Positions 1 through 32,437 of a DNA stretch of 32,437 nucleotides are shown piece by piece (position 1 is the stretch's first letter; every line of letters begins with the position of its first letter). Location of the stretch: contig JARIAQ010000005.1 in assembly GCA_029257775.1 (NCBI GenBank), forward strand, positions 1-32,437, written 5' to 3'. The position numbers and the translations under genes were made by a program. The DNA comes from Blautia sp. (GTDB lineage: Bacteria; Bacillota; Clostridia; Lachnospirales; Lachnospiraceae). Below the pieces are notes generated by a model that was given only the letters and a program-made list of their open reading frames with translations, made no database searches and had not been told where the DNA came from.

Positions 1-464
1 TTATAGATGATAAGCCAGGTATTTCTATATCAGAACTGCGTTCAAAGTGTAGAAAGTATAAGATGGAACATAACCTGGGAGTAATCTTTATTGACTACTT
101 GCAGCTTATGACAGGAAGTGGAAGAAGTGAATCCAGACAGCAGGAAATTTCAGAAATTTCTCGTTCGTTAAAAGCGCTTGCCAGAGAGTTAAATGTACCT
201 GTAGTAGCACTTTCTCAGTTAAGTCGTGCAGTAGAGCAACGCCCAGACCATAGACCAATGCTTTCTGACCTTCGAGAATCAGGAGCCATTGAGCAGGATG
301 CGGATGTGGTTATGTTTATTTATCGTGATGATTATTACAATAAAGACTCAGAGAATAAGAATATAGCAGAGATTATTATTGCTAAGCAAAGAAACGGCCC
401 TATTGGGACGGTAAATCTTGTATGGTTGCCAAATTATACAAAGTTTGTAAATATGAAAAAATAA
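1..464 (+). CDS. dnaB: Replicative DNA helicase DnaB, C-terminal part (5' end outside window)
   Basis: This is the last ~153 codons of the hexameric replicative helicase, which unwinds DNA ahead of the fork. The reading frame is open from base 3 (I-D-D-x-P-G-I-S-I...), so the gene starts upstream of the window. Visible RecA-fold motifs are the Walker B strand [10 protein letters not shown], the helicase segment ending [12 protein letters not shown], the stretch [18 protein letters not shown], and the terminal arginine-rich [10 protein letters not shown]. These are diagnostic of DnaB family helicases. An internal ATG at 63 lies inside the conserved core and is not a real start. A strong terminator follows, so the next gene is a separate transcription unit. 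Confidence 0.95.
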
Positions 465-479
465 GAGTATATGATAAGA

Positions 480-507
480 GGAATGTCAAAAGGGCATTCC
501 TTTTTTT
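480..507 (+). terminator. Intrinsic terminator of dnaB
   Basis: An 8-bp stem (GGAATGTC at 480-487 with GGCATTCC at 493-500, one G-T wobble) has a 5-nt AAAAG loop and is followed by seven T. It lies 16 nt after the dnaB stop codon. Confidence 0.9.
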
Positions 508-543
508 GTTATGTAAAGATTATTGAATTTAATTATGAATCTC

Positions 544-572
544 TTGACAAGGAAATATTTGTGCTATATGAT
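544..572 (+). promoter_or_regulatory. Consensus sigma-A promoter of the pilus operon
   Basis: TTGACA (544-549), a 17-nt spacer and TATGAT (567-572) match the consensus at 6/6 and 5/6. Transcription should start near 579, giving an untranslated leader of about 215 nt before the first pilus gene. Of the 465-793 interval, this promoter, the flanking terminators and the leader are all I can identify. I saw no inverted repeats flanking it that would suggest an invertible switch. Confidence 0.8.
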
Positions 573-712
573 GAATTATATTAGAAATATTAGATAAAAT
601 TAATATATTCTTTCATTATTAAAGACTGTTGAGCACGACTTGCATAAAACGTATAAGAAAATAAAAAGTAATATTGTGTTTATTAATGTTATGTACGTGA
701 CGAGTAGTTAGG

Positions 713-741
713 AGATAGGCGAAGTGACGTCTATCTTTTTT
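713..741 (+). terminator. Intrinsic terminator in the pilus-operon leader (putative attenuator)
   Basis: A 9-bp stem (AGATAGGCG at 713-721 with CGTCTATCT at 728-736, one G-T wobble) has a 6-nt loop AAGTGA and runs into six T (736-741). It sits between the 544-572 promoter and the first pilus gene at 794, inside the predicted leader. A terminator in that position should prevent expression unless it is read through, so it is probably a regulatory attenuator. I do not recognise a known riboswitch or antiterminator protein site in 579-712. Confidence 0.75.
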
Positions 742-793
742 CTTTATGGAAATTTTAAATTATATAGAATAAGTAGTAGAAAGGGTAAATTAG

Positions 794-3700
794 ATGGAAA
801 AAAAAAGATGCAATAAGTGTAATTTTCGTTTTTTACTTTCGTTTTCATTGATTTTATCGATTTTAATTTCTTCTATACCATTTATGCCAGTTTATTCGTA
901 TGCTGAAACCAATTATTTTGAAGGGTTAGAGGATATAGAAGTGGAAGAAAATACAGAAATTGATTTATTAGAAAAAGTTTCTGCTCATCTTTCCAATGGT
1001 GAAGAATTGCAAATTAGGATTTCGAATATTGTTTGTGAAACAGATAATAATTATCAATATGATGGGACAAATCGTTTGAATGTTGGTAAGGCAGGATCTA
1101 GTTATAGAGTAGAATATACCGCTACCTTATTAGAAAATGGTGCAGAAAGGTATACGGCATATCGTACAATCACGAGTATTGCTGCGAAGGGAAGTGAAAC
1201 AGTAGAAATTGAAAATCAAGTTGCAGAAGAAAGTTTGGATGAAGTTAAATTTGATGAAAAGAGACCTTTTACGCTTTCAAATTTAGAAAATACAAACTAT
1301 AAGATGGAAATGGATAATGCTCAAATAAGTACAGAACATTTTGAGTTAGAATGTATTCAAGCACAAGAGAATGAAAGTATCAAAGATCCATTAAATTTTG
1401 GAGGGATTCAAACAATCAGAGGTGGAAAATTGAAAAATAATGTTCCGCCTGTTATAGAAAATACAAAAGGGCAAAAGCATTCTTATATAAAAGCTCATGT
1501 AGAAAACGTGCAAGTATATTATGTCGGTAAACTGTTAATTGAAGATCAAGGAGAACAGAAGGAATATATTTATTACACAACTGATACACAGATTACGAAT
1601 AAGACAGTTTATGCAGTATTAAAACTAAATGAAAAGATTACATTATCTTATTCTCATAATGTAGATTACACTATTAGCTATCAATTTAAAAATAAAACTG
1701 GACAAGTTACAGAGAAAGGACCTAATGATTGGTCTTATGATGAAGTATTTGGTGAATATCGTGCGATAACAGGTCTAAAAAACCAAAATATTTCTAATAA
1801 AATTAGTATTCCAAGGGGATATAAAGCTACAATTACAGCCGTTGATCAGGATAATCGTGAGCTATACAAAAAATCAATTGGCGAGATGATGAAATATGAA
1901 CATCCCTTAATAGAAAATTCATCGATAAATATCAATAAAATAAAATTGGTAAGTGGCAGTCCGGATTCTGTTGTTTTAACAGATAAATTTTCAATTAAAG
2001 GTGCAACAAGTGATATTACAATTACAGTTCAATATGAGGAAATAGAGAATGTAACATTTAATGCAAAATTGTGGACAGATACGGTTTATGCAAAAGATCG
2101 AATATCTGTAAATGGATCCGAAAAGCCCAATAATCAGAATTCTATATTAACCTCATCTAACCATACTTTTAGTTGGGAATTTGATGGAATTACTTCATCA
2201 AGTGGAGGATACTGGAATACTTGGGAAATGGATCAGCTTGAAATTAATGGTGAGACTATTATTGTTCCCATGACAACACTTGCTGACAAAACACCAAAAA
2301 CTATTGTGACAACTTTGTCTACGGGTACGGAGGTCAAATTAACAGTAATCTCAAAAGGCGGTGAAAATGGAAATGGAACCAATAGTGGGAGACGCCATTA
2401 TGAGCTTCAAATAAGTAATTGCTATGAAGATGTAACCATTTCGGGTGGAAATATGGTTTCTCATCACCATCAAGAATATGCCATTAACATTTTGCACGGA
2501 GTTAGAGATGGTGGATTTTATGCATATGATAATATTTCTAAGAAAAAGATTTGGAGTCATTTAAAACAAGATACACTAATTGGGAAAAAAGGTCAGGCGG
2601 ATAATAGCTGGGAAGATCCGATGCGATTTAAACGACAATATGGTTTTTATACGCCGGATATTTCTTTCACCACAAAAAATGGAGAAGAATTGCAAAAAAA
2701 TGGAGAAGTTAAGTGGAAAACAGGAAATAACAATCCTTACATAGAGTATTTAATTCGAACAGACTCATCTGAAGATATTTATGTGCAAGGAAATTATAGA
2801 GTGGTCTCTTTTGAAGATTGGAAAGTTAGTTCAGACGGATATTATTATTTTAGGGGGACCAAGAAAGTAGAAGAATTTGCAAATAAAAGTCAAGCCAATG
2901 GTGTTATTTTGATTAATATTGTTTCGAAGCCAATTAAATTGGCATTAGATTATAAAAATGGAAATGATTCAACAGGGAAAAAAGCTCCTGTAGAAGAAAA
3001 TATTGCGAATCTTCCAGAAATGCAGAGAGGAGGAATGGCGGGGTATAATGTAGATACGAACCCAACGGTGTTGGTTTCTAATAGAGTTCCTGTGGATAAA
3101 ACAAATGAATTTGTTTTTGACCATTGGGAAGTTTTAGAAGCAACACAAGATGCAGAACATCCATTAGGTTATGTGACTGATCTGCCAAAGTTAGATGAAC
3201 AAGGAAATTCATTTGTTGTAAGACGAGGGGATAAATATGAATTAACAACTGATTTTTTGCAAGGATTGGATCGATGTTTTTATTTTGAGGGAAAACCAAA
3301 AGATGAGAATGGTCGCGCAGTACTTACTATTCGTGCTGTATGGAAAAAACATTATGGAATAGCAAGTATCCCTTATTCGGTTCGCTATGTTTTGGCAGAT
3401 GTAAAAAATGGTCAGATTGACAAAGCGTCTGAGCAGATTATTGAAGAACATTTCCATACGGTTAATGAAGGTGCAATGTTGATTACAGATTTGTATCAAG
3501 ATGGAAATAAAACACTTTCTGAACATATTCAACGTGTCCTTGAGGGAGCAAATCAAAGTGGAAAGGATTATACACAACAAGGAAAGGATAAATGGGTTGT
3601 ATATGAGCCAAACACAACTAAAGTGATCGAATCTGTAAATTTAGATAATAATATTGCGATTATTTATCTGATAAAGGGAAATATTCACATTAATGTGGAA

Positions 3701-4531
3701 AAAATATGGAATAGTCAAGACCTTCGAGAACCGCAAGTAAAGGTGCAACTACAAAGGCGAAGAAATGTGGATAGTCCATGGGAGCAAGTGGAAATAGCGA
3801 CACTTTCAGATAAAAACAACTGGAAATATACATTTGATGGAGCAAGGTTTTTCGATATTCTAACAATGAAACAATATGAATATCGTGTTTCGGAATTGGA
3901 TGAAAATAATCAGATTATTGAAAATGGACAACAAATTGTATTAAATGATAATAGCTATCAAGTGGAATATGCGCAGGATGTAGAAAATAATACATGGGTT
4001 ATTAAAAATAATCGATTGCTGGATTTAACCATTAATAAAGTTGTTGAAGGAGGATACGGAAACCAGAAAGAGAAATTTACATTTGTAATTAATCTTAAGG
4101 ATAGTACGGGAAAGCCAGTTGAAGGAAACATCCATTATATTGGGGGTGTGAAAGAAGGGTATGAAAGCGAATCTACGAAACTAGAAGATGGAAATATTCT
4201 TTTTAAAGGAGGGATAGGAGAAATTAAACTTTCCCATGGTCAGCAAATAAGACTACAAAATTTACCATTTAATTCTGAAATTGTAATTACAGAACAAAAT
4301 ACTGAAGGATATATAACACAATATATTGTAAATGGAGAGAAAAAAGCATTGGCACAATTAAATTTGATTCAAAATAGTGTTGTTGATGTAAAGAATGCAA
4401 AAAGTGATATTCCATCTACTGGGTTAACAGTAACACGTACAGAAAGTGTCTTATTCATTACTTTTGGGATTTTTGTACTTATGATTTTAGGTTATTTTAA
4501 ATTATCTAAAAGAAGAGAAAGGGAAAAATGA
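794..4531 (+). CDS. Large LPXTG-type pilus ancillary/tip protein (Cna_B-containing adhesin)
   Basis: A 1245-residue cell-wall-anchored surface protein, probably the tip or ancillary pilin of the operon. A signal peptide covers residues 1-37 (basic start, hydrophobic core, SYA|E cleavage). The central ~700 residues are Asn- and Ser-rich beta-type sequence that I do not recognise. Residues ~715-850 resemble InlB/Listeria-Bacteroides repeat sequence (LDYKNG..., FDHWEV). A CnaB-like domain follows at ~965-1070 (HINVEKIWNS...YEYRVSELDE), then a pilin-isopeptide-like domain at ~1077-1190 (LTINKVVEGG...VITEQNTEGY). The C-terminus is a sorting signal: IPSTG at 1206-1210, a hydrophobic segment and the basic tail SKRREREK. 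It overlaps the next gene by 4 nt (ATGA). Position and architecture match Cpa of the streptococcal FCT operon, but I cannot see a convincing thioester domain, so equivalence is inferred from gene order. Confidence 0.85.
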   Translation: MEKKRCNKCNFRFLLSFSLILSILISSIPFMPVYSYAETNYFEGLEDIEVEENTEIDLLEKVSAHLSNGEELQIRISNIVCETDNNYQYDGTNRLNVGKAGSSYRVEYTATLLENGAERYTAYRTITSIAAKGSETVEIENQVAEESLDEVKFDEKRPFTLSNLENTNYKMEMDNAQISTEHFELECIQAQENESIKDPLNFGGIQTIRGGKLKNNVPPVIENTKGQKHSYIKAHVENVQVYYVGKLLIEDQGEQKEYIYYTTDTQITNKTVYAVLKLNEKITLSYSHNVDYTISYQFKNKTGQVTEKGPNDWSYDEVFGEYRAITGLKNQNISNKISIPRGYKATITAVDQDNRELYKKSIGEMMKYEHPLIENSSININKIKLVSGSPDSVVLTDKFSIKGATSDITITVQYEEIENVTFNAKLWTDTVYAKDRISVNGSEKPNNQNSILTSSNHTFSWEFDGITSSSGGYWNTWEMDQLEINGETIIVPMTTLADKTPKTIVTTLSTGTEVKLTVISKGGENGNGTNSGRRHYELQISNCYEDVTISGGNMVSHHHQEYAINILHGVRDGGFYAYDNISKKKIWSHLKQDTLIGKKGQADNSWEDPMRFKRQYGFYTPDISFTTKNGEELQKNGEVKWKTGNNNPYIEYLIRTDSSEDIYVQGNYRVVSFEDWKVSSDGYYYFRGTKKVEEFANKSQANGVILINIVSKPIKLALDYKNGNDSTGKKAPVEENIANLPEMQRGGMAGYNVDTNPTVLVSNRVPVDKTNEFVFDHWEVLEATQDAEHPLGYVTDLPKLDEQGNSFVVRRGDKYELTTDFLQGLDRCFYFEGKPKDENGRAVLTIRAVWKKHYGIASIPYSVRYVLADVKNGQIDKASEQIIEEHFHTVNEGAMLITDLYQDGNKTLSEHIQRVLEGANQSGKDYTQQGKDKWVVYEPNTTKVIESVNLDNNIAIIYLIKGNIHINVEKIWNSQDLREPQVKVQLQRRRNVDSPWEQVEIATLSDKNNWKYTFDGARFFDILTMKQYEYRVSELDENNQIIENGQQIVLNDNSYQVEYAQDVENNTWVIKNNRLLDLTINKVVEGGYGNQKEKFTFVINLKDSTGKPVEGNIHYIGGVKEGYESESTKLEDGNILFKGGIGEIKLSHGQQIRLQNLPFNSEIVITEQNTEGYITQYIVNGEKKALAQLNLIQNSVVDVKNAKSDIPSTGLTVTRTESVLFITFGIFVLMILGYFKLSKRREREK

Positions 4532-5043
4532 AAGAACAAAGCAAAAAACAATTATCCATAAAAGAAGATCTTCTCTTTTTACTTGTGAAGATTGGTGTTG
4601 TAATTATTTTGTTATTTGTATTGTTGTTATTTGTATTTGGTATTTATCGCTGTGAGGATAATTCTATGCTTCCTGCTTTAAAAAATGGAGATTTAGCATT
4701 TTTTTATCGTTTACAGAAGCAATATCAAATATCGGATGTTATTATTGTAAAAAAAGAAGAGCATCAACAGATTAGACGCATTGTGGCCCAAGCAGGAGAT
4801 GAAGTTGATATTACTAAAGACGGATTAAAGGTAAATGGATATTTACAACAAGAAAATGAAATTTATACAGAAACATTGCCCTATGTGGAAGGAATTTCGT
4901 TTCCTATTAAGTTAAAAAAGGACGAGTATTTTGTCCTAGGAGATAACCGTTTAAATGCAATGGATAGCCGCGTTTATGGGGTTATAAAAAAAGATGAAAT
5001 AAAAGGTGTATTAATAACACTTCTCCGTAGGAGAGGATTTTAA
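4528..5043 (+). CDS. SipA-like signal peptidase I homologue, probable pilin assembly chaperone
   Basis: A 171-residue S26-family protein with one N-terminal membrane segment (residues ~13-38). Box B is present as DNSMLPAL, so the nucleophile Ser46 is retained. Box D reads QIRRIVAQAGDEVDI where active enzymes have K-R-I/V-I/G-x-P-G-D, so the general-base Lys is replaced by Arg83. Box E, YFVLGDNRLNAMDSRVYG, is intact. In Streptococcus pyogenes FCT pilus operons the gene between tip protein and major pilin encodes SipA/LepA, a signal-peptidase fold lacking catalytic residues that is needed for pilus polymerisation. The gene here has the same place and partial catalytic loss. It overlaps the tip gene by 4 nt and precedes the major pilin by 19 nt. 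Residual peptidase activity cannot be excluded from sequence. Confidence 0.8.
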   Translation: MKEQSKKQLSIKEDLLFLLVKIGVVIILLFVLLLFVFGIYRCEDNSMLPALKNGDLAFFYRLQKQYQISDVIIVKKEEHQQIRRIVAQAGDEVDITKDGLKVNGYLQQENEIYTETLPYVEGISFPIKLKKDEYFVLGDNRLNAMDSRVYGVIKKDEIKGVLITLLRRRGF

Positions 5044-5062
5044 AAAAATAAAGGAGAAAAAA

Positions 5063-6139
5063 ATGAATAAAAAGAGAATAAGCGCATTATTATTAACGGG
5101 AATTATGACATTTAGTATGGGAAGAACTGTTTTTGCAGCAGGAGAGACAACTCCGCCAGTGGTTAATAATGGGAATAATGTTTCTATTACAAAAAATTTT
5201 GAGATGTCGGAAGGCCTAAGTATACCAACGGTAGTGTTTAATTTTAGTGTAACATCTATTACCAACGATGCGCCAAAAGCCAGTATTCAAAATATAGAAT
5301 ACAATGGTATGGATCAGGAAGCAGCGGTTGATGGAAAAATTGTTATATCGAAGGACTCTGCTATAACATTTGAGGGAGCATTTCCACATGCAGGAGTGTA
5401 TGAGTATAATGTGAAAGAAGAAAAAGGAAATATAGAAGGTGTTACATATTCTACAGAAACTTACAGATTGCGTGTGTATGTTAAAAATGGCGAAAAAAAT
5501 CTTATCATTGATAGTATGACCGCTGAAAAAGGAACTGAAACAGGTGAAAATTTAAATAAAGTTGGAAAGATGGAATTTACAAATGTTTATAGAAAAGATG
5601 CCAGACTTGAAATCTCAAAGAAGACAGAAGGTGCTTTTGCAGATAAAACGAAAAAATTTGACTTTAATATTAAACTTTATGCATCAAAAACAGAAACAAA
5701 TCAGAGTCGGAAATATGAAGGAAAAATAGGTAATCAAACAATAACTTTTTCAAGTGGAGATCAGGGACAGACATTTCAATTAGCTGATGGAGAAAGTTTA
5801 GTATTTGAAAATTTACCAGTAGGGACAAAATATGTAGTGGAAGAAATCGGGGCAACAGATGGTTATACACCTACTGTAAATGTAATTGAAAATGATATAA
5901 CAACAGTTCCTAATAAAACAGTTAGTGAAGAAGATGGTATTACATCTGCAAAAGATAATACTACAAAGAACTTAGTTGGAGAGAAGACAAACCAAGTGAC
6001 TTTTACAAATACCTATAAAAATATTCCAATTACAGGAGTAATCATGAATAATCTTCCATTTATCGCAATTATTGGAATTGCTCTTGGGGTATTAATTGTG
6101 TTGGCAGTTATAAAAAAACAAAGAGTAGTGAGAAGATAA
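5063..6139 (+). CDS. Major pilin subunit, FctA/Spy0128-type two-domain isopeptide pilin
   Basis: A 358-residue secreted, sortase-anchored pilin. The signal peptide is residues 1-25 (VFA|A). Two tandem FctA-type Ig-like domains are seen. Domain 1 begins with Lys44 (ITKNFEM) and ends with Asn174 (FTNVY). Domain 2 begins around Lys186 (ISKKTEG) and ends with Asn316 (FTNTY). Both pairs are 130 residues apart, as expected for intramolecular Lys-Asn isopeptide bonds. Acidic candidates for bond catalysis are in EYNVKEE and YVVEEIG. The sorting signal is IPITG at 321-325, a hydrophobic stretch and a basic tail (KKQRVVRR). It should be the repeating shaft subunit polymerised by the adjacent class B sortase. 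The RBS AAAGGAGAAAAAA gives a clear start. Confidence 0.9.
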   Translation: MNKKRISALLLTGIMTFSMGRTVFAAGETTPPVVNNGNNVSITKNFEMSEGLSIPTVVFNFSVTSITNDAPKASIQNIEYNGMDQEAAVDGKIVISKDSAITFEGAFPHAGVYEYNVKEEKGNIEGVTYSTETYRLRVYVKNGEKNLIIDSMTAEKGTETGENLNKVGKMEFTNVYRKDARLEISKKTEGAFADKTKKFDFNIKLYASKTETNQSRKYEGKIGNQTITFSSGDQGQTFQLADGESLVFENLPVGTKYVVEEIGATDGYTPTVNVIENDITTVPNKTVSEEDGITSAKDNTTKNLVGEKTNQVTFTNTYKNIPITGVIMNNLPFIAIIGIALGVLIVLAVIKKQRVVRR

Positions 6140-6143
6140 ATTC

Positions 6144-6860
6144 ATGTTAAGAAAAGTAATTCAGATAGCAGATCGTTTTGTCAATACTATTATTGTTGGA
6201 TTTTGTATTTTACTGATTCTTTATGGAGGATATGGATTGTGGGATTCTGCGCAAATTGGTAAGCAAGCAGAATCCCAAGTATATCAGACATATAAGCCAG
6301 ATGATAAATTGTCTTTTGAAAAATTAAGGAAAATAAATTCAGAAGTGTTTGGCTGGTTAACAGTTGAGAATACTCATATTGATTATCCTTTGGTACAGGG
6401 AAAGGATAATTCAAAATATGTAAATACAGATGTGAAAGGAAAATTTTCTTTATCGGGAAGTCTTTTTTTAGATTATCAGAATCACAAAGGGTTTTCAGAT
6501 ATGAATAATATTATTTATGGACATCATATGGATAAAGATGCCATGTTTGGTGAGTTGGAATATTTTCAGAATCAAAAATATTTTGAAGAACATAAATATG
6601 GAACATTATATTATGAAGGAAAATGGCATTCTATTGAAATTTTTTCTTTTCTACATGTGGATGCATACGATGAAGTGATTTATAATGTGAGTATGAAAGA
6701 TGAAAGTGAGCGACTTGTATATTTGGATTATATTAAAACTTACGCACAACATTTTCGTGAGTTGAATTTCCAACCGGAAGATAGGTATGTAGTACTTTCT
6801 ACCTGTACATCTACTTCTACAAATGGAAGACATGTTTTAGTTGGGCGTATTTTACAGTAA
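6144..6860 (+). CDS. Class B sortase (pilin polymerase)
   Basis: A 238-residue membrane-anchored cysteine transpeptidase. One N-terminal membrane segment (residues ~12-32) precedes the sortase barrel. Catalytic residues are His127 (IYGHHMDKDAMF), Cys221 (VLSTCTSTSTNGRH) and Arg229. The TLSTC-like Cys context and GHHMDKD loop are typical of class B. FctA-type pili of Streptococcus pyogenes are also polymerised by a class B-like enzyme (SrtC1/Spy0129). The gene starts 4 nt after the major pilin stop, so coupling is likely. It is expected to cleave the IPxTG motifs of the two pilins in this operon and link pilin Thr to an acceptor Lys. The housekeeping class A sortase that would attach the fibre to the wall is not in this window. 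Confidence 0.93.
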   Translation: MLRKVIQIADRFVNTIIVGFCILLILYGGYGLWDSAQIGKQAESQVYQTYKPDDKLSFEKLRKINSEVFGWLTVENTHIDYPLVQGKDNSKYVNTDVKGKFSLSGSLFLDYQNHKGFSDMNNIIYGHHMDKDAMFGELEYFQNQKYFEEHKYGTLYYEGKWHSIEIFSFLHVDAYDEVIYNVSMKDESERLVYLDYIKTYAQHFRELNFQPEDRYVVLSTCTSTSTNGRHVLVGRILQ

Positions 6861-6877
6861 TTGGAAGCAATGGGGAC

Positions 6878-6884
6878 AGAGGAG
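6878..6884 (+). promoter_or_regulatory. RBS that sets the start of the basal pilin gene
   Basis: AGAGGAG, 10 nt upstream of the ATG at 6895. It identifies that ATG as the start rather than the in-frame TTG at 6841, which lies inside the sortase gene. The nearer ATG at 6890 is out of frame and meets TGA after two codons. Confidence 0.75.
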
Positions 6885-6894
6885 AAAAAATGAT

Positions 6895-7512
6895 ATGAAA
6901 CAAAAAAATATCAAAAGAAAAGTTATTCTGACAATACTGCTTCTTAATCTGATTATAGTTTCAGGGGATATAGTGCGTGCTTCTAAAAATGAAGTTAAAG
7001 TGTTTTTACCAGTTCAACAAATTTTTGAATTGAAAAGTAAGAGAGAAGACAATTTAAATTTAATAGGCACATATGAATTGAATGGACTTAATAATGTGAC
7101 GCCAATGCCAGAGGGAAGTAATGAAAATGATGGATATACGTTTACTATGGATGGGGAAAATGATGAAAATGAAATTCCTATTCTCTTCGATCGTGGAGGT
7201 ATATATCAATATAGGCTTTGGCAAACGACAAAAGATAGAGAAAATTATATCTATGATAGATCAAGTTACATAATTACAGTATATATAAAAAATGGAGCAG
7301 ATGATCAATTAAGTTCGGAAGTGATTGTGGAAAATGGAAGTGGAAAGAAATGTCAAGAAATTAGTTTTAAAAATAGTTATAAAGAGAATTCCAAAACCCA
7401 GACTAAAGATCCAGTGCAAACAGACGGTCATCGCCATATGGAAATATGGTTGATGTTTTGGGCCAGTGCCGTTTTACTAGTTATTTTGGTTGGTAAAAAG
7501 ATTTATAAATAG
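6895..7512 (+). CDS. FctB-like minor/basal pilin
   Basis: A 205-residue protein from the ATG at 6895. The signal peptide is residues ~1-30 (basic start, hydrophobic core, ending IVRAS). A single FctA-type pilin domain follows, with hallmarks PMPEGS, FDRGGIYQYRL, YIITVYIKNG and the closing ISFKNSY. Position and size match FctB, the basal pilin of the streptococcal FCT pilus. The usual Lys at the start of the domain appears to be Gln (PVQQIFE), so an isopeptide bond may be absent. The C-terminus has a hydrophobic helix and a short basic tail (GKKIYK) but no clear LPxTG. The nearest candidate before the helix is DPVQTDG. It may be anchored by a variant signal or remain membrane bound. It is the last gene before the terminator. 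Confidence 0.8.
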   Translation: MKQKNIKRKVILTILLLNLIIVSGDIVRASKNEVKVFLPVQQIFELKSKREDNLNLIGTYELNGLNNVTPMPEGSNENDGYTFTMDGENDENEIPILFDRGGIYQYRLWQTTKDRENYIYDRSSYIITVYIKNGADDQLSSEVIVENGSGKKCQEISFKNSYKENSKTQTKDPVQTDGHRHMEIWLMFWASAVLLVILVGKKIYK

Positions 7513-7521
7513 AGATAGAGA

Positions 7522-7548
7522 GGCAGAACTTATACGGTTCTGCCTTTT
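7522..7548 (+). terminator. Intrinsic terminator of the pilus operon
   Basis: A perfect 8-bp stem (GGCAGAAC at 7522-7529 with GTTCTGCC at 7537-7544) with a 7-nt loop and TTTT. It lies 9 nt after the basal pilin stop codon. Its 5' arm and loop share 16 nt with the terminator at 12538-12571 read on the opposite strand. Confidence 0.85.
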
Positions 7549-7608
7549 ATCTATATAAGAAAGCTTGATTTTTTTACAAAAATATGGCATGGAAAGTAAA
7601 AAAAAATG

Positions 7609-7637
7609 TGGAAAAATGAATTAAAAAAAAGTATAAT
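7609..7637 (+). promoter_or_regulatory. Possible promoter of the lemA operon
   Basis: A perfect -10 (TATAAT, 7632-7637) lies 17 nt after a poor -35 (TGGAAA, 7609-7614) in a very A-rich tract. The lemA RBS and ATG follow within 25 nt, so the 5' UTR would be very short. Confidence 0.4.
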
Positions 7638-7658
7638 AATCAAAAAGGAGGGTGTTTT

Positions 7659-8216
7659 ATGAGTAGTGTAGGTTTTATTGTAATAGGCGTTGTTGCTGTA
7701 ATTTTGATTTATGTTTTCATTACATATAATGGATTCATAAAGTTAAAAAATTCCATTGAAGAAGCATTTAGTGCCATGGATGTGTACTTGAAGAAAAGGT
7801 GGGATTTAGTACCTAATTTAGTTGAAACAGTAAAGGGGTATGTGGCACATGAACAAAGTACTTTTAAAGAAATTGTTGAATTAAGAAATTGCGCATATGG
7901 GAAAATGTCAATGAGTGACAAAATTAATCAAAATAATGTGCTTGGTAAGGGAATCAACCAACTAATGGCTTTGGCTGAAGCTTATCCGGATTTAAAAGCA
8001 AATACAAATTTTATAGAATTACAGACAGAATTGTCAAAAATTGAAGATGATATTGCTCAATCTAGAAAATACTTTAACGCAGTTGTAAAAAGATACAATG
8101 ATAAAGTGGAAATGTTTCCTAGTAATATCATTGCAAAAATTATGCACTTTACAAAAAAAGAAATGTTTGTTGTGAATACAGAAGAAAGAGAAAATGTAAA
8201 GGTAAGTTTTAAATGA
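7659..8216 (+). CDS. lemA: LemA family protein
   Basis: A 185-residue LemA family protein. One N-terminal membrane segment (residues ~5-25) has the family's short external start. The four-helix soluble domain carries the signature YNGFIKLKNSIEEAFSAMD, then KKRWDLVPNLVETVKGYVAHE and the closing YNDKVEMFPSNIIA. LemA proteins are widespread and of uncertain function, and are often encoded beside DUF2207/TPM-type membrane proteins. The stop overlaps the start of the following DUF2207 gene by 4 nt (ATGA), so the two are translationally coupled. The RBS AAGGAGG is 7 nt before the ATG. Length is normal. Confidence 0.93.
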   Translation: MSSVGFIVIGVVAVILIYVFITYNGFIKLKNSIEEAFSAMDVYLKKRWDLVPNLVETVKGYVAHEQSTFKEIVELRNCAYGKMSMSDKINQNNVLGKGINQLMALAEAYPDLKANTNFIELQTELSKIEDDIAQSRKYFNAVVKRYNDKVEMFPSNIIAKIMHFTKKEMFVVNTEERENVKVSFK

Positions 8217-10357
8217 AAAAGATAGGGAGTTGTCTTGGTAAAATTGTAAAATATATTTTTTATGGTTATTTGGCGATTATGGTGATTGGTCTTTTACTGA
8301 AAGGTGTTAATGATGCCTTTGGTACCAATGATAAGCCTGTTCAAGCAGCAGACGGATTTACAATTGAAGAGTATCAAGTTGTCTTAGATGTACAACAAGA
8401 TAATAAGGTAGACGTATGTGAAAATATAACAGTTAATTGGAATGAGGAACATCATCATGGAATTGTGAGATTTATTCCACAATGGCTAGAATATACTGGA
8501 AAAGATGAGAAAAGAATCAAGAGAAAATCAAAGGTACTAGATTTAAAATCTACAAGTGATCCATATGAACTAGATGTTGTGAAAAAGAAGGATCGCATCC
8601 GTCTTGGTAACAAAAATGAATATGTGCCATTAGGAAATAAAAAATACGAAATTCAATATACCTATGATATGGGAAAAGATCCATTTAAAAATTTTGATGA
8701 ATTTATCTTTCATACCTATGGTGATTATTGGGGAACGGAAATAAAAAATGCATCGGTGAAGATTATTCTGCCTAAAAAACTGGATCATTACAATATTCAC
8801 TTTTTTGCTGATAAATATCGCTCTAATGACGTTACACAATTTGTGGATTACACAATAGATGGAAATGTTATAGATGCCAAATTTAACCAGGAAAAATATA
8901 CTAAGTATCAAAAAGAAGAATATTGTAAAGAGAATGGTTATTTGGAAAATGATGAGTGTGAAGTACCTGAATATTCAGGATATAATGAAAAATTAGATCA
9001 TTCTTTAACTGTAGATATTGAACTGCCTGATCATTATTTTGTGGGAGGTAGTTGGACATACGGTTGGGGATCTTTTGGTATTAGTTTAGTTATCATTTTA
9101 TTAACGATTTATACAATTTATAAATGGTATAAATACGGCAAAGATTTTCCGAAGAGAGAGAGAACAATCGAATATTATCCAATGGATCATTTAAATGCAG
9201 CAGAGATTGGGTACATTTATGGAAATCATTCCATGAATAAATTGACGATTGCTTTGATGATTCAAATTGCTTCTAAAGGATATATAAAAATTGATGAGTT
9301 GGAAAATAAAAAAATTCAAATTACCAATTTGTGCTCTCCTCCAAAGGGAGGAAAACCTTTTGAGGGTAAAGTGGAAAGAAGAAAGATTGAAGTTGAAAAG
9401 CTAAAAGAAGCAGATGATTCTTTATCAAACGATGCAAAAAAAATGATGGAAAATCTATTTAGAAAGAAGAATTCCAATACATTAAAAACAAACTATAAAA
9501 AGTTTGAAAAGGTATCAGATGAATTAGTAAATGGTAAATACATTCAAATTATAAGTGATAATGACGAAACAAGATATGGAGATTTAGAAAAGTTACGAAA
9601 AGAGTATGAGGAAAAGAATAAAGATAATCAAGAAGAATGGGATGCGTATAAAAAATACAGAGCGACATTGAAACCATTAAGTGAATTAGAAAGAATTGTA
9701 TATAGTCAATTATTCATTAAAGACAATGTAATTATTGTTAGTGAGCATAAGACACTTTACAAAGCATTTCAAAAAGTAGAAGAAAAATTAACATCAAAAC
9801 TAAAAGATTTAGTTGTTGATCGTGTGGCTACTAAAAAAATGTACACTTCCATTGGAATTACAATTCTTACGGTTATCTTAAACCTTATTAGCTTCTTCAT
9901 TGTTGAAGATATGAATCCTAATTGGAGTATTTTATATTGGATTTCCATGAGTTGTATCCTTATTAATCTTGTATTTACAATCTTTATGAAAAGAAAAACA
10001 AAGTATGGGGAAGAAATTATTGCAAGAATTAAAGGATTTAAAGAGTTTTTAGAAAAAGTTGAAAAACCTAAATTAGAAGAACTGGTTATGGAAAATCCTA
10101 CGTATTTTTATGATATTTTGCCATACACTTATGTGTTAAATATTTCAAAAAAATGGATTGATAAATTTGAAAATATTCCAATTCCAGAACAAGATATGGG
10201 AACTTTGAATTACTATAACGATCGTTCCTATTATTTAATTTATAGTAATGTTGAATATCCTAAGACATCTAGTAGTGGAAGAGGTTCTTTAGGTGGAGGC
10301 GGATTTTCCTCAAGTGGAGGAGGTTGTTCTTCCTGTGGCGGTGGAGGATCCTGGTAA
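8213..10357 (+). CDS. DUF2207 domain-containing membrane protein with Gly/Ser/Cys tail
   Basis: A 714-residue membrane protein. An N-terminal hydrophobic segment (residues ~10-28) precedes an extracytoplasmic DUF2207 beta domain (FTIEEYQVVLDVQQDNKVDV...HHGIVRFIP). A membrane helix follows near residues 285-305, then a charged cytoplasmic region with a Lys/Glu-rich, probably coiled part (~400-480). A hairpin of two membrane helices lies at ~542-592. The last 29 residues (686-714) are low complexity, almost entirely Gly and Ser with a CSSC pair and a final Trp. Such glycine-rich tails are common in DUF2207 proteins that pair with LemA. Function is unknown; surface or envelope stress roles are only suggestions. 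It overlaps lemA by 4 nt. Confidence 0.85.
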   Translation: MKKIGSCLGKIVKYIFYGYLAIMVIGLLLKGVNDAFGTNDKPVQAADGFTIEEYQVVLDVQQDNKVDVCENITVNWNEEHHHGIVRFIPQWLEYTGKDEKRIKRKSKVLDLKSTSDPYELDVVKKKDRIRLGNKNEYVPLGNKKYEIQYTYDMGKDPFKNFDEFIFHTYGDYWGTEIKNASVKIILPKKLDHYNIHFFADKYRSNDVTQFVDYTIDGNVIDAKFNQEKYTKYQKEEYCKENGYLENDECEVPEYSGYNEKLDHSLTVDIELPDHYFVGGSWTYGWGSFGISLVIILLTIYTIYKWYKYGKDFPKRERTIEYYPMDHLNAAEIGYIYGNHSMNKLTIALMIQIASKGYIKIDELENKKIQITNLCSPPKGGKPFEGKVERRKIEVEKLKEADDSLSNDAKKMMENLFRKKNSNTLKTNYKKFEKVSDELVNGKYIQIISDNDETRYGDLEKLRKEYEEKNKDNQEEWDAYKKYRATLKPLSELERIVYSQLFIKDNVIIVSEHKTLYKAFQKVEEKLTSKLKDLVVDRVATKKMYTSIGITILTVILNLISFFIVEDMNPNWSILYWISMSCILINLVFTIFMKRKTKYGEEIIARIKGFKEFLEKVEKPKLEELVMENPTYFYDILPYTYVLNISKKWIDKFENIPIPEQDMGTLNYYNDRSYYLIYSNVEYPKTSSSGRGSLGGGGFSSSGGGCSSCGGGGSW

Positions 10358-10412
10358 AAAGGAGCATATAGAAATATTCCTATATATGCGATTGTAGGAT
10401 GTAATAGGAAAG

Positions 10413-10467
10413 AAAATAAGGAAGGGTGAATGGTCTGTATTTCAAGACCTTCACCCTTCCTTATTTT
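10413..10467. terminator. Bidirectional terminator between the DUF2207 gene and thiC
   Basis: A very long hairpin of about 23 bp. The arms at 10413-10436 and 10445-10467 are complementary except for one bulged T, with an 8-nt loop. An A tract on the left and a T tract on the right allow it to end both the rightward DUF2207 transcript and the leftward thiC transcript. Confidence 0.9.
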
Positions 10468-10483
10468 AGAGAACTGTAAGAAA

Positions 10484-11791
10484 TTATTCATCGTAAATAT
10501 TAACAATTTCTCCTTCTAAGATGCGGTTCATATTTTTTACAGCGCAGAAATTGCCGCACATACTACAGGTATCTTCTTTTTCAGGTTTGGCTTCTGCACG
10601 GTAGCGTTTCGCTTTTTCCGGATCAATGCACAGACGGAACATCTCTTCCCAGTCCAAGTTCTTTCTGGCTGTACTCATTTCATAATCCCAGTTGGAAGCA
10701 CCTTTAATACCTTTGGCAATATCAGCAGCGTGAGCAGCGATTTTAGAAGCGATAATTCCTTCTTTTACGTCATTGACATCAGGAAGACGAAGATGTTCTG
10801 CTGGTGTTACATAACACAGGAAAGATGCGCCGTATGTAGCTGCAATGGCACCACCGATAGCAGCAGTAATATGGTCATATCCAGGTGCAATATCAGTTAC
10901 AAGAGGGCCAAGTACATAAAAAGGTGCACCTTGACAGACAGTTTGTTGAATTTTCATATTTGCTTCAATTTGATTTAAAGGCATATGTCCGGGACCTTCA
11001 ATGATAACTTGAACATCTTTTTTCCAGGCACGTTTTGTCAGTTCACCTAGTGTAACTAATTCTTCGATTTGAGAAATATCTCCAGCATCTGCAATACAGC
11101 CGGGACGGCAAGCGTCACCAAGACTCATCGTTACATCATATTTTTGACAGATATCCAAAATACGATCATAATGCTCATAAAAAGGGTTTTCCTGCCCAGT
11201 CATTTCCATCCAAGCAAAGATAATAGAACCACCGCGGGAAACAATGTTTGTAAGACGTTTATTATCTTTGAAACGTTTGGCTGTATTCTTATTGATACCT
11301 ACATGAATAGTCATAAAATCCACGCCATCTTTTGCATGCATTTCTACAATGTTGATCCATTCTTCTGAGGTGATATCCTTTAAAGGTTTGTGATAATATA
11401 CCACAGCGTCGTAGATAGGAACAGTACCGATAATAGCAGGACATTCGGAAGTTAATTTACGACGGAATTTTTGTGTATCGCCGAAGGAACTTAAATCCAT
11501 AATAGACTCAGCCCCCATCTTTACGGCATCATTTACTTTTTCTAATTCCATGTCCAAATCTTTCCAGTCTCTGGAAGTTCCAAGGTTGACATTAATTTTT
11601 GTCTTTAACATAGAACCAATTCCATTTGCATCTAGACAAGTATGTAGCTTATTGGCAGGAATTGCTACTTTCCCCTGAGCTACAAGATCGCGAAGTTCTT
11701 GTACATCCATTTGTTCTTTTGCAGCAACAGCTTCCATTTCTTTGGTAATGAAACCCTGTCGTGCAGCGTTCATTTGCGTTGTGTACTCCAT
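10484..11791 (-). CDS. thiC: Phosphomethylpyrimidine synthase ThiC
   Basis: Radical-SAM enzyme that converts aminoimidazole ribotide to HMP-phosphate, the pyrimidine half of thiamine. At 435 residues it is the short form, without the N-terminal extension of proteobacterial enzymes. Family stretches include [10 protein letters not shown] near the start, [55 protein letters not shown] and CYVTPAEHL. The C-terminal iron-sulfur motif is CSMCGNFC (C-x2-C-x3-C). The ATG at 11791 is preferred over 11797 because GGAG lies 7 nt before the former and 1 nt before the latter. It stands alone here, with no other thi gene next to it, and is controlled by the TPP riboswitch upstream. Confidence 0.96.
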
Positions 11792-11797
11792 ATACAT

Positions 11798-11803
11798 TCT
11801 CCA
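11798..11803 (-). promoter_or_regulatory. RBS that sets the thiC start
   Basis: On the minus strand TTGGAGA precedes ATGTATATG. GGAG is too close to the first ATG and correctly spaced (7 nt) for the second, at 11791. Confidence 0.65.
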
Positions 11804-11838
11804 ATCTTATTTTATTAAAAAACGCCCCGAAATAGAAA

Positions 11839-11871
11839 AGTGCCCGCACCAAAAAAGGGTATACGGACACT
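11839..11871 (-). terminator. Riboswitch-controlled terminator upstream of thiC
   Basis: On the minus strand AGTGTCCG pairs with CGGGCACT (one wobble), enclosing a short loop, and is followed by TTTTCTATTT. It lies between the TPP aptamer and thiC, as expected for transcriptional attenuation when TPP is bound. Confidence 0.75.
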
Positions 11872-11884
11872 CTAAATGCTTGTA

Positions 11885-11972
11885 TAAACTCCCTACGTTG
11901 GCATAATCCAAATCAGGTAATACAGGTCGAAGATAAACTTCCTCTCAGCACTAAGGCTCCCTGGTTGTTTTC
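11885..11972 (-). ncRNA. TPP riboswitch (thi-box) aptamer
   Basis: On the minus strand the conserved thi-box elements occur in order. They are the GGGAGCC left side, CTGAGAG, the ACCTGATTTGG pyrimidine-sensor segment, ATTATGCCAACGTAGGGA and the closing GTTT that can pair with AAAC at the 5' end. These are the core TPP-binding motifs of the THI element. The terminator at 11839-11871 follows and thiC is the regulated gene, so high thiamine pyrophosphate should switch off thiC transcription. Confidence 0.95.
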
Positions 11973-11976
11973 TTTA

Positions 11977-12005
11977 AGTGTAGCACTGCGGTGGAGACTT
12001 GTCAA
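11977..12005 (-). promoter_or_regulatory. Promoter of the thiC riboswitch transcript
   Basis: On the minus strand TTGACA (12005-12000), a 17-nt spacer and TACACT (11982-11977). Transcription would start just ahead of the TPP aptamer. Confidence 0.8.
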
Positions 12006-12027
12006 TGTTTTTGTCGAACGTATTTTC

Positions 12028-12055
12028 TTGCAAATTAAGAAGGTTTTGTTATAAT
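12028..12055 (+). promoter_or_regulatory. Promoter of the MerR-type regulator
   Basis: TTGCAA (12028-12033), a 16-nt spacer and a perfect TATAAT (12050-12055). It is back to back with the thiC promoter, 23 nt away on the opposite strand. Confidence 0.7.
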
Positions 12056-12085
12056 AATTATGAGAAATGAGAAGGGGGTTAAGGT

Positions 12086-12523
12086 ATGCAAGAAGCCATT
12101 TACTCTGTTTCAGAAGCCGTGAAGATTTTAGAACTTCAATCTTACGTACTAAGGTACTGGGAAGAAGAAATGAAACTTCCTATTAATAGAAACGAGTTGG
12201 GACACAGATACTACACCCGAGGTGATATTCAGGTTTTTTTGAGTATTAAAGAACTAAAGAAAAAAGGGTATTCACTAAGAGAAATTGGAAAACTAGCCTC
12301 TCTTTTTTATGATAAACCACAAAAAGAGAGTAAGATTCCTGTGGAATTTATGGAAATTATTAGTAGACTTGTAAAAGCACAGTTAAAAGAGAAAAAATCA
12401 GGAGAAGATCGATATAAAAAGCTAGATGAAAGAATTCGTACCTATCAGCAGTCAAGGCGTGAAGTAGCGGCTGCTTTAGAAAAGAAAAATTCCCAAAAGA
12501 AAGGAATATTTCAAAAAAAATGA
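12086..12523 (+). CDS. MerR family transcriptional regulator
   Basis: A 145-residue DNA-binding protein. The N-terminal winged helix-turn-helix (residues ~3-72) has the MerR pattern YSVSEAVKILEL, LRYWEEEMKLPINRN, HRYYTRGDI and KKKGYSLREIGKL. The C-terminal part (~80-145) is rich in Lys/Glu/Arg and probably forms the dimerising coiled coil. I see no Cys metal-sensing motif or drug-binding domain, so the signal and targets cannot be assigned. It is a single-gene unit with its own promoter and a terminator shared with the facing ferredoxin gene. The RBS is GAAGGGGGT, 7-8 nt before the ATG. Confidence 0.88.
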   Translation: MQEAIYSVSEAVKILELQSYVLRYWEEEMKLPINRNELGHRYYTRGDIQVFLSIKELKKKGYSLREIGKLASLFYDKPQKESKIPVEFMEIISRLVKAQLKEKKSGEDRYKKLDERIRTYQQSRREVAAALEKKNSQKKGIFQKK

Positions 12524-12537
12524 AATTAGAAAAGAAA

Positions 12538-12571
12538 AAGAGGCAGGACGTTATAAGTTCTGCCTCTTTTT
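12538..12571. terminator. Bidirectional terminator between merR-like gene and ferredoxin
   Basis: A 12-bp stem (AAGAGGCAGGAC at 12538-12549 with GTTCTGCCTCTT at 12557-12568, one wobble) is flanked by an A tract and a T tract, so it works for both converging genes. Confidence 0.88.
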
Positions 12572-12581
12572 CTAAAAAATA

Positions 12582-12752
12582 TTAGCCTTCGATAATAGCT
12601 TCTGTTGGACAAACACCAGCGCATGTTCCACAGTCAACGCATGTATCAGCGTCGATCACGTATTTGTCATCACCTTCGGAAATAGCTTCAACTGGACATT
12701 CGCCAGCGCATGTTCCGCAGCTTACACATTCATCTGTAATTACGTATGCCAT
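12582..12752 (-). CDS. 2[4Fe-4S] ferredoxin
   Basis: A 56-residue clostridial-type ferredoxin, a cytoplasmic low-potential electron carrier. Two C-x2-C-x2-C-x3-C-P motifs are present: CVSCGTCAGECP and CVDCGTCAGVCP. They bind two cubane clusters. The two halves are near repeats (each ends with EAI), as usual for this fold. The start at 12752 is set by the sequence MAYVITDEC and by AGGAGG 8 nt upstream. A longer open frame to 12830 lacks ferredoxin character and is not used. Its gene diverges from the DUF1858 gene. Likely partners are the oxidoreductases of fermentation, but none is adjacent. Confidence 0.96.
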   Translation of the reverse strand: MAYVITDECVSCGTCAGECPVEAISEGDDKYVIDADTCVDCGTCAGVCPTEAIIEG

Positions 12753-12778
12753 GATTATATCCTCCTTTATATTCTGAA

Positions 12779-12797
12779 CTAAGAATTGACTTCTTAG
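12779..12797 (-). promoter_or_regulatory. Inverted repeat at the ferredoxin transcription start
   Basis: CTAAGAA and TTCTTAG form a perfect 7-bp inverted repeat around a 5-nt centre. It covers the predicted +1 of the ferredoxin promoter (about 12795), so it may be a repressor operator or a 5'-end stem-loop that stabilises the mRNA. Confidence 0.45.
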
Positions 12798-12801
12798 CTG
12801 T

Positions 12802-12830
12802 ATTCTAATATATTTATCTCTATAATACAA
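12802..12830 (-). promoter_or_regulatory. Probable ferredoxin promoter
   Basis: On the minus strand TTGTAT (12830-12825), a 17-nt spacer and TAGAAT (12807-12802). The -10 is good and the -35 moderate. Confidence 0.55.
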
Positions 12831-12861
12831 GTCTTAATTTAGAAACAATCCAGAAAAAGAG

Positions 12862-12890
12862 TTGAACATGAGAAGGAAAGATATTATAAT
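12862..12890 (+). promoter_or_regulatory. Promoter of the DUF1858 gene
   Basis: TTGAAC (12862-12867), a 17-nt spacer and a perfect TATAAT (12885-12890). The gene begins at 12925 after AAGGAGG. Confidence 0.75.
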
Positions 12891-12924
12891 AAAATGCATA
12901 AAATAGAACAAGGAGGAAATATTC

Positions 12925-13125
12925 ATGAAGGTAACATCAGATATGACAATTGGTGAGTTAATTACTTTAGATCAGAACATTATTCCGATTCTCATGCGAG
13001 CTGGTATGCATTGTATTGGATGCCCTTCCGCACAGGGAGAGAGTATTGCAGAGGCAGCTATGGTTCACGGAATTGATGGTGATATGTTAGTTGCTCAGAT
13101 TAATGATTTTTTAGAGAATAAATAA
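12925..13125 (+). CDS. DUF1858 domain protein (small CxxC redox-type protein)
   Basis: A 66-residue cytoplasmic protein made of a single DUF1858 domain, the small helical domain also found with hybrid-cluster protein and other iron-sulfur enzymes. The pattern is visible throughout: MTIGELI, the PILMRAGMHCIGCPSAQGES segment with its C-x2-C pair (Cys25 and Cys28), IAEAAMVHGID, and the last helix with DFLENK. The CxxC could be a redox-active disulfide or a metal site; biochemical function is not established. It is a monocistronic unit with its own promoter and terminator, divergent from ferredoxin. Confidence 0.9.
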   Translation: MKVTSDMTIGELITLDQNIIPILMRAGMHCIGCPSAQGESIAEAAMVHGIDGDMLVAQINDFLENK

Positions 13126-13129
13126 TGAG

Positions 13130-13164
13130 AAGAGCTGTCGTAAAAATACTACGACAGCTCTTTT
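13130..13164 (+). terminator. Terminator of the DUF1858 gene
   Basis: A perfect 12-bp stem (AAGAGCTGTCGT at 13130-13141 with ACGACAGCTCTT at 13151-13162) has a 9-nt loop and a short T tract. The gene converges with mecA (stop at 13171), and the structure may serve both. Confidence 0.88.
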
Positions 13165-13170
13165 AGCATC

Positions 13171-13923
13171 CTAGATTTGTATCAGTTTTTGCAAAGCTTC
13201 CGTAGGAATAATACATCCTTCATGTTCAGCAAGAAAGGCTTCTCTTGCTGGGGATAGTTTTTTTCCATTTCCATATTCAGAAAGCATATTGCAAACACGG
13301 TTAAAATCTTCTGGTGAAGTTTGATCTTGGTGCAAAAGCAGAGAATAGGTATCTGACATTGTATTCTTGTATAGAGAACTGAATCCTTGGAAGAAATTGT
13401 TAAGCCCATGAGCGGCTTCAATAACAGTGTCTAAATCAGGGAAAACATATTCTCTTCTTAAATTGATATGGTCAGAAACTGCATCTGTTTTAGTTTCTTG
13501 TGAAACTGTTTCTTTTTTTTCATGTTTTTTCTTTTTTTGTTCCTCACCGGCTTTATAAATTTTGGCAAAGAAATCCAAAATATCATCAGCACCCTCTGTT
13601 TCAATAGTAGAGGATGGTTCAGAGGAAGATTCACCAAATGGAGTGAATTTAGAAAAACGAGTATCTAATTCTTCAGGATCCTCTACTTTGGAAATAATTA
13701 AAATGATACTTTCTGAAGAAATAGGAATTGCTTCAATCATCAGAGGTATATCATTTGCTTCAAAGCCAAATTGCATGTTTGCTTGTTGCATCATATCTCG
13801 AAAAAGATCTTTTGCTTTATCACTTCCGTACGCCAGTTCGCTTAAACGTAGGTGTCTTTCTTCTAAATCTTTTTTTGTCAGCGTGCAGCGTATTTGATTT
13901 TCATTAATTTTTTCTATTTTCAT
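13171..13923 (-). CDS. mecA: Adaptor protein MecA
   Basis: A 250-residue adaptor that delivers substrates to the ClpC/ClpP protease and helps assemble ClpC hexamers. The N-terminal substrate-binding part is recognisable (MKIEKINENQIRCTLTKKDLEERHL, LFRDMMQQANMQFGFEANDIPLMIEAIP). An acidic, Lys- and Ser-rich linker of low conservation covers residues ~85-145. The C-terminal ClpC-binding domain carries DLDTVIEAAHGL, SLYKNTMSDTYSLLLHQD, NRVCNMLSEYGNG and LAEHEGCIIPTEALQKL. Length is normal for the family. It is transcribed alone from the promoter at 13974-14003. Confidence 0.93.
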   Translation of the reverse strand: MKIEKINENQIRCTLTKKDLEERHLRLSELAYGSDKAKDLFRDMMQQANMQFGFEANDIPLMIEAIPISSESIILIISKVEDPEELDTRFSKFTPFGESSSEPSSTIETEGADDILDFFAKIYKAGEEQKKKKHEKKETVSQETKTDAVSDHINLRREYVFPDLDTVIEAAHGLNNFFQGFSSLYKNTMSDTYSLLLHQDQTSPEDFNRVCNMLSEYGNGKKLSPAREAFLAEHEGCIIPTEALQKLIQI

Positions 13924-13973
13924 AACATCACATCCTGTCTGTTTATTATCTAAAGATGCTATTTTTCTTTTAC

Positions 13974-14003
13974 ATTATATACTATGCGTGATAAGCTTGT
14001 AAA
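13974..14003 (-). promoter_or_regulatory. Promoter of mecA
   Basis: On the minus strand TTTACA (14003-13998), an 18-nt spacer and a perfect TATAAT (13979-13974). Confidence 0.7.
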
Positions 14004-14021
14004 GACGGAATAGTTACTTTT

Positions 14022-14042
14022 CATAATCTGCCTGATTATGAT
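14022..14042 (+). promoter_or_regulatory. Palindromic operator candidate over the -10 of the MATE operon
   Basis: CATAATC (14022-14028), a 5-nt centre and GATTATG (14034-14040) form a perfect 7-bp inverted repeat. The right arm overlaps the likely -10 hexamer TATGAT (14037-14042). The only -35 at the right distance, TTACTT, is weak. A dimeric repressor bound here would block the promoter of the MATE-GTPase pair. Confidence 0.5.
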
Positions 14043-14067
14043 AAAATAGAAGAGAAAGGAGCGTATG

Positions 14068-15390
14068 ATGCAGAAAGATTTAACACAAGGTTCAATAACA
14101 AAAACAATATTGATTTTTGCAATGCCTATGATTATAGGAAATTTGTTGCAACAATTTTATAATATAGCAGATACTTTAATTGTAGGGCGTTTTCTAGGAG
14201 CAGAGGCCTTGGCAGCAGTAGGTTCTTCTTACGCATTGATGACTTTTTTGACATCAATACTTTTAGGGTTGGCTATGGGAAGTGGAGCAGTTTTTTCTAT
14301 ATATTATGGGGAGGGGAATGAAGAAAAGTTAAAAGAAAGTATTGTAGCAGCATTTTGGTTGATTTTGGTAGTGGCCTTGCTGTTAAATGTTCTTGTTTTT
14401 CTTTGTATTCATCCGATTATGCATTTTTTGCAAGTTCCCAAAGAAATTTATAATATGATGAAGGAGTACCTTTGGATTGTTTTTGGTGGGATTTTTGCTT
14501 CTTTTTTATATAATTATTTTGCGTCTTTACTTCGAGCAGTGGGAAATTCCGTAGTGCCATTAATGTTTTTAGCAGTAAGTGCGGTATTGAATATCATATT
14601 GGATTTGTGGTTTATTTTAGGATTGAAATGGGGTGTGGCAGGAGCTGCAAGTGCTACTGTTATATCTCAATATGTATCAGGCATTGGTATTTTCTTGTAT
14701 ACCTGTATAAAACTTCCTTATTTTCAGGGGATTGGAAAATATATGTGTCCTAAGATGAAAATGATTAAGGAAATTGGACAGTTTTCATTTTTAACTTGTT
14801 TGCAACAGTCTGTGATGAATTTGGGAATTCTTATGGTGCAAGGTCTTGTGAATAGTTTTGGAACAGTGATTATGGCAGCTTTTGCAGCAGCGGTGAAAAT
14901 TGACTCTTTTGCATATATGCCTGTACAAGATTTTGGAAATGCATTTTCTACTTTTGTTGCGCAGAATTATGGAGCTGGAAAGAACGATAGAATACAACAG
15001 GGAATTAAGAAAGCGGTCACTCTTTCTATAGTATTTTCTTTGTGTCTTTCCATAGTGGTATTTCTCTTTGCAAGACCTCTCATGCTGATTTTTGTAAATT
15101 CAGAAGAAAGGGAGATTTTAAATGCGGGAGTAGAGTATCTAAGAATTGAAGGACTTTTTTACTGTGGGATTGGTTGTTTATTTTTGTTATATGGCTTTTA
15201 CCGTGCAGTGAAAAAGCCAGGGATGTCATTGGTGCTAACTACGATTTCCCTTGGAACAAGAGTGGTTTTGGCATATATATTGTCATCCATTCCTGCAATT
15301 GGAGTGACAGGAATTTGGTGGTCGGTGCCCATAGGGTGGGGATTGGCTGATTTAGTAGGCATTTGGTATTATAAAAATTATCATAGATAG
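14068..15390 (+). CDS. MATE family efflux transporter
   Basis: A 440-residue inner-membrane transporter with twelve predicted hydrophobic segments in two similar halves, normal for the family. The MATE signature is clear near the start: FAMPMIIGNLLQQFYNIADT, then LIVGRFLGAEALAAVGSS. The second half begins FSFLTCLQQSVMNLGI with AAFAAAVKIDSFAYMPVQDFG. Family members export drugs or metabolites by Na+ or H+ antiport. The substrate is not predictable; the DinF/NorM split cannot be decided by eye. I place the start at the second of two adjacent ATGs, which is better spaced from AAAGGAG. The next gene, the TetM-like fusion, begins 10 nt after its stop, so both probably share one mRNA. Confidence 0.92.
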   Translation: MQKDLTQGSITKTILIFAMPMIIGNLLQQFYNIADTLIVGRFLGAEALAAVGSSYALMTFLTSILLGLAMGSGAVFSIYYGEGNEEKLKESIVAAFWLILVVALLLNVLVFLCIHPIMHFLQVPKEIYNMMKEYLWIVFGGIFASFLYNYFASLLRAVGNSVVPLMFLAVSAVLNIILDLWFILGLKWGVAGAASATVISQYVSGIGIFLYTCIKLPYFQGIGKYMCPKMKMIKEIGQFSFLTCLQQSVMNLGILMVQGLVNSFGTVIMAAFAAAVKIDSFAYMPVQDFGNAFSTFVAQNYGAGKNDRIQQGIKKAVTLSIVFSLCLSIVVFLFARPLMLIFVNSEEREILNAGVEYLRIEGLFYCGIGCLFLLYGFYRAVKKPGMSLVLTTISLGTRVVLAYILSSIPAIGVTGIWWSVPIGWGLADLVGIWYYKNYHR

Positions 15391-15400
15391 GAATAGAATT

Positions 15401-18055
15401 ATGGAGACTAATCAATTGGTAGTGGGTATTTTAGCTCATGTAGATGCAGGAAAAACAACCCTTGCAGAAGGAATTTTATATCATACAGGGAGTATTCGCA
15501 AGGTAGGTCGTGTAGATCACCAAGACGCATTCTTGGATACGTATGCTTTGGAAAAGGAAAGAGGAATTACTATTTTTTCCAAACAGGCAGGCTTTACATT
15601 AAAAGGGAAGAAAATCACTCTTTTAGATACGCCAGGGCATGTGGATTTTTCAGCAGAAATGGAAAGAACACTTTCTGTATTAGATTATGCGATTCTTGTT
15701 ATTAGTGGAGCAGATGGGGTACAGGGTCATGTACAAACCTTATGGAAATTATTAAAAGAGTATGAAATTCCTGTATTTATTTTTATTAATAAAATGGATC
15801 AGGAAGGAACAAGTCAAGAAAAATTGTTATTAGAGTTGCAAAATAGACTGGATAAAGGGTGTATAGATTTTACTTTTTCTAAAGCCCATAGTTCAGAATT
15901 TTTGGAAGAACTGGCTCTTTGTGATGATCAGGTGCTTGCAAAATATTTAGATTATGGAGAAGTATCTACAATAGATATTCAGGAAATGATTAGAAAAAGA
16001 GAAGTATTTCCTTGTTATTTTGGTTCTGCGCTAAAGCTTCAAGGAATTCAGGAATTTTTAGAAGGTCTGGAGTTGTATACAGAATGTCCTCAATATAAGG
16101 ATGAGTTTGGTGCCAGAGTATTTAAGATTTCCAGAGATGAAAAGGGAAATAGGTTAACACATTTAAAAGTGACAGGTGGAACTTTAAAGGTTAAGCAAAG
16201 TATAAAAGGAAAAGATTGGGAAGAGAAAGCAGACCAAATTCGTGTTTATGACGGAGCAGGATTTCTTTCTGTCAGTAAGGCAGAGGCAGGAGGAATATAT
16301 ACGGTAACAGGACTTTCCCATACTTTTGCAGGAGAGTGTCTAGGTATAGAACAGGGAGGAAAAGAGCCTGTTTTGACACCAGTACTCACTTATGAAATTC
16401 GACTTCCAAAGCAGTGTGATGTACACAATATGTTAAAAAAACTTCAAGAGCTGGAAGAGGAAGAACCTTTGCTTCATATTATATGGAATGAGAAGCTGGG
16501 AGAAATTCATGCGCAAGTTATGGGAGAAGTACAGATTGAAATTTTAAAGAGAATGATACAGGAGCGTTTTGGCGTATCTGTAGAGTTTGGTGCAGGAAGC
16601 ATTGTATACAAAGAAACTATTGCAGATAAAGTGGAAGGAATTGGACATTTTGAGCCATTGCGTCATTATGCAGAGGTGCATCTTTTATTGGAACCGTTAG
16701 AGCGTGGCAGTGGATTGGTCTTTGAGACAGAGTGCAGTGAAGATATGTTGGATCGAAATTGGCAGAGACTGGTTCTTACACATTTAGAAGAAAAAATCCA
16801 TCGGGGTGTACTTACTGGTTCTGAAATTACAGATATGAAGATTACTTTAATTGCAGGTAAAGCCCATGCAAAGCATACAGAAGGAGGAGATTTTCGCCAA
16901 GCAACCTATCGTGCTGTACGTCAGGGGTTGAAAAAGGTAAAAAGTATCTTGTTAGAGCCTGTGTATGAATATCGTTTAGAAGTACCACAAGATACAATCG
17001 GCAGGGCAATGACAGATATTCAAAAAATGTATGGAAGTTTTCATTCCCCGAAAAACGAAGGGGAAATGTGTATTCTTACAGGCGAGGTTCCGGTGGTTAC
17101 TATGGAAGGATATCAACGGGATATGATTTCTTATACGAGAGGAAGAGGAAGATTATTCTGTACTTTGAAGGGATATGAACCTTGTCATAATGAAGAAGAA
17201 GTTTTAGCTGAGATCAATTATGATGCAGAAAGTGATTTGGAGAATCCTACAGGTTCTGTTTTTTGTTCTCATGGAGCAGGATTTCCTGTAAGTTGGGATA
17301 AAGTAGAGGAATTTGCTCACATTCATACAGAGTTTGAAAAAACAAAGGAGGAACAAAGGGAAAGGATTTCTAAAATAAATTTTTCTAAAATGTCATTAGA
17401 TGAAGAAGAACTGGAAGAAATTTTTATTAGAACTTATGGTCCTATAAAGAGAGAAAGAAATGGATTTCAGAAAACTTCCCATACGATTACGGTAAAGGCA
17501 GATGCCAAAAAGCCAGTGAAAAGGCAGATAGAGAAGGAATATCTTTTAGTAGATGGATATAATATTATTTTTGCATGGGAGGAGTTAAATGAACTGGCAA
17601 AAGTGAATATAGAGGCTGCAAGAAATAAGTTGATGGATATTCTATGTAATTATCAAGGATATAAGAAATGTACATTAATTCTGGTATTTGATGCCTATAA
17701 AGTAGAAGGAAATCCAGGATCTATACAAAAATATCATAATATTCACGTAGTTTATACAAAAGAAGCAGAAACAGCAGACCAGTATATTGAAAAGACGGTA
17801 CATGAAATTGGGCGCAAATATCATGTTACAGTTGCTACTTCGGATGCTATGGAGCAGGTTATTATTTTGGGACAGGGAGCTTCCAGAATGTCAGCAAAGA
17901 ATCTGTTGGATGAAGTTAAACAAATGAAAGAAGAAATTCGAGAAATTTACCTTGAAAAGCAGAAAAAAAGTGGGACTTATCTTTTTGATAGTTTGCCAAA
18001 AGAATGGGAAGAATTTATAGAAGATGTACGTTTAGGAAAGAAAAAGTTCGAATAA
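15401..18055 (+). CDS. TetM/TetO-like ribosome-protection GTPase fused to a YacP/Rae1 NYN nuclease domain
   Basis: An 884-residue two-part protein. Residues ~1-670 form an EF-G-like translational GTPase closest in appearance to TetM/TetO. Its G motifs are AHVDAGKTTL (12-21), RGITI, DTPGH, NKMD and GSAL. Domains II to V follow, including the domain-IV loop AHAKHTEGGDFRQATYRAV and a C-terminal GYQRDMISYTRGRG. After a basic linker, residues ~712-860 are a complete NYN domain of the YacP type: LLVDGYNIIFAW (Asp718), LVFDAYKVEG (Asp764), TKEAETADQYIEK (Asp793), VATSDAMEQ (Asp815) and GQGASRMSAKNLLDEV. YacP of Bacillus subtilis is Rae1, which cuts mRNA in the ribosomal A site. Ordinary ribosome-protection proteins end near residue 640. 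The fusion likely acts on stalled or drug-bound ribosomes; tetracycline resistance is not demonstrated. No frameshift separates the two parts. Confidence 0.92.
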   Translation: METNQLVVGILAHVDAGKTTLAEGILYHTGSIRKVGRVDHQDAFLDTYALEKERGITIFSKQAGFTLKGKKITLLDTPGHVDFSAEMERTLSVLDYAILVISGADGVQGHVQTLWKLLKEYEIPVFIFINKMDQEGTSQEKLLLELQNRLDKGCIDFTFSKAHSSEFLEELALCDDQVLAKYLDYGEVSTIDIQEMIRKREVFPCYFGSALKLQGIQEFLEGLELYTECPQYKDEFGARVFKISRDEKGNRLTHLKVTGGTLKVKQSIKGKDWEEKADQIRVYDGAGFLSVSKAEAGGIYTVTGLSHTFAGECLGIEQGGKEPVLTPVLTYEIRLPKQCDVHNMLKKLQELEEEEPLLHIIWNEKLGEIHAQVMGEVQIEILKRMIQERFGVSVEFGAGSIVYKETIADKVEGIGHFEPLRHYAEVHLLLEPLERGSGLVFETECSEDMLDRNWQRLVLTHLEEKIHRGVLTGSEITDMKITLIAGKAHAKHTEGGDFRQATYRAVRQGLKKVKSILLEPVYEYRLEVPQDTIGRAMTDIQKMYGSFHSPKNEGEMCILTGEVPVVTMEGYQRDMISYTRGRGRLFCTLKGYEPCHNEEEVLAEINYDAESDLENPTGSVFCSHGAGFPVSWDKVEEFAHIHTEFEKTKEEQRERISKINFSKMSLDEEELEEIFIRTYGPIKRERNGFQKTSHTITVKADAKKPVKRQIEKEYLLVDGYNIIFAWEELNELAKVNIEAARNKLMDILCNYQGYKKCTLILVFDAYKVEGNPGSIQKYHNIHVVYTKEAETADQYIEKTVHEIGRKYHVTVATSDAMEQVIILGQGASRMSAKNLLDEVKQMKEEIREIYLEKQKKSGTYLFDSLPKEWEEFIEDVRLGKKKFE

Positions 18056-18145
18056 AGAAAAAACAGTAGTATTTTTGTCCAGTTAGTATTATACTATAGG
18101 TAACAGCAAAAAAATCTATAAATACACATAAAGGGGGTTTCCAAA

Positions 18146-20677
18146 ATGGAATCACTGAAATTACGAGAAAATTTTTATTGGACAGGGATTGTAGATGATA
18201 AATTACGTGTGTTTGACATTATAATGTATACAGAATTTGGGACAACTTACAATTCTTATGTCATGAAAGCAGGAGATAAGACTATATTATTTGAAACAGC
18301 AAAAGCAAAGTTCTTTGATGAATATTTGGAAAAGTTAAAAGAACTTACTGATGTATCAAAAATTGATTACCTGGTTGTTAGTCATACAGAGCCGGATCAT
18401 GCAGGAAGCGTAGAGAAACTTCTGGAAATCAATCCAGGAATGAAAATTATTGCAACAGGTTGTGCAGTTGGCTTTTTGAAAGAAATTGTAAATGGAGAAT
18501 TTACAGCGATTGTTGTAAAGGACAATCAGACAATGAAAATTGGTGATAAAACATTGAAATTTCTTGTTGTGCCAAATCTGCATTGGCCAGACACTATGTA
18601 TACTTATATTGAGGAAGAACAGATTTTAGTAACTTGTGATTCCTTTGGTTCCCATTATGCTTTCCATGATGTTTTGGTAAGTAAAGTAACAGACCAGGAA
18701 GGTTATATGAGAGCTACAAAGTATTATTTTGATAGTATTATTGGACCTTTTAAGCCGTACATGAAAAAAGCTTTAGAAAGAGTTCGTAATCTGGATGTTT
18801 CTATGATTTGTACAGGCCATGGACCTGTTCTGGATACAAAGATTGACTTTATGTTGGATACTTATGAGGAATGGTGTACAGTAGTTAATCCAAATCCTAA
18901 AAAAACAGTAATTATTCCTTATGTAAGCGCTTATGGTTATACAAAACAATTGGCAGAAACTATTGCAAAAGGAATTGAGGCAAGTGGAGATATTGATGTA
19001 CGCTGCTATGATATGGTAGAGGCGGATCAGGCAAAAGTATTAGAAGAATTAGGATTTGCAGATGGTATTCTTTTTGGATCTCCAACTATAGTAGGAGAGG
19101 CATTAAAACCAATCTGGGATTTGACTACTTCTATTTTTGCGGGAACTCATGGAGGTAAATTAGCAAGTGCTTTTGGAAGTTATGGCTGGAGTGGAGAGGC
19201 TGTGCCTCATTTGATTGAAAGATTGAAACAGCTAAAAATGAGAGTGCCAGATGAAGGATTTCGTGTGAAGTTTAAACCAGGAGAAGATAATTTAATTGAT
19301 GCCCATGATTATGGTTATAATTTTGGATGTCTTCTGCAAAATAAGGAAAATGTAAAGAAAACAACAGGAACAAGAACTCTTGTTAAATGTCTTGTATGTG
19401 GAGAAATCTTTGATTCTTCTTTGGAAATTTGTCCAGTGTGTGGTGTTGGAAAAGAAAATTTTGTAGAGGTAGAAGTAGAAGAAAGTGCTTACAGAAATGA
19501 TACACAGGATTTCTATGTAATCTTAGGATCAGGTGCAGCAGGATTTTATGCTGCTTCGGAAATTCGAAAAAGAGATAAAACCGGTTCTATTGTTATGGTA
19601 TCTAACGAGCCTTATCGTCCTTATAACCGTCCAATGTTGACGAAATCTCTCATGGCAGATCTGACAGAAGAACAGATTGAAATTCAGAATGAAAAATGGT
19701 ATGAAGAACAGAATATTCATCTGGTACTTGGAAAACAGATTGAGGCTATTCATACAGATGTGAAGGAAGTTGTTTTAGAAGGTGGCATGAAGCTTACTTA
19801 TACAAAATTAGTTTATGCTCTTGGTTCAGAATGTTTCATTCCTCCAATTCCGGGACATGACAGGGAAGGTGTTGTAGCTATCCGCCGTCTGGAAGATACT
19901 AGAAAGATTGATAAGATGATACCAGAAGTGAAAAATGTAGTAGTAATTGGTGGTGGTGTTCTGGGACTAGAAGCTGCATGGGAACTTAAACGAGCAAAAT
20001 GTAACGTAACCGTGTTGGAACTTGCACCAAAGCTTATGGCTCGCCAGCTTGATGATGCAGCAGGAGATATGTTAAAGCTGATTAGTGAAAACCAAGGTAT
20101 TCAAATTCATACAGGTGTTCAGATTGAAGAAATTCAGGGAGATGGTCGTGTAACAGGTGTAAAATTAGGAAGTGGAGAAGTAATTCCGGCAGAATTGGTA
20201 ATTATGTCCTGTGGTGTTCGTGCTAATATCGATCTGGCAAAAGAAGCAGGTGTGGAAACGGATAGAGGCGTTCTTGTAAACGAAAAAATGGAAACAAATA
20301 TTTCAGGAATTTATGCGTGTGGTGATTGTGCACAGTATAATAACATTAATTATGCTATTTGGCCACAGGCGGTAGAGCAAGGGAAAGTTGCTGGTGCAAA
20401 TGCAAGTGGAGAGGAAGCTGTGTATGAAACAGTTCCGGCTGCTCTTAGCTTCCATGGAATGAAAACAGCTCTATTTGCAGCTGGAGATAATGGTAAAAAT
20501 CCAAATCTTATATATAAAACTGTAGAATTTAAAGATATGGGCAAAAAACAGTATCGTAAGTACTATTTCTTAAATAACAGACTTTGTGGAGTTATTCTCA
20601 TTGGAGATGTAAGCCGCATGGCAGAACTGACAAAAGCGCTGGAGAAACATAGTTCTTATACAGAAATGATGAAATAA
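18146..20677 (+). CDS. Class F-type flavodiiron protein: FDP core, short rubredoxin and NADH:rubredoxin oxidoreductase in one chain
   Basis: An 843-residue cytoplasmic oxygen (or NO) reductase. Residues 1-250 are the metallo-beta-lactamase-like diiron domain with all ligands visible: His80, Glu82, Asp84 and His85 (SHTEPDHAG), His146 (NLHWPDT), Asp165 (TCDSFG) and His225 (TGHGPV). A flavodoxin domain follows (~255-400, YVSAYGYTKQLAETI, FGSPTIVGEALKP). A rubredoxin-like site with only ten residues between the Cys pairs is next (Cys415, Cys418, Cys429, Cys432). Last comes an FAD/NADH oxidoreductase (~450-843; LGSGAAGFYAASEI, VVIGGGVLGLEAAWEL, YACGDCAQ). All parts of the NADH-to-O2 chain are on one polypeptide, as in the fused enzyme reported from Clostridioides difficile. 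It protects an anaerobe from oxygen. It is monocistronic as far as the downstream terminator. Confidence 0.94.
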   Translation: MESLKLRENFYWTGIVDDKLRVFDIIMYTEFGTTYNSYVMKAGDKTILFETAKAKFFDEYLEKLKELTDVSKIDYLVVSHTEPDHAGSVEKLLEINPGMKIIATGCAVGFLKEIVNGEFTAIVVKDNQTMKIGDKTLKFLVVPNLHWPDTMYTYIEEEQILVTCDSFGSHYAFHDVLVSKVTDQEGYMRATKYYFDSIIGPFKPYMKKALERVRNLDVSMICTGHGPVLDTKIDFMLDTYEEWCTVVNPNPKKTVIIPYVSAYGYTKQLAETIAKGIEASGDIDVRCYDMVEADQAKVLEELGFADGILFGSPTIVGEALKPIWDLTTSIFAGTHGGKLASAFGSYGWSGEAVPHLIERLKQLKMRVPDEGFRVKFKPGEDNLIDAHDYGYNFGCLLQNKENVKKTTGTRTLVKCLVCGEIFDSSLEICPVCGVGKENFVEVEVEESAYRNDTQDFYVILGSGAAGFYAASEIRKRDKTGSIVMVSNEPYRPYNRPMLTKSLMADLTEEQIEIQNEKWYEEQNIHLVLGKQIEAIHTDVKEVVLEGGMKLTYTKLVYALGSECFIPPIPGHDREGVVAIRRLEDTRKIDKMIPEVKNVVVIGGGVLGLEAAWELKRAKCNVTVLELAPKLMARQLDDAAGDMLKLISENQGIQIHTGVQIEEIQGDGRVTGVKLGSGEVIPAELVIMSCGVRANIDLAKEAGVETDRGVLVNEKMETNISGIYACGDCAQYNNINYAIWPQAVEQGKVAGANASGEEAVYETVPAALSFHGMKTALFAAGDNGKNPNLIYKTVEFKDMGKKQYRKYYFLNNRLCGVILIGDVSRMAELTKALEKHSSYTEMMK

Positions 20678-20697
20678 AAAATGATATAAAATCATAG

Positions 20698-20743
20698 GGG
20701 CAGTCCTTCATTTATGGAAAGAAATGGGGATTGCCCATTTTTT
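20698..20743 (+). terminator. Terminator of the flavodiiron gene
   Basis: GGGCAGTCC (20698-20706) pairs with GGATTGCCC (20728-20736, one wobble). The 21-nt interior can pair further (CATTT with AAATG), and TTTTTT follows. The right arm contains the -35 of the next promoter. Confidence 0.82.
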
Positions 20744-20759
20744 ATGTAAGAGGTATACT
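20731..20759 (+). promoter_or_regulatory. Probable promoter of the GreA-type factor gene
   Basis: TTGCCC (20731-20736), a 17-nt spacer and TATACT (20754-20759). The -35 lies inside the right arm of the preceding terminator hairpin. Confidence 0.5.
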
Positions 20760-20792
20760 AAAATAGAATAAATTTTAGAAAAGAGGATGGAT

Positions 20793-21296
20793 ATGGGAGA
20801 GCGGCTTACTGAAAATGATGTAAAGAAAATTCAGGCGGAAATTGAGTATAGAAAGCTGACAGTTCGAAAGGAAGCTATTGAGGCCGTAAAAGAGGCAAGA
20901 GCCCAAGGGGATCTTAGTGAGAATTTTGAGTATTATGCGGCAAAGAAAGACAAAAATAAAAATGAGAGCCGGATCCGCTATCTGGAGAGAATGCTAAAAA
21001 CAGCAGAGATTGTTTCAGAGGATTCTAAGGCAGATGAAGCAGGAATGAATAATGTAATTGAAGTATATTTTGAAGAAGATGATGAGATAGAAACTTATAA
21101 ATTGGTAACGTCCATTAGGGGAAATTCTTTGGATAATAAAATTAGCATTGAATCTCCCCTTGGAAAGGCAATTTTAGGACATCGAGAAGGAGATAGGGTT
21201 TGGGTAAAAATAAATGAAAGTGCCGGATACTATATTGTCATTAAGAAAATCTTAAAAAATATTGATGATGCAGAGGATGAAATTAAGAGTTTTTAA
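20793..21296 (+). CDS. GreA/GreB family transcript cleavage elongation factor
   Basis: A 167-residue factor that enters the secondary channel of RNA polymerase and stimulates cleavage of backtracked RNA. The N-terminal coiled coil carries the catalytic tip GDLSENFEYYAAK, with the Asp and Glu that hold Mg2+. The C-terminal FKBP-like domain has ESPLGKAILGHREGDRVWVK. The start at 20793 is favoured over 20787 because AGAGG abuts the earlier ATG but is about 6 nt from the later one. The middle segment (DEIETYKLVTSIRGNSLDN) departs from ordinary GreA, so this may be a second, specialised paralogue rather than the housekeeping copy. That point is inference. Confidence 0.88.
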   Translation: MGERLTENDVKKIQAEIEYRKLTVRKEAIEAVKEARAQGDLSENFEYYAAKKDKNKNESRIRYLERMLKTAEIVSEDSKADEAGMNNVIEVYFEEDDEIETYKLVTSIRGNSLDNKISIESPLGKAILGHREGDRVWVKINESAGYYIVIKKILKNIDDAEDEIKSF

Positions 21297-21299
21297 GAT

Positions 21300-21354
21300 T
21301 TTACATAGATTTAACATGCCACCCCTAGTAATCTTTATATAAAATTTATATAAT
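21300..21354 (+). promoter_or_regulatory. PhoP/PhoB-box-like repeats and -10 of the Na+/phosphate symporter gene
   Basis: Two hexamers, TTTACA (21300-21305) and TTAACA (21311-21316), lie on the same face at exactly 11-bp spacing, like TT(A/T/C)ACA half-sites of Gram-positive PhoP boxes. A perfect -10 TATAAT is at 21349-21354, and at the -35 position there is only TAGTAA. A poor -35 with upstream repeats suits activator-dependent transcription. Confidence 0.45.
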
Positions 21355-21395
21355 GATGAAAAACGAAAGAATATAAAAGACAAGAGGAGAGCAGA

Positions 21396-23156
21396 ATGGA
21401 TTTTTTTAGTGTGTTAAGTATGATTGGAGGTTTGGCACTTTTCCTATACGGAATGCATGTTATGGGAGAGGGACTTTCTAAAGTTTCCGGTGGAAAAATG
21501 GAAAAAATTTTAGAAGGACTTACTTCTAATCCTTTAAAGGCAGTAGGATTAGGTGCATTAGTAACAGCAGTAATTCAGTCGTCTTCTGCTACAACCGTTA
21601 TGGTTGTGGGATTTGTAAATTCAGGTATTATGAAGCTATCTCAGGCAGTAGGTGTAATTATGGGTGCCAATATTGGTACAACCATTACTTCATGGATTTT
21701 GAGTCTTTCTGGAATTGAAAGTGACAGCTTTTTTATTCAGATGTTTAAACCTACATCTTTTTCTCCGATTTTGGCAATTGTGGGTGTAGGTTTTCTTCTA
21801 TTTGCAAAAAGTGAGAAGAAGAAAGATATTGGTACAATTTTTCTTGGTTTTGCAGTTTTGATGTTTGGGATGGAAAGTATGAGTACAGCAGTAAAACCTC
21901 TGGCTGACGTGCCGGAATTTACTGGGATTTTAACTACTTTTTCTAATCCATTGTTGGGGATGTTAGCAGGAGCACTTCTTACAGCAGTAATTCAGAGCTC
22001 TTCTGCATCAGTAGGAATTTTACAGGCTCTTTGTGTAACTGGAGCGGTTAGTTATAGTGTGGCAATTCCCATTATCTTAGGACAGAATATTGGTACTTGT
22101 GTAACGGCGCTCTTATCGGCTATTGGGGCAAAGAAAAATGCCAAAAGAGCTGCTATGGTACACTTGTATTTTAATATTATTGGTACGACAGTGTTTTTAG
22201 TGGTGTTTTATGGCTTAAACATGGTGTTGGATTTTGGCTTTATGAGTCAGGCAGCAGATGCAGCAGGTATTGCAGTTGCGCATAGTGCATTTAATATATT
22301 TGCTACAGCTATTTTACTTCCATTTTCATCTGGATTGGAAAAACTGGCATGTCTTACAATTCGTGATGAGGAAGAAACAGTACCTCAGTCAGAAGCAGCG
22401 CAGCTTTTAGATGTACGTTTTTTAGAAAAACCAGCATTTGCTATGGAACAGAGTCGTAATGCAGCAAAGAGAATGGCAGAAGCATCAAAAGAGGCTTTGT
22501 TTACAGCGCTTTCTATGTTAGGTGAATACAGAGAAGCAGATGCACAAAAAGTTGTTGCCGAGGAAAATAATGTAGATGAATACGAAGATGCTTTGGGCAG
22601 CTATTTAGTAAAATTAGGCCAGAAGGATTTAACGGTTCATGATAGCAGAGATTTATCAATTATTTTACATTGTATTGGTGATTTTGAAAGAATTTCTGAC
22701 CATGCAGTGAATATTATGGAATCAGCGCAGGAGTTACATGAAAAAAATTTGAAATTCTCTGAAAAGGCGTTGGAAGAATTAAAGGTAATTTCAAAAGCAG
22801 TAGTAGATATTGTGAATATTTCGTATGATGTGTTTGAAAATACGAAGATAGAAAGTGCTAAAAAGGTAGAGCCTTTAGAAGAAATTATTGATGAATTAAA
22901 TCAGGAATTAAAATCACGTCATGTAAGACGATTAAGAGAAGGTAAGTGTACCATTGAACAAGGATTTGTTTTATCAGACATTACTACAAGTTTGGAGAGA
23001 ATTGCGGATCATTGTTCCAATATAGCAGTGTGCATTTTACAGGTGGCAGAGGATAGCTTTGACACGCACAGTTATTTAAATACAGTAAAAAGAGAGGATA
23101 ATGCAACTTTCCAGAAACGAATGGAAGAAACAAGAAAGCAGTATCCATTGCCATAA
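21396..23156 (+). CDS. Na+/phosphate cotransporter family protein with C-terminal PhoU-like domain
   Basis: A 586-residue inner-membrane importer of the NptA/PNaS family. The membrane half (~1-320) contains the two inverted repeats with their QSSSA signatures: VTAVIQSSSATTVMVVGF near residue 60 and LTAVIQSSSASVGILQAL near 195. GANIGTT and GQNIGTC follow them. These stretches form the substrate and sodium site. The C-terminal ~230 residues are PhoU-like helices (RNAAKRMAEASKEAL, LHCIGDFERISDHAVNI, DITTSLERIADHCSNIA), typical of this subfamily and thought to tune uptake. A PhoB/PhoR-like pair follows 20 nt downstream, so transport and sensing are probably one operon. The start has RBS AGAGGAG. 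Confidence 0.95.
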   Translation: MDFFSVLSMIGGLALFLYGMHVMGEGLSKVSGGKMEKILEGLTSNPLKAVGLGALVTAVIQSSSATTVMVVGFVNSGIMKLSQAVGVIMGANIGTTITSWILSLSGIESDSFFIQMFKPTSFSPILAIVGVGFLLFAKSEKKKDIGTIFLGFAVLMFGMESMSTAVKPLADVPEFTGILTTFSNPLLGMLAGALLTAVIQSSSASVGILQALCVTGAVSYSVAIPIILGQNIGTCVTALLSAIGAKKNAKRAAMVHLYFNIIGTTVFLVVFYGLNMVLDFGFMSQAADAAGIAVAHSAFNIFATAILLPFSSGLEKLACLTIRDEEETVPQSEAAQLLDVRFLEKPAFAMEQSRNAAKRMAEASKEALFTALSMLGEYREADAQKVVAEENNVDEYEDALGSYLVKLGQKDLTVHDSRDLSIILHCIGDFERISDHAVNIMESAQELHEKNLKFSEKALEELKVISKAVVDIVNISYDVFENTKIESAKKVEPLEEIIDELNQELKSRHVRRLREGKCTIEQGFVLSDITTSLERIADHCSNIAVCILQVAEDSFDTHSYLNTVKREDNATFQKRMEETRKQYPLP

Positions 23157-23176
23157 TAGGAAGACGAGGAAAATAC

Positions 23177-23848
23177 ATGATTTATTGTGTAGAAGATGAA
23201 AGAAATATAAGGGAACTTTTGGTGTATACTCTTGGAACTACGGGATTTGAAGCCAAGGGATTAAGTGATGGAAAAGAGCTTAAAAAAGCTTTAAAAGAAG
23301 AATTGCCTGAACTGATTTTACTTGATATTATGCTTCCGGGAGAAGATGGATATAGTCTTTTGGAAGAGTTAAAAAAAGAGCCATGCACCAGTGAGATTCC
23401 CGTCATTATGGTAACAGCAAAAGAAGCAGAATATGATAAAGTACGGGGTCTGGAAGGTGGAGCGGATGATTACATCACAAAACCTTTCGGAATGATGGAA
23501 TTTTTAGCAAGAGTTAAGGCAGTTCTTCGAAGAAGTAAAAAACATGCATCTAAGAAGGAATATTGCTTTAAAGGATTGACTGTGAATGTAGAGCGACATC
23601 AAGTTTTTGATCGTGATAGAGCAGTAGAACTTACGCTAAAAGAGTTTGATTTGTTACGTTATCTGATGGAAAATAAAGGAATTGTATTGAGCAGGGATGA
23701 AATTTTAGAAAAAATATGGGGATATGAATGTGCGGGAGAGACAAGAACCGTAGATGTACATATCAGAACGCTTAGACAAAAGCTGGGAGATTCAGGCTTT
23801 TTGATTGAGACTGTAAGAGGTGTGGGCTATCGGATTGGAGACAGCTGA
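23177..23848 (+). CDS. PhoB-like OmpR-family response regulator
   Basis: A 223-residue transcription factor. The receiver domain (1-~115) has the acidic pair in CVEDE, the phosphoacceptor Asp50 in LLDIMLPGEDGY, the Thr in MVTAKE and the Lys in ITKPFG. The C-terminal winged-helix domain (~125-223) ends with the OmpR pattern TVDVHIRTLRQKLGD...IETVRGVGYRI. Its stop overlaps the start of the kinase gene by one base (TGATG). The gene begins 20 nt after the phosphate symporter, which together with the boxes upstream suggests phosphate control. PhoB-type assignment is by similarity and context. Confidence 0.92.
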   Translation: MIYCVEDERNIRELLVYTLGTTGFEAKGLSDGKELKKALKEELPELILLDIMLPGEDGYSLLEELKKEPCTSEIPVIMVTAKEAEYDKVRGLEGGADDYITKPFGMMEFLARVKAVLRRSKKHASKKEYCFKGLTVNVERHQVFDRDRAVELTLKEFDLLRYLMENKGIVLSRDEILEKIWGYECAGETRTVDVHIRTLRQKLGDSGFLIETVRGVGYRIGDS

Positions 23849-25191
23849 TGAAACAGAGAATTATGAATCATGTAGGAGTGCTGGTGGCATTGGGGATTTT
23901 TTTAAGTTTCCTTGCCGCCAGTGGCATTATGTATGACAAATATAATAATTATATGCAGCAAGATGTAAAAAATGAGACAGAATATATTCGTTATGCTTTA
24001 AAAAATATGGGGACAGAATATCTTACACAGGAAATGGGACAGCTCACAACTAGTCGGATTACTCTTTTAGATCCGGAAGGAACAATTTTATATGATTCAG
24101 AACGTTATCCAAATGAAATGGAGAATCATGGGAATCGTCCAGAAATTCAAGCTGCCATGGAAAAAGGAGAAGGGGAATTAATCCGTTTTTCCGAGACCCT
24201 TTCCCAACAGACATTTTATTATGCGGTGAAATTGGATAATGGAAATATTTTAAGAATTTCCAAAACAACGGATAGTGTTTTTCATACAATGGTTTCTAGT
24301 TTTACACTGATGGGCATTTTATTTTTGATTATTTTTACATTAGGGGTTATTTTAATTGAGCGACAAACAAAAAAGTTAATTGACCCTATTAACCAACTGG
24401 ATTTAGAGAATCCCTTAAAAAATGTAGAATATGAAGAACTTCGTCCTCTTTTAAATCGTGTAGATGAGCAGAATAAGCAAATTGCCAGTCAGGTGAAAGA
24501 ATTAAAGCAGGCAGAAGCTGTACGTCGTGAGTTTTCAGCAAATGTTTCCCATGAATTAAAAACTCCACTGATGTCCATATCTGGTTACGCTGAAATCATG
24601 AAAAATGGGATGGTAAGAACCCAGGATATTCCTGAATTTGCAGGACGTATTTATGATGAAGCCAGTCGTTTGACTAGCTTAGTACAGGATATTATTGAAA
24701 TTTCTAAGTTAGATGAAAAAAGCGGAGAAATGCCTTTTGAAATGGTAGATCTTTATGAAATTGCACAGGATATTTGTCAAAATTTAACTTTGCAGTCAAA
24801 AAAGAAAAATGTGACACTTTCTATAGAGGGAAGTAATGTGGAAATTTATGGAGTGCGCCATATTTTATATGAGATGTGTTATAATCTGGTGGATAATGCT
24901 ATGAAATATAATAGAGAAGGTGGATATGTAAAGGTTTCTTTAAGTGATACAAAAGATCAAGTCACTTTTTCTGTAGAAGATAATGGAATTGGAATTGCGA
25001 AAGAAGAGCAGGAGCGAATTTTTGAACGCTTTTATCGAGTGGATAAAAGTCATTCTAGAAAAACAGGAGGAACAGGTTTAGGACTTTCTATTGTAAAACA
25101 TGGGGCAGCTCTTCATCACGCACAAATTATTTTAGATAGCCAGCCAGATAGAGGAACACAAATTCAAATTCAGTTTAAAAAAATTGTATAA
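23848..25191 (+). CDS. PhoR-like membrane sensor histidine kinase
   Basis: A 447-residue kinase partner of the preceding regulator. Two membrane segments (residues ~8-28 and ~150-172) bracket an extracytoplasmic sensor domain with a PAS/CACHE-like line (ITLLDPEGTILYDSE). The cytoplasmic part has a coiled linker, the H box ANVSHELKTPL (His235), the N box NLVDNAMKYN, G1 DNGIGIAKEEQERIFERFYR and G2 GGTGLGLSIV. All catalytic motifs are intact. There is no cytoplasmic PAS domain of the classical PhoR type. It is the last gene of the phosphate operon and ends just before a terminator facing trkH. Confidence 0.92.
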   Translation: MKQRIMNHVGVLVALGIFLSFLAASGIMYDKYNNYMQQDVKNETEYIRYALKNMGTEYLTQEMGQLTTSRITLLDPEGTILYDSERYPNEMENHGNRPEIQAAMEKGEGELIRFSETLSQQTFYYAVKLDNGNILRISKTTDSVFHTMVSSFTLMGILFLIIFTLGVILIERQTKKLIDPINQLDLENPLKNVEYEELRPLLNRVDEQNKQIASQVKELKQAEAVRREFSANVSHELKTPLMSISGYAEIMKNGMVRTQDIPEFAGRIYDEASRLTSLVQDIIEISKLDEKSGEMPFEMVDLYEIAQDICQNLTLQSKKKNVTLSIEGSNVEIYGVRHILYEMCYNLVDNAMKYNREGGYVKVSLSDTKDQVTFSVEDNGIGIAKEEQERIFERFYRVDKSHSRKTGGTGLGLSIVKHGAALHHAQIILDSQPDRGTQIQIQFKKIV

Positions 25192-25197
25192 TATAGG

Positions 25198-25227
25198 AGC
25201 TGTTGCACGGGGCAACAGCTTCTTTTT
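25198..25227. terminator. Terminator between the PhoR-like gene and trkH
   Basis: A perfect 9-bp stem (AGCTGTTGC at 25198-25206 with GCAACAGCT at 25212-25220), a 5-nt loop, then TCTTTTTTT. It clearly ends the rightward transcript. The leftward trkH transcript could also use it, though with a poor T tract. Confidence 0.85.
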
Positions 25228-26667
25228 TTAATATTTTTTCCATGTATCTCTTACAAATAATAATAGCATTGGAAATAGTTCCAATCTTCCGGCAAGCATA
25301 TCAAAAATGAGAACTAGCTTAGCACCATTGGAAAATATAGAAAAGTTTTGTGTAGGACCAACTAGTTCCAGTCCTGGACCAATATTATTCAGTGCTGCAG
25401 AAATACTTGTGAAGTTTGTTACCATATCAAATCCATCTAAGCTAATAAGAAGAATGGAAGAAGCAAAAACTAGCACATATGCAACGAGAAACACATTGGT
25501 GGAACGAACAACTTCATGTTCAAGAGTATGGCCATCTAGTTTCAACTTACGAACACAGCGCGGGTGCAGTAAGGTGTGTAGTTCTTTTTTTATTGTTTTG
25601 ATTAAGATAATAAAACGTGATACCTTAATACCGCCTCCTGTACTGCCAGCACATGCTCCAATAAACATTAAGAGGACTAAAATTGTTTTAGAAGTTTGGG
25701 GCCATAAGTTAAAATCAGTGGTTGCATATCCAGTAGTTGTGATAATAGAACCAACTTGAAAGGCTGCATGGCGCAGAGCTTCACCAATGCTGGAATAAAG
25801 GTGTGTAATATTTAAAGTAATAACGGTAATTGAAGCAAAAATAATACCTAAATAGCAACGTACTTCTTCCATACGGAAAGCTTGAGCAAATTTTTTACAC
25901 CAAAGCAAAAAATAAGCATTAAAATTGATACCAAACAAAATCATAAAAACAGTGACAACAATTTGTACATAAGAAGAATATCCGCCTATGCTGTCATTTT
26001 TAATACCAAACCCTCCCGTACCTGCAGTACCAAAGCTTGTTGTTAAAGAATCAAATAAAGGCAAGCCTCCTGCCAATAATAGAAGAATTTCTAGGATTGT
26101 TAAAACAATATAAATTACATACAGAATTTTAGCTGTGGATTTTACAGTAGGTCGCAGTTTACTTACAGATGGACCAGGACTTTCGGCTTTCATTAAGTTC
26201 ATATGAGATCCACCATGCATTTCCATAAAGGAAAGAAGGAATACTAGTACTCCCATTCCGCCAATCCAGTGAGTGAAGCTTCTCCATATAAGCATACAGC
26301 GAGGAAGTATTTCCACATCTTTTAAAATACTAGCACCAGTTGTGGTGAAACCAGATACTGTTTCAAAAAGAGCATCAATGGGATTACTTATAACACCGCT
26401 AAAAAGAAAAGGAAGTCCTCCCATAAAACTCAATATGATCCAACTTAGTGCAACAGTTACAAAACCTTCTTTAATATAGAAAATAGAATTTGTTGGCTTT
26501 TTATGTGTTAGAACTGTTCCAATTAAAACACATAAAAGTGCAGTAAATACAAAGGACCAACCACTATATTCCTGATAGATAAGGGCCGTAATGCAGGGAA
26601 GAAGCATGAAAGCAGCTTCAAAATATAGAACCCTGCCAATAATGGATTTTACAATTGAGTAATTCAT
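25228..26667 (-). CDS. trkH: Potassium uptake protein TrkH family (membrane subunit)
   Basis: A 479-residue channel-like membrane protein made of four linked M1-P-M2 pseudo-repeats. The selectivity-filter regions are recognisable: TVSGFTTTGAS, TSFGTAGTGGFG, ITTTGYATTDF and the last around NNIGPGLE. The connecting loop HWIGGMGVLVFLLSF is the common Trk/Ktr motif. It forms the K+ path and works with the cytoplasmic TrkA, encoded 15 nt upstream in the same direction. Length is in the usual range. The Gly residues of the filters are all present, so the channel looks functional. Confidence 0.95.
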   Translation of the reverse strand: MNYSIVKSIIGRVLYFEAAFMLLPCITALIYQEYSGWSFVFTALLCVLIGTVLTHKKPTNSIFYIKEGFVTVALSWIILSFMGGLPFLFSGVISNPIDALFETVSGFTTTGASILKDVEILPRCMLIWRSFTHWIGGMGVLVFLLSFMEMHGGSHMNLMKAESPGPSVSKLRPTVKSTAKILYVIYIVLTILEILLLLAGGLPLFDSLTTSFGTAGTGGFGIKNDSIGGYSSYVQIVVTVFMILFGINFNAYFLLWCKKFAQAFRMEEVRCYLGIIFASITVITLNITHLYSSIGEALRHAAFQVGSIITTTGYATTDFNLWPQTSKTILVLLMFIGACAGSTGGGIKVSRFIILIKTIKKELHTLLHPRCVRKLKLDGHTLEHEVVRSTNVFLVAYVLVFASSILLISLDGFDMVTNFTSISAALNNIGPGLELVGPTQNFSIFSNGAKLVLIFDMLAGRLELFPMLLLFVRDTWKKY

Positions 26668-26682
26668 AATATCTCCTGATTT

Positions 26683-28041
26683 TTATTTTTTCAGAATATC
26701 TTTTAAGTCATGTAAACCGAGGATCGTTGTGACTACAATAACAGTGTCACCTACCTGGATGGTATCTTGTCCTCTTGGAATCTGGATATTGCCATTTCGA
26801 TTAATGCAGGCAATTAACAGATTATCTTTTAAATTTAGGTTGTATAAAGGTGTATCTGTAATAGGAGAGCTTTCTTTTACAGCAAACTCAAGAGCTTCTG
26901 CCTGTCCATCTAAAATATGACAAAGAGTTTCTACATTGCTACTTAAAGAGTTTTCCATAGCACGTACATAACGTAGAATGTAGTCGGCAGTAATGTATTT
27001 TGGATAAATAACACTGCCTAAATCCAAACCATCAATAATATCATCAAAAGCAATACGATTTACCTTTGTAACCAGTTTTGCATGAGAATTCTTTTTAGCA
27101 AAAAGAGATAAGAGAATGTTTTCTTCATCCATATTAGTCAGGGTTACAAAAGCTTCAGTTTGTGTGAGTCCTTCTTCTAAAAGTAGCTTTTTATCTGTAC
27201 CATCACCACAGACAATAGTAGCTCTTGGTAAAAGCTCACTTAATTCCTCGCAACGTGATGTACGTGATTCTACCATACGAACATCGATTTTTAGTTCATC
27301 CAAAAGTGTTGCCAGATAATAGCCCAAAGTTCCCCCACCTACAATTAAAGCGTTTTTTACCTGATGGGTATTCACACCTATTTTTTGGAAAAATTTCGCT
27401 GAACTTGCAGGTGAGGCAATAATGGAAATAAAATCATAATCTTTTAAAACAAAATTGCCAGAGGGAATAAATACCTCATCTTCTCTTTCAACACCGCAGA
27501 TTAAAATATTGCATTTAAGTTTCTCTACAATTTCCATGATAGAGAGTCCGCCTAAACGGAATTCAGGTAAAATTTTAAATTTTAATAATTCTACTCTACC
27601 TTTGGCAAAAGTATCCAACTTAATGGCAGAAGGAAAACGAAGAAGTCTTGAAATTTCTAAGGCCGCAGAATATTCAGGATTGATAATCATAGAAATACCA
27701 AGGCTTTTTCGGATAAAGCTTCGTTCTTTATTGTAAATTGGATTGCGGACACGGGCAATTGTATGACATTTACTTACTTTCTTGGCAATGACACAACAAA
27801 GTAAATTCAATTCATCAGATCCTGTAACTGCAATCAAAATATGGGCATCTTCAATGCCAGCTTCTGAAAGAACATTGACACTGGATCCATTTCCTGTAAT
27901 TCCCATAACATCAATGTTTTCCGAAAGTTGCTGAATTTTTTGTGGGTTTGTATCAATAACCACAAGGTCATGCTGCTCGTAACTAAGTTGTTCCGCTAAG
28001 GTACTTCCAATTTTGCCGCAGCCCACAATAATAATCTTCAT
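26683..28041 (-). CDS. trkA: Potassium uptake regulatory protein TrkA
   Basis: A 452-residue cytoplasmic gating subunit of the Trk K+ uptake system. It is a tandem of two RCK units: residues ~1-220 with the Rossmann motif IVGCGKIGSTLAEQL and ~225-452 with IVGGGTLGYYLATLL. Each is followed by a TrkA-C domain (FKILPEFRLGGLSIMEI; IQIPRGQDTIQVGDTVIVV). NAD(H) or nucleotide binding at these motifs controls the channel. The start at 28041 is chosen because GGAGG lies 5 nt before it. An in-frame TTG at 28053 lies in that RBS and is rejected. It precedes trkH by 15 nt. Confidence 0.95.
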   Translation of the reverse strand: MKIIIVGCGKIGSTLAEQLSYEQHDLVVIDTNPQKIQQLSENIDVMGITGNGSSVNVLSEAGIEDAHILIAVTGSDELNLLCCVIAKKVSKCHTIARVRNPIYNKERSFIRKSLGISMIINPEYSAALEISRLLRFPSAIKLDTFAKGRVELLKFKILPEFRLGGLSIMEIVEKLKCNILICGVEREDEVFIPSGNFVLKDYDFISIIASPASSAKFFQKIGVNTHQVKNALIVGGGTLGYYLATLLDELKIDVRMVESRTSRCEELSELLPRATIVCGDGTDKKLLLEEGLTQTEAFVTLTNMDEENILLSLFAKKNSHAKLVTKVNRIAFDDIIDGLDLGSVIYPKYITADYILRYVRAMENSLSSNVETLCHILDGQAEALEFAVKESSPITDTPLYNLNLKDNLLIACINRNGNIQIPRGQDTIQVGDTVIVVTTILGLHDLKDILKK

Positions 28042-28045
28042 AAGA

Positions 28046-28050
28046 ACCTC
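28046..28050 (-). promoter_or_regulatory. RBS that sets the trkA start
   Basis: GGAGG on the minus strand, 5 nt before the ATG at 28041. It overlaps the alternative upstream TTG, which excludes that codon as the start. Confidence 0.7.
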
Positions 28051-28116
28051 CAAACACTATTAAGATAATATAAAAAACATAAGAATAAAATAAAGATTAT
28101 ATAAAAATCAAGTTAC

Positions 28117-28144
28117 ATTATAACACTAATAAGTATATTTGCAA
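28117..28144 (-). promoter_or_regulatory. Probable promoter of trkA-trkH
   Basis: On the minus strand TTGCAA (28144-28139), a 16-nt spacer and a perfect TATAAT (28122-28117). Confidence 0.6.
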
Positions 28145-28151
28145 TGAATAT

Positions 28152-28180
28152 TTGACAAAGAATACGGTTTTTGATATATC
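28152..28180 (+). promoter_or_regulatory. Probable promoter of the small Cys protein-proA-CPBP operon
   Basis: A perfect -35 TTGACA (28152-28157), a 17-nt spacer and a moderate -10 TATATC (28175-28180). Confidence 0.5.
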
Positions 28181-28211
28181 TGAAAGGAACGTATGGAAAG
28201 GAAATGAAAAA

Positions 28212-28406
28212 ATGCTAAAAAAATCAAGAAAAACAGTGAGCTGTGAGTATTGTAGTAATTATATTTATGATGAAGATTTGGGATATTATATTTGTGATGT
28301 GAATTTAGATGAAGATGAGATGAGCCGCTTTCTATCAGATACTTTTTATAATTGTCCTTATTTTCAAATGGATGATGAATATAAGATTGTAAGAAAGCAG
28401 ATGTAG
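28212..28406 (+). CDS. Small four-cysteine protein, probably DUF6472 family
   Basis: A 64-residue acidic protein, unusually conserved-looking. It has C-E-Y-C-S-N-Y near the N-terminus, then YDEDLGYYICDVNLDEDEM, and a final NCPYFQ before EYKIVRKQM. The four Cys (C-x2-C ... C ... C-P) could hold one metal ion such as zinc. I recall short proteins of this pattern in Lachnospiraceae as DUF6472; no function is known to me. The ATG at 28212 follows GGAAAGGAAAT and is better than upstream ATGs that would add a non-conserved extension. It lies 72 nt before the chosen proA start in the same direction, so the two are probably cotranscribed. Confidence 0.65.
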   Translation: MLKKSRKTVSCEYCSNYIYDEDLGYYICDVNLDEDEMSRFLSDTFYNCPYFQMDDEYKIVRKQM

Positions 28407-28478
28407 AAAAGATTGCGCTATATGGGCAGAATGGATATAATGGAAAATAAGTGTTATCTAGATGGAGTAAAGGATGAG

Positions 28479-29777
28479 ATGAATATGGATATGAGAAATG
28501 AAGTAAAAAATATGAAGGCTGATAGTTCTAAAATGGCAGCTCTTTCCCTGGAAATAAGAAATCAGGCATTAAAAGCAGCAGCTTTAGGATTACAAGAGCA
28601 GAAAAATAAAATTTTTCAGGCTAATAAAGAAGATCTAGAAGGGGCAAAAAGCGCAGGTGTATTGCCATCTGTAAGAAAACGATTGAAGTTTGATGAAACA
28701 AAACTAAATGCAGTAATAGAAGGAATAGAACAGCTAATTAAGTTGCCCGATCCGTTGTCTAAAATACAACTGGCAAGAAAATTAGATGACAATTTAAAAC
28801 TGTACAGAGTGACCTGTCCAATTGGAGTGATTGGTGTTATTTTTGAAGCCAGACCAGATGCTTTGGTGCAGATATCTTCCCTTTGTATTAAAAGCGGAAA
28901 TTGTGCAGTATTAAAAGGAGGAAAGGAAACAGCCAGAACCAATAAGGTGTTATTTGATATTATTTATCAGGCAGTGATAAAATCCGGATTGCCAACGGGC
29001 TGTATGCTTCAGGCAGAGCAGCACCAGGAAATTGATGAGCTTTTAGCTTGTGATGATTGTGTGGATTTGCTAATTCCAAGAGGTTCTAATAGTTTTGTTC
29101 AATATATTATGAATCATACAAAAATTCCGGTTATGGGACATGCAGATGGAGTGTGTCATATTTATGTGGACAGCTCTTATGATAAAGGCAAAGCAATCCC
29201 TATTCTTATTGACGCTAAGACACAGTATACAGCTGCCTGCAATGCAGTGGAAACCTTGTTGGTTCATAGAGCTATTGCAGAGGAATTTCTGCCAGAAGTG
29301 GAAAAGGCTTTAACAGAAGCTGGTGTGAGTATAAGGGGGACAAAAGAAGTAGGCAAAATTATAGAATGTGAAGAAATGCAAGAAGAAGATTTTCATACAG
29401 AATATTTAGATATGACAATTTCTGTAAAGCTTGTATCTGACGTGGATGAGGCAATTTGTCATATTAATACTTATGGTTCTCATCACACAGATTGTATTTT
29501 AAGTGAAAATAAAGAAAATGTAGAAAGATTTATGCAGTTAGTAGATTCTGCTGGTGTATACCATAATTGTTCTACCAGATTTGCAGATGGATTTCGTTAT
29601 GGATTTGGGGCTGAAGTAGGCATTAGTACAGGAAAAATACACGCCAGAGGACCAGTAGGTTTGGAAGGATTGGTAACTTACAAATACAAATTATTTGGAC
29701 AAGGACAGATTGTAAGTGATTATGCCACAGGGAAAAAAGCGTTTCACTTTGAGGAAATAAGTGAGGGAAAGGAATAA
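28479..29777 (+). CDS. proA: Gamma-glutamyl phosphate reductase ProA
   Basis: A ~432-residue NADPH-dependent enzyme of the proline pathway. It reduces gamma-glutamyl phosphate to glutamate semialdehyde. Family stretches are CPIGVIGVIFEARPDALVQI, SGNCAVLKGGKE, PVMGHADGVCHIYVD, the active-site Cys in TAACNAVETLLVH, and the terminal STRFADGFRYGFGAEVGIST and GPVGLEGLVTYK. An open frame reaches back to a TTG at 28413, but the added residues are not ProA-like. AAAGGA at 28469-28474 precedes ATGs at 28479 and 28485, either of which fits the usual length. No proB is adjacent. The following gene starts at the next base after the stop. Confidence 0.94.
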   Translation: MNMDMRNEVKNMKADSSKMAALSLEIRNQALKAAALGLQEQKNKIFQANKEDLEGAKSAGVLPSVRKRLKFDETKLNAVIEGIEQLIKLPDPLSKIQLARKLDDNLKLYRVTCPIGVIGVIFEARPDALVQISSLCIKSGNCAVLKGGKETARTNKVLFDIIYQAVIKSGLPTGCMLQAEQHQEIDELLACDDCVDLLIPRGSNSFVQYIMNHTKIPVMGHADGVCHIYVDSSYDKGKAIPILIDAKTQYTAACNAVETLLVHRAIAEEFLPEVEKALTEAGVSIRGTKEVGKIIECEEMQEEDFHTEYLDMTISVKLVSDVDEAICHINTYGSHHTDCILSENKENVERFMQLVDSAGVYHNCSTRFADGFRYGFGAEVGISTGKIHARGPVGLEGLVTYKYKLFGQGQIVSDYATGKKAFHFEEISEGKE

Positions 29778-30500
29778 ATGGAAAAATCAAAAGCAATTTT
29801 GCAAAGTTTGTTACCGGTTGTAATGTGGCTGGCAGTTCAAAGTGTGGTAAGTCTTGTGTTTATAGTTTGGAGAGATTATCCACCCTATTTTGATGGTGTG
29901 TTGATTAATTTTGTGACATTAGTTATAGGGGCAATTTGGTATCGGAATCTAAAAAAGAAGGAAAAGACATATAAAATTGTTATTTCACCAGTAGCTTGGA
30001 TTGGTCTTGCTTTTTTAGGAGGAGCAATTCAATTCTGTACCAGTTTTGCAATAGCCGGGGTATCAGGACTATTTCCCCAGGAAATGGAAAATTACACAAA
30101 TGTTATGGAAAATCTGGGAATATATAGTCCTACTTTTTTCTCAGTAGTGTATACGATGATTTTGGCACCCTTTGTAGAGGAGCTGATTTTTAGAGGACTT
30201 ACTTTAAAGATATTAGAGAAAGCTTTTCCATTTTGGATTGCCAATTTTTTGCAGGCATTATATTTTGGAATTATACATGGCAATATGGTTCAGTCTACAT
30301 ACGCTTTTTTGGCAGGACTGTTGTTTGGTTTTGTAATGTATAAATATAAAAGTTTAAAATGTGTAATTTGGTGTCATTTTTTTGTGAATTTTTTAGGGAT
30401 TGTTTTAGGAATTTTTCCTATTCCTTTGTGGACAGGGGTTCTTCTTACCATAGTTCCTCTTGGAATTTTGTGGGGAATGGAAAAAAAGAAAAATACTTAA
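29778..30500 (+). CDS. CPBP (Abi) family intramembrane metalloprotease
   Basis: A 240-residue polytopic membrane protein with about six to seven hydrophobic segments. The CPBP motifs are in place: EELIFRG (the E-E-x3-R glutamates near residues 134-135), FGIIHGN with a His near 167, and the late CHFFVNF. These residues form the metal site of the Rce1-like protease fold. Family members process peptides or act in self-immunity; the substrate here is unknown. Its ATG directly follows the proA stop codon, which implies translational coupling, though a functional link to proline synthesis is not evident. Confidence 0.9.
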   Translation: MEKSKAILQSLLPVVMWLAVQSVVSLVFIVWRDYPPYFDGVLINFVTLVIGAIWYRNLKKKEKTYKIVISPVAWIGLAFLGGAIQFCTSFAIAGVSGLFPQEMENYTNVMENLGIYSPTFFSVVYTMILAPFVEELIFRGLTLKILEKAFPFWIANFLQALYFGIIHGNMVQSTYAFLAGLLFGFVMYKYKSLKCVIWCHFFVNFLGIVLGIFPIPLWTGVLLTIVPLGILWGMEKKKNT

Positions 30501-30504
30501 TGAG

Positions 30505-30551
30505 AAAATGCTGTAGTTTGAAAGAAAAATCCTTCGAACTACAGCATTTTT
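30505..30551. terminator. Bidirectional terminator between the CPBP gene and nagB
   Basis: A long hairpin. AAAATGCTGTAGTT (30505-30518) pairs perfectly with AACTACAGCATTTT (30537-30550), and the stem extends inward through TGAA/TTCG with a wobble. A and T tracts at the two ends serve both converging genes. Confidence 0.88.
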
Positions 30552-30571
30552 AGTTTAACATGTAATATGTA

Positions 30572-31300
30572 TTATTTAGTTTTTGATAAAGCAGCTTCGT
30601 CTGCAACAATTGTTACATCAGGATGAAGCTGTAAGATAGAAGCAGGAACCTGTGGAGTAATTGGTCCATTGATTACTTTGTTTAAGATTTCAGCTTTATC
30701 TTCGCCACTTACAACAACAAGAATTTTTTTGGCACTCATAATTGTGCCGATACCCATAGTATAGGCCTGACGAGGTACATCAGCTTCGTTTTCAAAGAAA
30801 CGTTTATTTGCCTGAATAGTACTTTCTGTTAAGTCTACACAGTGTGTTGTTTTTGGAAAATCGTCTGCTGGTTCGTTAAAACCAATATGTCCATTATGAC
30901 CAAGACCTAAAAGTTGTAAGTCAATACCACCGACTTTTTCAATGATTTCTTCGTAAGCTTCGCATGCTGCATCACTGTCCTTGTCTAATCCATCAGGAAC
31001 ATAAGTACATTCTTTGCGAATATTCACATGATCGAAAAGATTGTGGTTCATAAAATAGCGATAGCTCTGATCATTATCTCCGCTTAAACCTCTGTATTCA
31101 TCAAGATTGCAGGAGGTAATCTGTGAGAAATCTAAATCTCCGTTCTGATACCATTCAATCAGATTTTTATAAGTACCTACAGGTGTAGAGCCTGTGGCAA
31201 GACCAAGTACACAGTCAGGATTTAAAACAACCTGAGAAGCAATGATATGTGCTGCTTTTTTGCTCATTTCGTCATAATTTTTTGTTTTGTAGATTTTCAT
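30572..31300 (-). CDS. nagB: Glucosamine-6-phosphate deaminase NagB
   Basis: A 242-residue isomerase/deaminase that converts glucosamine-6-phosphate to fructose-6-phosphate and ammonia, the last step of amino-sugar use. Typical motifs are LGLATGSTPVGTYKNLIEWY (phosphate loop), NLDEYRGLSGDNDQSYRYFM, the active-site LGLGHNGHIGFNEP and the late IMSAKKILVVVSGEDKAEIL. Length is that of short monomeric or non-allosteric Gram-positive enzymes. No nagA is beside it. An AraC-type gene lies just upstream in the same direction, but nagB has its own promoter. Confidence 0.96.
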   Translation of the reverse strand: MKIYKTKNYDEMSKKAAHIIASQVVLNPDCVLGLATGSTPVGTYKNLIEWYQNGDLDFSQITSCNLDEYRGLSGDNDQSYRYFMNHNLFDHVNIRKECTYVPDGLDKDSDAACEAYEEIIEKVGGIDLQLLGLGHNGHIGFNEPADDFPKTTHCVDLTESTIQANKRFFENEADVPRQAYTMGIGTIMSAKKILVVVSGEDKAEILNKVINGPITPQVPASILQLHPDVTIVADEAALSKTK

Positions 31301-31353
31301 TCTCCATTCTCCTTTTTGTAAAGTAGTTGAATACTTTTTTTAAATTTTCCTTC

Positions 31354-31382
31354 ATTATAATATGAACAGAAAGGAAACTCAA
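31354..31382 (-). promoter_or_regulatory. Promoter of nagB
   Basis: On the minus strand TTGAGT (31382-31377), a 17-nt spacer and a perfect TATAAT (31359-31354). Confidence 0.7.
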
Positions 31383-31400
31383 TGATAAAATGTAGAAAGT

Positions 31401-32294
31401 CTATTTTCTGTCCGAAATTACTTTAATCGAAGATGCATATTCTGAAGGTGTCATTCCCGTTAGTTTTTTAAATTGACGGGAAAAATAGTGGATAGATGTA
31501 TATCCGATAAATTCTGATATTTGCGTGAAATTGTGATGATTTTCTCGGATAAGCTGTTTGGCTAATTCTATTTTTAAACGTGAGAAATAGTCAATGACAC
31601 CACACTGATCATGTTCTCTGAAAAGTTTTTGAAGTTGAGAACGACCAATTAAATTATCTCGGCAGATTGCTTCAATAGTTAGATGCTCTCGAATATGCTC
31701 TTCTAAATATGTAGTAATTTTATTGTATAGCAAATCATCACTTTTTAGTTTCATGGATTTTATAGCAGGTGCAGAGTACTGGCCTAACTGTAAGTTTCGA
31801 ATCATGGTAATAAGTAAAGCTTGAAGATAAATTTTAATTAGTTGTTCTGATCCAAAAGGCGCATTGGTATTTCGCACCATTTCCATGGTCTGTGGGTTAT
31901 TTAAGGGTGTTTTAATGCAACGTTTTGCTTCATAAATAATTTGAGCAATGAAATTACGTTCCTGTTCTCCGATGCTGGTCTTTAAATTCTGAAAATAAGC
32001 CATACATGGCGAAGTGCAGTCAAAGGAAATTACAACAAGATTAGGAGCAATTTTTCCATTGGCGCGAACTGTGTGAAATTCATTTGGTTTGTGGAAAATA
32101 ATTTCTCCTTTTTTTAAAGTATAGGCTTTACCGTCAGCAGTTACCTCTACCTCACCTTTATCCACACATAAAAATTCCCAAAAATCATGTCGTTCGCCAG
32201 GGAAGCTATAGTCACTCATGTATTCAAAATAATGAATGGTAATGATACTATCAATTTTTACATCTTCAATTAATTCTAAACTTTTAAATGGCAT
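31401..32294 (-). CDS. AraC family transcriptional regulator with N-terminal cupin domain
   Basis: A 297-residue regulator. The N-terminal ~100 residues are the sugar-binding cupin-like barrel (FWEFLCVDKGEVEVTADGKAYTLKKGEIIFHKPNEFHTV). The C-terminal ~100 residues are the double helix-turn-helix (LTIEAICRDNLIGRSQLQKLF; FTQISEFIGYTSIHYFSRQFKKLTGMTPSEY). Regulators of this build usually control carbohydrate uptake and breakdown genes encoded next to them. A gene begins divergently at 32434, with two TTGTAT repeats in between, and is the likely target. The RBS is TAGGAGG. Confidence 0.92.
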   Translation of the reverse strand: MPFKSLELIEDVKIDSIITIHYFEYMSDYSFPGERHDFWEFLCVDKGEVEVTADGKAYTLKKGEIIFHKPNEFHTVRANGKIAPNLVVISFDCTSPCMAYFQNLKTSIGEQERNFIAQIIYEAKRCIKTPLNNPQTMEMVRNTNAPFGSEQLIKIYLQALLITMIRNLQLGQYSAPAIKSMKLKSDDLLYNKITTYLEEHIREHLTIEAICRDNLIGRSQLQKLFREHDQCGVIDYFSRLKIELAKQLIRENHHNFTQISEFIGYTSIHYFSRQFKKLTGMTPSEYASSIKVISDRK

Positions 32295-32360
32295 GATAAA
32301 CCTCCTAAAAAGAATGAACGTTAATTTTATTATAAAGGAAAAAAAGTGAAAAATCTACAT

Positions 32361-32379
32361 TTGTATAAAAAAGTTGTAT
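32361..32379 (+). repeat. Direct TTGTAT repeats in the divergent region, possible AraC-type site
   Basis: TTGTAT at 32361-32366 and 32374-32379, 13 nt apart, flanked by CTACA (32355-32359) and TGTAG (32381-32385). AraC proteins bind direct repeats near the -35, and the second copy overlaps that of the promoter below. The spacing is short for a classic AraC dimer site. Confidence 0.35.
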
Positions 32380-32402
32380 TTGTAGAAGGAAAAAGCTAAA
32401 AT
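32374..32402 (+). promoter_or_regulatory. Probable promoter of the gene at the right edge
   Basis: TTGTAT (32374-32379), a 17-nt spacer and TAAAAT (32397-32402). The -35 is moderate, as expected if a regulator assists. Confidence 0.5.
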
Positions 32403-32433
32403 AAAGAAAACAAGAGGAGAAAGAGGAAGAAAT

Positions 32434-32437
32434 ATGA
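32434..32437 (+). CDS. Start codon of a gene running off the right edge
   Basis: The last four bases contain ATG (32434-32436), preceded by purine-rich AGAGGAG and AGAGGAAG that can serve as RBS. Nothing can be said of the product. Its divergence from the AraC-type gene suggests a sugar-uptake or glycosidase gene. Confidence 0.5.

Follow-up and report, generated by a model that had tools for sequence, protein, structure and literature searches.

The fused gene and its surroundings

The stretch of Blautia sp. DNA analysed, 32,437 nucleotides of contig JARIAQ010000005.1 and hereafter termed the window, carries on its plus strand a single uninterrupted open reading frame (ORF) of 884 codons (15401..18055) which, on the basis of the ORF and its Pfam matches, specifies an 884 aa protein combining a translational GTPase with an NYN nuclease of the Rae1/YacP type. 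The EF-G/Tet-type GTPase (residues 6-600; 15416..17200, +) comprises domains I-V, for which Pfam returned GTP_EFTU at residues 6-226 (E 5.5e-50), EFG_III at 326-397, EFG_IV at 400-512 and EFG_C at 517-598. Its G motifs are present, the P-loop G1 sequence GILAHVDAGKTT occupying residues 9-20 (15425..15460, +), and alignment placed the tip loop of domain IV, GKAHAKHTEGGDFR, at residues 486-499 (16856..16897, +). There then follow a conserved tail (residues 601-645; 17201..17335, +), a poorly conserved linker (residues 646-710; 17336..17530, +), and the nuclease domain itself (residues 711-884; 17531..18052, +), recognised by Pfam, by its match to the Bacillus subtilis Rae1 structure 5mq8, and by Foldseek. 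The Pfam model NYN_YacP covered residues 715-877 with an E-value of 4.1e-55 and 186.7 bits against a gathering cut-off of 24.6, and alignment located the codons of four active-site aspartates, Asp718 (17552..17554), Asp764 (17690..17692), Asp793 (17777..17779) and Asp815 (17843..17845), all on the plus strand. No SMR domain of the SmrB/MutS2 type was found among the nine Pfam matches of the protein at E-values up to 0.1. The first-pass annotation of this DNA had described one 884-codon gene with these boundaries, G motifs and four aspartates, and had proposed that an A-site-type nuclease is tied to an EF-G/Tet-like carrier; the coordinates and residues were confirmed by ORF, Pfam and alignment, and the domain content supports the proposal.

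In the full-length predicted model (pTM 0.56) the nuclease has no fixed position relative to the rest of the protein, and the linker stretches 651-667 and 679-710 returned pLDDT values under 50. Because PDB searches with the full model yielded GTPase-type chains only, from EF-G, EF-2, TetM and RF3-type proteins, a separate model of the NYN region was built for a search of its own. In a comparison of eight pairs, in which many dS values were saturated, omega ranged from 0.037 to 0.113 in the GTPase, from 0 to 0.071 in the nuclease, and from 0 to 0.262 in the linker (one pair undefined). By sequence, both GTPase and nuclease are complete and subject to purifying selection. Chance joining or an assembly artefact is ruled out as the source of the fusion, because it is present at full length in 18 of the 20 genomes of the genus, that of the window included. 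The two exceptions are G002, in which the first 54 residues are missing, and G012, in which the fusion lies in pieces on two contigs.

A MATE transporter gene identified by Pfam (14065..15390, +) lies 10 bp upstream of the fusion and is probably co-transcribed with it. This neighbour is lineage-specific: a MATE match was recorded in 12 of 120 related loci, many of which have flanks of only 1.5 kb, and no conserved neighbourhood of the fusion was found, with no neighbour family occurring in more than 10 of 94 loci over flanks of 1.5-6 kb. Elsewhere in the window a TPP riboswitch (11873-11973, -) precedes a minus-strand thiC gene, and genes for a sortase, a signal peptidase, DUF7601 and isopeptide-domain proteins make up a pilus-like surface cluster at 794-7512.

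Identity of the nuclease domain

Residues 706-884 matched B. subtilis Rae1 (5mq8) with an E-value of 1.7e-26. When the separate AlphaFold2 model of residues 711-884 (pLDDT 86.8) was submitted to Foldseek, the top three PDB matches were all chains of B. subtilis Rae1, the best being 5mq9_B (E 1.7e-12; rmsd 1.4 over 136 columns), and the predicted fold of the nuclease is accordingly that of Rae1. Each of the four active-site positions is aspartate in 128/128 fused rows, which represent 125 distinct genes (L038 being part of L001, and L051 and L079 the same as L037 and L021, respectively), and in 30/30 standalone NYN domains. The full YacP-type NYN domain reported by the first-pass annotation is borne out by the Pfam score, by the predicted fold and by these invariant residues.

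Of all the NYN columns that are at least 85% conserved in the standalone domains, only two were kept in fewer than 70% of the fused rows, namely E874 (81/128) and R877 (66/128, as opposed to 29/30 standalone domains, with 35 fused rows ending or gapped at that point). These align with E162 and R165 of B. subtilis Rae1, numbered from the aligned chain, and belong to its C-terminal E-x-W-R-R motif, of which the window protein retains E874 and R877 (E-x-x-R; 18020..18031, +) with V in place of the W, the wild-type W164 of Rae1 being deduced from the W164L entry 5mq9. In the available part of PMC6613710, a change to proline at Rae1 R166, beside R165, is included among suppressor mutations read as loss of function. 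Relaxation of E-x-x-R across many fusions may reflect a reduced need for what is presumed to be Rae1's own ribosome contact once the nuclease is carried by a GTPase. In the NYN tree the fusion domains did not form one clade, and a single clade was not rejected (AU p = 0.133).

Relationship of the GTPase to Tet proteins and EF-G

The window protein scored far below NCBI's curated ribosomal-protection cut-off, and below the cut-offs of all three models compared, with 454.4 bits for tet_protect NF012153 (cut-off 775), 309.8 bits for NF033148 (cut-off 1100) and 307.8 bits for the EF-G model TIGR00484 (cut-off 659.4); the 775-bit cut-off was passed by L047, L171 and L174 at 851-1001 bits. Identity of the GTPase part to the Tet(M)/Tet(O)-type proteins compared was about 29-34%. 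At the tip of domain IV, four aligned Tet proteins have GxYYSPVSTPADFR, and across 126 rows, representing 124 distinct fused genes, PVST was present in 0/124 and a KHTEGGDFR tip in 117/124. In Tet proteins this loop III, of the SPVSTPADFR type, includes Pro509, which overlaps tetracycline (PMC7456112). Since an S508A/P509A/V510A triple mutant of TetM is described as active in the available part of PMC4750697, the tip sequence alone is not decisive for Tet function, and the tip of L174, a Tet protein by cut-off, is itself slightly different (SPASTPADFR).

A quick GTPase tree (LG+G4, SH-aLRT support) placed the fused proteins in one clade (100), the fused and solitary proteins together in a clade (99), and the six Tet rows in a separate clade (100). 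A plain TetM reading of the gene is therefore out on curated cut-off, tip loop and GTPase tree, and the fusion GTPase is, by these sequence comparisons, best regarded as a non-Tet, EF-G-like protein of a clade distinct from the tetracycline protection proteins. The 'TetM-like' description of the first-pass annotation holds in so far as the GTPase is of EF-G/TetM type with, like Tet(M) and Tet(O), all G motifs, and fails as an assignment to the Tet proteins themselves; the warning that accompanied it, against a routine tetracycline label, is supported.

Four further proteins of Tet-like GTPase type (L170, L172, L173 and L175) group together as a third clade, marked by PKPCWA and, in at least two of the four, by tips of the HTHPLDFF type; L170, the only one scanned, scored 606 bits and is also below the Tet cut-off.

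Distribution of the fusion

When named genomes were scanned with NYN-derived patterns, at least 580 relatives were returned among 596 stretches, any YacP included, and a fused ORF was present in every one of the best 80 of these, the locus titles of which include Blautia, Robinsoniella, Mediterraneibacter, Anaerostipes, Intestinimonas, Flavonifractor, Anaerovorax and Desulfosporosinus acididurans. In the window's own family, YacP was detected in 358 of 396 genomes, nearly always as a single match; among the matches listed, 14 YacP places lay in frames of 271 aa or less, and two of the short frames (G143, G395), together with a 601-aa frame in G184, look like split fusions. In a sample of the class YacP was present in 132 of 195 genomes, in frames of 600 aa or more in 68 cases, of 295-376 aa in four and of 216 aa or less in 60. 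In a phylum sample of 199 genomes, 15 reached an E-value of 1e-95 or better, and in 12 of these 15, the window included, the frame measured 857-947 aa. Among 1384 matching plasmid records, two had a place that spanned at least 80% of the protein.

Identity to the window in the GTPase part did not follow kinship. The same-family genome G053 gave 60.8% (RlmB 74.8%), and G216 and G238 of the same family 51 and 55%, while five genomes from outside the order (G479, G564, G611, G639 and G624) reached 63-64% with RlmB identities of 52-55%; many other class members were lower, at 51-62%. Because these identities are out of order with kinship, simple descent at an even rate would not fit and horizontal spread would. 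The taxonomic range mapped here takes in a large number of clostridial families, and the sequences show signs of horizontal spread. In one genome (G018) two full-length copies of the fusion were recorded, on contigs C103 and C124, which may indicate a mixed assembly or a duplication.

Loss of the operon-encoded yacP

In related genomes Rae1/YacP is encoded in an operon: standalone yacP lay directly after rlmB in 23 of 29 annotated loci (30 were collected, L180 being left out), the commonest order being cysS-mrnC-rlmB-yacP-sigH. The fusion gene, by contrast, lies outside this operon and its nuclease behind a translational GTPase. The window's own genome has one YacP, the fused one; in its operon 31 bp separate the RlmB match from that of SigH, no YacP lies between them, and the fusion gene is elsewhere.

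The same arrangement was apparent across the fusion carriers, with an intact YacP at the operon slot in 0/40 loci from fusion genomes. In the first 20, from genomes chosen as fusion carriers, the cysS-mrnC locus gave no YacP match, and where both RlmB and SigH were found they were separated by 15-82 bp in 14 and by 620 bp in one; in the 20 further loci no intact YacP was present in the slot, and 16 of them, in which both genes were found, had gaps of 27-595 bp. Control loci, 20 of which were picked from the 30 standalone loci for a visible operon, gave a gap of 546-747 bp in 16 of the 17 with both genes and of 2291 bp in the other (L062), with yacP between. Of the 40 fusion genomes, 38 were fully verified, 30 having GTPase and NYN in one frame and eight an NYN match in a frame of 882-934 aa, the other two being G594, in which the fusion is split at contig ends, and G287; among the 40 operon loci the G577 region is without RlmB, and SigH is outside or absent in nine.

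Traces of the displaced gene were detected in three of these operons. A decayed yacP occupies the rlmB-sigH slot of the fusion carrier G479 (L217:5611-6193), with 48% identity over 89 columns interrupted by stops and 64% over 44 columns in another frame, and the slot holds no ORF of 80 aa or more. Shorter remnants were present in two other slots, with 48% identity over 31 residues in G546 (L231; E 9e-5) and 68-73% over 26-29 residues in G079 (L242; best E 6e-9), these E-values referring to small sets of loci. In G505, which belongs to the genus of G479, the slot contains an intact yacP, and this genome does not figure among the GTPase matches. No genome of the class sample combined the fusion with an intact standalone yacP, and in the five family genomes with two NYN matches no intact standalone copy was found beside the fusion at E 1e-15. 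The identity of the fusion and its replacement of the operon-encoded yacP in its lineage are well supported, and the traces, a natural record of that replacement, constitute independent evidence that it does the same job.

Second, weak NYN matches in G564, G611 and G639 were rejected as spurious: the ORF concerned, examined in G564, resembled an Lrp-type regulator when read by eye, and the matches in the other two genomes align identically. In G624 (L230) the NYN part of the fusion is located in the same 11.5 kb stretch as rlmB-sigH, some kilobases downstream.

Solitary GTPases and their association with YacP

Most solitary members of the fusion's GTPase clade end at the conserved tail (residues 601-645). 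Within the window's own family a solitary GTPase was present in 9 of 11 genomes with a separate yacP and in 0 of 20 without, a difference giving Fisher p 2.7e-6; with four genomes added (G043 and G047 with both, and the incomplete G035 and G039 with YacP alone) the counts became 11/15 and 0/20 (p 3.3e-6), these tests ignoring relatedness and covering 20 of the 38 yacP-less genomes. Beyond the family, the class sample gave a separate GTPase in 8 of 60 genomes with a separate YacP as against 6 of 63 (p = 0.58), a count that takes in G585 and G481 without a tip-loop check and G635 split over two frames. A general co-occurrence of the separate proteins was accordingly discarded, being strong only within the family and vanishing class-wide, and for that reason no claim is made that the GTPase needs Rae1 everywhere: each exists without the other, and simple co-expression is possible.

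Proposed function

EF-G enters the same ribosomal site as the Tet proteins. For the latter this is the A site (PMC7456112), and PMC6613710 characterises Rae1 of B. subtilis as an endoribonuclease acting in the A site, the loss of which suppresses lack of EF-P. Because the A site is common to Rae1 and to Tet/EF-G proteins, a handover from GTPase to nuclease is proposed. The GTPase would sample the factor site and A site of stalled ribosomes with an empty A site; GTP hydrolysis would then move or release domain IV, allowing the flexibly tethered nuclease to enter the freed A site and cut the A-site codon, whereupon the message would be destroyed and the ribosome would become a substrate for non-stop rescue. 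Two steps are assumed because the decoding centre should be unable to accommodate domain IV and the nuclease at once.

On balance, the protein probably serves its lineage as Rae1 (YacP), the endonuclease that cuts A-site mRNA, moved onto the C-terminus of a non-Tet, EF-G-like GTPase that would target it to the ribosome. Against this it can be argued that standalone Rae1 needs no fused GTPase, that the model gives the nuclease no fixed position, that the NYN tree shows no single fusion event, and that separate GTPase and YacP do not significantly co-occur outside the family. On the more specific proposal, of a single-protein no-go-decay factor that binds the empty-A-site ribosome as EF-G does, cuts the message, had a single origin in Clostridia, was disseminated by horizontal transfer and extinguished the native yacP repeatedly, our judgement is evenly divided.

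A rather unlikely alternative, albeit one with arguments in its favour, is that two independent housekeeping activities share one chain, the GTPase serving elsewhere in translation and the nuclease being an ordinary Rae1, so that fusion fixes stoichiometry or expression only and involves no handover. In keeping with it, a solitary GTPase is found at similar rates in class-sample genomes that have YacP and in those that do not, and the linker is long, variable and disordered; but loss of the operon yacP in fusion genomes of distant families calls for a benefit, the C-terminal motif of Rae1 is relaxed in the fusions, and GTPase and nuclease would be expected to share one site on the ribosome.

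Protection against tetracycline or another A-site drug, with the RNase adding a resistance step as in Atkinson 2015 and public annotation, is a very improbable reading, and a tetracycline-resistance role for the fusion is correspondingly unlikely. The domain layout, the 454 bits to the tet_protect model, the labels on relatives in public records, the activity of the TetM triple mutant (PMC4750697, in its available part) and the deviant tip of L174 can all be cited for it. They are countered by the sub-threshold score, the lack of a PVST tip in 124/124 distinct fused genes and the separate clade, by the fusion being the sole YacP of its own genome with the operon copy gone, by its presence in environmental anaerobes such as Desulfosporosinus acididurans, and by its co-existence in at least 12 of 98 genomes with a separate gene of ribosomal-protection type (tips of the latter checked in G007, G008 and G053 only). 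A stress or antibiotic-response factor acting mainly on drug-stalled ribosomes rather than on stalls in general has equally little to commend it, since the MATE drug-exporter gene 10 bp upstream, the point in its favour, has a counterpart in so few related loci and no neighbour family recurs in more than 10 of 94. The suggestion in the first-pass annotation of an action on drug-bound ribosomes likewise found no specific support, the gene being a single-copy chromosomal replacement of yacP, in at least those 12 genomes beside a protection-type gene.

Comparison with known systems

The NYN fold and four aspartates are shared with B. subtilis Rae1/YacP (5mq8, 5mq9). From Tet(M) and Tet(O), with their SPVSTPADFR tip, the fusion differs in its KHTEGGDFR tip, its separate clade, its score below the curated cut-off, its nuclease, and its character as a chromosomal replacement gene. 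Eukaryotic no-go decay, in which Hbs1/Dom34 act with the nuclease Cue2, also employs a translational GTPase; the nuclease domain of Cue2 and SmrB is of the SMR type, unrelated to NYN, and in both SmrB and Hbs1/Dom34-Cue2 systems GTPase and nuclease are separate proteins, whereas the fusion is one polypeptide. As proposed for the fusion, SmrB of Escherichia coli is a nuclease recruited to stalled ribosomes, according to the available part of PMC10897456.

The fusion itself is not undescribed, as the first-pass annotation had supposed. In its available part, Atkinson 2015 (PMC4342817) mentions in a single sentence the acquisition of a YacP-like NYN RNase domain by the Tet proteins of ten Clostridiales species, which may be a new resistance mechanism; these 'Tet proteins with YacP-like NYN RNase domain' are the same fusion, filed under Tet with a possible resistance role, and that part connects it neither with the loss of yacP from the operon nor with a GTPase clade apart from Tet. 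A literature search on titles and the starts of abstracts recognised no other account, although an earlier mention is possible in work on Rae1 distribution; as far as that search reaches, it is new that the GTPase forms a clade of its own, that yacP has been replaced and relics of it remain, and that the fusion is so widely distributed.

If correct, the proposal would explain Rae1-type decay in much of the Lachnospiraceae and other Clostridia, would provide a case of a GTPase cycle able to control an A-site nuclease, and would recast Rae1's choice of ribosomes as a question of which ribosomes the GTPase part binds. In numerous anaerobes, of the gut and elsewhere, the presumed cutter of mRNA inside stalled ribosomes is part of a translation-factor-like GTPase instead of a protein by itself, which suggests that one protein may suffice to clear stuck ribosomes. 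As relatives are labelled TetM/TetW/TetO/TetS in public records, a chromosomal gene that is common in the gut can wrongly enter counts of tetracycline resistance.

Relatives of the GTPase part only, at 48-50% identity, were also encountered on megaplasmids of Ligilactobacillus salivarius, including NC_007930.1, where they are annotated as TetM/TetW/TetO/TetS resistance proteins.
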